Below are positions 1-50,199 of a DNA stretch of 50,199 nt, piece after piece. The stretch is taken from the NCBI GenBank assembly GCA_018652955.1, contig JABIBA010000014.1, positions 1-50,199 of the forward strand, read 5' to 3'. The stretch comes from Candidatus Peribacter sp. GTDB taxonomy: Bacteria; Patescibacteriota; Gracilibacteria; Peribacterales; Peribacteraceae. Positions within the stretch are counted from its first letter, which is position 1; each line of letters begins with the position of its first letter. A model generated the notes under the pieces. That model worked only from the letters and a program-made list of their open reading frames with translations. It was not told where the DNA came from and ran no database searches. Both the position numbers and the translations under genes were made by a program.

Positions 1-58
1 GCTTCGCAGTATTATTATATTTATGAATGCTTGAATTCGAGAATAGTACGGGTTGGTC

Positions 59-155
59 CCGCCACCACGGAGGGGTGCTGCGGCCGGCGGAGGGGAATTG
101 GTGGCGGTGCATTTTTCTTTGCTACTTTCTTTTGTTGGGTAGACAAAAGAAAGTA
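59..155 (+). repeat. possible partial relative of the dispersed structured element
   Basis: An 8-bp arm CCGCCACC (59-66) is answered by GGTGGCGG (100-107). It is followed by ATTTTTCTTT and a perfect 12-bp hairpin, TACTTTCTTTTG (123-134) with CAAAAGAAAGTA (144-155). The order, closing stem then ATTTTT then a hairpin rich in TACTTTC, matches the 3' end of the elements near 4.0, 23.0 and 26.7 kb, and like them it lies directly upstream of a co-oriented gene (dgt). The primary sequence is divergent and the 5' half would lie outside the window, so membership is inferred. No gene is visible in positions 1-165. Confidence 0.4.
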
Positions 156-159
156 GGAT
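132..159 (+). promoter_or_regulatory. candidate leaderless promoter of dgt
   Basis: TTGTTG (132-137), a 16-nt spacer and TAGGAT (154-159) are followed by 6 nt and the GTG start at 166. The -35 lies in the loop side of the upstream hairpin, so hairpin formation and promoter use could compete. There is no convincing Shine-Dalgarno sequence. Confidence 0.4.
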
Positions 160-165
160 TAAACC

Positions 166-1230
166 GTGATAAAGAACCTTGCTCAACGCATTACAGAAGC
201 TAATCAACTCTTAGCGCCTTATGCAGTTCCCCATGAGGGAACACTCGGCAGGGTGCTACCCGAGCCTCCTGATGCTACCAGGTTCCCCTTTCAACGTGAC
301 CGTGACCGCATCATTCACAGCCGAGCCTTCCGACGCTTAAAAGGCAAAACTCAGGTGTTTATTTCTGGAGTTGGAGACCACTATCGCACACGGCTTACCC
401 ACACCCTCGAAGTCTCCCAAATCAGTCGCGATATGGCGAGGACTCTGGGACTTAATGAAGACCTCGCTGAATGTATCGCACTCGCACACGATTTGGGTCA
501 TCCGCCCTTTGGTCACGCTGGGGAAGATGCACTCGATACGTGGATGAAAACACATGGATCTGGATTTGAACACAACCAACAATCTCTGCGAATCGTTACC
601 ACTCTCGACCACCGATCTTCGCAGTACGTAGGGCTCAACCTAAATAAAGAGGTACTCGAAGGATTGATGAAGCACCGTACGCCCTTTGACAAGGGCGCAG
701 AGGGTCCGCCCTCCCTAGAGGCGCAGATAGTAAATCTCGCGGATGAGATCGCCTACACAGGCCATGACGTCGATGATGGACTACGGGCTCAGCTCTTTTC
801 TCTTGAAGACCTCTCTTCAGTACCACTGATACAAGAGGTTTCACAGGAAGCAACAGAGAACGATACTTCTCTGCGTGGCGCTCTGATTCACAAGCTCGTC
901 TCAGATATCTATACAGTTGGAGCAGTAGATCCCGTAGAGTTTTCTGAATCTCTACGCGAAAAGCTGGATGCACTACGTGGTTTCCTTTGGAAGAATATGT
1001 ATTTACATCCCGAGGTTCTCAAAAAAGCGAACCGTGGGAAGGAGATCGTGATAGGATTATGTGATCACTTTTTGGCTTCCTCTTCAGAAAAAGTTGATGA
1101 GCTTATCCAAAAGCACGGCTGCGAACGCTTCGAAGCAGTAAAAGACTATGTCTGTGGAATGACCGACGATTTCGCTGCTACTACTTTCGAAGCTCTACCC
1201 CCGCAGCAGGGAGATGCTTCAGTGCATTGA
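166..1230 (+). CDS. dgt: dGTPase-like HD-domain triphosphohydrolase
   Basis: Deoxyguanosine-triphosphate triphosphohydrolase-like protein of 354 aa, expected to hydrolyse dNTPs to deoxynucleosides and triphosphate in the cytoplasm. The metal-binding HD signature is intact: H79 in RLTHTLEV, H108-D109 in ALAHDLGHPPFGH, and D193 in NLADEIAY. The N-terminal RDRDRIIHSRAFRRLKGKTQVF block is typical of the short dGTPase-like subfamily. The start is GTG, with a TAGGAT hexamer 6 nt upstream. The last 50 nt overlap the 3' end of the convergent M23 peptidase gene, so the two transcripts are antisense at their ends. The family call is firm; the substrate range of this subfamily is not. Confidence 0.9.
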   Translation: MIKNLAQRITEANQLLAPYAVPHEGTLGRVLPEPPDATRFPFQRDRDRIIHSRAFRRLKGKTQVFISGVGDHYRTRLTHTLEVSQISRDMARTLGLNEDLAECIALAHDLGHPPFGHAGEDALDTWMKTHGSGFEHNQQSLRIVTTLDHRSSQYVGLNLNKEVLEGLMKHRTPFDKGAEGPPSLEAQIVNLADEIAYTGHDVDDGLRAQLFSLEDLSSVPLIQEVSQEATENDTSLRGALIHKLVSDIYTVGAVDPVEFSESLREKLDALRGFLWKNMYLHPEVLKKANRGKEIVIGLCDHFLASSSEKVDELIQKHGCERFEAVKDYVCGMTDDFAATTFEALPPQQGDASVH

Positions 1231-2050
1231 TGTGGCCCGCTCCTGTGATCAGTTCGAAGTGCAGATGAGGACCTGTCGATAGGTTTCCAGCACCCGCAGT
1301 TCCTGGCATTCCTCCACTTAAGCCGATCGGATCTCCACGCAGAACCTGTTGTCCTTTTTGCACATGTAACTCACTGAGGTGACCAGACAGTGTGACATAC
1401 CCTGCGTGACGCACGGTAATAAAGTTATACCCAAGACCATTGTCTACGACCTCTTCCACTACTCCATCGTCTGCAGCTACTACAGGGGTACCCTGCAATG
1501 CTGGGATATCGATCGCATTGTGCTCCATACCAAAGTACTGCTTGTACTCTGGGTCTTGGAAGATCGCAGAAATTCCATACGTCGGCTCTACTGGCCAGTT
1601 GATATTGATCTGTGGATCACTATCGCTCAGCGTTGCTGCTGCAAGCCCTGCACGGTTAGCATCCCACATCTCTTTAAATGTCTGCACCATTTTGTCATCT
1701 GCCCTGCGTTTTCCTTCTATAAGATCAACTATAAGCCGAAGTCCCGCACGAAATTCTTCGTTGAGCTGCGCGCTTAGATCTGGCCCCATGCGCTTTCGCT
1801 CTTCCTCGAGGACATGTAACTGATATTTTAGTATTTCGATGTGCCTGTCTGCAATTTCGCTTTCAAGCCTAGCTCTTCTGATCTCATCTTCTGCAGTGTG
1901 TACCGCAATTTGTGGAGGAGTGTCTCCTCCTTGCGCATCAAGAAGCTGTGCAGATTGGCTCGTATTCATAACATGAGAAAGCCCAAAAAATGCAGCTCCA
2001 ACGATAATCATTAGAGAGAACGGCCGACTGATTTCTATGTGGGTAGGCAT
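1181..2050 (-). CDS. M23 family (LytM-type) peptidoglycan endopeptidase, membrane-anchored
   Basis: Likely extracytoplasmic zinc endopeptidase acting on peptidoglycan cross-links. It has an N-terminal hydrophobic segment (FSLMIIVGAAFFGLSHVM), a charged helical, coiled-coil-like stretch of about 40 residues (AEDEIRRARLESEIADRHIE onward), and a C-terminal M23 domain with HNAIDIPA (HxxxD) and GPHLHFE (HxH), so the zinc ligands are present. I start it at ATG 2050, giving 289 aa, because GGAGG (2055-2059) lies just upstream. An in-frame ATG at 2062 would put that sequence inside the gene. TACAAT preceded by TGC is a possible extended -10 a few bases further up. The 3' end overlaps dgt by 50 nt. 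Confidence 0.88.
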   Translation of the reverse strand: MPTHIEISRPFSLMIIVGAAFFGLSHVMNTSQSAQLLDAQGGDTPPQIAVHTAEDEIRRARLESEIADRHIEILKYQLHVLEEERKRMGPDLSAQLNEEFRAGLRLIVDLIEGKRRADDKMVQTFKEMWDANRAGLAAATLSDSDPQININWPVEPTYGISAIFQDPEYKQYFGMEHNAIDIPALQGTPVVAADDGVVEEVVDNGLGYNFITVRHAGYVTLSGHLSELHVQKGQQVLRGDPIGLSGGMPGTAGAGNLSTGPHLHFELITGAGHINALKHLPAAGVELRK

Positions 2051-2077
2051 GTTGCCTCCCATTGTAGCAGATGTAAG

Positions 2078-2153
2078 TGGCAGGCGCGGCAGGGATCGAA
2101 CCTACGACACCAGGTTTTGGAGACCTGTGCTCTACCAACTGAGCTACGCGCCT
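2078..2153 (-). tRNA. tRNA-Trp (CCA), copy 1
   Basis: A 76-nt tRNA with acceptor AGGCGCG/CGCGCCT, anticodon loop CTCCAAA (anticodon CCA), a T-arm with GTTCGAT and an encoded 3' CCA. It is identical over all 76 nt to the copy at 2734-2809, which lies in the opposite orientation. Identity stops at the tRNA ends; the flanks differ. Confidence 0.96.
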
Positions 2154-2214
2154 ACGTGTCCATAACTATGCACGCAGAATATTACGAACCACACAGTCGG
2201 AGTAGGCAGAGGGC

Positions 2215-2625
2215 TTATTTAGCGGTATCAGTATCTATTCGCTTGCTAGTGCTTTTACGAATTTGCTCAATGGGATCCCCAGCTTGGTGTAAAGCAAGCA
2301 TCATTAAATATGTTGCGTTCTGCTGAACAATACTCGTACTCTCATTATTCATACCAGAAAGGGCAGGCTCTATTCTTTGCATACTTTGGTGCACTACTCC
2401 CCACTGAAGAGCTGTAATGCCGCATTGCAATACATGTGGAGGCAATATACTTTCAAGGCGATCATATGCAATTGAAGCAGTTGAGTATTCGTTTGCTCTA
2501 TCAACAGTCGCATTTTTTTTAAGGGATACTTGTTTTTTAAGAAAACACTCAGCGATAATGAAGGGTTCTATTTTGTCTACTTCGCTTCTCTCATCACTTG
2601 AACTTTGTGAATTCGGATTATTCAT
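2215..2625 (-). CDS. hypothetical protein between inverted tRNA-Trp genes
   Basis: A 136-aa protein I do not recognise. It has a polar, Ser-rich N-terminus (NNPNSQSSSDERSE) and predicted helices with alternating hydrophobic residues in the middle (LPPHVLQCGITALQWGVV, TYLMMLALHQAGDP), but no signal peptide or membrane span. It looks like a small soluble helical protein. A strong promoter places its start: TTGATT, a 17-nt spacer, TATAAT, then 6 nt to the ATG. It lies alone between two identical, inverted tRNA-Trp genes, so it may be carried by, or inverted with, that segment. Confidence 0.6.
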   Translation of the reverse strand: MNNPNSQSSSDERSEVDKIEPFIIAECFLKKQVSLKKNATVDRANEYSTASIAYDRLESILPPHVLQCGITALQWGVVHQSMQRIEPALSGMNNESTSIVQQNATYLMMLALHQAGDPIEQIRKSTSKRIDTDTAK

Positions 2626-2631
2626 ATGTAT

Positions 2632-2660
2632 ATTATAATATATTATTTAATATAAATCAA
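2632..2660 (-). promoter_or_regulatory. leaderless-type promoter of the inter-tRNA gene
   Basis: On the minus strand, TTGATT (2660-2655), exactly 17 nt, and a perfect TATAAT (2637-2632), then ATACAT and the ATG at 2625. Transcription would begin at or next to the A of the start codon. Confidence 0.7.
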
Positions 2661-2733
2661 ATATAAAGACTCACAAAATGCCTAAACTACGCATTCCACA
2701 ATGTGCGTCAAACACGTATAATAATGTAGATAA

Positions 2734-2809
2734 AGGCGCGTAGCTCAGTTGGTAGAGCACAGGTCTCCAAAACCTGGTGTCGTAGGTTCGATCCCTGCCG
2801 CGCCTGCCA
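2734..2809 (+). tRNA. tRNA-Trp (CCA), copy 2
   Basis: Same 76 nt as copy 1, with encoded CCA. A perfect TATAAT (2717-2722) stands 11 nt before the first base, at the right distance to start the tRNA transcript. The upstream region of copy 1 has only a weak match (CATAGT at the same distance), so this copy may be the better expressed one. Confidence 0.96.
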
Positions 2810-2834
2810 AATATATCCACTATCCACCTCTCTT

Positions 2835-2975
2835 ATGACTCACTACATCTGTACAGGCGAATGCAAAGGCCAGACTGATGACCCGAATGTCGGAACATGC
2901 CAAGCAGAAAGCTGCGACAAGCACGGTGAACCTCTCACTGCATGTGAGTGTGAAGACGGTGCTCACGGAGCATAA
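2835..2975 (+). CDS. small Cys-rich, probably metal-binding protein (46 aa)
   Basis: A 46-aa ORF starting MTHYICTGECKGQTDD and ending in a TAA. It contains six cysteines, as CTGEC, TCQAESC and ACEC, plus three histidines, a pattern compatible with a zinc- or other metal-binding mini-domain. I recall similar short Cys-rich proteins in other CPR genomes but cannot verify that here. TATCCA ends 8 nt upstream of the ATG, fitting the leaderless pattern of this window. It lies just downstream of tRNA-Trp copy 2 and converges on fic with a 2-nt gap. The Cys spacing and conserved start context argue for a real gene despite its size. Confidence 0.7.
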   Translation: MTHYICTGECKGQTDDPNVGTCQAESCDKHGEPLTACECEDGAHGA

Positions 2976-2977
2976 AT

Positions 2978-3889
2978 TTACGCACAATGTTCATGGCTTT
3001 TCTCCCATCGAGAGAAGCCTTTTTTTCCAACTTTCCATCTGCCGCGTTCTCTAAATGCTTCGAGTGATTGTTTCTTTGCGGCATTGGAAATAACTTGCGC
3101 GGTGTGCTTTGGGTGGTCACTACCCACGTCACTTAAAAACAATATATCATCGCCTTCGAGATACGCGATCCGTTTATGAAAACTCTCTTTAAGATGCAAA
3201 GCAAATATCAGTTCAAATGGCTTCGTGTCGCCCTTTGCATCGTATGCCTGCAATGCTTTGTAGTAGTCTTTTTTTTCTTTATTACGAATGATTACTGGCG
3301 GGTATCCTACGGACTTTAATTGGAAGTTAAGCAGTGCACGACCGACACGTCCGTTTCCATCGAGGAAGGGGTGAATGTGCTCGAACGCGAGATGAAAAAG
3401 AATTATGCGGTCGAGAATGTGTTCGGATTCGTCTGCAAAATCTGCCATCAAATTATCGATAAGACTCGGTAGTTTTTCGGGTGCAGGAGCGATGTGTTTT
3501 CCGACACGGACATACTCTTTGGTCTTACGAAAGCAGCCCGCAAACTCATCATTAATGTGACTGAGCAACGTGCCATGAACCAGTAAGATCATTTCTTTAG
3601 ACAGCGCCTCTTTCTTTTCAAGCTTCGCCGTAAGGTATTCATTCACCTTCCCAAGATTGATCGCCTCAAACACCTCTCGCTGAGAGCTATTGGGTGGCAA
3701 GATCTGATGCTCAAGGATCTGCTCTGTTTCGTCCAAAGTAAGCGTAGAGTTCTCTATCGCATTCGAGTTAAATACGAGCTCTGGGAGCTCTGCTTCCTCT
3801 AAAAGGGTAAGGAGGGACTCTTTGCCAGATTTAAGCGTATCAAAGCGATTTTTGAGCTCTTCTATGTTGTTTAGAGTGGTTCCGTGCAT
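2978..3889 (-). CDS. Fic-domain protein (AMPylator type) with inhibitory motif
   Basis: A 303-aa Fic protein, expected to transfer AMP (or another nucleotide moiety) to target proteins. The catalytic motif is complete: HPFLDGNGR at residues 173-181, including the invariant His. An N-terminal SNAIEN (42-47) fits the (S/T)xxxE(G/N) inhibitory helix, so the enzyme is probably auto-inhibited and needs no separate antitoxin; none is adjacent. The C-terminal LEAFRERGRWKVG segment resembles a small DNA-binding helix-turn-helix, as in many Fic/DOC regulators. A palindrome covers its promoter (see 3893-3932), and a copy of the dispersed element lies about 90 nt upstream in the same orientation. Confidence 0.92.
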   Translation of the reverse strand: MHGTTLNNIEELKNRFDTLKSGKESLLTLLEEAELPELVFNSNAIENSTLTLDETEQILEHQILPPNSSQREVFEAINLGKVNEYLTAKLEKKEALSKEMILLVHGTLLSHINDEFAGCFRKTKEYVRVGKHIAPAPEKLPSLIDNLMADFADESEHILDRIILFHLAFEHIHPFLDGNGRVGRALLNFQLKSVGYPPVIIRNKEKKDYYKALQAYDAKGDTKPFELIFALHLKESFHKRIAYLEGDDILFLSDVGSDHPKHTAQVISNAAKKQSLEAFRERGRWKVGKKGFSRWEKSHEHCA

Positions 3890-3892
3890 TTA

Positions 3893-3932
3893 ATAGGTGA
3901 AAATACCTAAATATACTATCTTATTCACCTAT
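3893..3932. promoter_or_regulatory. dyad operator candidate upstream of fic
   Basis: ATAGGTGAA (3893-3901) and TTCACCTAT (3924-3932) form a perfect 9-bp inverted repeat separated by 22 nt. AT-rich -10-like sequences (TATATT, TAGTAT on the minus strand) lie between the arms, and the proximal arm is 3 nt from the fic ATG. The placement suggests repression of fic, perhaps by Fic's own C-terminal helix-turn-helix; that link is inference. Confidence 0.5.
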
Positions 3933-3982
3933 AAAAGTCAACCCCTTTATTTAATTAGATATCTTAGCACATGTTTCTCTAT

Positions 3983-4224
3983 GTCACTTTTCAGATGAAA
4001 AGTAACCAAAAATCTTAGCCACTGATGTGAACGAGGCAGACTGCCTGTTTGAGGGCGAAGAACTACGTACACTCTAGTGCTATAGCGACGAATACTAAGT
4101 TGCCGTAGGCAAACACAGTGACCTTAGCTGAGGAGCGCACTCTAAAGAGCAGTACTATTACTTCGCACGAGTCCAGTCTGCCTTGATTTTTTTGGTTCGT
4201 TTTTGCATCAAGGCAAAAATGAAC
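3983..4224 (-). repeat. dispersed structured element, copy 1
   Basis: Minus-strand oriented, filling most of the topA-fic gap. The 5' hairpin is GTTC-AT-TTTTGC, loop CTTGAT (4212-4207), GCAAAA-AC-GAAC. The complement ATCAAG follows at 4187-4182. The shared block TTCTTCGCCCTCAAACA is present. GGCAGACTG near the 5' side pairs with CAGTCTGCC near the 3' side. The end is the terminal hairpin GTTACTTTTC-ATCT-GAAAAGTGAC (4006-3983). Shorter than copies 2 and 3 and divergent in the middle, with the same order of parts. No protein-coding potential supported. Confidence 0.8.
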
Positions 4225-4242
4225 AAAGAGAAGATATTTGAA

Positions 4243-6612
4243 CTACTTTTTCTTCTTCCCACCCCAAGCCCCCTTCTTCCTAGGAGGAGCAGTACGCTTT
4301 TTCTCTAGGAGTTCACACGCAGTTACCAAATCGAGCTCTTCTGGAACAAAGCGTTTTGGAACAGAAACATTTGTTTTACCGTCCGTAATGTACGGACCGT
4401 AACGTCCTGTTTTTACCTGAACCTCTCCTTTCGTGTTTGGATCTTCTCCAAGAATTTTAATCGGCTCTGCTTCTTTTTTCTTACGGTCTTTTGCGGTGGC
4501 GATCAGCTCTTCTGCCTGTGCAAGGTCTACGGTAATCGGGTCGACGTCTTCTGGGAGAGAGACTGTTACTTTGCCCCACTTAATGTACGGACCAAAGCGC
4601 CCTCTGTTTACGGTCATGTCTTCGCCGTCTTTGTGGGTAAGTTTTCGAGGGAAGCTCAGGAGTGCGAGTGCATCTTCGAGTGTGACAGTTTCTTTGGTCA
4701 TTCCTGTAGAGAGACTAGAGCTTTTTGGCTTACCTTTGATCTTTCCTTCTTTAACATCTGCAGGAGTACCTACTTGAATGTATGGCCCGAATCGGCCAGT
4801 AAGGACAACGATATTTAAGCCTGTTTCTTTGTCGACTCCGAGTACTTTTTCTTTCAAGACATCTTCTTTTTTGACTTCTTTTCCTTTGCTTTCGACCAGC
4901 TCTTTAAAGGGAATAAAGAATCCTTTAAGGAACGACGTGCGATCTTCTTTTCCTTCGGCAATACCATCGAGCTTATCTTCCATGTTTGCCGTGAACTGCA
5001 AGCTTACAATATCCGTGAAGTGTTCGGTGAGAAGATCTGTCACGGTGAAAGCTACGTCTTCTGGAGCAAGCTGCTTTCCATCTTTACGAATGTAACCACG
5101 TGCTTGCACCGTAGAAATGGTTGGTGCGTATGTACTCGGTCGACCAATACCTTCGTCCTCAAGCTTCTTTACCAGACTCGCTTCTGTGTACCTCGGTGGT
5201 GGCTTTGTAAAGTGCTGCTCTGGTGTAATCTCCTCCTGCTTGAGCGCTTCGCCTTGGACAAGTTTCGGGAGGAATTTGTCTCCTGTTTGTTCGCTGCTTT
5301 CTTCGTCATCTTTACGGTGTTCATCATGTGTGGCATCGGTGCTCTCTGTGTAGACGCGGTAGTATCCATCAAAGATAACGGTCTGTCCTGTTGCACGGAA
5401 GGTATACTGAGCCACGGAAATATCAGCACCAACTCTTTTAAGTTCTGCAGCAGCCATTTGCGTTGCCATTGTTCTGTTCCAAATGAGTGTGTAGAGCTTG
5501 AGCTGCTGGTGGTCGAGTACATCTTTAAGTGATGCAGGTGTGCGAGGCATCTCTGTTGGACGAATCGCTTCGTGAGCTTCTTGTGCTCCTTTGCTCTTGG
5601 TTTTGTATTTACGGGGAGCAGATAAGACATACTCACGACCGTACTGACTTTCGATTGTAGCCTTTGTATCAGTCAATGCCTTTTCGCTGAGGCTTACGCT
5701 ATCGGTACGCATGTAGGTGATAAGTCCTGTGGTCTCTTCTCCTTTACCAAGGCTCATTCCCTCATAAAGTTGCTGCGCCACTACCATCGTTTGTTTTACA
5801 GAAAATCCGAGTTTGCGACCTGCTTCTTGCTGAAGCGTTGATGTCGTAAATGGTGCAGGAGGATTTTTCTTGAGTTCTTTTTCTTCGATTTCTGCGACTG
5901 ACCAATCTTTACCGTCGATATCTTTGAGCACTTGGTCAGACTCCTCTTGAGAGGTTGGTACAAACTTCTTACCGTCTTTTTGTCGAAGACCTGCTGTAAA
6001 TGTTTCCTCAGTTTCTTTGGCAAGCTCCGCATCGATCGTCCAATATTCTTCAGCGTTAAACGCCTGAATTTCTCGCTCACGATCGACAATAATACGCACC
6101 GCAACCGACTGCACACGTCCTGCAGACAAACCTCTGTACACAGTTTTCCAAAGGAATGGTGACAACGTGTATCCCACAAGACGGTCGAGGATACGACGGG
6201 CTTGCTGCGCTTCTACGAGCTTGTTATCAATCTCTCTTGGGCTTGCAACCGCTGCGTCAATCGCTGATTTTGTAATCTCATGGAACACGATGCGCTCTAC
6301 CTTCTGCTCCTTTTTTGGCTTAAGCGCCTGAATAAGGTGCCAACCTATGGCTTCCCCTTCGCGATCTTCATCAGTTGCGATTAGGAGGCCATCTGCTTCT
6401 TTGAGTGCTTTTTTGAGCGCGGTCACTGTTGCCTTTTTTTCATCGGGAATTTCATATTCCGGTTCGAAGTCACCATCGACGTCTACGGCTAGGCCTGAAC
6501 TTGGGAGATCACGAATGTGTCCCATGCTTGCGAGCACGTTGTAATCTTTTCCTAAAAATTTCTTAATGGTCTTTGCCTTTGTTGGGGACTCGACGATAAC
6601 AAGTTGTGACAT
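4243..6612 (-). CDS. topA: DNA topoisomerase I (type IA)
   Basis: Relaxes negative supercoils by a transient 5'-phosphotyrosine link. From the chosen start (789 aa): Toprim domain beginning MSQLVIVESPTKAKTI with E8 and the acidic cluster D81/D83/E87 (TDEDREGEA), catalytic tyrosine Y300 in GLITYMRTDS, and the late motif EGIGRPSTYA. Instead of C-terminal zinc ribbons it has three GRxGPYI repeats (GRFGPYIQVG, GRFGPYIKWG, GRYGPYITDG) and a Lys-rich tail ending GGKKKK. The reading frame is open further upstream, but ATG 6612 is the right start: the Toprim motif begins there and a promoter with TTGACA abuts it. Confidence 0.97.
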   Translation of the reverse strand: MSQLVIVESPTKAKTIKKFLGKDYNVLASMGHIRDLPSSGLAVDVDGDFEPEYEIPDEKKATVTALKKALKEADGLLIATDEDREGEAIGWHLIQALKPKKEQKVERIVFHEITKSAIDAAVASPREIDNKLVEAQQARRILDRLVGYTLSPFLWKTVYRGLSAGRVQSVAVRIIVDREREIQAFNAEEYWTIDAELAKETEETFTAGLRQKDGKKFVPTSQEESDQVLKDIDGKDWSVAEIEEKELKKNPPAPFTTSTLQQEAGRKLGFSVKQTMVVAQQLYEGMSLGKGEETTGLITYMRTDSVSLSEKALTDTKATIESQYGREYVLSAPRKYKTKSKGAQEAHEAIRPTEMPRTPASLKDVLDHQQLKLYTLIWNRTMATQMAAAELKRVGADISVAQYTFRATGQTVIFDGYYRVYTESTDATHDEHRKDDEESSEQTGDKFLPKLVQGEALKQEEITPEQHFTKPPPRYTEASLVKKLEDEGIGRPSTYAPTISTVQARGYIRKDGKQLAPEDVAFTVTDLLTEHFTDIVSLQFTANMEDKLDGIAEGKEDRTSFLKGFFIPFKELVESKGKEVKKEDVLKEKVLGVDKETGLNIVVLTGRFGPYIQVGTPADVKEGKIKGKPKSSSLSTGMTKETVTLEDALALLSFPRKLTHKDGEDMTVNRGRFGPYIKWGKVTVSLPEDVDPITVDLAQAEELIATAKDRKKKEAEPIKILGEDPNTKGEVQVKTGRYGPYITDGKTNVSVPKRFVPEELDLVTACELLEKKRTAPPRKKGAWGGKKKK

Positions 6613-6619
6613 GTCTGGG

Positions 6620-6648
6620 AGGGTAGGGGTGAGGTGAAGTGTTGTCAA
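6620..6648 (-). promoter_or_regulatory. leaderless promoter of topA
   Basis: Minus strand: perfect TTGACA (6648-6643), 17-nt spacer, TACCCT (6625-6620), then 7 nt to the ATG at 6612. This is the clearest full-length leaderless promoter in the window and it fixes the topA start. Confidence 0.75.
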
Positions 6649-6866
6649 ATACCGCTCTATGACTTGCTTTAGTCGGTAAAACATTGCATGAGAGTAAAGA
6701 TTACTTTCCACATTGATCATCTTTGGTATTCAGGGCGTTTTGGCAAGTGATAGCCATTTACTAGACTTTTCACGTGATATATTTATCCGGACCATGTATT
6801 TTTGGCTTGCGTAAGCCTAATCCGAACGTAAACTTTTACTTGAGTTACATCTTTCCCCTTTATCCT

Positions 6867-7145
6867 ATGTCCAAACAGGATATCATTAACGCCATCGCAG
6901 ACGCTGCTGGTATTACCAAGCGTTCTGCAGCTGCATCACTTGATGCACTCGTTACACTCGTAACAAAGGAGCTCAAGAAGGGCAACTCTGTTACCATTAC
7001 TGGTTTCGGAACCTTCAAGGTTTCTAACCGCGCTGCTCGCACTGGGGTAAACCCACGCAATCCAACTCAGCGTATTTCTATTCCTGCAATGAGGGTTCCA
7101 TCCTTCAAAGCTGGTAAGACTCTTAAGGACGCTGTGCGTAACTAA
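6867..7145 (+). CDS. hup: DNA-binding protein HU
   Basis: A 92-aa histone-like protein that bends and compacts DNA as a dimer. MSKQDIINAIADAAGITKRSAA is the usual N-terminal helix pair, GNSVTITGFGTFKVSNRAAR the conserved saddle, and the arm carries the intercalating proline region (RNPTQRISIPAMRVPSFKAGKTLKDAV). The frame is open upstream, but family length and the motif fix ATG 6867. A rho-independent terminator follows 22 nt after the stop, so it is probably monocistronic. Confidence 0.96.
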   Translation: MSKQDIINAIADAAGITKRSAAASLDALVTLVTKELKKGNSVTITGFGTFKVSNRAARTGVNPRNPTQRISIPAMRVPSFKAGKTLKDAVRN

Positions 7146-7166
7146 GAGATCCCATCGAAATAAGTC

Positions 7167-7192
7167 AAAAGCCTCCAATTTGGGGGCTTTTT
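7167..7192 (+). terminator. rho-independent terminator of hup
   Basis: AAAGCCTCC and GGGGGCTTT form a stem closed by a short AT-rich loop, ending in a run of T. It isolates hup from jag. Confidence 0.8.
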
Positions 7193-7246
7193 GCTAGTAT
7201 TTTCCTTCTCAGACCTCGTAAACCTCGCTATTCTCTGCACCAACAT

Positions 7247-7795
7247 ATGGACGCCAAGCTTATCGAAGAAACTGTCGGCAACTTGCTTAAGGAGCTAGAG
7301 CTCCCATTTGATTCTATTACCGTAGAAGAACGTGAGGATATGACCCATGCAGAGATTACCTCTTCTATGGCTAGCCGTATCATTGGTTGGCATGGAGAGA
7401 CACTGAATTCTATTCAGCATCTTGCGAAGTCTATTATTCGCCAGCAAGGGAAGCTCGAGCGTAGCCCGTTTTTGGTTCTCGATGTTGATGGCTACCGCGC
7501 CTCTCAGGAAGAAAAGGTAAAGAAGATCGCATCTGCAAAAGCTGACTTTGTCCGTCGTAGTGGAAGCCGCGTGGCTCTTGCTCCGATGAGTCCGTACTTC
7601 CGTCGCATTGTGCACTTGTATGTTGCCAACACTCCAGAGCTCTCAGATCTTACAACAGAAAGTAGCGGAGACGGAGACTACCGACAGGTTGTGCTACGAC
7701 TCAAAGATGAAGCTGCAAAAATACAAGATGGCGAAGAACTTGCTCCGGTGATCGTCGAAAGTACAGACGATGGACTCGCAAACTTAGATATCTAG
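7247..7795 (+). CDS. jag: Jag/KhpB-type RNA-binding protein (KH-R3H)
   Basis: A 182-aa protein of the SpoIIIJ-associated family (Jag, also called EloR or KhpB), cytoplasmic RNA-binding proteins linked in Firmicutes to cell elongation and peptidoglycan synthesis control. The KH core is SRIIGWHGETLNSIQHL (about residues 43-59), followed by an R3H domain with RRIVH and NTPELSDLTTESSGDG. The family's long N-terminal Jag domain is absent, as in short forms. It is not next to yidC/rnpA, where it often lies, but stands alone after hup. TATTCT lies 12 nt before the ATG, so any leader would be only a few bases. Confidence 0.9.
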   Translation: MDAKLIEETVGNLLKELELPFDSITVEEREDMTHAEITSSMASRIIGWHGETLNSIQHLAKSIIRQQGKLERSPFLVLDVDGYRASQEEKVKKIASAKADFVRRSGSRVALAPMSPYFRRIVHLYVANTPELSDLTTESSGDGDYRQVVLRLKDEAAKIQDGEELAPVIVESTDDGLANLDI

Positions 7796-7813
7796 CGCCT
7801 CTTTCTTCTAATC

Positions 7814-7849
7814 CACCCGGCGTCGCGCTAACAGCGCTATGCCGGGGTG
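7814..7849. other. nested stem-loop between convergent genes
   Basis: CACCCGGC (7814-7821) pairs with GCCGGGGTG (7841-7849), one base bulged, around an inner GCGCT/AGCGC stem. It lies between the ends of jag and the minus-strand Cys-rich gene. With no T-run on either strand, a terminator role is only possible. Confidence 0.4.
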
Positions 7850-7879
7850 TCACGGCGTAGTCGTAGACGAAGCCGGATA

Positions 7880-10534
7880 TTAGCGACGTTTACGTCTGAT
7901 CCATCCTATCCCCGCAGCCGCACCTGCGCCTATTACTGCTACCGCTGCAGGACCAGTATCTCCTATAGGTGCTTGCTTAGCGATGAGCGGTTGTAGCTGT
8001 GCAAGTGGAAGTTGATACGGAAGTTGGTTGTAGCTTGGAATCTGAGGGAATCCAACTTGGCTGTATGGATTGGCAAATTGATTGGACTGCGTTGTTGCTT
8101 GTGCTGCTACTTCTGTAGGAGCAGATTCTTCGAATGCAATTTGTGTTGGCTCCTCTTGTTCTTTTCTGCAGAAGCGGTCGCATCCGTCTTTACTCAATCT
8201 GTTGCCGTCATCACAAGTTTCTGAAGAGTCGAGGACGCCATCTCCACAACGGGCAGTATGGCAATTGGGTCTACATAATGCATCAGGAGAGGTGGAGTTT
8301 TGAGTTCCTTTGTCACACTCTTCTCCAGCGTCTACGGTACCGTCACCACAGGTCGTAGATAAGAAGAGGCAGTTCAAACAACCAAACGGAAGGCTGCTGT
8401 CATGCGTAGATGACTCACACTGTTCTCCAAGTAGAGACTGCACGACGCCATCGCCACAGATTCCAATTTCAAGAAGACAGGTCGTATTACAACCATCGCC
8501 GTCTCTGCGATTACCATCATCACACTCCTCTTGCTCTTCTAGAGCACCGTTACCACAGATTGATGCTGCTGCGACGAGGGTTTCCTCTGCAAGTACAGAC
8601 GCAGAAGAAGAGCTACTACTCTCCTCATTTACTAGCACCAGCTGTAACAATGATGACGCTGAACTCTGGGCAACAATAGTGCGCTTAAAGGAAGATGATG
8701 CGATGCTAATTCGTGAGAAAGAAAAGGAAGAGGAAGATGGAGTAACAGAGAGTACCGAAGACTCAGCCGAAGAGGATGGAAGTGCAAGAGAAGTAGCGGA
8801 GGATGATGAAGATGAGGAAGAAAATGACGATGAGGAAGAGGAAGAGGAAGAGGAACTCAATGGCGTAGATGACAAAAGAGATAGCAAAGACGATGAAAAG
8901 ACAGATGAGGCAGTGGAGCTGATGTTGGTTGAGGAGTTGATATCGGTGGAGGAGACAGTGGTCGTGGAAGTGGTAGTGGCAGAAGAAGCAGAAGGGGAAG
9001 ACGTGTCTTCTGAAACTACTGATGCAGATGAAGGAGATATAGAAGCGGAACTATTTCCTCCTCCCTGATCTCCTCCTTGGTCTTCACCATCATCATTTTC
9101 TCCTCCACACGTGAAACCCGTTGACAAACGAACTGCAACACACTGACAGGTAAAAGGATCTATCGTAAAAGAGTTATGCGCTATTGGCGTACCATCTGGG
9201 CAGAGCTCAGGCTGTCCAACACCACAGAGTGGTGCAGGAAAACACCGAGGGCCACCACCACCATTTGTACCATCGTCTTCGTCCTGAGGTAGTGGACATA
9301 GGTCTGATATACAATTTCCGCGACAGCAATTAGGCTTGCTAGCCCCTGTTCCACATTCATCACTCTCCATGCATTGCTCATAGCATTCTAATGATTCTTC
9401 ACCGCCTCCGCCGCCGCCCTCTCTTCGCAGATCACATTCGCATACACAATCTGCAACACAGCTCTCGATAAAGTCCTCCTGTTCTGCAACGCCGTCAAAT
9501 TCGTATTCATCAGATGAGTCTCGGCAATCAGATCTGCAGCTTGCAGTAAAGTTAGCTGATGAGACTGTTGGACCATCGTCAGCACATTCATACAGCGAAA
9601 CGCACTTTTTACCTATCAAGTGCTTGTCCGACGCGCATGGTGCACACACCACTTTTCCAGCATCATTTCTTTGCCATATTTTTGGCCCCTTGCAGATACA
9701 TGGACATACAGCTTTTCGTGGATTCTTTGGTATGCCACCTAATGCAGTGCAATCTACCGGTGGAATATCTTTTGCGATAAGCATCGAGGCCAACAAGTTA
9801 TTTGGAGGAAATTGCGCAATATCATCTGGAAAAATCTCTTCATCATCTTCCAGAGGAGAGCACACCACATTCGTGCAGTCTTCATTGCACAGAGACATAG
9901 GGTCTGAATTATCGAATCCTAAATCACACTCTTCAAAACCTTCTACTTTGCCATTTCCACATACAAAAGCCTCACAAGCATCTCCAATACCATTGTAATC
10001 TTCATCCTCTTGTCCTGGATTTGCGACATCCGGACAGTTATCCGAGCTTGCACATACCTTATCGTTATCGGTGTCTTTGCAATAATCACTAGAGCAAGCG
10101 CTGGTCTCACACTCAGACCGTGAAGGCCATGAGCCCAATGAAGGATCACATTCTGCAGATCCTGATGTGCTCGAACACGCGTCGCACTCTACTTCTTCTG
10201 GTGACCAGCATTCATTGGAGGTGTCGTCATTACAACACACCATAAGATAGTCATACTCATCACAGTTATAATCTGGATTCTCCATATTCTCATTGCATCC
10301 ACCTTTTTCAACAAATTTACCCCAATCACATTCAAGATCAAGATGATCGCTGCACCTGAATTCTTCACTAAGACACTCGGCACTACAACCATCTCCACTT
10401 GTAGTATTGCCATCGTCGCACTCTTCCTGTCCATCTATAAAATTATTTCCACACAGTGGCCCACACTGCGCTACACACTCTGCCTCTATACTGGCTTTAC
10501 TCTGGCTGCCATACCACCAATAGGAAGTATGCAC
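7880..10534 (-). CDS. large Cys-rich surface protein (DUF4215 and thrombospondin type-3 repeats), N-terminus apparently missing
   Basis: An 884-aa extracellular-type protein. Near the N-terminus are DUF4215-like repeats (CGNNFIDGQEECDDGN) and a thrombospondin-like calcium repeat (DNCPDVANPGQEDEDYNGIG). Long Cys-rich stretches follow, then a poly-Ser/Thr linker of about 150 residues, four more CGDG/CGNG...ECDDGN repeats, and a C-terminus GDTGP, hydrophobic segment, RRKRR that resembles a wall- or membrane-sorting signal. The best start is GTG 10534, but the frame stays open and protein-like upstream (DQVCPADG) to a TGA at 10627-10625 without a start codon or signal peptide. The 5' end is therefore probably truncated or frameshifted; an atypical gene lies directly upstream. 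Confidence 0.7.
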   Translation of the reverse strand: MHTSYWWYGSQSKASIEAECVAQCGPLCGNNFIDGQEECDDGNTTSGDGCSAECLSEEFRCSDHLDLECDWGKFVEKGGCNENMENPDYNCDEYDYLMVCCNDDTSNECWSPEEVECDACSSTSGSAECDPSLGSWPSRSECETSACSSDYCKDTDNDKVCASSDNCPDVANPGQEDEDYNGIGDACEAFVCGNGKVEGFEECDLGFDNSDPMSLCNEDCTNVVCSPLEDDEEIFPDDIAQFPPNNLLASMLIAKDIPPVDCTALGGIPKNPRKAVCPCICKGPKIWQRNDAGKVVCAPCASDKHLIGKKCVSLYECADDGPTVSSANFTASCRSDCRDSSDEYEFDGVAEQEDFIESCVADCVCECDLRREGGGGGGEESLECYEQCMESDECGTGASKPNCCRGNCISDLCPLPQDEDDGTNGGGGPRCFPAPLCGVGQPELCPDGTPIAHNSFTIDPFTCQCVAVRLSTGFTCGGENDDGEDQGGDQGGGNSSASISPSSASVVSEDTSSPSASSATTTSTTTVSSTDINSSTNISSTASSVFSSSLLSLLSSTPLSSSSSSSSSSSFSSSSSSSSATSLALPSSSAESSVLSVTPSSSSFSFSRISIASSSFKRTIVAQSSASSLLQLVLVNEESSSSSSASVLAEETLVAAASICGNGALEEQEECDDGNRRDGDGCNTTCLLEIGICGDGVVQSLLGEQCESSTHDSSLPFGCLNCLFLSTTCGDGTVDAGEECDKGTQNSTSPDALCRPNCHTARCGDGVLDSSETCDDGNRLSKDGCDRFCRKEQEEPTQIAFEESAPTEVAAQATTQSNQFANPYSQVGFPQIPSYNQLPYQLPLAQLQPLIAKQAPIGDTGPAAVAVIGAGAAAGIGWIRRKRR

Positions 10535-10646
10535 ACCGTCCGCAGGGCATACTTGATCAAGATAACTATCATCTCCAGTGTACGGATATAGTGAGTGTGC
10601 TCGGTGAGGATCAAGTCCTCTTAGTCAACAAAGGGTCGTAACACGG

Positions 10647-10994
10647 CTACTCCAGTTTCGGAGCCGTTTTCGGAATCGCGCTTTCGATCGTCGAGCCAGC
10701 GGTGACGGCAATCGGAACGGCAGTGATAACTGCACCTCCGGATTCCGTTGCCTGCACATTCGATGCGATGCGATTCTTCTTGGCAGCATTTTCGCTCTGG
10801 CGAAGGACGGAGACAGCGTCGGAACCGACAATGGCGGCATCATTTGAAATTGCCTCCGTGTCGTTAGCGGCATGCGTCACAAACGTTTTCTGCGCTGCGC
10901 TCTTCTTGGCAGCTTCTGCTTTCGTCGTTGTCGTTGCAACCAGGATCAAGGCGACAGCCACGATCGGGATTGCAAAAGTCTTCAGCTTCTTCAT
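10647..10994 (-). CDS. small secreted protein, atypical composition
   Basis: A 115-aa protein I do not recognise. It starts MKKLKTFAIPIVAVALILVA, a typical signal peptide, followed by a Lys/Ala-rich and then Ala/Thr/Val-rich mature part without cysteines. The start at 10994 is preceded by AGAAGGA at 6 nt, a clear Shine-Dalgarno sequence unlike most neighbours. A TTGACA (11122-11117) lies about 120 nt upstream, implying a long, hairpin-rich leader (GACCCC/GGGG, GGGC/GCCC). It appears richer in G+C than the surrounding genes. It ends about 110 nt before the truncated-looking Cys-rich gene on the same strand. Function unknown. Confidence 0.6.
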   Translation of the reverse strand: MKKLKTFAIPIVAVALILVATTTTKAEAAKKSAAQKTFVTHAANDTEAISNDAAIVGSDAVSVLRQSENAAKKNRIASNVQATESGGAVITAVPIAVTAGSTIESAIPKTAPKLE

Positions 10995-11191
10995 CACATG
11001 TCCTTCTGGGCATAGCCCATTAGTCGACCCCGAGGGGCCAGGTTCAAAAAAAGATCTTGACGACAACAGTCACAGGCCTACGCGAAAGGCTACTGCTCGT
11101 TGCAACTCTCTGTTGATGTCAAAGACCTAACTGCAAAAAACTTTACTCCTTCTATTTATACATAGTCAAGGAAAGTAGCGATGTGGTTTAT

Positions 11192-12274
11192 TTAGCTCTT
11201 GCTTGCGGATTTAAGCTCTTCAAATAACTTCTTTTCTTGGCGTGAAAGCTTTTTGGGTATGTCTATGCGTACCGTTACGTACTGATCTCCTAACCTCGAA
11301 GAATTGAGCTGTGGTACTCCTTTTGATTTTAGACGCATCACTTGAGAGGCTTGTGTGCCTGCGGGAATTTTGAGTGTGACGTCACCATGTACTGTCGGCA
11401 CTGAAACTTCTGTTCCGAGCACTGCATCGACTACCGAAATAGAAACTTCTGATCGAATATCTGTTCCATCTCGCACAAAGCGCCTGTCGTCGACTACCTG
11501 CACAATGACAAACAAATCTCCTGCAGGTCCGCCGAGTTTCCCTGCATTTCCTTGGCCGGTGACACGCAATGTTTGTCCGTCATCTATGCCTGGTGGAATA
11601 TCGAGTTTCAATTCTGTCTTCTCTCGCTTTACTCCTTCTCCGCTGCAATTCTTACACGGATTTTCGGGTACTTTTCCGGCTCCCTGGCAATTCGCACACT
11701 GTACAGCCTGCTGCACAACACCAAAAAATGACTGTGCCGATCTTGTCACTTGTCCGGTCCCGCTACATTCAGAACAGGTTTTTACCTCACCACCTTTTGC
11801 ACCAGATCCACTACAGTCATTACAGGAGACAATTTTTTCTATGGCGATTGTTTTTTGTGCGCCGCTCACAACTTCTGCAAATTCAATGCTGATACGAACC
11901 TGTAAATCTGACCCTCTATTATTTGGACGTCCTCGTCCTCTTCCACCTCCTCCACCACCAAAGAAACTCGAGAAGATGTCACCGAGATCTCCCATATCCC
12001 CTTGTTGGAATCCCGAAAAATCAAACCCACCAAATCCTTGTCCTCCTCCTCCAGGCCCTCCAGCAGAGCCAAACGTATCGTATTGCTGCCTGCGTTTTGG
12101 GTTTCCGATGACCTCGTATGCCTCATTGATTTCTTTAAACTTCTGCTCGGCTGTCTTGTCTCCTTTATGCTTATCAGGATGCCACTCTTTCGAGAGACTC
12201 CTATATTTCTTTTTGATATCGCTTTCAGACGCAGATTTATCAATGCCGAGGGTTTCGTAGTAGTTTTTGGACAT
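11192..12274 (-). CDS. dnaJ: chaperone DnaJ
   Basis: A 360-aa type I Hsp40 that delivers unfolded clients to DnaK and stimulates its ATPase. The J domain contains HPDKHKGD, followed by a Gly/Phe-rich linker (GGPGGGGQGFGGFDFSGF), the zinc-binding region with four CxxCxGxG units (CNDCSGSG, CSECSGTG, CANCQGAG, CKNCSGEG), and the C-terminal substrate-binding domains. The start is placed at MSKNYYETLG (12274); an upstream in-frame extension is translated from a repeat. TATCCT lies 12 nt before the ATG. dnaK and grpE are not in the window. Confidence 0.96.
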   Translation of the reverse strand: MSKNYYETLGIDKSASESDIKKKYRSLSKEWHPDKHKGDKTAEQKFKEINEAYEVIGNPKRRQQYDTFGSAGGPGGGGQGFGGFDFSGFQQGDMGDLGDIFSSFFGGGGGGRGRGRPNNRGSDLQVRISIEFAEVVSGAQKTIAIEKIVSCNDCSGSGAKGGEVKTCSECSGTGQVTRSAQSFFGVVQQAVQCANCQGAGKVPENPCKNCSGEGVKREKTELKLDIPPGIDDGQTLRVTGQGNAGKLGGPAGDLFVIVQVVDDRRFVRDGTDIRSEVSISVVDAVLGTEVSVPTVHGDVTLKIPAGTQASQVMRLKSKGVPQLNSSRLGDQYVTVRIDIPKKLSRQEKKLFEELKSASKS

Positions 12275-12296
12275 GAGCTCTGGGAGAGGATACTGG

Positions 12297-12379
12297 AAAA
12301 TGTGATTTGTGATTAGTAATTTGTGATTCGTTCTACTACTTCTCTCCTTGATCACTAGTCACCAATCACTAGTCACTTT
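12297..12379. repeat. GTGATT-rich hairpin element, copy A
   Basis: Several GTGATT/GTGACT units in one arm (about 12297-12330) face the complementary ATCACT/GTCACT units in the other (about 12350-12379), giving an imperfect hairpin of about 30 bp. A relative lies at 19488-19559. Each is just upstream of a minus-strand gene (dnaJ, popT). Confidence 0.6.
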
Positions 12380-12434
12380 GGTGAATGTATTGCATAATGA
12401 TATAAAATCATGAGCATGAAAAGGGGTTTTCTGC

Positions 12435-12440
12435 TATAAT
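12435..12440 (+). promoter_or_regulatory. leaderless -10 of the calcium-repeat protein gene
   Basis: Perfect TATAAT preceded by TGC (extended -10), ending 6 nt before ATG 12447. No Shine-Dalgarno sequence. Confidence 0.65.
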
Positions 12441-12446
12441 AACCTG

Positions 12447-13478
12447 ATGGTTCACATAAATACACACACAACGAGGAAGGCACTTCAGCACGCTACTGCT
12501 GTGCTAGGGACACTATCGCTCGGACTTGTTGTCTACGGATTTTCTCAAGGAGGCTTTGAAAACTTGGAAGCAAGACTTCTCCCAAAAAGCCAAACTCATC
12601 AGACAGAGTGGGTGACAATTACTGCAAGACAAGTGATGTCAGGGGCTACCATTCCTGCTGATCGCAATGTTATCGTGCACATTCCTGAAGAAATTACGCG
12701 CATTTCACGCAAAGTATTGTTTGGGCGAAGAGGAGATGACGGACTCAACGGTATGAAAGGTATTCGCTACTGGGGATACTGCTTCCCACAAAACATTCAC
12801 GACTCAAGCAATAATGTTCGCAGGGGATTCCCTGGAGACTTGTTCCTTTCGGAGGCAGAACGCGAATTCCGTCGTCAGGAGCTAATTGCTCAGCGAAGAC
12901 GTACATTCTCTATCTTCGATAATCTCACTACAAAAGACTTAAATGAAACACAAAACAGGTTACAATCTCGCATTCGCCATCAGGTAGAAATCTTTACGGG
13001 TGGAAATACCTGCTTTGTCATGACCGAGAAATCTATTCCTGTTGGAGCGGACTTTGATGGTGATGGGCTCAATAACTCACTCGAACGTGGATATGGTTCT
13101 GATAATAAAAATCCTGATAGTGATGGAGACGGTATTACTGATGGACTTGAAGTGTTCCGCCTTGGATCGCACCCTACCAAACGTGACTCTGATGGTGACG
13201 GGATTATCGATGGTGTTGAGGATGCCAACCGTAACGGTCGCTTTGAACCTGGAGAAACCAGTCCTATAGAGTGGGATACAGACCGCGATGGTCTCTGTGA
13301 TGGTCTCTGCAAGGTAAACAAGGGTCAAGACCTCCGTGGAGAGGACAAAAACCTCAACGGTATCTACGAACCTGATGCTGGTGAATATGACCCTAGAACT
13401 ACAGATAGTGACGGAGATGGGGTATTTGATGAACATGAGGTATTCCTCTGTGTTCTCGGAGGTGGTGATGATTGTTAA
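12447..13478 (+). CDS. secreted thrombospondin type-3 (calcium-binding) repeat protein
   Basis: A 343-aa protein with an N-terminal hydrophobic segment (AVLGTLSLGLVVYGF) that should act as signal or anchor. The N-terminal half is unrecognised. The C-terminal half has at least five Asp-rich calcium loops of the DxDxDG type (DFDGDGLNN, DSDGDGITDG, DSDGDGIIDG, DTDRDGLCDG, DSDGDGVFDE), as in thrombospondin type-3 and OmpA-linker proteins. There are a few cysteines. It is probably extracellular and calcium-stabilised. The next gene starts 28 nt after its stop, and that gene's -35 overlaps this stop codon. Confidence 0.8.
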   Translation: MVHINTHTTRKALQHATAVLGTLSLGLVVYGFSQGGFENLEARLLPKSQTHQTEWVTITARQVMSGATIPADRNVIVHIPEEITRISRKVLFGRRGDDGLNGMKGIRYWGYCFPQNIHDSSNNVRRGFPGDLFLSEAEREFRRQELIAQRRRTFSIFDNLTTKDLNETQNRLQSRIRHQVEIFTGGNTCFVMTEKSIPVGADFDGDGLNNSLERGYGSDNKNPDSDGDGITDGLEVFRLGSHPTKRDSDGDGIIDGVEDANRNGRFEPGETSPIEWDTDRDGLCDGLCKVNKGQDLRGEDKNLNGIYEPDAGEYDPRTTDSDGDGVFDEHEVFLCVLGGGDDC

Positions 13479-13500
13479 AAAGCTCTTATTCCTGTATAAT
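13472..13500 (+). promoter_or_regulatory. leaderless promoter overlapping the upstream stop codon
   Basis: TTGTTA (13472-13477) spans the stop of the previous gene, followed by a 17-nt spacer, perfect TATAAT (13495-13500), and 6 nt to ATG 13507. Confidence 0.7.
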
Positions 13501-13506
13501 AATTCG

Positions 13507-14088
13507 ATGACAACAAAACTAACACTCGTAACGGCACTCATGGTTCTGATGACACCAGCAACAGCACTTGCATACTTAAACCCTGACGAAGTACTGCTGA
13601 GTCGCGAACTTTTCTTGCCACCAACAGCACGTGAAGCACAAGCGCGTACCGCTCTTCAGTCTGGAGAATCTGCTGCACGTCGTGACCGCGAACAGGATCG
13701 TGCATTTGAATTGCAACACCCCGTAGTAGAGGAGCCTTTGCTTCCTGCTGCTCCAGAGCCACAGCAACAGTTTGGCTTCCCTCAAGGTGGTTACTTTGTT
13801 GTTCCAGGAACTGCACAAGGTGGTATTCCACAGGGACTCTTTGGTGCTGCACCTCAAGCAGGACTTGCTGATAGTGCAAACCTCGAACTGCTTCGCACGA
13901 TGCGCTTGCTCTCTCGTGTAAACCAGAACCAAGGAGGATCAAACATGAACCAAATGTTGCACTCCTCTGCAGATGACCTTGCTCCGACAGGTGCAGGAAG
14001 TATTCTTGCTGCCAGCCTCATGCTTGGAGCAGTGTTCTACACAATCCGCAAAGCTGGAAAATCTGAAGCACAAATCCGCACGTTCTAA
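13507..14088 (+). CDS. secreted protein with sorting-signal-like C-terminus
   Basis: A 193-aa protein with a signal peptide (MTTKLTLVTALMVLMTPATALA), a charged central region rich in Arg, Glu and Ala, then a Pro/Gln/Gly-rich stretch (PEPQQQFGFPQGGYF). The C-terminus runs LAPTGAG, a hydrophobic span, and a basic tail (RKAGKSEAQ), which resembles a sortase-type or related surface-sorting signal. The start is chosen at 13507 because the promoter fixes it and the signal peptide begins there; the frame is open further upstream only inside the previous gene. The function is unknown, but it is probably surface-anchored. No sortase gene is in the window. Confidence 0.7.
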   Translation: MTTKLTLVTALMVLMTPATALAYLNPDEVLLSRELFLPPTAREAQARTALQSGESAARRDREQDRAFELQHPVVEEPLLPAAPEPQQQFGFPQGGYFVVPGTAQGGIPQGLFGAAPQAGLADSANLELLRTMRLLSRVNQNQGGSNMNQMLHSSADDLAPTGAGSILAASLMLGAVFYTIRKAGKSEAQIRTF

Positions 14089-14198
14089 GAAGAATCGGAA
14101 CTGGACTTAGCCCTAAGATAAGCCATTTTTGTATTATTATAATTTTAAAGCTCCTCGAAGCACACGCAGCTGCTAATTTTTTGGTACTGTAGTTGCCT

Positions 14199-15836
14199 AT
14201 GAGACCGCTTTCACTCTCTGGCAAGCTTTGGTCGCTCCCAGAGCACACCGAGGCTCTCAACGCCTCTCACGTACTACTGCGCCTACTTACGGAGCGTGGT
14301 ATCGCAGAAGATGCAAAGCTCGTCCCTCCGACGATCTATCCTGATATGCAAAAATCTGTGGATCGTATTCGTCACGCGGTCGACCACAAAGAGATGATTG
14401 GAATTTTTGGAGACTATGATTGCGATGGTGTGACCGCAAGTGCACAACTTGTTCGGTACTTTCGCAGGCAGAACACTGAAGCCTACGTGCGCCTTCCACA
14501 TCGTGTACGTGATGGGTATGGACTGAAAAGTTCTATTGCCCAAGAAATTATCGATGCAGGAGTGAAGCTTCTTATTACGTGTGATACGGGAATTGCATCA
14601 GTGGAAGAAATTGCCATGCTCGAAGACAACGGCATCGATGTTATTGTTACCGACCACCACAGCGTGCACGAGGAGCTTCCAAAAGCTTTCGCACTCATTC
14701 ATCCGATAGTAAGCACACATCCGCTGCCACACCCCTCTGGATCTGGTGTTGTCTTCGCTCTTATCTGTGCCCTAGAAGATGGAAAGTGGAGTGCCATGTA
14801 TGAAGACATCGCTCTTGCGATGCTTGGCACAGTCGGAGACTTGGTAGAACTCAAAGGGCACAACCGCACACTCGTCCAACAGGGACTTAAAGCGTTTGCA
14901 AAAATTGAACACGGTCCTCTAGCGGATTTGCGTGATCGATGCGTCTCCAAAGACGCAACAATACGTTCTACGGATATTGCCTTCCGCGTCGCTCCCCGCA
15001 TCAATGCTGCAGGAAGAATGGCAGAGGCAGACATTGCACTGAGTGCATTGCTTGATGGAGGAGACGCACTCGAAAAAATTAGCCTGCTCAACGAACAGAG
15101 ACAAGACATTACACGGTCACTGCTTTCTGCTGTTGTAGAAGACTGCGAAGGAGGAGAGCAGCCCCCGTTGATTGCGCGTGTTAGTACAGAGTATCCACAT
15201 GGCATAGTTGGGCTTATTGCCGGAAAGCTCACAGAGCATTTTGGTAAACCCAGTCTTGTTGCGCACAGTGATGGAGAGACCTGTACGGCATCGCTGCGCA
15301 GTCCGGCGTGCTATAACATTGCCGAGGGCCTTGGTCGCAGCGCAGATCTTCTGATAAGTTTTGGAGGGCACGCACAGGCAGCAGGATGCACATTCGCAAT
15401 GAAAGACTATGAGGCGTTGCGCAGTCGATTGATAGAAGATGTACGCGCACATACAGATGAACAGTACCTCGTTCCAACACTGACTATTGATGCTGTGCTC
15501 GATGCCAAAGACATCACAGAAACATTCTGCGAAAAACTGCACATGCTCGAACCGTTTGGACAAGGAAATGCTGAACCACTTTTCGTACTACCAAATGTCA
15601 CACTGCAAGATGCTCGTGCCTGCGGTAAGGACCTAACACATTTACAAGCACGTATCTGTGGCATTAAATCTATCGGATTTGGCTTGGCACATTTGGCGCA
15701 AGGCAAAGAGAAGTTAGACGTCGTGTGTCGCATCGGTATTGATGAATGGAATGGCAAGAAACAACCTCAGCTCTTTATAACCGATATAGGAACAAACATT
15801 GTGGCACAAAAAAAGGCGCACATCCGTACGCCTTAG
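14199..15836 (+). CDS. recJ: single-stranded-DNA-specific exonuclease RecJ
   Basis: A 545-aa 5'-3' ssDNA exonuclease acting in recombination and mismatch or base-excision repair. DHH-family motifs are complete: D72/D74/D76 in FGDYDCDG, D130 in CDTG, D152-H153-H154 in VTDHHS, and the DHHA1 motif GGHAQAAG. Start ATG 14199, preceded at 8 nt by TACTGT with an upstream TGG (extended -10), giving a leaderless arrangement; a TTG two codons upstream is less likely. The end of the gene doubles as the terminator hairpin for the convergent XRE gene. Confidence 0.96.
   Translation: MRPLSLSGKLWSLPEHTEALNASHVLLRLLTERGIAEDAKLVPPTIYPDMQKSVDRIRHAVDHKEMIGIFGDYDCDGVTASAQLVRYFRRQNTEAYVRLPHRVRDGYGLKSSIAQEIIDAGVKLLITCDTGIASVEEIAMLEDNGIDVIVTDHHSVHEELPKAFALIHPIVSTHPLPHPSGSGVVFALICALEDGKWSAMYEDIALAMLGTVGDLVELKGHNRTLVQQGLKAFAKIEHGPLADLRDRCVSKDATIRSTDIAFRVAPRINAAGRMAEADIALSALLDGGDALEKISLLNEQRQDITRSLLSAVVEDCEGGEQPPLIARVSTEYPHGIVGLIAGKLTEHFGKPSLVAHSDGETCTASLRSPACYNIAEGLGRSADLLISFGGHAQAAGCTFAMKDYEALRSRLIEDVRAHTDEQYLVPTLTIDAVLDAKDITETFCEKLHMLEPFGQGNAEPLFVLPNVTLQDARACGKDLTHLQARICGIKSIGFGLAHLAQGKEKLDVVCRIGIDEWNGKKQPQLFITDIGTNIVAQKKAHIRTP
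15808..15834 (-). terminator. terminator of the XRE gene, within the recJ end
   Basis: AAGGCG (15813-15818) and CGCCTT (15829-15834) form a 6-bp stem. Read on the minus strand it is followed by seven T, a rho-independent terminator for the gene ending at 15855. Confidence 0.7.
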
Positions 15837-15854
15837 TTAAAGATTCACTATTGC

Positions 15855-16079
15855 CTATACTGGAACCAATGTTCCCTCCATTGCGAACACTTCGACAATA
15901 GGATTTTCGAGTGCTGCAGAAATTTTAAATGCGAGAAGTACAGATGGGTTTGTATCCCCACGTTCGATACTCATAATAGTCTGACGACTAACACCAGTTC
16001 TCAGTGCGAGCTCCTCTTGAGTCATAGACTTTTCGAAGCGGAGACGGCGAATACTATTTTTGAGAACGGCTGTTGGCAT
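15855..16079 (-). CDS. XRE-family transcriptional regulator (HTH only)
   Basis: A 74-aa single-domain helix-turn-helix protein. The recognition region is MTQEELALRTGVSRQTIMSIERGDTNPS, and the rest completes a five-helix Cro/CI fold like the short YozG/YvaO-type regulators. No ligand or dimerisation domain is fused. A canonical promoter with a leader of about 50 nt precedes it (16130-16157), unlike the leaderless neighbours. Its target is unknown; uppP lies upstream on the same strand. Confidence 0.9.
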   Translation of the reverse strand: MPTAVLKNSIRRLRFEKSMTQEELALRTGVSRQTIMSIERGDTNPSVLLAFKISAALENPIVEVFAMEGTLVPV

Positions 16080-16129
16080 GAGTGTGAGTGGAAATTAAAA
16101 GTAAAAAATTGTTTCCCTTTGGTTGGTAG

Positions 16130-16157
16130 ATTGTACTGACTCTTTTTTTGTTTTCAA
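16130..16157 (-). promoter_or_regulatory. promoter of the XRE regulator
   Basis: Minus strand: TTGAAA (16157-16152), 16-nt A-rich spacer, TACAAT (16135-16130). It leaves a leader of about 45-50 nt before the ATG at 16079. Confidence 0.6.
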
Positions 16158-16197
16158 GAGAAAAATGACTGTGAATTTTTTTTTACGTTGCAAAAGT

Positions 16198-17025
16198 TCA
16201 AGAAAGAATAATAGTAATAGCAGAAAGTGCAAAAAGGTACGGCGTGAACCACGCAAGACTTCTGCTAATGACAAACTTTCTGAGGAATATAATGGCGAAA
16301 AAACTTGAAACAAATGATGTCGCAATTGCAACAGTAATAATTTGTGATGACGGAAGTGTGAGCTCTCCAGTAAATAAATCGAGTAGAGCAAGTACGGATG
16401 CTCCTGCGATAATCGGTACTGCCATCAGAAAAGAAAAATCGAGTGCATCCTTACGATCAAGCCCCATCATGCGCCCTGCAGAGATTGTTAGACCACTACG
16501 TGACAGTCCTGGAACCAGTGCGGCTGCTTGTGCAAATCCAATAAAGAACACCGACCGTGTTGTCAGCTTTCGTGGTTCTGACTGCGTCGGATGTAATAGG
16601 CGATGAAGTAGTTTGTGATGTTTATGCTTATGCATTTCTCCGAGTACCAGTACGAGACCTGTAACCGCAAACGCTACTCCGATACAGAGTAGGCTCTGGA
16701 AGTGTAGTGCGATAAAATCTTCTAAGAAAAATCCAGAGAGTGCACCGGGAATTGTTGCGATAACAAGCAAAACAAGTTTCGTGGAATTGCGCTCATCATT
16801 TCTGATCGGTGCCATAGCAAGATCGATCCACGTCTTTGCATACACGAGTAACAGTGCGAGCAATGTCCCCGCGTGTAAGAGTGTGTTGAGGCCCTGCATA
16901 TCCTTGGGATCGATGTGTACATTAAAGAGCAGCTCTGCAAGCACCAAATGACCAGAGCTACTTACAGGAAGGAACTCTGTAATACCTTGGAGTGTGCCGA
17001 GAAAAAATGCTTGGAGAAGTGTCAT
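16198..17025 (-). CDS. uppP: undecaprenyl-diphosphatase UppP (BacA)
   Basis: A 275-aa polytopic membrane enzyme that dephosphorylates undecaprenyl pyrophosphate so the lipid carrier can be reused for peptidoglycan and other wall polymers. The signatures GITEFLPVSSSGHLVLAE near the N-terminus and PGLSRSGLTISAGRMMG in the middle are intact. A long in-frame extension upstream is translated from the complementary strand's glycine-rich region. The true start at 17025 is fixed by the family N-terminus MTLLQAFFLG and by TACACT 7 nt upstream. It lies 16 nt after the TPM gene, whose end holds its -10. Confidence 0.95.
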   Translation of the reverse strand: MTLLQAFFLGTLQGITEFLPVSSSGHLVLAELLFNVHIDPKDMQGLNTLLHAGTLLALLLVYAKTWIDLAMAPIRNDERNSTKLVLLVIATIPGALSGFFLEDFIALHFQSLLCIGVAFAVTGLVLVLGEMHKHKHHKLLHRLLHPTQSEPRKLTTRSVFFIGFAQAAALVPGLSRSGLTISAGRMMGLDRKDALDFSFLMAVPIIAGASVLALLDLFTGELTLPSSQIITVAIATSFVSSFFAIIFLRKFVISRSLAWFTPYLFALSAITIILS

Positions 17026-17041
17026 GAGCTTAAGTGTACCG

Positions 17042-17938
17042 TTACCAACTTCCTCCTGCACCCCCACCGCCAAAACTTCCACCGCCAAATCCTCCACCAC
17101 CAGAAGAACCTCCTCTCCCACCACCGCCACCTATCATCCATATACCCTCTTTGTTCTTTCTCTTCTTCTTTTGTTTTTTTAAGAATTCTCTAAATGGCGT
17201 ACATTTGAGATAGAGCATAGACGCCGTGAAATCTGTCAGTGCGCCGATAAGTCCAATAACAAGAAAACCTACGAAACCAAAGAAGAAAAATCCAAACATC
17301 CCACCAATAAATCCTCCCTCCCACCACGACCTACTTGGAGAAATAGTAATGAGCACTCCAACGAGAAATTGGTAGAACATGAAGAAGATAAAGAATCCAA
17401 AGATCGAAACAAACACCCACAGCTCCGACGGTATTCTATCGAACCCTGTTGGGGATTGCGGGGCAACGTACTCTCCACCGATTTGAAGTTTAAGTGCTTC
17501 TACTCCTGAGAGAATTCCTCCAATGTAATCATCATTCTTAAAGTATGGAACGATTTCGTTATCGATAATTTGCTTGGCAGCTAAGTCTGGTACAGCACCT
17601 TCGAGACCGTATCCTGTTGCAATAAATAACTCATGATCTTCCACTGCAATCAGTAGCAAAATACCGTTATTCGTTTCTTTACTTCCTACTCCCCACTCTC
17701 TTCCTACGGTAAATGCGAGATCTCCGATGTCTTCACCCTCAAGAGAGGTGATAGTAAAGACCGCTATTTCGTTACTTGTTTCTCCACGATAGTTTTGCAA
17801 ATCAATTTCGAGACTGCGCTCCTCCTCTGCAGACAACACACCTGCGCTGTCTGTTACAAAGCCATCAGGTTGCGGGATATCAAACGCGTATACGTTAGAT
17901 GAAACTGCAAGAGCTAGAGAGAGGAGAAAGTATCGCAT
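17042..17938 (-). CDS. TPM-domain (YgcG-type) membrane protein
   Basis: A 298-aa protein with a signal peptide (MRYFLLSLALAVSSNVYA), then a TPM/repair-family domain (FVTDSAGVLSAEEERSLE, NNGILLLIAVEDHELFIATGYGLEGAVPD), two hydrophobic membrane segments (about residues 170-195 and 205-235), a Lys-rich cytoplasmic stretch (KKQKKKRKNKEG), and a Gly/Ser-rich tail ending GGGAGGSW. Proteins of this family often pair with LemA, as here: the ATG overlaps the lemA stop (TAATG), indicating translational coupling. The role is unproven, probably envelope-related. Confidence 0.9.
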   Translation of the reverse strand: MRYFLLSLALAVSSNVYAFDIPQPDGFVTDSAGVLSAEEERSLEIDLQNYRGETSNEIAVFTITSLEGEDIGDLAFTVGREWGVGSKETNNGILLLIAVEDHELFIATGYGLEGAVPDLAAKQIIDNEIVPYFKNDDYIGGILSGVEALKLQIGGEYVAPQSPTGFDRIPSELWVFVSIFGFFIFFMFYQFLVGVLITISPSRSWWEGGFIGGMFGFFFFGFVGFLVIGLIGALTDFTASMLYLKCTPFREFLKKQKKKRKNKEGIWMIGGGGGRGGSSGGGGFGGGSFGGGGAGGSW

Positions 17939-18492
17939 TAAAATTCTACATCAGGAGCATCTTCGGCACCTTCTTCTGCTTCAAAGAATTCCTCTGCACC
18001 GAAGCCAAAGACTTTTGCAAGAACAAGTGCTGGGAAGCGCTTCACTGCTACGTTGTAAATACGCACGATCTCGTTGTAGTCGCGACGAGAAACTGCGATA
18101 CGGTTTTCTGTGCCTTCAAGTTGAGTCATGAGGTCACGGTAGGCTTGCGTCGCTTGAAGCGTTGGATAGTTTTCGAAGGTGAGCATGAGCCTTGAGAGAG
18201 CGCCTTCCATTCCGTTTGCAGCGCTTACTTGCTCTCCTCTGGAACCTGCGTTCATCCATTTTGTCCTCGCTTCTGTTACTTCTACAAACGTGCTTTTCTC
18301 AAACTCTGCTGCTCCCTTAACAGTGGAGACAAGGTTTGGAATAAGGTCGACACGTCTTTGGTACTGTGTTTCCACTTGAGCCCAAGAGCCATCGACTGCT
18401 TCGTGTGCTGTTACAAATCCGTTATAACCTGACCAAGCCCATCCTGCGAAGAGGACGACTACGGCAAGTGTAATGATGATAGATTTTTTCAT
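17938..18492 (-). CDS. lemA: LemA family protein
   Basis: A 184-aa protein with an N-terminal membrane segment (SIIITLAVVVLFAGWAW) and the LemA four-helix core (YNGFVTAHEAVDGSWAQVETQYQRRVDLIPNLV). LemA proteins are inner-membrane-anchored with unclear function. It is the first gene of a two-gene operon with the TPM protein, sharing one base at the stop/start junction. No Shine-Dalgarno sequence is visible before the ATG; CATAAT about 17 nt upstream is a possible -10. Confidence 0.93.
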   Translation of the reverse strand: MKKSIIITLAVVVLFAGWAWSGYNGFVTAHEAVDGSWAQVETQYQRRVDLIPNLVSTVKGAAEFEKSTFVEVTEARTKWMNAGSRGEQVSAANGMEGALSRLMLTFENYPTLQATQAYRDLMTQLEGTENRIAVSRRDYNEIVRIYNVAVKRFPALVLAKVFGFGAEEFFEAEEGAEDAPDVEF

Positions 18493-18567
18493 AGGTACAT
18501 TTAAGAAGAATTATGCATACAGTATTATGAATTATCAGAAAAAATGCACGTAAATCCACTTCTTATC

Positions 18568-19449
18568 CTACGCGAGTTTGCTCTTTGTTCTTGTGGCAAT
18601 GATCTCTACAACAATAACAAGCACTGCTCCTAGTATCATCAAGCCAACAACCTGTGCAGTATCTCCGTTCCAGTCTGGAACGATATTTTGCATCCCGTCT
18701 TTCCATGGCCAGATTTTGCGCAAGCTTCCAATCATCAGACCTGTAAGAAGTGCGACAGTAAGATCGTGATACCGTGCAAAGAGCCAGCCCAATACTTGTG
18801 AGAAGGCAATAAGTCCAACAACCGCTCCGATACCAATAAGTGCAATAGGACCTATGTCACGGTTATTAACTGCAGAGAGTACAAACTCATACTTACCGAG
18901 AAGCACGAGGAGGAATGCACCCGATACTCCAGGAAGAATCATTGCGCAGATAGTAATAGCTCCACAGAGGACAAGGAACCACGCTGCTTCTGATGTTTGC
19001 ACTGGTACAAGTCCGACAAGTACATAGGCAGCTAGTGCTCCAAAGATAAGAGCGACGATACGACGCGCTATCCATTGCTTCACACGCATGGCTACAATAA
19101 ATATTGATGCAAACACTAATCCAAAGAAGAAACTCCAGACTGCAGTCGGCTGTGTTTCAAGTAAATGCTCCAATGGTGACGCCAGTAATGCGGCAGCACA
19201 GAGAATTCCAGCTCCAACTGATAATAAAAATCTCCACTTTGGTAGCGTAAACGCGTGGTGAATTTTCCCGCGGACTATATCACTCCAAAATTCCTTCTTA
19301 CCAAAGAGGGCAATGGCATCGATCAGCTCTTCATATATCCCAAGAATAAAAGCCATCGTTCCGCCTGAAACCCCAGGAACAATGTCAGCAGCGCCCATGC
19401 AAAACCCACGAAGGAAGAGTCCGATGTATCTTTTTGTCATGTGAATCAT
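18568..19449 (-). CDS. popT: DUF368 membrane protein, PopT-type undecaprenyl phosphate translocase
   Basis: A 293-aa polytopic membrane protein with the DUF368 hallmark MGAADIVPGVSGGTMAFILGIYE and the internal repeat of that motif, ICAMILPGVSGAFLLVLLG. DUF368 proteins (PopT) have been described as flippases returning undecaprenyl phosphate to the cytoplasmic leaflet, which fits uppP nearby. I start it at ATG 19449 because TACTAT lies 7 nt upstream; an ATG at 19440 is the alternative. A longer in-frame extension comes from translation of the hairpin repeat at 19488-19559. Confidence 0.88.
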   Translation of the reverse strand: MIHMTKRYIGLFLRGFCMGAADIVPGVSGGTMAFILGIYEELIDAIALFGKKEFWSDIVRGKIHHAFTLPKWRFLLSVGAGILCAAALLASPLEHLLETQPTAVWSFFFGLVFASIFIVAMRVKQWIARRIVALIFGALAAYVLVGLVPVQTSEAAWFLVLCGAITICAMILPGVSGAFLLVLLGKYEFVLSAVNNRDIGPIALIGIGAVVGLIAFSQVLGWLFARYHDLTVALLTGLMIGSLRKIWPWKDGMQNIVPDWNGDTAQVVGLMILGAVLVIVVEIIATRTKSKLA

Positions 19450-19487
19450 TGGGGGGATAGTACTGGAATATTCTATACATTTAAACG

Positions 19488-19559
19488 AAAAAGTGACTGG
19501 TGATTCGTGATTTGTGACTAGATATTTTTTTCTAATCACTAATCACTAATCACTAATTA
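19488..19559. repeat. GTGATT-rich hairpin element, copy B
   Basis: One arm (19488-19521) has GTGACT, GTGATT, GTGATT and GTGACT units; the other (19533-19559) has repeated AATCACT units, with a T-rich loop between. Fold-back of about 27 bp with mismatches. Same design as 12297-12379. Confidence 0.65.
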
Positions 19560-19583
19560 CAAACTATCTGCAACCTACTCTGT

Positions 19584-19613
19584 TTGCACAAATACCCATT
19601 GCATCGCTAAGCT
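19584..19613 (+). promoter_or_regulatory. leaderless promoter of hsp20
   Basis: TTGCAC (19584-19589), 18-nt spacer, TAAGCT (19608-19613), then 7 nt to ATG 19621. No heat-shock CIRCE-type operator is visible. Confidence 0.5.
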
Positions 19614-19620
19614 TACTGAA

Positions 19621-20082
19621 ATGACCCCTTCCCCCTTCCACGGAATCTTTAGCGCGCTTGGGCAAGACCTGTCCACAAAAACTTCTGATGCACTCCCAGT
19701 GCACGCAGAAAGTGAGCCTATGGAAGAGGCAATTGTTCATCCAACTGGAAAGCAAGCAGGGCAAATCGCTGTAGATATTTACGAGCTTGATGCGTACTAC
19801 ATTATTCGCGCACCTATCGCTGGAGTGAAGCTCAGCGACATTGATATCGAAGTAGACGATAAGGTTCTTACTATTCGCGGAGCGAGGAACCCAAGTGATG
19901 ACATTCCAAAAGATCAGTACTATCTTCAGGAATGTTTCTGGGGAGACTTTGAGCGATCTATTACATTGCCAATCTCTATCGATCCTAAAAAAGTAAAAGC
20001 GACATTCTCTAAAGACGCGATCTTAAAAGTGATCATTCCTAAAGAAGAGAAGGTAAAGATTGTGAGGATTTCCGAAGGGTAA
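19621..20082 (+). CDS. Hsp20/alpha-crystallin small heat-shock protein
   Basis: A 153-aa ATP-independent holdase. The alpha-crystallin domain covers about residues 40-150: AVDIYELDAYYIIRAPIAGVKLSDIDIEVDDKVL, then EDQYYLQECFWGDFERSITLP and VKATFSKDAILKVIIPK. These are the conserved beta-strands of the family. The N-terminal arm of about 40 residues is variable. The C-terminal anchoring motif is reduced (VKIVRI). The gene converges with zero gap on the Lys-rich gene at 20083. Confidence 0.94.
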   Translation: MTPSPFHGIFSALGQDLSTKTSDALPVHAESEPMEEAIVHPTGKQAGQIAVDIYELDAYYIIRAPIAGVKLSDIDIEVDDKVLTIRGARNPSDDIPKDQYYLQECFWGDFERSITLPISIDPKKVKATFSKDAILKVIIPKEEKVKIVRISEG

Positions 20083-20430
20083 TTATTTCTTTGTCGCCTT
20101 CTTCTTTTTAGCAGGCTTTTTTGTCGTCTTCTTTGCTGTAGGCTTCTTTGCTGTCTTCTTCATTGCTACCGCTTGTCTCTTCGCAGGCTTCTTTTTGAGC
20201 TTTGCGTTTACCTCTGTTGGAATCAACTGCATGCTTTCGAGAACATCCTCTCCTCCCATTACCTGCCAGTCTACTTCTTTAAGAAGTGCCTTAAACTCTT
20301 TAAGAGTTTTCTGTGCGCTCTTTACTTTGTCTGCATCCGTAATAGATCCATCAAGGAAGTTCCAAAGTTCTACCTGCATAAGGTAGAGGGTTTGTACTTT
20401 TGTAAGTGCTGACTCTTTTTTGGTAGACAT
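20083..20430 (-). CDS. Lys-rich-tailed small protein, histone-H1-like C-terminus
   Basis: A 115-aa protein. The N-terminal 75 residues form a predicted helical domain (KVQTLYLMQVELWNFLDGS, VKSAQKTLKEFKALLKEVDW) that I do not recognise. The tail is almost all Lys, Ala, Thr and Pro (TAKKTTKKPAKKKKATKK), as in bacterial histone-H1-like and other nucleic-acid-coating proteins. It may bind DNA or RNA through the tail; that is inference from composition. TACAAT lies about 25 nt before the ATG. It abuts hsp20 end to end. Confidence 0.75.
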   Translation of the reverse strand: MSTKKESALTKVQTLYLMQVELWNFLDGSITDADKVKSAQKTLKEFKALLKEVDWQVMGGEDVLESMQLIPTEVNAKLKKKPAKRQAVAMKKTAKKPTAKKTTKKPAKKKKATKK

Positions 20431-20670
20431 AGTATTTGAAGTAGGAAAATCAGATCATTGTAGCCAAGATTGGCCAAGAAGTCAATTGTAGAGGGATTAG
20501 ACCCCAATAAAGGAACGGAACTTTACTGGATAAAACGCAAAAGCAAAGAAAAATTTCAGGTTTTTTGACTATTTTCGAACTTTTACGATATGTATATCTT
20601 TGTAAAACACACGTTTTGTCACAATATTTAGAATCTTCTTCGCAAAACTTCTGATACACTCCCATGCGAT

Positions 20671-21552
20671 ATGGCTATTACTCAAGCAATATTACCGGTC
20701 GCAGGCCTAGGAACACGCTTTCTCCCATGGACGAAATCTGTTCCTAAAGAGATGCTCCCTATTGGAAATCAGCCCATTATCGCCCGTATTGTTGATGAAT
20801 GTATCGATGCAGGGATCACTGATATCTGCTTTGTGATATCGCAAGGAAAGGAAATGATTCCACAATTTTTTTACGAGCACCCAGAGCTAGAAGCAGAACT
20901 AGAGAAGCGCGGTAAGCTTGAACAGCTCAAGCATCTCCAGAAATATGACGATACGAACTTCCACGTGGTGTACCAAGAAGAACAGCTCGGAGATGGGCAT
21001 GCAATTTTGCAAGCTGCAGACTGGGTAAAGACTGATACCGTTGCAGTACTCTTTGGTGACGACTTGTTTACAGGAGGGCGCAGTGGATTACAGCAGCTCA
21101 TAGATGCTTATGATCAACTAGCAGAAGAAGATAGTGGAGCTATCGTTGCTCTGGAGGATCTTTCTGAAGAAGATATCCCTCATAAGGGTATTGTCGATAT
21201 CGAATCGGAGCACAGTACTATTGCTAAGCTTAAATCTATTAAAGGACTTGTTGAAAAACCTAAAATTGAAGATGCACCAAGCAGTTTTGGAATTGTAGGT
21301 CGGTATCTTATTCCTAAGTCTACGATTGAAGCACTACCTACCGTTGCCGTGGGATACGATGACGCACACTCTCAAGGAGCTGCGGAAACATTGCTTGCAG
21401 CAGGTAATCAAGAAATTCGATTGATTGATGCATTAAAATCTCAGCTTGGGTCTATTCCTATTCTCGGACTAGAGTGCGAAGGGACTAGGCTTGATACAGG
21501 GACTCCTGAAGGATACGTGCACGCTGTGCAAGTACTTGGAGTACTTGGATAA
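20671..21552 (+). CDS. galU: UTP-glucose-1-phosphate uridylyltransferase
   Basis: A 293-aa nucleotidyltransferase making UDP-glucose for envelope glycans. The N-terminal signature AGLGTRFLPWTKSVPKEMLPI, the GDDLF metal/substrate motif, the sugar-binding Lys region (GLVEKPKIEDAPSS) and the C-terminal LDTGTPEGYV are all present. A 240-nt upstream gap contains TACACT 10 nt before the ATG and AT-rich sequence, with no other gene. The stop lies 3 nt from the convergent Asp-rich gene. Confidence 0.94.
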   Translation: MAITQAILPVAGLGTRFLPWTKSVPKEMLPIGNQPIIARIVDECIDAGITDICFVISQGKEMIPQFFYEHPELEAELEKRGKLEQLKHLQKYDDTNFHVVYQEEQLGDGHAILQAADWVKTDTVAVLFGDDLFTGGRSGLQQLIDAYDQLAEEDSGAIVALEDLSEEDIPHKGIVDIESEHSTIAKLKSIKGLVEKPKIEDAPSSFGIVGRYLIPKSTIEALPTVAVGYDDAHSQGAAETLLAAGNQEIRLIDALKSQLGSIPILGLECEGTRLDTGTPEGYVHAVQVLGVLG

Positions 21553-21555
21553 CAT

Positions 21556-22191
21556 TTAGTTGTCGTCGTCTGCTTCGTCGGAGTCGTTTTCGTCGTCATC
21601 TGATGTGTCTTCATCATCGTCAGAGTCATCATCGTCGTCGGAGCTGTCATTATCATCGTCATCATCGGAGCTGTCGTCATCATCATCGGAGCTGTCGTCG
21701 TCATCATCGGAGCTGTCATCATCATCGAAGAAGTCATCGAAGTCTGCATCGTCATCATTGTGATTGTCTTGGAAGTCGTCATCGTCTGAGTTGTCGTCAT
21801 CTTCTATCGAAGTATAATTATTGTCATCATCTTCGTAGTAGCGATAGTCGTAAATGTCGTCGTCGTCAGAGTCGTCATCATCTCGATTGCCATATCGCCT
21901 CTCTCTTGAGAGATAGTCACGGTCGTATGTTGGATAGTATGACCGCAAGCGATCTGGGTTGTAGTTACTGGTATCTATATACTGCTCGATCATACAAATG
22001 CCCTGAGCGTTGTAGTACAAACAGCGTTGTGAAGGCCCGTTAGAATAACTGGCACTCGCTGTACGGTTTCGTAAATTACTTCCTCCAGTCCGAGAGTACT
22101 GCACATTCTCGAAAAATACGGCTGCATTCACTGGGTGTGCTGCAGTGAGAACCAAAAGAACCGTGATAAGTGAAACGAGGCGTGTGCTCAT
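21556..22191 (-). CDS. secreted Asp/Ser-rich acidic protein
   Basis: A 211-aa protein with a signal peptide (STRLVSLITVLLVLTAAHPVNA) and a Tyr/Arg/Asn-containing middle with two cysteines (CLYYNAQGIC). The C-terminal half is very acidic and low in complexity, mostly Asp with Ser, including repeated SSDDDDD units, with a net charge far below zero. Such tracts bind calcium or other cations, or act as electrostatic spacers; no function is known. The start is ATG 22191 rather than the in-frame TTG at 22200. The tract is encoded by near-perfect 21-nt DNA repeats. Confidence 0.7.
   Translation of the reverse strand: MSTRLVSLITVLLVLTAAHPVNAAVFFENVQYSRTGGSNLRNRTASASYSNGPSQRCLYYNAQGICMIEQYIDTSNYNPDRLRSYYPTYDRDYLSRERRYGNRDDDDSDDDDIYDYRYYEDDDNNYTSIEDDDNSDDDDFQDNHNDDDADFDDFFDDDDSSDDDDDSSDDDDDSSDDDDDNDSSDDDDDSDDDEDTSDDDENDSDEADDDN
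21640..21730. repeat. trinucleotide-based tandem repeat in the acidic protein
   Basis: Units of about 21 nt containing GGAGCTGTC and runs of ATC/GTC recur head to tail and encode SSDDDDD. Because units are multiples of three, slippage would change protein length without frameshift. Confidence 0.7.
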
Positions 22192-22238
22192 AGGAAGCAA
22201 ACGCTATCACGTACTACCAAAGACAAGCAAGATTTACC

Positions 22239-22661
22239 TTAGAAACATTGGTAACCAACAGGCTGTCCGTGGTTTCCACGTCCAAAACGTGCGTATGAGA
22301 AGTTCATACAGTAACTATCTGGGCTAAGTTGATGTGCACGGATAGGATCTTGGTATCCACGCCACTGCGCGTAACGAGCTGTAAAGTTATAGCTTGTACC
22401 CCCTTTGCGGTAGAAAGGGTGTAGAGTGCTTCTTTTGGCGTAAATTGGGTGGAAGTAGGCAGGAGAGTTCACACGGGCAACTCCGTACTTCTTCGCCTCT
22501 TTAGCAAAGCGCTTTCTGCGGTTTTCATCACGAGTACGTGTTTCGTATGGGTGCTCACCATAGCGCACATCAGAAACAAACCCGTTATATGCTGCAGAGC
22601 TAGGGATTAGTGCTGTAAAACCGATAAGAGCGGCTAGGGAGAGGGTTAGTGCGTTTTTCAT
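22239..22661 (-). CDS. secreted basic Tyr/Arg-rich protein
   Basis: A 140-aa protein with a clear signal peptide (MKNALTLSLAALIGFTALIPSSAA). The mature part is basic and aromatic (YGEHPYETRTRDENRRKRFAK, YFHPIYAKRSTLHPFYRKGG) with two cysteines near the C-terminus (YCMNFSY, GYQCF) that could form a disulfide. No recognised domain. TAATAT lies 8 nt before the ATG, a leaderless arrangement. It follows the acidic gene's region and precedes the element copy 2, in the divergent direction. Confidence 0.65.
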   Translation of the reverse strand: MKNALTLSLAALIGFTALIPSSAAYNGFVSDVRYGEHPYETRTRDENRRKRFAKEAKKYGVARVNSPAYFHPIYAKRSTLHPFYRKGGTSYNFTARYAQWRGYQDPIRAHQLSPDSYCMNFSYARFGRGNHGQPVGYQCF

Positions 22662-22766
22662 AGCGTGTTATATTACTATATTTTAGAGGTGAGTCAAGTA
22701 TTATATAACTAAGATTACCTGTCTTATTGCTACTTTCCAGATGGAAAAAGGCTTCGCTGTCTTCTT

Positions 22767-23136
22767 GTCCCTTTTTTCTTGATAAAAAAGGGACGAAAAA
22801 ATCAAGACGAGCGCAGACTCGTGCGAAGCAATAAAAGAAGTATTGTTCTGTGCGCACGTTCAACCAAGTTCCCTTCGGGACTTGGCATTCACGCGCTATA
22901 TGAGAAAAATGAGTCTTTTCTTCGCCCTCAAACAAGTGCGCTCATCATTACGGATGATGAACTCGTTATGCCACTGTAGTGTGAACGAAGATCACCCCGC
23001 AGTACTATCAATCTAGCGACGCAGTGCGAAGCTGCGCAGCAGACTTCGTCCAGGAGCGCTCGGGGTTGTTCTGTCTTCATGTCTTCGTTCACATCTGTGG
23101 CAAAGATTTTTGGTTACTTTTCATCGGAAAAGTGAC
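22767..23136 (+). repeat. dispersed structured element, copy 2
   Basis: A 370-nt noncoding element. It opens with a perfect 11-bp hairpin GTCCCTTTTTT/AAAAAAGGGAC (22767-22777, 22784-22794) whose 6-nt loop CTTGAT is complementary to ATCAAG at 22801-22806. Next come CGAG/CTCG and AAGTCCC-type hairpins, the block TTCTTCGCCCTCAAACA, and a closing stem GTGAACGAAGA/TCTTCGTTCAC. It ends with the terminal hairpin GTTACTTTTC-ATCG-GAAAAGTGAC (23113-23136). The first 225 nt differ from copy 3 at only five positions. It lies 74 nt upstream of a co-oriented gene and fills most of the 550-nt gap 22662-23210. Confidence 0.88.
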
Positions 23137-23210
23137 ATAAAGAACAAGCTGATTTCTTTTCTCCTTCGCAATTCCCTAAACAACGAGTATACTTAAGCTT
23201 ACCTTCTCTC

Positions 23211-23813
23211 ATGAACCGATTAATTACTTTCGCTGGCAGCGCTACGCTTATTCTATTATTTACATTTGTAAACGCAGATTCTGCATACGCACTAGCAGGT
23301 TCTGACCCTAATTCTTCTAACGATTCTACACAGCGAAACTTTCGCCGTCCTGTAGGTCTTCAGGAACGATATCGTCGTAACAAGAGATCTTTGGAACGCA
23401 GAACACGTGATCAGTTTACAAATCCTGTCGATGGTCAGAGCACATTCCACAGAAGAGAGGATTACCTTCGTGACGCATATCAAAAAAGATTCGATGCTGA
23501 TTTGAAATCTCGCGAATATAGTGGTGTGCGCCGTGCAAATGTTCGTGATGACAGAGAGACACGTTCTCTCGACTCTGGATTGCGACGTCTTCGTCGTGCA
23601 GAGCGTGGAGGTGGAGTGCGACTAAGAGCGTTGTCGACCCCTGCAGGTACAAGCAAGACTGCGCAAGATCGACGCGAGCGCGCAGCTGCATATCGTAAGA
23701 AAGTTGTAGAAAATCAGATCCAGCGTTACAGCGAATCCGATAATGTAGACTGCAGCGTCTTTAGTGGTCGCAGACAGGCAACGTGTTACTACAATCTACG
23801 GAGGGATAATTAA
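23211..23813 (+). CDS. secreted Arg-rich basic protein
   Basis: A 200-aa protein with a signal peptide (NRLITFAGSATLILLFTFVNADSAYA). The mature chain is extremely Arg-rich and polar (RYRRNKRSLERRTRDQ, SLDSGLRRLRRAERGGG, AQDRRERAAAYRKK), probably helical or disordered. Two cysteines close to the C-terminus (NVDCSVFSGRRQATCYYN) resemble the pattern in the neighbouring secreted proteins. No domain is recognised. The strong positive charge complements the Asp-rich protein 1 kb away. It ends overlapping the uvrB stop by 4 nt. TATACT lies 17 nt upstream of the ATG. Confidence 0.68.
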   Translation: MNRLITFAGSATLILLFTFVNADSAYALAGSDPNSSNDSTQRNFRRPVGLQERYRRNKRSLERRTRDQFTNPVDGQSTFHRREDYLRDAYQKRFDADLKSREYSGVRRANVRDDRETRSLDSGLRRLRRAERGGGVRLRALSTPAGTSKTAQDRRERAAAYRKKVVENQIQRYSESDNVDCSVFSGRRQATCYYNLRRDN

Positions 23814-25792
23814 AGCTCTTTCTTTAACAGATCTATCTCATCTCGAAGATCTGCGGCTTTCTCGAATTCGTAGTTTCTGGAAGCGAGTGACATCTGAGCT
23901 TCCATCTCTTCTATCAGGCGCTTCTTCTCGTCTTTAGGGATCTTAGTGTGGTCACGCTTCGGTCGACGCAGCTCTAAGGCTTTTTCGCCATCTGCTATAT
24001 CGTGAATTGCTTTGATGATGGTCTTTGGTGTAATGCCGTGCTTCTTGTTGTGCTCTTCTTGTAGTGCACGACGACGATTGGTTTCATCGAGAGCTTGTCG
24101 CATTGCATCAGTTTCTTTATCGGCGTAGAGCGTGACGTGTCCGTTGACGTTACGCGCAGCACGACCAATAGTCTGAATCAGTGCATCACGTGAGCGCAAG
24201 AACCCTTGCTTGTCGGCATCGAGAATTGCAATGAAACTTACTTCCGGCAAATCCAGTCCTTCTCGTAGCAAGTTAATTCCTACGATGATGTCGATCTCTC
24301 CTACGCGCAGAAGCCTAAGGATTTCAATACGTTCGAAGGTGTCGATATCACTGTGTAAGTAACGCACATTAAAGCCTTGGTCACGCAAGTATTCATCCAG
24401 TTGCTCTGCAGATTTTTTCGTGAGTGTTGTCAGCAAGATGCGCTCTCCTCGTGCGATAGTTTCGTTGAGCTCTTTGGTAATATCGTCAATCTGGTTCTTT
24501 GTAGGCTTAACCGTAACAATCGGATCGAGAAGTCCTGTCGGACGAATGATTTGTTCTGCGATCAGCTTCTTATCCGTCTCTCTGTATTCGTATTTACCAG
24601 GAGTTGCTGAGGTGTAGACACGCTGCTTTGTGCGCGCTTCGAACTCATCAAATTTGAGTGGTCGGTTATCATGTGCACTCGGCAAACGGAATCCGTATTC
24701 TATAAGAGTTTGCTTTCTCGAACGGTTACCTTCGTACATTCCTCCCACTTGTGGCACAGAGATATGCGACTCATCGATGAACATGAGGAAGTCATCAGGG
24801 AAATAGTCGAGCAGCGTGCTTGGTGGCATATCTGGTTTGCTCTTATTGCTTAAGTACCGCATGTAGTTTTCGATTCCTGTGCAGTATCCCGTCTCCATCA
24901 TCATCTCGATATCGTACTCTGTACGTGTGCGGATGCGTTCTGCCTTGGCGATCTCTCCCGCGTCGTGCAGTTGCTTTTCTCTGGTGTCTAATTCTTTTTT
25001 GATACCATCGATAGCTTGGTCGATCTTCTCTTTTGTCGTCACGTTATGCGCGGCAGGGAAGATCACTACTTTTTGCAAATCTGTTATCAGTTCTCCGGTA
25101 AAACTATCCACTTCTTGAATGGTTTCGATTTCATCGAATGGCATCTCAACACGGAACACTGTGTCTCCACCTGGAGGGAAAATTTCTACAGTGTCTCCAA
25201 GTACATGGAACTGTGACTGCCTAAATTCCATGCCACTGCGTGTGTATTGAATGTCTGTTAGTTGCCGCAAAAATTTATCACGTTGAATTTTCTGACCGCG
25301 TTCTATGGTAATAGCGAGTGCCTCGTAATCAGCAACATTACCAAGACCGTAAATACAACTCACAGAAGCTACGATGATCACATCTTTTCGTGTGAGCAGA
25401 TTGTGCGTAGCTGCGTGACGGTACTTGTTGATTTCATCATTGATCGACGCATCTTTCTCGATGTACGTATCTGTCGATGGCATATACGCCTCTGGTTGAT
25501 AATAGTCGTAATACGACACGAAGTAACTTACGGCGTTATCTGGGAAGAATGCCTGAAACTCACTACACAGCTGTGCAGCTAACGTCTTGTTGTGGGCGAG
25601 AACCAGCGTCGGGCGCTGAAGCTCCTGAATAACGTTTGCGATCGTAAAGGTCTTTCCTGTTCCCGTAGCACCTAGAAGAATCTGGTGCTGCTCTCCGGAT
25701 TTAATAGTTTTTACGAGCTTTTTTATAGCCTCTGGTTGGTCACCAGTAGGCTTAAAGTCGGAAACGAGCCGAAATGGAATCTGATCAGACAT
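23810..25792 (-). CDS. uvrB: excinuclease ABC subunit B
   Basis: A 660-aa damage-verification helicase of nucleotide excision repair. Visible parts: Walker A GATGTGKTFT, the beta-hairpin YYDYYQPEAYMPSTDTYIEKD region that probes DNA, DESHISVPQ, helicase motif V/VI region (GINLLREGLDLPEV, QTIGRAARN), and the C-terminal UVR motif that contacts UvrC (EMEAQMSLASRNYEFEKAADLRD). The length is normal. TACAAT lies 8 nt before the ATG, so it is probably leaderless. uvrA and uvrC are not in the window. Confidence 0.97.
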   Translation of the reverse strand: MSDQIPFRLVSDFKPTGDQPEAIKKLVKTIKSGEQHQILLGATGTGKTFTIANVIQELQRPTLVLAHNKTLAAQLCSEFQAFFPDNAVSYFVSYYDYYQPEAYMPSTDTYIEKDASINDEINKYRHAATHNLLTRKDVIIVASVSCIYGLGNVADYEALAITIERGQKIQRDKFLRQLTDIQYTRSGMEFRQSQFHVLGDTVEIFPPGGDTVFRVEMPFDEIETIQEVDSFTGELITDLQKVVIFPAAHNVTTKEKIDQAIDGIKKELDTREKQLHDAGEIAKAERIRTRTEYDIEMMMETGYCTGIENYMRYLSNKSKPDMPPSTLLDYFPDDFLMFIDESHISVPQVGGMYEGNRSRKQTLIEYGFRLPSAHDNRPLKFDEFEARTKQRVYTSATPGKYEYRETDKKLIAEQIIRPTGLLDPIVTVKPTKNQIDDITKELNETIARGERILLTTLTKKSAEQLDEYLRDQGFNVRYLHSDIDTFERIEILRLLRVGEIDIIVGINLLREGLDLPEVSFIAILDADKQGFLRSRDALIQTIGRAARNVNGHVTLYADKETDAMRQALDETNRRRALQEEHNKKHGITPKTIIKAIHDIADGEKALELRRPKRDHTKIPKDEKKRLIEEMEAQMSLASRNYEFEKAADLRDEIDLLKKEL

Positions 25793-25856
25793 GTCGGGCT
25801 ATTGTACTCTTCGAAAACTTCTGCTCAAATGGATTCCTTTTTAAAAAGGGATTTTT

Positions 25857-26426
25857 ATGAACAACGCATCTCTCCAGTATCCACCCCCATTTGCCCACGA
25901 AGAATCGTGGCAATTTGCGTGGGAAGCAGCGCATAAGCGTACAAAAGATCTGTTAATAGAAGAGTATCGTCGCTTTCAGTCCAATCTGCGTGCGAGCACT
26001 TCGAATAACCTTATATTGCAGATTGAAGAATTACATACAGAGAATCGTGGAGAGCATCTTGGCCTTATCGCAGGTATTACTAACGGAAAGCGAGCACCGC
26101 TGTTTTTACAGCCTGAGCAGATCGCAGATGTGATTAATTGCACAGATCCTGCAGACCGAGTCCAATTATCGAGAGTCCTATTTTGGGAACGTATCTACAA
26201 TCTAGTTGATGATTTGAATATTGAAGAAGAACTGGAAGAGGGGGCTGATGATGAAGGTGATGAAGACTACGGTTGGAATGGAGGCTCAAATCCTGCAGAT
26301 GCACTGGTCTTTCAAGATGCTCCTCCAGCAATAGAAATTGACTGTGATCAGCAGTACGACAATATCATTTCTGGACAGCCTGATCTTAAAGACCTGTATT
26401 TCGCTATTTTGAACGGAAGACTCTGA
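25857..26426 (+). CDS. hypothetical acidic protein
   Basis: A 189-aa soluble protein I do not recognise. The N-terminal 110 residues look helical (SWQFAWEAAHKRTKDLLIEEYRR); the centre is strongly acidic (EEELEEGADDEGDEDYGW), and the end has a mixed fold-like sequence. No signal peptide or membrane span. It is divergent from uvrB. A weak SD-like GGGA lies 5 nt before the ATG, and no -10 hexamer is at the usual leaderless distance. It is one of several small acidic orphans in this region. Confidence 0.62.
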   Translation: MNNASLQYPPPFAHEESWQFAWEAAHKRTKDLLIEEYRRFQSNLRASTSNNLILQIEELHTENRGEHLGLIAGITNGKRAPLFLQPEQIADVINCTDPADRVQLSRVLFWERIYNLVDDLNIEEELEEGADDEGDEDYGWNGGSNPADALVFQDAPPAIEIDCDQQYDNIISGQPDLKDLYFAILNGRL

Positions 26427-26460
26427 GAATAATGGCCGCCTTTTTCTTATGGTCTCTCTT

Positions 26461-26831
26461 GTCCCTTTTTTCTTGATAAAAAAGGGACGAAAAAATCAAG
26501 ACGAGCGCAGACTCGTGCGAAGCAATAAAAGAAGTATTGCTCTGTGCGCACGTTCAACCAAGTTCCCTTCGGGACTTGGCATTCACGCGCTATATGAGAA
26601 AAATAAGTCTTTTCTTCGCCCTCAAACAAGTGCGCTCATCATTACGGATGATGAACTCGTCATGCCACTGTAATGTGGACGAAGATCACCCCGTAATAGA
26701 GCCAAATATAGTGACGCCGTGCGAAGCTGCGCAGCAGACTTCGTCCAGGAACGCACAGATACATTCTGTCTCTATTACTTCGTCCACATCTGTGGCAAAG
26801 ATTTTTGGTTACTTTTCATCGGAAAAGTAAC
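26461..26831 (+). repeat. dispersed structured element, copy 3
   Basis: A 371-nt near-copy of 22767-23136. The same 11-bp hairpin (26461-26471/26478-26488) with loop CTTGAT, the complement ATCAAG (26495-26500), the conserved block and the terminal hairpin GTTACTTTTC-ATCG-GAAAAGTAAC (26808-26831, perfect here). The closing stem reads GTGGACGAAG/CTTCGTCCAC, changed on both sides compared with copy 2 but still paired, and an extra GTAATAGAG/CTCTATTAC stem adjoins it. It ends 21 nt before the serS start. Confidence 0.88.
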
Positions 26832-26839
26832 ATATTCTG

Positions 26840-26845
26840 TATGAT
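26840..26845 (+). promoter_or_regulatory. leaderless -10 of serS
   Basis: TATGAT, 7 nt before ATG 26853 and 8 nt after the terminal hairpin of element copy 3, so its -35 region falls within that hairpin. Confidence 0.5.
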
Positions 26846-26852
26846 GCGCATA

Positions 26853-28148
26853 ATGATCGACCTCCAAGACCTCCGCGCCCGTCCCGAAGCCTACGAAAAG
26901 GCTGCTAAGGATAAAAACCTCAAGATAGATCTTGATGCATTCTTCGCATTGGACGATAAACGCAAAGAGCTTATCCCAGCTGTCGAAGACAAGCGCGCAA
27001 AGCAAAACGAGGCGAGCAAGCAGATACCAAATCTCAAGGGAGCTGAAAAAGAAGAGTTGCTCAGTGAGATGAAAATCTTAAGTGACGACCTAAAAAAAGC
27101 AGAGAGTGCTCTTAAAGATATTGAGACCGACTGGAAGGCGATGCAATACACATTCCCTTCTGTGCCACTCGACAATGTACCAGTGGGGAAAGACGACAAA
27201 GGAAATGTAGAAGTACGCAAAGAGGGTGAACTTCCGACGTTTGATTTTGAACCAAAGGACCACGTTACTCTTGGAGAAGCTCTGGATATTATTGATATCC
27301 CCCGCGGAGCTAAAGTTAGTGGTGCTCGCAATTACTATCTAAAGGGCGACGGTGCTAGGCTGCAGCAAGCGGTAATGCGCTACACAATGGATCACTTACA
27401 TGCGAAAGGATTCACATTGTTCTGTCCTCCACTCATGGCAACATACGAGTGCTTTATGGGTACTGGGTTTTTCCCCGGTGCAGATGAGAACCAGATCTAC
27501 AACGTCGGTGGAAAAAATGAGGAAGGCGAACTAGAAAGTGACAACCTGCATTTGATTGGAACATCAGAAGTAACTGTCTGTAGTTACCACAAAGATGAGA
27601 TTGTTGATGCAGAAACACTACCACTGCGTTACGCCGGATACAGTGCGTGCTTTCGCAGAGAAGCAGGAACATACGGTAAAGACACGAAGGGTCTCTATCG
27701 TGTGCACCAGTTTGAAAAAGTAGAACAGGTAATTCTCTGCAAGGCAGACCAAGACGAAGCACTAAAAATCTTTGAAGAGATCCGCAACAATGCAGAGGAA
27801 GTATTGCAGGCACTAGGTCTCCCATACCGCGTAATCGATGTGTGCACTGGAGACATGGGGAAAGGAAAGGTCTTTATGCAGGACATCGAAACATGGATGC
27901 CGAGTCGTGACAGTTACGGCGAGACACACAGTTGTAGCTACCTCGGAGAGTATCAATCTCGAAGGCTGAATATTCGTTACGCAGAAGATGGCGAAAAGAA
28001 GTATGTCCACACGCTGAATAACACGTGTGTTGCCAGCCCGAGAATTCTGATCCCAATTCTTGAAATCTATCAGAACGCAGATGGAACAATTACGGTTCCT
28101 GAGGTTTTGCGACCCTACATGAATGGGCAAGAGGTAATAGGTGGATAA
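26853..28148 (+). CDS. serS: seryl-tRNA synthetase
   Basis: A 431-aa class II aminoacyl-tRNA synthetase. It starts MIDLQDLRARPEAYEKAAKD, the usual beginning of the tRNA-binding coiled-coil arm, followed by the catalytic core with motif 2 (CFRREAGTYGKDTKGLYRVHQFEKVE) and motif 3 near the C-terminus. The start at 26853 is set by this N-terminus and a -10 hexamer just upstream; earlier in-frame codons belong to the structured element. A 128-nt gap follows without an obvious terminator. Confidence 0.97.
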   Translation: MIDLQDLRARPEAYEKAAKDKNLKIDLDAFFALDDKRKELIPAVEDKRAKQNEASKQIPNLKGAEKEELLSEMKILSDDLKKAESALKDIETDWKAMQYTFPSVPLDNVPVGKDDKGNVEVRKEGELPTFDFEPKDHVTLGEALDIIDIPRGAKVSGARNYYLKGDGARLQQAVMRYTMDHLHAKGFTLFCPPLMATYECFMGTGFFPGADENQIYNVGGKNEEGELESDNLHLIGTSEVTVCSYHKDEIVDAETLPLRYAGYSACFRREAGTYGKDTKGLYRVHQFEKVEQVILCKADQDEALKIFEEIRNNAEEVLQALGLPYRVIDVCTGDMGKGKVFMQDIETWMPSRDSYGETHSCSYLGEYQSRRLNIRYAEDGEKKYVHTLNNTCVASPRILIPILEIYQNADGTITVPEVLRPYMNGQEVIGG

Positions 28149-28276
28149 GAGTGCAAAGTCTATTATTAGATGTTTTTTTGCTGTGTGAAGCAGAAAAATT
28201 GAGCAGTACGAAAATTATTGAATATATCTGACAACTTCATCAAGATGTTGCCACTTTTTCCTACCCCATACACCTT

Positions 28277-28489
28277 ATGAGCACAGCAGAAGCTATTGCC
28301 TTACCAGCAGTTGAATCCCAAGATGAAGAAGTACAATTGAAGGAAATTATTGAACACCTATCTGTACAACAGGCACTTGAGACCACTACTCAACAAGAGG
28401 ATGAAATCCTTGCCCAAGCACGCCAATCCCTAGCGGATCTCTTCGAAAGAGAGCGTAATGAACATGTCGATGCGGTAGGCAGCGACTGA
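28277..28489 (+). CDS. small acidic helical protein
   Basis: A 70-aa protein, mostly Glu, Gln, Ala and Leu (VQLKEIIEHLSVQQALE, AQARQSLADLFERERNEH), predicted all-helical and soluble. I do not recognise it. It is followed by a strong rho-independent terminator, which supports it being an expressed unit. No Shine-Dalgarno sequence is seen. Confidence 0.6.
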   Translation: MSTAEAIALPAVESQDEEVQLKEIIEHLSVQQALETTTQQEDEILAQARQSLADLFERERNEHVDAVGSD

Positions 28490-28513
28490 GATCTGCATAA
28501 ACAAGCCATATTC

Positions 28514-28540
28514 AGACCCTCCACAGCGAGGGTCTTTTTT
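28514..28540 (+). terminator. rho-independent terminator
   Basis: AGACCCT (28514-28520) and AGGGTCT pair around CCACAGCG and are followed by six T. It separates two small acidic genes; the next gene's -10 begins 2 nt later. Confidence 0.9.
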
Positions 28541-28542
28541 GC

Positions 28543-28548
28543 TATAAT
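28543..28548 (+). promoter_or_regulatory. leaderless -10
   Basis: Perfect TATAAT, 8 nt before ATG 28557. The -35 region would lie inside the terminator stem, so termination and initiation signals are superimposed. Confidence 0.65.
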
Positions 28549-28556
28549 ATAGTGAT

Positions 28557-28985
28557 ATGTTTCTACTTCTCGCAGGATCAACGGAAATGGCCCGGGCACT
28601 CATCGTCGATGAGTTCCTAGGGGGTCATGAAGATTGGAGACACCTGGCCTTAGAAGATATTCAAGACCAAGAAATGGATGAAGCACCAGGTATGGAAGAT
28701 ATGAGTGAAGATGATATCTTTGGATTCCAAATGGCTTTTATGACAATGGTTGCCTGTGAATGTGCCAAAGAGGCGAGGGCACAGGGCCACCGTATATTAA
28801 TTACCTGTCCTGAAAGTGAGATGCTCGAAGGAATTTATAACGAGATTGAAGAGCCTATTATCAGTGTATTTTTAGGAATAGAAGAAGACTCTGATGGCTT
28901 TGATCATGTAATAAACAGCAGCGAAAAATCTATGGTAGAAGTGTGCAAACTTCTCAATGATATTATTCAGGCGCAACCCGCGTAA
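28557..28985 (+). CDS. hypothetical acidic protein, P-loop-kinase-like N-terminus without the Walker lysine
   Basis: A 142-aa soluble acidic protein. The start MFLLLAGSTEMARALIVDEFL has the strand-loop-helix pattern of a small P-loop kinase, and TCPESEMLEGI and VINSSEKSM occur where such folds have later strands. The Walker A Gly-Lys-Ser/Thr is absent (GSTEMARA), so nucleotide phosphotransfer is unlikely. The resemblance is weak and by eye only; the protein could be something else. It belongs to a run of small acidic genes that ends with a receiver-like protein. Confidence 0.6.
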   Translation: MFLLLAGSTEMARALIVDEFLGGHEDWRHLALEDIQDQEMDEAPGMEDMSEDDIFGFQMAFMTMVACECAKEARAQGHRILITCPESEMLEGIYNEIEEPIISVFLGIEEDSDGFDHVINSSEKSMVEVCKLLNDIIQAQPA

Positions 28986-29062
28986 ACACAAAGTATGTAC
29001 AAGTACGGGAATAGTGTATTTTTGGCTATAGAAAAACAAAAGCTAGAACTGTATGAACCCTA

Positions 29063-29091
29063 TTGAGTGCATCTCATATTATAAGTACCAT
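29063..29091 (+). promoter_or_regulatory. promoter of the small-protein/receiver pair
   Basis: TTGAGT (29063-29068), 17-nt spacer, TACCAT (29086-29091). The start site would fall near 29098, a few bases before a possible TTG start at 29103 or about 28 nt before ATG 29127. Confidence 0.5.
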
Positions 29092-29126
29092 CTGGTCAAT
29101 AATTGAATCCCCCAGCAATACTCATG

Positions 29127-29375
29127 GTAAATACCTTTCGACTCGACGGTGATTATAACGATGTATCAACAGCATATGATAAAATCAGAAAAAAGGACCC
29201 TGCAATGGGGGTAGATACTGCAAGCAGATTAAATGAACCAACTCACCCACAAAGTATTACAGCAATAGACATAGTTACTAACAGGGGTATAGATGAGATT
29301 AGAAACATGCTTGGAGATCTTGCTGTAAGCGTGGAAGAGCCTTCAGACGAAGTACTTGAAGATGCTATGATGTAG
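29127..29375 (+). CDS. hypothetical small protein upstream of receiver-like gene
   Basis: An 82-aa protein beginning MVNTFRLDGDYNDVSTAYDKIRKK, with no recognised domain and no signal peptide. The C-terminus is acidic (VEEPSDEVLEDAMM). I place the start at ATG 29127; an in-frame TTG at 29103 would add eight residues and fit the promoter for a near-leaderless start. The stop is 2 nt before the GTG of the receiver-like gene, so the two are translated as a unit and may act together. Both proteins begin with a similar VNTF string. Confidence 0.58.
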   Translation, partial: VNTFRLDGDYNDVSTAYDKIRKKDPAMGVDTASRLNEPTHPQSITAIDIVTNRGIDEIRNMLGDLAVSVEEPSDEVLEDAMM

Positions 29376-29377
29376 AG

Positions 29378-29749
29378 GTGAATACCTTTTTAATAGCCGA
29401 CGACTCTGATGCAAAAGCCCTTTGGCTCACTGCACTAGTTGAGAAGTCTGGTATTGCAGACACGGTACATCGTGCTCGTACAACTGATGATGCGAAGAAG
29501 CTTATTGATGAACACAAACCTTCTTATGCATTTATAGACTACGAAATGCCATCAGAAAACGGCCCTGCCATTATCACCTACCTCCGAAGCGTAGTACCAG
29601 AGGCAAAGATCGCAATGGCGAGCTCTTCTAATTCCGATCATTACCAGGCAGATGCTGAACAGGCAGGCTCTGATACATATATTTGCACCTCATTTGAGGA
29701 AGATGAAGTAGTAGAAAAAGTCATGGATACGCTAGAAGAGTGGAAATAA
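29378..29749 (+). CDS. CheY-like receiver-domain protein lacking the conserved Lys
   Basis: A 123-aa single receiver domain. The acidic pair D8/D9 (LIADDSD), the phospho-acceptor D54 (YAFIDYEMPSENG) and the Ser at the Thr/Ser switch position (MASSSNS, about residues 82-83) are present. The conserved Lys before the Pro-Phe loop is replaced (CTSF, Thr104), so phosphorylation or signal transmission may be altered. There is no output domain and no histidine kinase in the window. It starts at GTG 2 nt after the upstream stop. It is probably a signalling or adaptor protein for its small partner. Confidence 0.85.
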   Translation: MNTFLIADDSDAKALWLTALVEKSGIADTVHRARTTDDAKKLIDEHKPSYAFIDYEMPSENGPAIITYLRSVVPEAKIAMASSSNSDHYQADAEQAGSDTYICTSFEEDEVVEKVMDTLEEWK

Positions 29750-29754
29750 CAAAA

Positions 29755-29779
29755 CACCCCCTCCTTTTGAGAAGGGGTG
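29755..29779 (-). terminator. stem-loop terminator between convergent genes
   Basis: CACCCC (29755-29760) pairs with GGGGTG (29774-29779). Read on the minus strand it is followed by TTTTGTT, so it should end transcription of the gene at 29811-30194. Confidence 0.6.
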
Positions 29780-29810
29780 AACGTAGACCTTTGGTTGTCG
29801 GCGGGAAGAG

Positions 29811-30194
29811 TTATCCCTGAGTGTGCTTTCTGGATCCTTTTTCAGGAAAGTTTTCTAAGGTGAGCTGAATTTTCTTGAGATCAATTTCTTCCTGAGCAGT
29901 CATTCTTGGTATCAATAGATTGACGTCTATATTTGATACCAATGCGACCCAAGTCGCTATCTCTGGCCACCAGCATCTATGTTCTGGTGGGAAGTAACCC
30001 TCTTCTCCGGCATAGACACATTTAAGACTCTTGTTAACTCGCATGTAGTCTTCACCTAATCCTCGGTTATTCATCACCGAGGATATTTGATTGAGAAGAG
30101 TCTTTAAAGACTTTTTCTCATAACCCAGAAGTAAATTTAGCAAACTTCTTCTGTGTTCCCAGGTCACCACTGTTACATTTGGCAACATGTGCAT
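29811..30194 (-). CDS. hypothetical protein with SD-type start
   Basis: A 127-aa protein I do not recognise. It is soluble, with a basic N-terminal half (EHRRSLLNLLLGYEKKSLKTLL) and a Trp-rich central motif (HRCWWPEIATWVALVSN). GGAGAG lies 5 nt before the ATG and a consensus TTGACA about 100 nt upstream, so it has a proper leader and Shine-Dalgarno sequence, unlike most genes here. A second ATG two codons downstream is possible. It resembles in expression design the genes at 10647 and 42814. Confidence 0.6.
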   Translation of the reverse strand: MHMLPNVTVVTWEHRRSLLNLLLGYEKKSLKTLLNQISSVMNNRGLGEDYMRVNKSLKCVYAGEEGYFPPEHRCWWPEIATWVALVSNIDVNLLIPRMTAQEEIDLKKIQLTLENFPEKGSRKHTQG

Positions 30195-30273
30195 GACATC
30201 TCTCCGACATAAAAAGAACTACTATTCCCCAGGGAAGAGCCCCCAAAGAATGGCTCTATTCTACTTAATTAAT

Positions 30274-30304
30274 AGTATTGTGCAAGCTTTAATTGTTTTG
30301 TCAA
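30274..30304 (-). promoter_or_regulatory. promoter with consensus -35
   Basis: Minus strand TTGACA (30304-30299), 19-nt spacer, AATACT (30279-30274). A GAGCC/GGCTC hairpin follows in the leader (about 30236-30258). The same TTGACA-19-WATACT design precedes the gene at 42814-43632. Confidence 0.5.
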
Positions 30305-30334
30305 ATATCCCTGTAGAGCAGGAAATATAGGGTA

Positions 30335-30363
30335 TTGTGTAATTATAGTAATTATGTTATAAT
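30335..30363 (+). promoter_or_regulatory. promoter of the small membrane/coiled-coil gene
   Basis: TTGTGT (30335-30340), 17-nt spacer, perfect TATAAT (30358-30363). Leader of about 33 nt to ATG 30404. Confidence 0.65.
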
Positions 30364-30403
30364 AATACTCGTACCTGGAAATATACAACAAAAATCCTTC
30401 TCC

Positions 30404-30643
30404 ATGGCAAACAAAAAACCATCACTTCCTAAGGCTATCGCACTCACAGCAGGAGTTGCTCTTATGCTTCCAGTAGCTACTTCCTGGCAGAGCATGTTTG
30501 GGTCTGTCCATAAGGCTATCGGGAGCTCTATTACCGTAGACTCTGCCAACGCAGAAAAGGAGCGTATGGAAGCTGAGATGAACAAGATGATGGAGCAGAT
30601 GCAAAAGCTTGAAGATCTGATTAAGAATTTGGAACAAGAGTAA
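30404..30643 (+). CDS. small membrane-anchored coiled-coil protein
   Basis: A 79-aa protein. MANKKPSLPK is followed by a hydrophobic segment (AIALTAGVALMLPVATSW), a short linker, and a Met/Glu/Lys-rich heptad-like helix (EKERMEAEMNKMMEQMQKL). It looks like a membrane-anchored coiled coil that oligomerises. Function unknown. The start is set at ATG 30404; earlier in-frame codons lie in the promoter. The glycosyltransferase gene follows after 24 nt but has its own -10 hexamer. Confidence 0.65.
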   Translation: MANKKPSLPKAIALTAGVALMLPVATSWQSMFGSVHKAIGSSITVDSANAEKERMEAEMNKMMEQMQKLEDLIKNLEQE

Positions 30644-30655
30644 GCAATCTTCCAG

Positions 30656-30661
30656 TATGAT
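30656..30661 (+). promoter_or_regulatory. leaderless -10 of the glycosyltransferase
   Basis: TATGAT, 6 nt before the GTG start at 30668; no Shine-Dalgarno sequence. Confidence 0.5.
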
Positions 30662-30667
30662 AGTCGG

Positions 30668-31723
30668 GTGAAAATTTTGTTTACCCGTTTTCCGTATACA
30701 TCCGCTCATGGCGGTGCTGAAAATCAGACCGAAAATCTGATGAAGGAACTTGTCGATCGTGGACACGAAATGAGTTTTCTGGGAAGTTGCCCAGAACTTC
30801 TGAAGCGTTGTGACGCATTGCACATTGCAAATCTCAATGTGCAGATAGGAAACCCTCCTGTGACGAAGTGGGATGCTATTAGTTTTATATGGCGAAAAAT
30901 AGCGATGAAAAAGAAGCTCCACAAGGCACTCGATGCAATGGGGAATATAGATGCACTTTGCATGATAAGCCTGAGTGAAAAAATTCTTCTGACTCCGTAC
31001 GCTCTTAAAAAAGGTATCAAAGTAGTGTGGATAGAGCACGACACTGTTGGTGATTGGCTTGCGAAGAACCCGTCACTCCCTCATCTTAAAAAACTGAGTA
31101 ACAGTGTGACGACGGTGTGTGTGTCGGACTTAAGTGCGAATATATTTCGGGAACTCGGTTACCAAGAAGTCATCGCCATTCCCAATGGAGTTCCTCTGCC
31201 ACCGGAGAATTTTTCTAAACATGTATTCGATGAAACGTTACGCGTAGGATGCATCGCGAGACTCTCAAAAGAGAAGGGGGTTGATGTGCTGGTAGAAGCT
31301 GTGCGCAACGCACCAGATACAACTCTACTGATTAATGGAAAAGGTGACGAGTACGTTCAACAGTCTGCAACGGTCACTGTTAAAGCAGAGATTGCCGACA
31401 TCAATACGATTTATAAAGAGATTGATGTGCTGGTACTGCCTTCTCGCCAAGAAGATCCGTTCGGTCTAGTGGTTGCCGAGGCGATGCTACGAAAGATTCC
31501 TACTATCTGTACCGAAGCTTGTGGCATTGCAGGGTATTTAGATGACGGACTTAATACGATAGTTGTTCCTGCAGGAGATAGTGCAGCAATTACCAATGCA
31601 CTGCGCAAGATGCAAGACAGTGATACGCGATCTTCTATAGGGTTTGCAGGAGAGAAAGCAGCTCTCGAGATGTTTACGGTCGAGAAGATGGTTGAGAATT
31701 ACGAGAAGGTATTAAACGTGTAG
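30668..31723 (+). CDS. GT4-type glycosyltransferase
   Basis: A 351-aa GT-B fold enzyme. The N-terminal acceptor domain begins MKILFTRFPYTSAHGGAENQT, with the usual Gly-Gly turn. The C-terminal domain has GCIARLSKEKGVDVLVEAV and the donor-binding PSRQEDPFGLVVAEAM, where the E-x7-E motif reads D-x7-E. It should add a sugar from a nucleotide donor during envelope glycan synthesis; substrates cannot be told. The GTG start is supported by a -10 hexamer at 6 nt. The stop codon TAG is also part of the next gene's -10. Confidence 0.9.
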   Translation: MKILFTRFPYTSAHGGAENQTENLMKELVDRGHEMSFLGSCPELLKRCDALHIANLNVQIGNPPVTKWDAISFIWRKIAMKKKLHKALDAMGNIDALCMISLSEKILLTPYALKKGIKVVWIEHDTVGDWLAKNPSLPHLKKLSNSVTTVCVSDLSANIFRELGYQEVIAIPNGVPLPPENFSKHVFDETLRVGCIARLSKEKGVDVLVEAVRNAPDTTLLINGKGDEYVQQSATVTVKAEIADINTIYKEIDVLVLPSRQEDPFGLVVAEAMLRKIPTICTEACGIAGYLDDGLNTIVVPAGDSAAITNALRKMQDSDTRSSIGFAGEKAALEMFTVEKMVENYEKVLNV

Positions 31724-31726
31724 AAT
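31721..31726 (+). promoter_or_regulatory. leaderless -10 overlapping a stop codon
   Basis: TAGAAT, whose TAG is the glycosyltransferase stop, lies 6 nt before the GTG at 31733. Confidence 0.5.
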
Positions 31727-31732
31727 GCCTGC

Positions 31733-33904
31733 GTGAAAAAAGCCCTTCTTCTTACAGTACTAGTTTCAGGATCCGTCGCTTCGCAGCAGACGATCATGTT
31801 TGATGAGCCTATCGATGCACTCAGTGTGCGTCTTCCGCATGATAATGCACAGGTACTGATCGAAACTGATGATGGATGGCATCGCTTTGCGATCGAAAAA
31901 GAAATTGATCCTCTGATGATGGAGAGTGATTTAGTGATGTTTCCAGAGCCTACCAATCAGATTGTTCTGCGCGGTCAGTTAACTGGAATAGATCTGCATC
32001 CTATTCGCGTGAGTAAAAAACCTACTACCTATACGCTGGCAGCTTCGCAGTTTTATAGGTCTCCAAAAATAATAAGTCGTACAGACTGGGGAGCAAACAA
32101 CGAGTATCTCTTCTCCGGAAAGCAAATTCCCCGTAGTGACGTACCCGCGACTAAGGGTAATGGCACGACTACCAGCGGGAGCTCTAGCAGTAAACGCGTT
32201 GATGATTGCTCGCTGAACCAGGTGAACTACCCCAATGACTTTAAAACCAGCAGCACCGTAACGCACGATGCATCTGGCAAGCCCTACAGATGGGCTCAGC
32301 GCTATTCTCCAGAGGTAAAGCTCCTCGTGGTTCATCACACTGCACAGAAGGTTACAGGGGATCCTCGTCCACCTGTAGAACGCATGCGCGCACTGTATGA
32401 CTTTCATGCGAATAGTCGTGGATGGGGAGACATAGGATATCACTACGTCGTCGACGAAGAGGGAGGGATCTACGAGGGTCGCAACGGGGGCAAGAAAGTT
32501 GTTGGTGGCCACGTGTACTGTGGAAACGTTGGGACTGTCGGTATCGCATTGATGGGAAACTTTGAGGAAGAACAACCAACAATGCAACAGATTCAATCAT
32601 TACAGTGGCTGCTAAACCAACTCAGTGAGCAGTACAACATTAATCTAAATCGTAACGTGTCCTATCATGGAAAGAATGTGAAGACGATTCTGCGACACAA
32701 GGATCTGATTTCTACGGAGTGTCCTGGATTTTATATGAGCCACACTGTGTCTCAGGTGCGTAGAAATGTTATAGCTGGTGACCTTATAAAGGGAGTGACG
32801 TTTCCAAAGATTGCAAAAAAACAAGGATACGAAGACCAGGCACAAACGCGTTTGAGTACGCGTCTGCAACAGGCAGGCCAAGAACTCTCTCGTAGGTTTT
32901 ATCGAACCAAACGACAGATTCGTACTGCACAGCGAAAAGATAACCCTCGCCTGGAGTATTACCAGCAGCAACTCGCAACCAGTACAAACCTTCAACGCAA
33001 ACGGTCTCCTGCCGTAAAGCCTATGCGTCCAACGGGAACACTCTATCGCCCTGCACAGAATAATAATCCAACAACAACGATTCACACTACTACACCAAAC
33101 GGACACATTCGTATTCGCCTCAGTTACACAGGAAACACTGCAGAGATTTCTTCGACAGAAGTAGCCACGATAAATGGGAGTCGAGCAAAAGTAGTTCGCT
33201 TTGGAAAAGATGGAAACTCATGTGTCGCAGTCTCGGGATCGCAGACTCTTGGAGTGGGAACTGTACGCATGGACGCGGGTGGAGGAGTGCTGACTGTGCA
33301 AAGTTGGCAGACAAAATGGAATCGCTTCCGCGGCGTAATTGAATGCCAGATTGTCGACGGGCAGCTCGTACTTATTAGCGAAGTACCACTCGAAACCTAC
33401 ATGGCAGGACTTTCCGAACAGCCCGACACAGAGCCAAAAGAAAAGCAGAAAGCTTTTGCAGTAGCCGCACGCAGTTACGCTGCGCACTACATGGAGCCTG
33501 GTAACACAAAGTTCCCCGGCAAGCCGTATCACGGGAGTGACACGGGTGCGAGTTTTCAAAGTTACAGTGGCGTTGCCTACGAAGAAGATAATCCAAAGTG
33601 GTTACAGTCTGTACTCGATACAAAAAATCGCATCATCATGAAAGATGGAACGATTGTAAAAGCTGCATACTTTAGTAGTGACGATGGTCGTACACGTACG
33701 CCAAAGCAAAACGGTTGGGGAAATTTTCCGCACGAAGAAATATTCACCTCAAAGCCTGACCCGTGGTGTAAAGGTATGACACTGCGCGGACATGGAGTGG
33801 GTATGTCTGGCTGTGGAGCTGAGGGACAAGCGAGACAAGGAAAGAAGTACCCAGCGATTCTGGAGTACTACTATCCTGGGACAAGTGTCGTGAGTAGGAA
33901 CTAA
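31733..33904 (+). CDS. N-acetylmuramoyl-L-alanine amidase (PGRP/Amidase_2) fused to SpoIID-type domain
   Basis: A 723-aa secreted wall hydrolase: signal peptide (KKALLLTVLVSGSVASQ), an all-beta N-terminal region, then a PGRP/Amidase_2 domain (about 195-345) with zinc ligands suggested by H201/H202 (VVHHTA), H322 (ILRHKD) and C330 (TECPG). A basic linker of about 120 residues follows, then a SpoIID/LytB domain (about 460-720) with PLETYMAGLSEQPDTEP, AVAARSYA, and GHGVGMSG near the end. Amidases strip stem peptides and SpoIID cuts the denuded glycan, so one chain appears to hold both steps. The GTG start follows the glycosyltransferase by 9 nt. Confidence 0.9.
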   Translation: MKKALLLTVLVSGSVASQQTIMFDEPIDALSVRLPHDNAQVLIETDDGWHRFAIEKEIDPLMMESDLVMFPEPTNQIVLRGQLTGIDLHPIRVSKKPTTYTLAASQFYRSPKIISRTDWGANNEYLFSGKQIPRSDVPATKGNGTTTSGSSSSKRVDDCSLNQVNYPNDFKTSSTVTHDASGKPYRWAQRYSPEVKLLVVHHTAQKVTGDPRPPVERMRALYDFHANSRGWGDIGYHYVVDEEGGIYEGRNGGKKVVGGHVYCGNVGTVGIALMGNFEEEQPTMQQIQSLQWLLNQLSEQYNINLNRNVSYHGKNVKTILRHKDLISTECPGFYMSHTVSQVRRNVIAGDLIKGVTFPKIAKKQGYEDQAQTRLSTRLQQAGQELSRRFYRTKRQIRTAQRKDNPRLEYYQQQLATSTNLQRKRSPAVKPMRPTGTLYRPAQNNNPTTTIHTTTPNGHIRIRLSYTGNTAEISSTEVATINGSRAKVVRFGKDGNSCVAVSGSQTLGVGTVRMDAGGGVLTVQSWQTKWNRFRGVIECQIVDGQLVLISEVPLETYMAGLSEQPDTEPKEKQKAFAVAARSYAAHYMEPGNTKFPGKPYHGSDTGASFQSYSGVAYEEDNPKWLQSVLDTKNRIIMKDGTIVKAAYFSSDDGRTRTPKQNGWGNFPHEEIFTSKPDPWCKGMTLRGHGVGMSGCGAEGQARQGKKYPAILEYYYPGTSVVSRN

Positions 33905-34353
33905 GGATTGTTTGGCGTATATGAAAGATTTGAACCTGCTGCATGCGTTGCAGGCTTCTTAGATTTTTTCTTGGTTGATACCTCTCTTCTTACAATACCT
34001 GCTACCTCTGTCTGAATATCCCCTCCGTGAGCAGCGGATTCTGTTACAACAGCTTCTGCAAGTCCTTGTGCAATAAAACGCCGTGTTACCCATGCAATCG
34101 TCATCGTTTTATTCTCATTCGTAGGCAAATTTCTGAATAGCACATGCATGGTAGCAAGCCACTTATCTACACCGTTATGGTCATCGAGAAATGGCTGTTC
34201 GACTGATGCTCCTAGTTCTCCTACAAAGCTCCGCACTGATGCAGGGCCTTGTGAGAGGAAGTTAAAATAATGACGTGCACCATGGGAGTCTGGCAAGTGC
34301 TTTTGTCGGACTATGCTACGCAAGCCATCCATGGAAGGGTTCTGTCTAAACAT
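33901..34353 (-). CDS. hypothetical protein downstream of metK
   Basis: A 150-aa soluble protein I do not recognise. It is helical in character (SVRSFVGELGASVEQPFLDD, TMTIAWVTRRFIAQGLAEAVV) with a basic Lys-rich stretch near the C-terminus (STKKKSKKPATHAAG). It starts 5 nt after the metK stop on the same strand, so it is in the metK operon and presumably under the SAM riboswitch. A methylation-related role is possible on that basis only. Its end overlaps the amidase-SpoIID stop by 4 nt. Confidence 0.62.
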   Translation of the reverse strand: MFRQNPSMDGLRSIVRQKHLPDSHGARHYFNFLSQGPASVRSFVGELGASVEQPFLDDHNGVDKWLATMHVLFRNLPTNENKTMTIAWVTRRFIAQGLAEAVVTESAAHGGDIQTEVAGIVRREVSTKKKSKKPATHAAGSNLSYTPNNP

Positions 34354-34358
34354 AAACG

Positions 34359-35531
34359 TTAAGAAGATACTGCAGCACTTTCGGTTACCGCACTTTTAAG
34401 AGCTGCCACTTGATCTGTCTGTTCCCATGGGAACTCAGATCGTCCGAAGTGTCCGTAAGCAGCAGTTGCGCGGTAGATTGGTCGGCGGAGATCAAGAGAC
34501 TCGATGATTCCTGCTGGTGTCATGTCGAAGACAGACTTTACTGCAGACTCAATCGCTTCGTCAGATGCTTTTCCTGTACCAAATGTTGTGACGTGCACAG
34601 ACACTGGCTCTGGGTATCCGATAGCGTAGGCAAGTTGTACTTCGCACCTGTCTGCAAGGTCTGCTGCAACAATATTCTTTGCAACGTAACGTGCCATGTA
34701 CGCACCAGATCTATCTTGCTTGTTCGGTACTTTTCCAGAGAACGCTCCACCACCGTGGCGACCCATTCCTCCGTACGTATCAACAATAATTTTACGACCA
34801 GTAAGACCGGTGTCTCCGTGTGGTCCACCGATAATGAATGAACCTGTTTCGTTAACCAAAACTTTTGTCTTGTCGTCGAGATACTCTCCACACACAGGCT
34901 TAATAACATGCTCGAGTAAGTCTGCCTTGATCTCTTCTTGGCTAATTCCTTCGTCGTGCTGTGCAGCGAGTACTACAGTATCTACTCTGATCGGTTTGTC
35001 ATTCTCGTCGTACTCAATGGTTACTTGGCTCTTTCCATCTGGGCGAAGGTAAAGCAGTGTTCCATCTTTACGTACGTCTGTTAGACGCTTAGCAAGTTTG
35101 TGCGCCAAGGTAATAGGAAGTGGCATAAGTTCGTCTGTTTCGTTACATGCGTATCCGAACATGAGTCCTTGGTCTCCTGCTCCTTGTGCTTTGTGTGTTC
35201 CATCTGACTCATCTTCACCTTGGGCAATCTGCGTACTCTGTTCGTGAATCGCATTAAGAACGCTGCAACTTTGGTAATCGATACCGTAGTCTGCATTGTT
35301 GTACCCAATGTCTTTAAGGACATCACGTGCTACCTGTTGCACATCGATGTAGGTTGTTGTCGTAATTTCTCCACCAACAACAATAAGTCCTGTTGTAGTA
35401 AAGCATTCACAGCAACATGCTCCCGTTGGGTCGTCTTTTAAGACGGCATCGAGCATTGCATCTGAGATTTGGTCACAGATCTTATCTGGGTGACCTTCGG
35501 TTACGGATTCTGAAGTGAAGAAGTATGACAT
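34359..35531 (-). CDS. metK: S-adenosylmethionine synthetase
   Basis: A 390-aa enzyme forming S-adenosylmethionine from methionine and ATP. Key motifs: [21 protein letters not shown] at the N-terminus, [12 protein letters not shown], and the P-loop-like [21 protein letters not shown]; the loop before [16 protein letters not shown] reads KVPNKQ. The length is normal. A SAM-I-type riboswitch lies about 70 nt upstream, on the same strand, with its own promoter; the gene at 33901 is cotranscribed. There is no SD at the normal distance; a GGGGAGGTGG string lies about 35 nt before the ATG and may belong to the expression platform. Confidence 0.96.
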
Positions 35532-35600
35532 GAGAGTAGTTATGAATAATGGATAAGAGAGAACACCACCTCCCCAGTAAGAGAGAAGTGTAGATCTAGT

Positions 35601-35706
35601 GCTATCTTCTCCCCGTAAGGGGCCAGAATTCCCACCTTCCCACTTCTGTGGGGGTTGGGGAGCGTCTTAGCGGGCTGGTTCCCTAAACGCTGCTCAGGAT
35701 AGATGC
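35601..35706 (-). promoter_or_regulatory. SAM-I-type (S-box) riboswitch upstream of metK
   Basis: Minus strand. P1 CTATC/GATAG (35702-35698 with 35606-35602) carries the conserved AUC and GAU ends. P2 AGCGT/ACGCT (35691-35687, 35665-35661) encloses AGGGAACCAGCCC, then CCCCAACC. P3 is CCCAC-AGAA-GTGGG, followed by AAGGTGGGAATTCTGG, close to the family's AAGGUGCUAAUUCCUG. P4 is CCCC-TTAC-GGGG, then AGAAGATAG. A loop-to-joining pairing CCAG/CTGG matches the family pseudoknot. It senses S-adenosylmethionine in known cases and should lower metK expression. The expression platform is unclear: GAGAAG (P4/P1 side) could pair with CTTCTC downstream. Confidence 0.78.
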
Positions 35707-35721
35707 GATGTTGTTGGGCAA

Positions 35722-35750
35722 ACTGTACAGCTGAGTTTTGATGAAATCAA
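35722..35750 (-). promoter_or_regulatory. promoter of the SAM riboswitch-metK transcript
   Basis: Minus strand TTGATT (35750-35745), exactly 17 nt, TACAGT (35727-35722). The start site would fall just upstream of P1. Confidence 0.65.
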
Positions 35751-35755
35751 GAGGA

Positions 35756-35953
35756 TTATTCCTTTAATCCAGCTCTCCTAAGGCATTCATCGCATGCTTG
35801 GGTAATACCCATTTGTACCGCTTCACACGCAGTATCTGACCCTCTTACCTGTCTACAGGCATCTTGCACTGCTGCCAGCTCTCTCTGTTGTTGCGTTAGA
35901 CTTGCAGTACCTGATTTCGCCATTGCTGCCAGTCGTGCTTCTTGAGGTTGCAT
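35756..35953 (-). CDS. small Cys-containing hypothetical protein
   Basis: A 65-aa protein beginning MQPQEARLAAMAKSG, with four cysteines (DACRQVRGSDTACEAV, ACDECLRRAG), helical in character and without signal peptide. It may form a disulfide-linked or metal-binding helical hairpin. Not recognised. TATGTT lies 6 nt before the ATG, in keeping with the leaderless pattern. It ends just before the metK riboswitch promoter. Confidence 0.58.
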   Translation of the reverse strand: MQPQEARLAAMAKSGTASLTQQQRELAAVQDACRQVRGSDTACEAVQMGITQACDECLRRAGLKE

Positions 35954-36071
35954 ACACTAAACATACTCTTCTGGTCTCTAGATTCAAGAAAAGAATACTT
36001 CCCTTTTTTCGTGAGCTAATACACACATCAACATTAGACCGAGACACTACTTTTACCCTACAATTCTATTG

Positions 36072-37487
36072 ATGAGTGAAATCTCTACATCACATCCCTT
36101 TAGCTTTGTCCTCTTCGGAGGCTCGGGCCACTTGGCGAAGATCAAAATTTATCCTGCGCTCTATGTATTGGCCCTTAAAAAACGTCTTCCAAAAGACTAC
36201 GCCATCGTAGGGTACGCGCGTAGTGATATGGATGATGCGGCTTTTCGAAAACTTGTAGAAGAAGCCATTCGTGAGCACATGATAGAAGTAACAGAACCTG
36301 CTCTCGAAGAATTCATGAAGCACGTCTACTACCAACAAGGACAGTACGATAGTGCTGCGGATTTTACTGCACTCAACGAAAAACTTACGGCGATCGAAAA
36401 AGGATGGAAAGATAATGTGCGCCTTGCGTACTACAGCGTTCCGCCAACCGTGTTTGGTGATATTTCTCATAACTTGTGCGAAGGAAATGTGCACGACGGA
36501 AAGATTCCGTTTCGCTGTATCGTTGAAAAACCTGTTGGAGACAGTCTCGAAAGTTTTGAAGCGATAAAGAAACAACTCGTCGGATGTTTTGCCGAAGATG
36601 AAATCTATTTGCTCGACCACTATCTCGGAAAAGAAGCGGTGCGAAACATTTATTATTTGCGACATGCGAATCCTATCTTCGAACGCATCTTAAAAAATAC
36701 ACTGATCGATCATGTCGAAATTACGGCGATGGAAAACAAGGGGATAGAAGGACGAGCAGGATACTTCGAAGCTGCGGGAACATTCCGCGACATGTTCCAG
36801 TCGCATTTATTGATGATGGCATCTTTGCTGACAATGCGCATTCAAAGTGATGAGGATTTGGCTGCAGGAAGGGCTGATGCTCTTGGGCAGTTTTACTTGC
36901 CAGCAGCTACTGACATGGATGAAGTCGCACTCCAGGCACAGTACAGTGGCTACCAAGAAGAGGAAGGCGTGAAGAAAGGATCACGAACAAATACGTTTGC
37001 CTGTCTTAAACTTATGACACGCATATCCAAGTGGGACGGCGTTCCGTTTTACTTACACAGTGGTAAAAAACTCGAAAAGAAAGAGACGCGCATCAGTATT
37101 CAGTTCCAAGAACCACGCCCTGTAGGCGAAGGTTCTACCCCAAACCGTCTTGATATTATTTTGCAAGGAGAAGCGGGTATGCGCATGTACTTGCAGACCA
37201 AAATGGGAGGCACAGAGCCTGCATTCCGCCCACTGGTACTCGAAGATCCTTTGGTGTGTGTTGGAGACTGTTTACCGGAGCATAGCCTCATGATTTTGGA
37301 GGCGATCCACGGAAAGCGTCACTGGTTCCTCGACTTTGATGAAGTCAAAACCTCTTGGAGACTTGTCGATCCTGTACAAAAACATCTCGATGCATCAGAT
37401 ACCCCTCTTCATACCTACAAAGCAGGAAGCAAAGGACCAGAAGCTGCGAATCAATGGATAGAGAAAGACGGACTTGAATGGTTTTAA
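36072..37487 (+). CDS. zwf: glucose-6-phosphate 1-dehydrogenase
   Basis: A 471-aa enzyme oxidising glucose 6-phosphate to 6-phosphogluconolactone with NADP(+) or NAD(+), the entry to the oxidative pentose-phosphate pathway. The N-terminal dinucleotide-binding turn is FGGSGHLAKIKIYPAL, EKPVGDS follows, and the active-site block DHYLGKEAVRNI is intact. Start ATG 36072, with TACAAT at 36059-36064, 7 nt upstream; the preceding in-frame TTG is less likely. pgl, the next enzyme, follows after 9 nt. 6-Phosphogluconate dehydrogenase is not in the window. Confidence 0.95.
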   Translation: MSEISTSHPFSFVLFGGSGHLAKIKIYPALYVLALKKRLPKDYAIVGYARSDMDDAAFRKLVEEAIREHMIEVTEPALEEFMKHVYYQQGQYDSAADFTALNEKLTAIEKGWKDNVRLAYYSVPPTVFGDISHNLCEGNVHDGKIPFRCIVEKPVGDSLESFEAIKKQLVGCFAEDEIYLLDHYLGKEAVRNIYYLRHANPIFERILKNTLIDHVEITAMENKGIEGRAGYFEAAGTFRDMFQSHLLMMASLLTMRIQSDEDLAAGRADALGQFYLPAATDMDEVALQAQYSGYQEEEGVKKGSRTNTFACLKLMTRISKWDGVPFYLHSGKKLEKKETRISIQFQEPRPVGEGSTPNRLDIILQGEAGMRMYLQTKMGGTEPAFRPLVLEDPLVCVGDCLPEHSLMILEAIHGKRHWFLDFDEVKTSWRLVDPVQKHLDASDTPLHTYKAGSKGPEAANQWIEKDGLEWF

Positions 37488-37496
37488 TATACTTCT

Positions 37497-38195
37497 ATGC
37501 AATTTGATCATATTCAATCGGCATCAGAAGAAGACTTTGTAACGCAGAGCGTAGCCACACTTTTGGGACGCTTGCAGCAAAGCATTGATGAGTTTGGTAG
37601 TGCTATTCTTGGGCTTTCTGGAGGATCTACTCCAAAGGCTATTTACACAGCACTTGGCAAAGAAGATATCGATTGGAGCAAAGTATTTTTGTTTTTAGTA
37701 GATGATAGATACATCGCCGCAGATGACGCCGATAGTAATCAGAAGTTAGTACGCGAGACGTTGTTGATGAACGCTTCTATACCAGAAAGTAATATTATCT
37801 TCCCTGATACATCCCTACCTCTCGAAGAGTGCATTAGTAATTACGAAGCGAATCTTGCAGAGCTACTCTCTAAAGGTATTCCACATAGTGTCACACTTGG
37901 CCTTGGCGGTGACGGACACATTGCATCACTCTTTCCGCCAGTTCCTGCTGCAGGCTACGGAGATCGCTTAGTGATTCATACGGAGACTGAAGACTTTGCC
38001 GTGCGCGATCGCATCTCTGTGACGATGGTGATCATTGGAAGTGCTGACCGCAAAATCTTTTTCTTAAAAGGAGAAGACAAAAAGTTCGTGTGGGACGAAA
38101 TGATGCAGTCAGAAGATGCAGAAGATATGGACCGTTGGCCTGCAAAGGCTGCCCTCCAACTAGGGGGTGGAATAGTGATTAGTGCATTTGCTTAA
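37497..38195 (+). CDS. pgl: 6-phosphogluconolactonase
   Basis: A 232-aa cytosolic lactonase of the NagB/Pgl fold that hydrolyses the zwf product. LGLSGGSTPKAIYTAL near the N-terminus, FLVDDRYIAADDADSNQKLV, and GLGGDGHIASLFPP are the family signatures. It is the second gene of the zwf-pgl operon. The last 17 nt overlap the convergent yraN gene. TTTAATATAC just before the ATG could also supply a local start. Confidence 0.93.
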   Translation: MQFDHIQSASEEDFVTQSVATLLGRLQQSIDEFGSAILGLSGGSTPKAIYTALGKEDIDWSKVFLFLVDDRYIAADDADSNQKLVRETLLMNASIPESNIIFPDTSLPLEECISNYEANLAELLSKGIPHSVTLGLGGDGHIASLFPPVPAAGYGDRLVIHTETEDFAVRDRISVTMVIIGSADRKIFFLKGEDKKFVWDEMMQSEDAEDMDRWPAKAALQLGGGIVISAFA

Positions 38196-38526
38196 TATGT
38201 CTCTGCACACGAGTGCCTATTACTAAAATAATATCGATACGCCACGGCGCGTCGTACTCTCGCAGCTGCATCCACTTCCACGCAGCTCTGCGCAATGCAC
38301 GTTTTTTGCGGGGAGTGAGTCCGAGAGCTGGAAGAAAGTCTGCGTCATAACGTGACCGTGTTTTGACTTCGACAAATACCAGCATCTTCTCTGCTGTGTC
38401 GTAGGCAATGATGTCTATTTCGTCGCGACCAAGACGAATGTTTTGATCATAAATCTTATATTTTTTATCTTGAAGATGCGCTTTAGCTAGCGCTTCTCCC
38501 TGCTTTCCAACTTGTAGGTGATTCAT
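38179..38526 (-). CDS. yraN: UPF0102/YraN family nuclease-like protein
   Basis: A 115-aa protein with the YraN pattern: GKQGEALAKAHLQ near the N-terminus, GRDEIDIIAYD, and VFVEVKTRS, i.e. the Asp...Glu-x-Lys of the restriction-endonuclease-like fold, so the nuclease centre is conserved. The biological role is unsettled; links to DNA repair or uptake have been proposed because of its frequent pairing with dprA or comM. Here it is divergent from comM, which fits that pattern. Its 3' end overlaps pgl. Confidence 0.92.
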   Translation of the reverse strand: MNHLQVGKQGEALAKAHLQDKKYKIYDQNIRLGRDEIDIIAYDTAEKMLVFVEVKTRSRYDADFLPALGLTPRKKRALRRAAWKWMQLREYDAPWRIDIILVIGTRVQRHIKQMH

Positions 38527-38558
38527 AACAAAGGTGTACGAACGTCCAGTCGATTGTA

Positions 38559-38588
38559 TCGACAGTAGAAGGTGTACACAAGTACACT
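38559..38588 (+). promoter_or_regulatory. leaderless promoter of comM
   Basis: TCGACA (38559-38564), 18-nt spacer, TACACT (38583-38588), then 6 nt to ATG 38595. Confidence 0.55.
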
Positions 38589-38594
38589 TCGCGC

Positions 38595-40100
38595 ATGCTT
38601 ACAAAACTCACTGCATTTCAAAACATCGGGTTAAAAAGTGAGAGGGTTACTGTCGAAGTTGGTGCAGTGCGCGGCGGTGAAGAGCCGAAGTTCTACATAG
38701 TGGGGCTGGGTGACACCGCCGTGCAAGAGAGTAAGCGTCGTGTGCAAATGGCATTGCGCAGTAGCGGGTTTAAACTCGCATCAGGAAGAACAATTACCGT
38801 AAATCTTGCCCCTGCAAACTTACGAAAGACTGGACCGCGGTATGACCTTTCTATCGCACTGGGTTTGCTGATTATTAATGGAGAAGTTGTGATCGATAAA
38901 GAGAAACTTTCCACCATGGCATTCTTAGGCGAGCTCGCATTGGATGGGAGCTTGCGTCACGTTAGCGGTGTACTACCCGGTGCAATTGCATGTAGAGATG
39001 AAGGGATAGAAACAATCGTAGTACCTTCTGCAAACGGTGCAGAGGCAGCACTTATTCCGGGGCTTAATGTGATTGCCGTGGATAACTTAGAAGAGCTTGT
39101 AAATATTCTTAATGGAGAACAAGTACAACAGAGCATCGAGCCACCTGCTTCTCGCGCAGAAGAGGAAGTTGGAGGAATTGATTTCGCTGATGTGCGCGGA
39201 CAAGAGCACTGTAAAAGAGCACTGGAGATCGCAGCAGCTGGCGGACACAATGTACTAATGAGTGGTGCACCGGGTTCTGGAAAAACCTTACTCGCAAAAG
39301 CATTCCGTGGAATTTTGCCGCCACTCACACAAGAAGAGTCCATTGAAGTGAGTCAGATTTATTCCATCGCAAACTTACTAACGAGTGATTGTCCTCTGAT
39401 TGCTAAGCGACCATTTCGCACAGTACATCACACCGCATCGGGTGTGAGCATTGTAGGAGGGGGACAAGTACCAGGTCCCGGCGAAATTAGTTTGGCACAC
39501 AGGGGAGTGTTATTTTTAGATGAGCTTGCAGAGTTTCCGACACAAGTACTCGAAGTGCTCAGGCAACCGCTTGAAGATCGCACGATTACGATCACGAGAG
39601 CGAACGGCAGCGTAAAGTTTCCTGCAGATTTTATAATGGTTGCCGCAATGAACCCACCGCAATACAGCGCATCTTCTAAACAGAAAATTGAAAGTAGAAT
39701 CAGTCAGCCATTACTGGATAGAATTGATCTGACCATTGATGTGCAACCTGTTCCCATAGAAGACTTACAGAAGAAGCCAGATGAAAATGCGGAAACGTCG
39801 TCCGTTATTCTCGACCGTGTGCTGCGAGCACGAAAAAGACAGGAGAAACGTTTTAAAAAAACGCCGATCAGTACCAATAAAGAAATGAATGTGAAGCAGA
39901 TCGATACATTGTGCGTGCTTGATGAAGGATCGAAACAACTCCTGAAGAGTGCAGTGGATAGACTAGGGCTTTCTGCTCGGGCCTATCATCGTACAATTAA
40001 AGTTGCGCGTACCATCGCAGATTTGGCAGACACAGAGGCATTGGAGGCAACGCACATCGCTGAAGCCCTCCAATATCGACAGAGTATTATTGGGCAATAG
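38595..40100 (+). CDS. comM: ComM/YifB family Mg-chelatase-like AAA+ ATPase
   Basis: A 501-aa hexameric helicase-like ATPase that promotes branch migration during natural transformation in species studied. The N-terminal ChlI-like domain contains FYIVGLGDTAVQESKRRVQMAL, Walker A is SGAPGSGKTLLAKAF, Walker B is GVLFLDELAEF, and MNPPQY and SQPLLDRIDL belong to the AAA+ core; the C-terminal Mg-chelatase domain is present. Competence pilus genes are not in the window. DNA uptake would fit a reduced-genome lifestyle, but this is inference. Confidence 0.95.
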   Translation: MLTKLTAFQNIGLKSERVTVEVGAVRGGEEPKFYIVGLGDTAVQESKRRVQMALRSSGFKLASGRTITVNLAPANLRKTGPRYDLSIALGLLIINGEVVIDKEKLSTMAFLGELALDGSLRHVSGVLPGAIACRDEGIETIVVPSANGAEAALIPGLNVIAVDNLEELVNILNGEQVQQSIEPPASRAEEEVGGIDFADVRGQEHCKRALEIAAAGGHNVLMSGAPGSGKTLLAKAFRGILPPLTQEESIEVSQIYSIANLLTSDCPLIAKRPFRTVHHTASGVSIVGGGQVPGPGEISLAHRGVLFLDELAEFPTQVLEVLRQPLEDRTITITRANGSVKFPADFIMVAAMNPPQYSASSKQKIESRISQPLLDRIDLTIDVQPVPIEDLQKKPDENAETSSVILDRVLRARKRQEKRFKKTPISTNKEMNVKQIDTLCVLDEGSKQLLKSAVDRLGLSARAYHRTIKVARTIADLADTEALEATHIAEALQYRQSIIGQ

Positions 40101-40127
40101 CCCCAGATTTCGCTAGTATCCCTCTCG

Positions 40128-40967
40128 ATGCACTTCGGAGACGCTCTAACGGCCGCCACAAAAGAGAAATCGCCTGTTTGCGTAGGTTTGGACCCAAATG
40201 TAAGCAAACTCCCTGAGGGGATCTCTCAAGATGCTGAAGGAATGCTTACCTTCTGCAAAGGTATTATCGATGCTGTTAAAGATACTGCCGCCTGTGTAAA
40301 ACCACAGATGGCCTACTTTGAAGAGCTCGGCTGGGAAGGAATGAAAGTCTTCTGGGAAGCCTGCTCATACGCAAAAGAACAAAACCTGCTCGTGATTGCA
40401 GATGGAAAGCGCAACGACATTGGTTCTACATGCGAAGCGTATGCAAGAGCGTACCTCAACGAGTTAAGTCCTATCGATGCACTGACCGTATCTCCGTACC
40501 TCGGAACAGATGGAATCAATCCGTTTGTTGAACTCGCTGCTAAAAATAACAAAGGAATCTTTGCTCTGGTAAAAACCAGTAACCCTAGTAGTGGTGAACT
40601 ACAGGACATGCCTATTGGTGACGAAGTTGTACACGAACACATGGCACAGATCGTTGAGGGAATCGCAGCACAAAACTGTGGTCCAGAATTCCACCTCTCG
40701 TGCGTCGGAGCAGTTGTAGGGGCTACTTACCCAGAAGAGATGAAATACCTCCGTACGCTTATGCCACACGTCCCAATTTTGATCCCTGGATATGGTGCAC
40801 AAGGAGGAGGAGCTGCAGATGTCGTTGGTGGATTTATTCCAGACGGAACTGGTGCCATTGTGAACTCTTCTCGCGGAATTATTTTCGCAAGCTCAGGAAG
40901 CGACTGGAAAGAGGCTGCACAAAAAGCTGCTGAAGATATGAAGGCGGACTTGCTGTCTGTACTGTAA
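40128..40967 (+). CDS. pyrF: orotidine 5'-phosphate decarboxylase
   Basis: A 279-aa TIM-barrel enzyme for the last step of de novo UMP synthesis. The catalytic D92-x-K94-x-x-D97 lies in IADGKRNDIGST, and GYGAQGGGAADV is the phosphate-binding segment. The length and sequence style are those of the longer, type 2 PyrF. It stands alone in the window among pyrimidine genes. TAGTAT (40114-40119) lies 8 nt before the ATG. It converges on the SLH gene with a 2-nt gap. Confidence 0.95.
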   Translation: MHFGDALTAATKEKSPVCVGLDPNVSKLPEGISQDAEGMLTFCKGIIDAVKDTAACVKPQMAYFEELGWEGMKVFWEACSYAKEQNLLVIADGKRNDIGSTCEAYARAYLNELSPIDALTVSPYLGTDGINPFVELAAKNNKGIFALVKTSNPSSGELQDMPIGDEVVHEHMAQIVEGIAAQNCGPEFHLSCVGAVVGATYPEEMKYLRTLMPHVPILIPGYGAQGGGAADVVGGFIPDGTGAIVNSSRGIIFASSGSDWKEAAQKAAEDMKADLLSVL

Positions 40968-40969
40968 AA

Positions 40970-42634
40970 CTACTTCCACACACTACCCTCTGCAACTGGT
41001 GCAGGGAGTTCTATCCAGTTATAGGCACCTTGCCCATCAGTCCACCTAAGGTGTCCCATTTCTCCGGATTCAACACTCGTTGAAATGCGGCCAGGATTTT
41101 GGAGATCTATCTGCATTTGTGGATTGTCTTCTGTGTCATCAATATCCAATCTTCCACGAAGTTGCACGAGGATTGAATCGTTTTCGATAACACCGACAGC
41201 AGCTGGAATATCCAAACAGTTAATGAATTTTCCATCCCCTAGAGAACATGACGAAGTCTGCGTTGAGTGCACAGCACTGAGAGAGAAGTTTGAAAGTAAT
41301 ACTCCGCGCTTCTGCTCAATGGTAAATGTCAGGTGATTGATACGAAGCTCTGCGCCATCTAGATACTCTCCAGAAATTTCAAACTCCCCAAGAAGCACGC
41401 TGTCACCCTCACCAAGATCGATAACGGGTGGTCGGTTATTGCGTACAGATGTTATGTGCGCTTTAGCAGTTTGATGCGAAGGATACGCAGTATCTGTCGC
41501 AAGAATTTGGTATGCATCTTCTTGGCCCATAGGACTCGTATTTACGGACATCCACTTTACTTGAATCAGCTCTTCTGGGAACCCTACAGATGCATCCTGT
41601 AGTACCGCTTCTATCCCCAAAGTTTTTCCTGCAACGGGAATAATATAATCGGTGATTGCTTCTTGCTGCGCCTTCCATGTTTTATCGTATTGATCAAATG
41701 TGTCGGGGCTAAGCTCTGCGATGCGTGTACCTTCTTCGTCTGTAAGGTAGAGACTGCGAACATTTTTTGGTTCTTCACGAAACTTCACGGTAACGTTTCG
41801 AATGACGACAGATTCAGACCGTGGACGGAAGAACCCCGAAGCAATAATTTCACGTGAACCCAGCATGAGGAACGTACTCTTCGCAGGGAATTCATGCGCA
41901 GTAGCAGAACTGTGTACCACAACTTCTACTATCTCCTCTTCCTCCTCCTCTTCCTCTGCCACCTCTACTTCTTCTTGTACTCGTGCGGCAATCTCTTTTG
42001 CAATAACAAGGTTCAAGCTCTTTTCTGCAAGACGATACGTCTCTAGCTCGCCCTCTTCGTGTGCACGGTAAGCGGCGGCAAGTCTTGCCATTTGTCCGCG
42101 TGTAATTGCACGATCGTATTTGATGGATGATGGAAGCGCAGTCTTATTAAACTGTGCAGCACGCACATATCCTGCATACCACTCTTCATCGTCTGCTGAG
42201 TAAGCAACGTAATCATAGAGTTCACTGAGAATCTTGAGGGCTTCTGCGTAGTTTACCGGTCGACCGGGTTTAAATTCTCCATCTGGATACCCGCCCACCA
42301 TGCCACGTTTTTTTGCGATGCAGATGTACTTTGAATACCACGCATCTCGAGCAACATCAGGGAAGCAGTTAGAAGCATCTGATGAGCTGACACGTACCTT
42401 CGGGGAACTTGCGAGCGCGATCTTTAAAAACTCTGCACGGTTAAGAGATCTACTTGGGCGAAACGTTCCATCAGGGTTTCCTTCAACAGCTCCAATAGTA
42501 GTAAGAAGGCTGATACCTGCAGACTCTGATGGGTTAAATGGGCCATCTGTATACATCAGACCTAAGTTACGATACTCAAGGGCAACCACTTGCAGTGGAA
42601 GAATAAGCCCGATGATGATTGCTGCCTTCTTCAT
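40970..42634 (-). CDS. SLH-domain surface protein
   Basis: A 554-aa secreted protein: signal peptide (MKKAAIIIGLILPLQVVA), then three S-layer-homology-type repeats (GNPDGTFRPSRSLNRAEFLKI; GGYPDGEFKPGRPVNYAEALK; YDRAITRGQMARLAA) that typically bind secondary wall polymers. A Glu-rich hinge (EVEVAEEEEEEEEIVEV) leads to a beta-rich C-terminal region of about 300 residues I do not recognise. The start at 42634 fits the signal peptide and a TAGAAT 8 nt upstream (42648-42643); the frame is open further up. It is probably a major surface component. Confidence 0.88.
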   Translation of the reverse strand: MKKAAIIIGLILPLQVVALEYRNLGLMYTDGPFNPSESAGISLLTTIGAVEGNPDGTFRPSRSLNRAEFLKIALASSPKVRVSSSDASNCFPDVARDAWYSKYICIAKKRGMVGGYPDGEFKPGRPVNYAEALKILSELYDYVAYSADDEEWYAGYVRAAQFNKTALPSSIKYDRAITRGQMARLAAAYRAHEEGELETYRLAEKSLNLVIAKEIAARVQEEVEVAEEEEEEEEIVEVVVHSSATAHEFPAKSTFLMLGSREIIASGFFRPRSESVVIRNVTVKFREEPKNVRSLYLTDEEGTRIAELSPDTFDQYDKTWKAQQEAITDYIIPVAGKTLGIEAVLQDASVGFPEELIQVKWMSVNTSPMGQEDAYQILATDTAYPSHQTAKAHITSVRNNRPPVIDLGEGDSVLLGEFEISGEYLDGAELRINHLTFTIEQKRGVLLSNFSLSAVHSTQTSSCSLGDGKFINCLDIPAAVGVIENDSILVQLRGRLDIDDTEDNPQMQIDLQNPGRISTSVESGEMGHLRWTDGQGAYNWIELPAPVAEGSVWK

Positions 42635-42673
42635 TACGAGGCATTCTATCATAACATAAGTCCTAAGATTCAA

Positions 42674-42748
42674 GCCCTTGTAGTTCAATGGATAGAACGG
42701 CCCCCTCCTAAGGGGCAGATGTAGGTTCGATTCCTACCGGGGGTACCA
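42674..42748 (+). tRNA. tRNA-Arg (CCU)
   Basis: A 75-nt cloverleaf with anticodon loop CTCCTAA (anticodon CCT at 42707-42709), stems GTTC/GAAC and GCCCC/GGGGC, a T-arm GTAGG-TTCGATT-CCTAC and an encoded CCA. The acceptor stem has three G-T pairs but is otherwise complete. It decodes AGG. Confidence 0.93.
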
Positions 42749-42761
42749 AAAAATAACATGT

Positions 42762-42795
42762 AAAAAGAGCCGCCGAAAATTCGACAGCTCTTTTT
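42762..42795 (-). terminator. bidirectional rho-independent terminator
   Basis: AAAAAGAGC (42762-42770) and GCTCTTTTT (42787-42795) form a 9-bp stem with an inner CGAAAATTCG. T-runs exist on both strands, serving the tRNA-Arg side and the secreted-protein gene ending at 42814. Confidence 0.85.
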
Positions 42796-42813
42796 GTTCC
42801 TCCGTGTGTGTAG

Positions 42814-43632
42814 TTACTTAACCGGTTCGATCTTCACCTCTCGGGTGAACGAGACCTGCAGCTTGCCGGCAATAAATTCCCGGCTACTGATGGCGACTTT
42901 CGTCCCAGGAAAATGCGGAATAACACATTTCTTTTCCGCAGCTTGCGCGTAGGTGACAGAGAGAACTTTTTCACGGTTCTCTTTTGTACCTTCACCATCT
43001 TTTCGGTGCCAGGTCATGAACGCTTCGACAGTACCCGCTTTGGGATTGTCGACCATTTCGACCGTGTACCAGTTCGCTCCACTGTTGCCGGGAGCAATCT
43101 GCGGGACTTTGTACTCTTTCGGATTGTCGACGAGCTTCAGGCCTTCTTTAAGGTCATTAGCTCGAACGAATGCTACAGCCAACCCCGTAACCTTTCCGGT
43201 TATGGAATCAGCGTACTCAAGAGTTACTTGTCCGTGACCGTACTCGACACGTAGACGCAAGCCATCGCTAACTTCCCAGCTTCGCTTCTGGGAGACAACT
43301 CCCGTCGTGCGCATAAGAATGACGCACTGGTTCACATACAGCGGGTTGCCTGTGTCTTCGTACGTAGTACGAACACTTACATGCGCCCCTTTAGGGAACT
43401 TGCTTTTTGTCACCAGCGTGAGCCGGTTTTCTGTTCGCAGTTCTCCACGCGTCTCGTCACCGTGTCGATAGGGACGGATCAGGAATCCGGACAGAGGTGC
43501 CGTGGAATCCACAGACCACCGATGCGGATTAACGCTGGTGAAATGATCCGTGAAGTACGGCTCTTCTGCCGCACTCGCGTTGATCAATCCAGTCAGACCC
43601 AGCGTCACGGAAATAAACAGTCGCATAAACAT
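42814..43632 (-). CDS. secreted beta-rich protein, atypical composition and SD start
   Basis: A 272-aa protein with a signal peptide (MFMRLFISVTLGLTGLINASA). The mature part is rich in beta-strand pattern and aromatic residues (YFTDHFTSVNPHRWSVDST, TRGELRTENRLTLVTK, LRLRVEYGHGQVTLEYA), suggesting a concanavalin-like or laminin-G-like lectin or hydrolase fold; not identified further. GGAG lies 6 nt before the ATG, a clear Shine-Dalgarno sequence, and the leader is about 70 nt with a consensus -35. Codon use looks more G+C-rich than the neighbours, so recent transfer is possible. Confidence 0.75.
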   Translation of the reverse strand: MFMRLFISVTLGLTGLINASAAEEPYFTDHFTSVNPHRWSVDSTAPLSGFLIRPYRHGDETRGELRTENRLTLVTKSKFPKGAHVSVRTTYEDTGNPLYVNQCVILMRTTGVVSQKRSWEVSDGLRLRVEYGHGQVTLEYADSITGKVTGLAVAFVRANDLKEGLKLVDNPKEYKVPQIAPGNSGANWYTVEMVDNPKAGTVEAFMTWHRKDGEGTKENREKVLSVTYAQAAEKKCVIPHFPGTKVAISSREFIAGKLQVSFTREVKIEPVK

Positions 43633-43702
43633 TCGTCACTCCAGTTCGGTTTACCACACATGAGAAAGAACGTGACCCGCTCTTTTACCCATATGCAGAT
43701 CC

Positions 43703-43735
43703 TTAGTATAATATACTAATTTTTATATTTGTCAA
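43703..43735 (-). promoter_or_regulatory. promoter with perfect palindromic operator
   Basis: Perfect TTGACA (43735-43730) with a TATACT -10 (43710-43705) 19 nt away. TTAGTATAATATACTAA (43703-43719) is a perfect 17-nt palindrome covering the -10, a good repressor-site candidate for the gene at 42814-43632. Confidence 0.6.
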
Positions 43736-43773
43736 TACTTAAACTGCCTTGAACAGACGATTTACGCTATTTT

Positions 43774-44313
43774 TTACTTACTCGGCTTCAAGATCACGAC
43801 TTCGCGACCTTCAGCAGGAAGACCTCCTTTGAGCTTATATTCAGCTTCGATTTCTTTTTCTTGTGCTCCTACTGTCTTGAGAAGTTCGACAAATGTTGCT
43901 TCGTCTTTGGTAGGAAGTGGCACGAGTACGCGTGGATCTACTTCATCAATAAGCTTCTGTGCGATCTTTACATCGTCTGCAGGAATACAGAGGATATCGA
44001 CATCTCCGAGAAGTTCTAAGTTCTTACCTGACCAGTCATGGAGAGGAGAGGAGATAAAGGCGATACGCACTTTACCGTCATCAATAACATAACTCACACG
44101 CTGACCTTCATCGTGACCAATTCCTCGAATAGATACTCCGCCAATGTCATATTCACCAGGCCAAGATACTGTCCCTTTTGTTACCTCTTCTTCCGGTGCA
44201 CCGAGCAATGAGATCATTGCATTTGCATCTGCTTCTTTTGGGAATGCAGATACGGTCGTTCCGTTGACATCAACGTTTATTGCACGGCCGCCGAGGGATT
44301 TGACTGTAATCAT
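43774..44313 (-). CDS. degenerate metallo-beta-lactamase-fold protein
   Basis: A 179-aa protein with the strand pattern of a short MBL-fold hydrolase (ITVKSLGGRAINVDVNG; VSWPGEYDIGGVSIRGIGHDEGQ; VRIAFISSPLHDWSGKN; VDILCIPADDV). The HxHxDH metal ligands are missing, so catalysis is doubtful. Proteins with the WPGEYDIGGV motif and the same loss are, from memory, frequent in CPR genomes. TACCAT lies 8 nt before the ATG. It follows murA on the same strand with a 27-nt gap and may be part of the lspA-murA group. Confidence 0.75.
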   Translation of the reverse strand: MITVKSLGGRAINVDVNGTTVSAFPKEADANAMISLLGAPEEEVTKGTVSWPGEYDIGGVSIRGIGHDEGQRVSYVIDDGKVRIAFISSPLHDWSGKNLELLGDVDILCIPADDVKIAQKLIDEVDPRVLVPLPTKDEATFVELLKTVGAQEKEIEAEYKLKGGLPAEGREVVILKPSK

Positions 44314-44340
44314 GTGGAGAGATGGTAAAGCAATTGCAGA

Positions 44341-45690
44341 CTACTCACTAGTCACTTTTTCAGATTCTTTTACAGAGCTTTCAATGTTCTGCGTTGTGAC
44401 CTTAGAGGCTACTTCTTTAGGGTCTTCGAGTTCTATCTTCTTAATATTTGCTCCAAGACTTCGTAGCTTGTCATCTAGATGGTCATATCCGCGTTCGATA
44501 TATCGAACATCAGTAATCGTTGTTTCTCCTTCTGCACAGAGTCCTGCTATAACCATAGCGGCTCCTGCACGGATATCGTTACTGGCAACGGTGTGTCCAC
44601 GTAATGTGGTAGGACCGATGACCAGTGCCTGATGTGAATTGAGTACCTCAATGTGTGCACCCATTTTTTCAAGTTCATAGAGGTATGCCATGCGTCCTTC
44701 GAAGAGTCGCTCGAATAGCCTCGACACTCCCTTAGCCTGTGTCATAGCAACACCAAGTGGTGCTTGTAAATCTGTTGGTAGACCGGGGAAGATGTTTGTG
44801 CGTGCTTCTACTGCGTTGAGTGATGAGATTTCTCCGTCTACAAACAATACTTTCTCTCCTGCGTCGTACTTCCACTCCGCTCCCATGCGCTTTAGTACAT
44901 CGAGGAAATTCATGAGGTGATCGTATTCGACATCATGCAATCGTACCTTTCCACGGGTAACAAGTGCTGCAATCGCGAGCCCTCCTGCCTCTAGGTAATC
45001 TGACGGTACGCGATACTCAGCGCACGCAAGTTTTGTGCGACCACGTACGATAACCGTGTGTGTGCCGATGCCCTCTACTTCTGCACCCATTGCACAGACA
45101 AATTTTTCTACAGCTTGTACATGTGGCTCTGCAGCTGCCATGTCGATACGTGTTTCTCCTGGAGTAAGAGCTGCCGCTAAGATTGCATTCTCTGTTGCAG
45201 TAACAGAAAACTCTGGAAGGATAACGTGTCCTGGCTTGAGTGTTCCTTGTAAGTGCAATACTTCATTCGTGCTCATGTCCTGCGCTCCCAATTGTTCTAA
45301 TGCTCTGATATGTGCTTCTACTGGACGCTTCCCAAGTACACATCCTCCTGGGTAACACATCTCTACTACTCCGAAGCGTGCGAGCAGAGGTCCGAGCAAT
45401 ACGATAGAACCACGGAGTTTAGAAACAAACTCAGCAGGAATGGCTTTGCTTTGTAGGTTCTGTGTTTGAATGCGAACGGTACCGTTATCAAAACTCGTCT
45501 CCGCACCGAGGTAATCGAGGATCTGCAATATTACTTTGATATCACGCAGAAACGGAACGTTCGTAAGAACGGTCTCTCCTTCACAGAGAACTGACGCTGC
45601 TATCAGCGGCAACGCTGCATTTTTAGATCCACTAATGGTGACGTCTCCTTTGAGGGGAACCCCTCCTTGAATGCGGTATCGAATGTCCAT
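44341..45690 (-). CDS. murA: UDP-N-acetylglucosamine 1-carboxyvinyltransferase
   Basis: A 449-aa enzyme catalysing the first committed step of peptidoglycan synthesis, transferring enolpyruvate from PEP to UDP-GlcNAc; target of fosfomycin where the active-site Cys is kept. K23-N24 in SGSKNAALPL and C117 in YPGGCVLGKRPVEAH are intact, so fosfomycin-sensitive chemistry is predicted. A perfect TATAAT (45704-45699) lies 8 nt before the ATG, giving a leaderless start. A C-terminal Glu/Lys/Ser-rich tail (SVKESEKVTSE) extends beyond the core. Confidence 0.96.
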   Translation of the reverse strand: MDIRYRIQGGVPLKGDVTISGSKNAALPLIAASVLCEGETVLTNVPFLRDIKVILQILDYLGAETSFDNGTVRIQTQNLQSKAIPAEFVSKLRGSIVLLGPLLARFGVVEMCYPGGCVLGKRPVEAHIRALEQLGAQDMSTNEVLHLQGTLKPGHVILPEFSVTATENAILAAALTPGETRIDMAAAEPHVQAVEKFVCAMGAEVEGIGTHTVIVRGRTKLACAEYRVPSDYLEAGGLAIAALVTRGKVRLHDVEYDHLMNFLDVLKRMGAEWKYDAGEKVLFVDGEISSLNAVEARTNIFPGLPTDLQAPLGVAMTQAKGVSRLFERLFEGRMAYLYELEKMGAHIEVLNSHQALVIGPTTLRGHTVASNDIRAGAAMVIAGLCAEGETTITDVRYIERGYDHLDDKLRSLGANIKKIELEDPKEVASKVTTQNIESSVKESEKVTSE

Positions 45691-45720
45691 AGGGGAGGAT
45701 TATAAAGGAATTAAAAGGAA

Positions 45721-46149
45721 TTATCCCTGCCTTTTGGCAAGAAATGCCTCTACAAGCAAAAGTCCTACGCCGACGCTTACAAAGCTATCTGGCACGTTAA
45801 ATATCGGGAACGAGCCGATAGAGACATAATCTGTCACATAGCCATCGCGAAGCCTATCGATGATGTTGGCGAGCCCTCCTCCAATAATGCATCCGAATGC
45901 TATTAAGCTAAGAGTATTTCGTGCTTTTATCGCCATGGAACCCACTGCAACAAGAGCAAGTAAGATGAGCATCTCTTGAACGCCTCCAGGTAAGCGAATT
46001 CCCCATGCAATACCGGGATTCAGTGAATATCGTAACTCGACGAACGAGCCGACTATACTAATGGGATCTGAAATCATGCTATCTGCTGCAATGGCTGCAA
46101 TAAGACCAATAGCAAAGGTAACCGCGATGGTGATATGGAGGGTTTTCAC
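45721..46149 (-). CDS. lspA: lipoprotein signal peptidase
   Basis: A 142-aa polytopic membrane aspartyl protease that removes lipoprotein signal peptides. Conserved parts: YSLNPGIAWGI, ANIIDRLRDGYVTDY with D107, and FNVPDSF with D121, matching the catalytic dyad. It is short but complete. The GTG start is preceded by TATCCT (46161-46156) at 6 nt. It is upstream of murA on the same strand; murA has its own -10. No prolipoprotein diacylglyceryl transferase is in the window. Confidence 0.93.
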   Translation of the reverse strand: MKTLHITIAVTFAIGLIAAIAADSMISDPISIVGSFVELRYSLNPGIAWGIRLPGGVQEMLILLALVAVGSMAIKARNTLSLIAFGCIIGGGLANIIDRLRDGYVTDYVSIGSFPIFNVPDSFVSVGVGLLLVEAFLAKRQG

Positions 46150-46182
46150 GGGTGTAGGATAGCAGAATAGTGCTCAGAAACC

Positions 46183-46248
46183 TTGCGCAGCGTCAAGAAT
46201 GGTGTACAATAAGAGCAAGTTAAGACTGTCTAATTGGATTAGACGGTC
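46183..46248 (+). promoter_or_regulatory. nusA promoter and leader hairpin
   Basis: TTGCGC (46183-46188), 16 nt, TACAAT (46205-46210). The leader of about 65 nt contains a strong hairpin, GACTGTCTAAT (46224-46234) with ATTAGACGGTC (46238-46248), 11 bp including one G-T pair, loop TGG. It could be an autoregulatory or attenuation structure; no T-run follows. Confidence 0.55.
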
Positions 46249-46281
46249 GGCTTACTGATATTTCAATTAATCCTAACTACT

Positions 46282-47757
46282 ATGAAAGCTTCATTTATCG
46301 CCGCTATTAATCAAATCTGTTCCGAGAAGAACGTTGGACCAGACCAAGTACTCGACGCCATTAAACAGGCTATCGCTACTGCGTACCGTAAAGACTACGG
46401 TAACAAGGAGCAGGAAATTCGTGTAGACCTCGAAGAAGGTCGAGACGAGCCTGTCATCTTACTTGTTAAAGAAGTAGTAGAAGAAGTAGAGAACGAAAAC
46501 TTTGAAATCTCTTTGTCTGAAGCAAAGAAAATTAAGAGCGACGTCGAAGAAGGGGATGAGATCACTATGGACGTAACTCCAGAAGGATACGGTCGCATCG
46601 CAGCTCAGTCTGCGAAGCAAGTAATTTTGCAGAAGCTACAAGAAGCTGAGAAGCAGAGTCTCTACGACATGTTTAAAGACCGTGAGCACGAACTTCTTAC
46701 TGCAACGGTGACAAAGGTCGAACCAAACTGGGTAACGCTTGAGATCGAAGGTATGACCGTTTCTATGCCATGGCGAGAGCAGATCCCTGGAGAACACTAC
46801 TACACTGGTAAGCGAATTAGAGTGTACCTCGATACTGTTGAGCAAACGGGTAAAGGACCTCAGCTCCGTATCAGCCGTACTCACCCTAACCTTGTTAAGA
46901 AACTTCTTGAGCTTGAAATTCCAGAAGTCCGTAACGAAGATGTAGAGATCCGTGCGATCGCACGTGATGCAGGTTTCCGAAGTAAGGTAGCCGTCAGCTC
47001 TAACGCTCCAACTATCGACCCTATCGGTGCGTGTGTTGGACAAAAAGGTGTGCGTATTCAAGCGGTGATGGATGAGATTAACGGTGAGCGTGTCGATATG
47101 ATCGAGTGGAGTGATGATCCTATTAAGTTGATCTCAACAGCACTCCAGCCTGCTGCAATCTCTGCAGTTATTATCGTAAATGACACCGAGCACCTCGACG
47201 ACGAGGACCGCAAGGTTAAGAAGCGTGCTGCGGTATTCGTAGAAGAGGCTCAGCGTCCAATGGCTATTGGTCGCAAGGGACAGAACATTCGTCTAGCAAC
47301 AGACCTTACAAGCTTCGAGCTGGATATGTACAACTACGAAGAGCTTCCTGCATTTAAGGCGAAGCTTGCAGAGCTACGTGGTGAAGAAGTAGAAGTAGTA
47401 GAGTTTGAAACAGACGAAGACGGAGAGATGACTGTTAAAGGAGAGTCTGACGGAGAAGAAGCAGAAGTTGCAGAAGAAGATAAAGGAAAAACTACTGCAA
47501 AACCTAAGTCTGCAAAAAAGCCTGAGCCAAAGAAAGAGGTGGCATCAGCCTCCGCCGAGGCTACGGCCGACAAGGAGGTGACCGAGGGTGCCGATGATAC
47601 CGAGGGTGCCGATGATACCGAGGGTGCCGAGGTGGCATCAGCCTCCGCCGAGGCTACGGCCGACAAGGAGGTGACAGAGGAAGCACCAGCTGAAGAAGTA
47701 ATAGAAAAGGAAATCGAAGAAACCAAGGAAATCGAGGAAGAGAAGAAGGCTGAATAA
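46282..47757 (+). CDS. nusA: transcription termination/antitermination factor NusA
   Basis: A 491-aa RNA polymerase-associated factor modulating pausing, termination and antitermination. The N-terminal domain begins MKASFIAAINQICSEKNVG; then an S1 domain, and KH1 and KH2 with GACVGQKGVRIQAVMDEI and MAIGRKGQNIRLATDL. The last 120 residues are an acidic, low-complexity tail containing two copies of a palindromic coding repeat (VASASAEATADKEV) around GADDTE units. Tails of this type are not part of the core family. A leader hairpin precedes it. rimP and infB are not adjacent, unlike in most bacteria. Confidence 0.96.
   Translation: MKASFIAAINQICSEKNVGPDQVLDAIKQAIATAYRKDYGNKEQEIRVDLEEGRDEPVILLVKEVVEEVENENFEISLSEAKKIKSDVEEGDEITMDVTPEGYGRIAAQSAKQVILQKLQEAEKQSLYDMFKDREHELLTATVTKVEPNWVTLEIEGMTVSMPWREQIPGEHYYTGKRIRVYLDTVEQTGKGPQLRISRTHPNLVKKLLELEIPEVRNEDVEIRAIARDAGFRSKVAVSSNAPTIDPIGACVGQKGVRIQAVMDEINGERVDMIEWSDDPIKLISTALQPAAISAVIIVNDTEHLDDEDRKVKKRAAVFVEEAQRPMAIGRKGQNIRLATDLTSFELDMYNYEELPAFKAKLAELRGEEVEVVEFETDEDGEMTVKGESDGEEAEVAEEDKGKTTAKPKSAKKPEPKKEVASASAEATADKEVTEGADDTEGADDTEGAEVASASAEATADKEVTEEAPAEEVIEKEIEETKEIEEEKKAE
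47536..47675 (+). repeat. coding palindromic repeats in the nusA tail
   Basis: A 47-nt unit occurs at 47536-47582 and 47629-47675, identical and in frame, 93 nt apart. Its core AGCCTCCGCCGAGGCT is a perfect hairpin (6-bp stem, CGCC loop). Between the copies are 18-nt units GAGGGTGCCGATGATACC repeated about 2.5 times. The G+C is much higher than the flanks. Confidence 0.85.
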
Positions 47758-47775
47758 TCATTGTGATTACACACT

Positions 47776-47803
47776 ACCGGGGCTTGCATGCTCCGGTTTT
47801 TTT
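47776..47803 (+). terminator. rho-independent terminator of nusA
   Basis: ACCGGGGC and GCTCCGGT pair around TTGCAT (one G-T pair), followed by seven T. The minus-strand surface protein gene ends right at its base. Confidence 0.85.
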
Positions 47804-50199
47804 ATTGTCGCTTGTGGCTGTAGAGATATCCTCCAATCATTACGAGCGAGAGGAGTGTGACTATCGGTAGTGTCTGCTGTGAGGTCCGGACAGTGCTGAG
47901 GAGGGATGCTATAGGAGGAGGTATGAATGAGGATGTGGTGCTCTCTGTGTGTACACTGGCACATATCCTGTAATTATGACCAGGGATGACATGAAATGCA
48001 TAATTACCATTGTCATCACGAACAAGTACTTTCCATTGACCATTCTCGTATACGCGCTTACTAAGAACGTTATCAGCAAGTACCATATCCCTCCATGTGT
48101 ATAGCAGTACATCTCCAGTGTTAACGGCGGCGCTACCGAATGACTCTGTAAGTAGAGTGCTCTCTAAAGTTTTAGCTGCGATATCGTATGCGTACACTTG
48201 AGATAGGCTTGATTTTTTTGCTGAGATATAGAGCACTCCTTCATGGACAATGGCGCTCTTAATGTCTCCTATATCAGAAAATGGAAGCTCTTCTGTTAAC
48301 GTCGAATCTTCTAATGTAGAGATGCCAGTATTACTGACGACAAAGAGTGAAGAATCATCAGAAGTAATTCTTGGATAGTCTCCTGTGGTAGCAACGATAT
48401 CAAGATAGCCAGAAACAGTCTTTGTATCGGAGCGGTAAATATTTCCATTGCGATCTGCTGCGTAGAGAAGATCACCGAATCGATGCACATCAGTTACATC
48501 TCCTGACTCTTTAAGAGTTCCAAAAGGTAAAACCTCCTTGTTGTTTAATTCTGCAATAGAATCTCTAAACGATGAACCGACAAGTGATGTACCTACAATG
48601 AAAACATCATCGTTGTTTAACAGGAACGTATATCCATTTCTTGGTTGAAATATAGGCCTTATGCCGCTTGTGTCTGGCGTTTCACCTTCCTCTAGAGCAT
48701 ACAGAGGGTAAATGTTACGAAAGAAAGCGTCTTTATGGGTACCATCATCGAAACAATACAGAATGTCTCCTTTTACTGCAGCACCATTACATTCAAAATT
48801 ATAGGAATTTATGTAGAAACTGCATAATTCTGCAATTGTAGTCTCTGGCTCTAAGAGCTCTACGTCCGTGGCTTCGGATGAATACTCACAAGAAGAGCTG
48901 ACAGTCTTATGTAGTAATGTGCTATCATCAGCAGTCCACAGGTTACTACTGACTTGTGTTACTCCTTCTGTCGCAGGTGGCCTTAAGTAATCAGGAAGAT
49001 CTGTCGCGATGGTAAATGATGATCCATTTGTAGAAACATATGTTGGCCCATCTTCATTTTCTAGAGTTGTGAGGTCGAGCTGGCGCGTCATGATGTACAA
49101 CTTGTTATTGTGCACCACAGCGCTCAATGAGCCTAAGCTCTTTCCGACCGTATTAGGAGAAGCTATGTAGCCAACCTGAGACACTGCCATATGATCATTC
49201 CTATCGATACCAAGTATATTCTTAATATAAATATTTCCGTTGTCGATCATGACAAAGTGCGGCTTGTCATTAAAGCCAATGGCATCGTACATGGTGTTGC
49301 TATCCCCACGCATCACATCAACGGGTGCGATGCTTCTCTCGGTCCATGTTCTGCGGCTTTCTTCTAGTGTCCACATTCTCCAAGGACCTCGGTACGACAC
49401 CTTCTCGACAAAGTAGAGCGTGTCGTCTGCAGATACTGGGTACCCCACGACGTCTGGCCAATCAGTACGCTGATATACCCACTCGGAACCGTTGTCTGTT
49501 GCGTAGACTTTTCGTTCTGCGCCCTCTGTTACAAAGATGAGAACCTTTCCTTTATGATTGATGACGTGCTTAATTTCTATATTGTCTGGAGGCGCAAATT
49601 TCTCCCAGCACGCTGTATAGATCGGCCCTGGATCATCGTAATTAAGCGTAATGACTGCAGACACCGCTGTTGTAATTTCTTGCTGTGGCCACGGAGTTGC
49701 GCGAATAGCATGCACTTTTAACTTGAATGAATCTCCATCTTCGAGATTACGATCCTCATATCCTGGTGCATTTCCGGTAATCACACTAAAGAACGCGCGC
49801 TGTTCTCCGTCGTTTAGCATGGAGATCACGGGGTAATACTGTGCGCCTTCTGGGCAAATAGATGTTGCTGGTGGGTGAAGTGCATTGCATTCTTCTTGAT
49901 TGTAAATCAGTGTAATTTCTGCCTCTTGCTGTGGGTTTATGACGTATCCTGCTCCACCAATTCTTCTCCATGAGTTGTAACTTGGGCTATTGGTTGCAAT
50001 AGATACATCAAACAAGAGCGTGTTGTTGCGTGCGATGTTCGTGGTATCCCATTCGAGTGTAAAGCTATCTCGTAATGCCAGTGTTACAGGAGTTGCTGGC
50101 GTAACAATACGCACACTAGCGCTTGGTGCTGCAGAAGAGGAGGAGGATGAAGCACATCTTCGCCTCAAGATCGTCCCCTCAAGCTGATTATTTTGCACA
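47802..50199 (-). CDS. large secreted/surface protein, N-terminus outside window
   Basis: At least 798 aa are visible; the open frame runs off the window edge, and the GTG at 50198 is probably internal. After a poly-Ser linker (CASSSSSSAAPSASV) comes an Ig-like or fibronectin-like segment (VTPATPVTLALRDSFTLEW), then many repeats with alternating Trp/Tyr/Asp-Gly strands suggestive of a beta-propeller (YATDNGSEWVY, YVSTNGSSF, YAADRNGNIYRSDTK). The C-terminus holds a hydrophobic span and basic tail (LPIVTLLSLVMIGGYLYSHKRQ), a membrane or wall anchor. Function unknown. Convergent with nusA. Confidence 0.75.
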   Translation of the reverse strand, partial: VQNNQLEGTILRRRCASSSSSSAAPSASVRIVTPATPVTLALRDSFTLEWDTTNIARNNTLLFDVSIATNSPSYNSWRRIGGAGYVINPQQEAEITLIYNQEECNALHPPATSICPEGAQYYPVISMLNDGEQRAFFSVITGNAPGYEDRNLEDGDSFKLKVHAIRATPWPQQEITTAVSAVITLNYDDPGPIYTACWEKFAPPDNIEIKHVINHKGKVLIFVTEGAERKVYATDNGSEWVYQRTDWPDVVGYPVSADDTLYFVEKVSYRGPWRMWTLEESRRTWTERSIAPVDVMRGDSNTMYDAIGFNDKPHFVMIDNGNIYIKNILGIDRNDHMAVSQVGYIASPNTVGKSLGSLSAVVHNNKLYIMTRQLDLTTLENEDGPTYVSTNGSSFTIATDLPDYLRPPATEGVTQVSSNLWTADDSTLLHKTVSSSCEYSSEATDVELLEPETTIAELCSFYINSYNFECNGAAVKGDILYCFDDGTHKDAFFRNIYPLYALEEGETPDTSGIRPIFQPRNGYTFLLNNDDVFIVGTSLVGSSFRDSIAELNNKEVLPFGTLKESGDVTDVHRFGDLLYAADRNGNIYRSDTKTVSGYLDIVATTGDYPRITSDDSSLFVVSNTGISTLEDSTLTEELPFSDIGDIKSAIVHEGVLYISAKKSSLSQVYAYDIAAKTLESTLLTESFGSAAVNTGDVLLYTWRDMVLADNVLSKRVYENGQWKVLVRDDNGNYAFHVIPGHNYRICASVHTESTTSSFIPPPIASLLSTVRTSQQTLPIVTLLSLVMIGGYLYSHKRQ

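Follow-up and report, generated by a model that had tools for sequence, protein, structure and literature searches.

A structured repeat of Candidatus Peribacter is probably a small mobile DNA element made of two facing copies of one hairpin-and-pseudoknot unit

What kind of element is it that occurs three times, as a strongly folded intergenic sequence, in the window of Candidatus Peribacter DNA analyzed here (the whole stretch, 50,199 nucleotides in length)? An earlier note took it for a single RNA or switch that opens with a hairpin, P1, and closes with a second, terminal hairpin. The repeat itself is genuine and well conserved. The best reading is that it is probably a small mobile DNA repeat consisting of two facing copies of one folded unit, a hairpin plus a pseudoknot. 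A non-autonomous repeat of the BIME/REPIN kind, with a new fold, is the best fit and has a good chance of being the right one.

All three copies lie within a few nucleotides of the places first given for them, two on the plus strand and the third on the minus strand (Table 1). The loop CTTGAT and the downstream ATCAAG are present in 3/3 copies, and the blocks GACTCGTGCGAAG and TTCTTCGCCCTCAAACA, reported as conserved, and the GTTACTTTTC hairpin are all found in the element. The P1 stems that had been described exist as hairpins. Copy 1 has the stem GTCCCTTTTTT/AAAAAAGGGAC; that of copy 3, GTTCATTTTTGC/GCAAAAACGAAC, extends beyond the earlier description and contains a single A.C mismatch. Copy 3 is internally deleted, and the head is all that remains of its unit B. 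Full elements are small, non-coding, and intergenic, with inverted ends that start with TTGT. When the 382-nt element was folded and compared with shuffles, z was -7.1 on the plus strand and -6.3 on the other strand, a fold much stronger than chance would give.

Table 1. Coordinates of the three copies and of the parts of copy 1, numbered from the first letter of the window.
Feature	Position	Strand	Remarks
Copy 1, complete two-unit element	22763..23144	.	Orthologous site empty in G002
Copy 1, unit A	22766..22960	+ (inward reading)	Profile and CM matches, alignment, structure; folding strand probably the complement
Copy 1, unit A, hairpin P1	22767..22794	+	22767-22777 with 22784-22794; loop CTTGAT 22778-22783
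Copy 1, ATCAAG, partner of the P1 loop in the pseudoknot	22801..22806	+	Covaries across genera
Copy 1, unit A, P2 and inner parts	22809..22943	+	P2 = GAGCGCA 22809-22815 / TGCGCTC 22937-22943; covariation
Copy 1, unit A, inside P2	P3 22823-22828 / 22920-22925	+	Conserved GACTCG and CTCAAACA strands, arms P4-P5; covariation
Copy 1, unit B, inverted homologue of unit A	22968..23138	-	A profile match E 5.7e-38; folding strand probably +
Copy 1, unit B, head	23105..23136	+	P1 23113-23122 / 23127-23136, loop ATCG, pseudoknot strand GAT 23105-23107
Copy 2, complete two-unit element upstream of serS	26457..26834	.	Unit A 26460-26650 +, unit B 26668-26833 -; G001 has the B half at the same place
Copy 3, downstream of topA	about 3975..4226	. 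(element -)	Unit A complete 4226-4045 -; unit B cut to head 3981-4038 +

The window holds other repeats as well. Two inverted tRNA-Trp(CCA) genes, at 2065-2169 and 2718-2822, lie within a 105-bp inverted repeat that is 89% complementary. Nine repeats with a 21-nt period (TCGTCATCATC-like) occupy 21566-21814 within the minus-strand ORF 21556-22200, whose sequence suggests an acidic or serine-rich low-complexity protein. At 47536-47680, within ORF 46282-47757, is a 52-nt repeat with two copies 93 nt apart that are 98% identical.

What the first reading overlooked is that the two halves of the element are related, the right being a diverged version of the left in inverted orientation. Two homologous units, each about 165-200 nt long, make up a full copy and are inverted relative to each other: A reads inward from the left end, B from the right. 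When profiles were built from the split element, that of unit A matched B on the opposite strand with an E of about 1e-38, and reciprocally, and A and the reverse complement of the right half are homologous along their length, though diverged. Because A and B are inverted homologues, the opening hairpin and the “terminal hairpin” are the same part of two outward-facing units; the latter exists, but as unit B's own P1 and not as a separate part, and a single RNA element was rejected on this ground. Units occur solo, paired, truncated, or mixed with other repeats. Solo one-headed units are common, and B units without A are frequent, next to a different REP-like module. A second repeat family (GACCTCACCCCCGACCCC..GGGGTCGGGGGTGAGG), seen at L244 (1186-1391) and downstream of unit B at L018, L023, and L027, joins solo B units and stands in for the element at one orthologous site in G002.

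Four parts make up each unit: the hairpin P1; a pseudoknot that joins the P1 loop to a strand about 7 nt past the hairpin; a helix P2, which encloses an internal loop conserved as ACTC/TCAAACA; and arms that vary. The structure of unit A (P1, pseudoknot, P2, P3, P4, P5) was drawn by hand and set against shuffled and slid versions. In the hand structure, 86.6% of cells are paired compared to 36-45% when it is slid, the covariation score is 0.270 compared to 0.130 in shuffles, and 25 pairs have changes on both sides. Among 95 units of many different genera, changes in the P1 loop are matched by changes in the pseudoknot strand, as CTTGAT/ATCAAG, AGAT/ATCT, GAGAT/ATCTC, AACGAT/ATCGTT, AACAT/ATGTT, AACT/AGTT, GCAT/ATGC, and others, giving at least six complementary versions. 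The P1 stem sequence varies between genera, while the P1 structure and the pseudoknot are kept. On the evidence of these alignments, the pseudoknot and the helices are maintained by compensatory change, which bears out the loop-downstream pairing that the earlier note had proposed. Some reduced derivatives drop the inner arms and retain P1, the pseudoknot, and P2 (e.g., L005 and the G004 copy at site 1), so this head is taken as the essential part; in the short units of G087, P2 has a sequence of its own. The element matches no Rfam family at gathering score, in line with the original impression that it belongs to no known RNA class, and the window as a whole gives only tRNAs. The best permissive matches in the element are sub-threshold, mostly to microRNA models, and none is credible; with Rfam lacking a match, a riboswitch or other known RNA was rejected.

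Which strand folds can be judged from the wobbles. Interior non-Watson-Crick pairs in P1 were counted stem by stem in 104 units. On the inward strand, there are 39 A.C cells and 0 G.T, cells that are not independent since relatives share changes; counted as distinct genome-and-position cases, they come to 12 versus 0. The six-base pseudoknots on the same strand have 9 A.C and 0 G.T. On the opposite, outward-reading strand the A.C cells read as G.T wobbles, and the tRNAs in the same sequences, used as a control, have 25 G.T and 0 A.C. The A.C in GTTCA..CGAAC is found repeatedly, in four Patescibacteria groups, a phage contig, and a Persicobacter plasmid. Since the wobbles are confined to the outward-reading strand of each unit, that strand is probably the one selected to fold, opposite to the one that was folded at first.

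Wobbles of this kind would fit folding as single-stranded DNA (ssDNA) and as RNA alike. One could consider a non-coding or cis-regulatory RNA with a structure of its own, which spread through the genome by copying and whose fold works as RNA, be it as a protein-binding site, a stability element, or a switch. The anatomy is RNA-like: the pseudoknot covaries, several helices make up the fold, and the strands of the internal loop are conserved. Strand-specific wobbles, too, are as expected of RNA. However, one element has units facing both ways, sites are found empty or with opposite orientations at one site, and the orientation of the gene upstream of a unit is nearly balanced (50 same versus 41 opposite, with approximate, ORF-based gene calls), without an mRNA-like bias. 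Nor did the search for promoters and terminators give anything convincing: P1 is AT-rich with a T-run on neither strand, two weak sites were found elsewhere where 0.7 are expected, and a role as terminator or promoter was rejected because the matches were only weak. An RNA copied around the genome is thus unlikely, and the single RNA or switch does not hold against two inverted homologous units, gene orientations without bias, and clean empty sites.

Dispersed copies count in favor of the preferred reading, a mobile DNA repeat. The search of the whole genome and of relatives showed the repeat to be interspersed throughout the genus, with many of its copies partial. The covariance model (CM) has 14 matches in the host genome, matches in 21/74 genomes of the order (up to 18 units per genome), and matches in 17 of the 380 sampled Patescibacteria genomes, 10 of these outside the family. 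Ca. Peribacter and further genera of the same family carry multiple copies of the unit, which recurs in other Patescibacteria families; a pattern search also matched Ca. Peribacter UBA6535 and Peregrinibacteria co234_bin51. Checked by eye, all but one of the examined loci from the 380-genome sample share the same head. The CM match L195 (G352) looks spurious and was rejected as a true unit. Spread beyond Patescibacteria amounts to a few cases from limited collections: in a BLAST of heads against phages and plasmids the sole match is a plasmid of Persicobacter (Bacteroidota), and eleven further viral contigs, one of which resembles Haemophilus phage HP1, have a head with the ACTCGC..GCTCAAACA core. 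The phage contig IMGVR_UViG_3300001264_000004 (L219), with terminase-like and portal-like ORFs as judged by eye, carries two unit heads, at 7294-7378 and 10530-10609, in the same orientation and each after a gene.

Mobility was judged from orthologous sites in related species. For example, the site of copy 1 is empty in G002, with 16 bp between homologous flanks, and in G004 it holds an A unit with a collapsed B. The contig-9 copy is absent from G003, where the flanks stay homologous precisely up to the element's edge; in G002 the same point is occupied by a palindromic pair of 206 bp that is unrelated to the element. The contig-10 copy is missing from G003 and G001 and has the opposite orientation in G004. 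Empty sites, opposite orientations, and replacement by an unrelated repeat argue that the element is mobile. An orthologous site may have the element or lack it, and the elements are modular and scattered in many copies. In G003, the site of copy 1 (L164, site 1) retains just one P1 hairpin, palindromic and flanked by mirrored TCTCTA/AAGAG, possibly the footprint of an excision or collapse.

Insertion points follow T/C-rich sequence, and by approximate, ORF-based gene calls the units lie between convergent genes in 29 cases versus divergent genes in 10. This avoidance of divergent promoter regions counts in favor of the mobile repeat. Enrichment between convergent genes would suit a domesticated, BIME-like nucleoid or mRNA element, formerly mobile and retained for gyrase or IHF-like binding or for 3'-end protection, as would the occupation of some sites in several species or genera. 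Yet with presence patchy (21/74 genomes of the order) and gain and loss free at orthologous sites, domestication is improbable. The few sites occupied in different genera could nevertheless reflect conserved function instead of hot spots, which counts against the mobile-repeat reading.

Inverted ends beginning with TTGT, on elements that are small, non-coding, and intergenic, also recall MITEs of the classical kind, which a DDE transposase moves by way of their terminal inverted repeats. As to such repeats, the units are inverted homologues but diverged. Against a MITE, no target-site duplication is visible in the empty-site comparisons, solo units with a single head are common, and what is conserved between genera is the P1 structure and the pseudoknot, not the P1 stem sequence. 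Judged from the junctions and the units themselves, a MITE is very improbable here. Of the transposon remnants that the earlier note had allowed for, the inverted units and the mobility were found, and the target-site duplications were not.

The search for what moves the repeat was confined to Y1 transposases, TnpB, and reverse transcriptase. There is no Y1 transposase in the host genome (G000, 99% complete) or in G011 and G061, both also unit-rich. TnpB (PF07282) is not found over the cut-off in 23 genomes, which include all 11 unit-bearing genomes tested, nor reverse transcriptase (PF00078) in most unit-bearing genomes, being absent from the eight genomes G000, G002, G004, G061, G011, G087, G055, and G082. 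Mobilization by IS200/RAYT from within the host was rejected because G000 has no Y1 and, in relatives, neither the IS200 copies nor the remaining Y1 genes carry a unit, and retro-mobility was rejected because those eight genomes lack a reverse transcriptase. Near the Y1 genes in three genomes of another genus, g55 (L203, L204, L205), lie TAGCAGCG.. or GTAGCAGCG.. hairpins that resemble canonical GTAG REPs. No protein adjoining the units recurs beyond shared orthologous loci. An autonomous parent was rejected as well: convergent units 1.8 kb apart (L093, L094) flank ordinary genes (mraY; plain ORFs), and the recurring neighbors are the shared orthologous loci, with no transposase.

Transposon ends that bear a guide RNA could also be imagined, in which an outward transcript ends in P1 and runs into the flank as the guide, as with the omega RNA of TnpB. 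The outward strand does have a pseudoknot and a hairpin abutting the flank, but TnpB is above the cut-off in 0/23 genomes, units face head-outward at both ends, and Rfam omega or HEARO is unmatched, leaving such a guide highly unlikely.

For the mobile repeat, the mechanism proposed is that the fold would form in just one of the strands, with the outward-reading one the most likely, and probably in ssDNA that replication exposes. An enzyme provided in trans may recognize the P1-pseudoknot-P2 head by its structure and move units into T/C-rich intergenic sites; such an enzyme would be none of the Y1/RAYT, TnpB, or reverse transcriptase systems of this host. One could go further and see here an undescribed class of mobile repeat, with a hairpin-pseudoknot-helix fold in one strand, hosts in Patescibacteria, Bacteroidota, and Pasteurellaceae-like bacteria, and movement by an enzyme outside Y1, TnpB, and reverse-transcriptase systems, a tentative proposal and a somewhat doubtful one.

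The REP-type repeats known so far are short hairpins that bear a tag and are linked to a Y1 transposase. The present element resembles REP, BIME, and REPIN sequences in being intergenic, multicopy, and non-autonomous, in having hairpin units that stand solo and as inverted dimers, in forming mosaics with other repeats, and in its strand-specific fold. It differs from them in that the hairpin foot has no GTAG or CGTC tag, the alignments having the T/C-rich TTCTCTTTG before P1 and CAAAAA after it; in that units reach about 200 nt, with a pseudoknot, further helices, and the hairpins outermost; and in that this host has no Y1 gene and the Y1 loci of relatives no unit. Because two defining features of REPs were tested for and neither was found, it is not classed as one. 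The REP tags (GTAG/CGTC) and inverted dimers are described in PMC3733652 and PMC6006769.

Like MITEs, BOX, and Correia elements, these are small, non-coding, modular mobile repeats, but here no target duplication or parent transposase was found, and the fold, including the pseudoknot, is kept by compensatory change. The omega RNAs of TnpB and IscB are likewise structured nucleic acids at transposon ends with a pseudoknot; here the unit-bearing genomes tested have no TnpB, and the units face outward at both ends. Literature searches found no description of such an element.

The nearest published lead is subclass 2.6 of the Bacteroidetes TnpA-REP (RAYT group 5), which is reported to be flanked by atypical structures without GT[AG]G that are repeated in the genome (PMC6006769). 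The likeness, drawn from the description only, lies in these structures being atypical, free of GT[AG]G, repeated, and found in Bacteroidetes, with units of the present kind also occurring in Bacteroidota, whereas 0 units lie near any Y1 gene recovered here. What the repeat adds to the known systems is a larger fold, with a pseudoknot that covaries, conserved among hosts that lack a Y1 transposase and belong to different genera and distant families of ultra-small bacteria. With more than 100 homologous units indexed, and with empty sites and strand-specific wobbles at hand, which strand folds and what moves such orphan repeats become directly testable, and the units may turn out to be the “atypical structures” reported beside RAYT group 5 of the Bacteroidetes.
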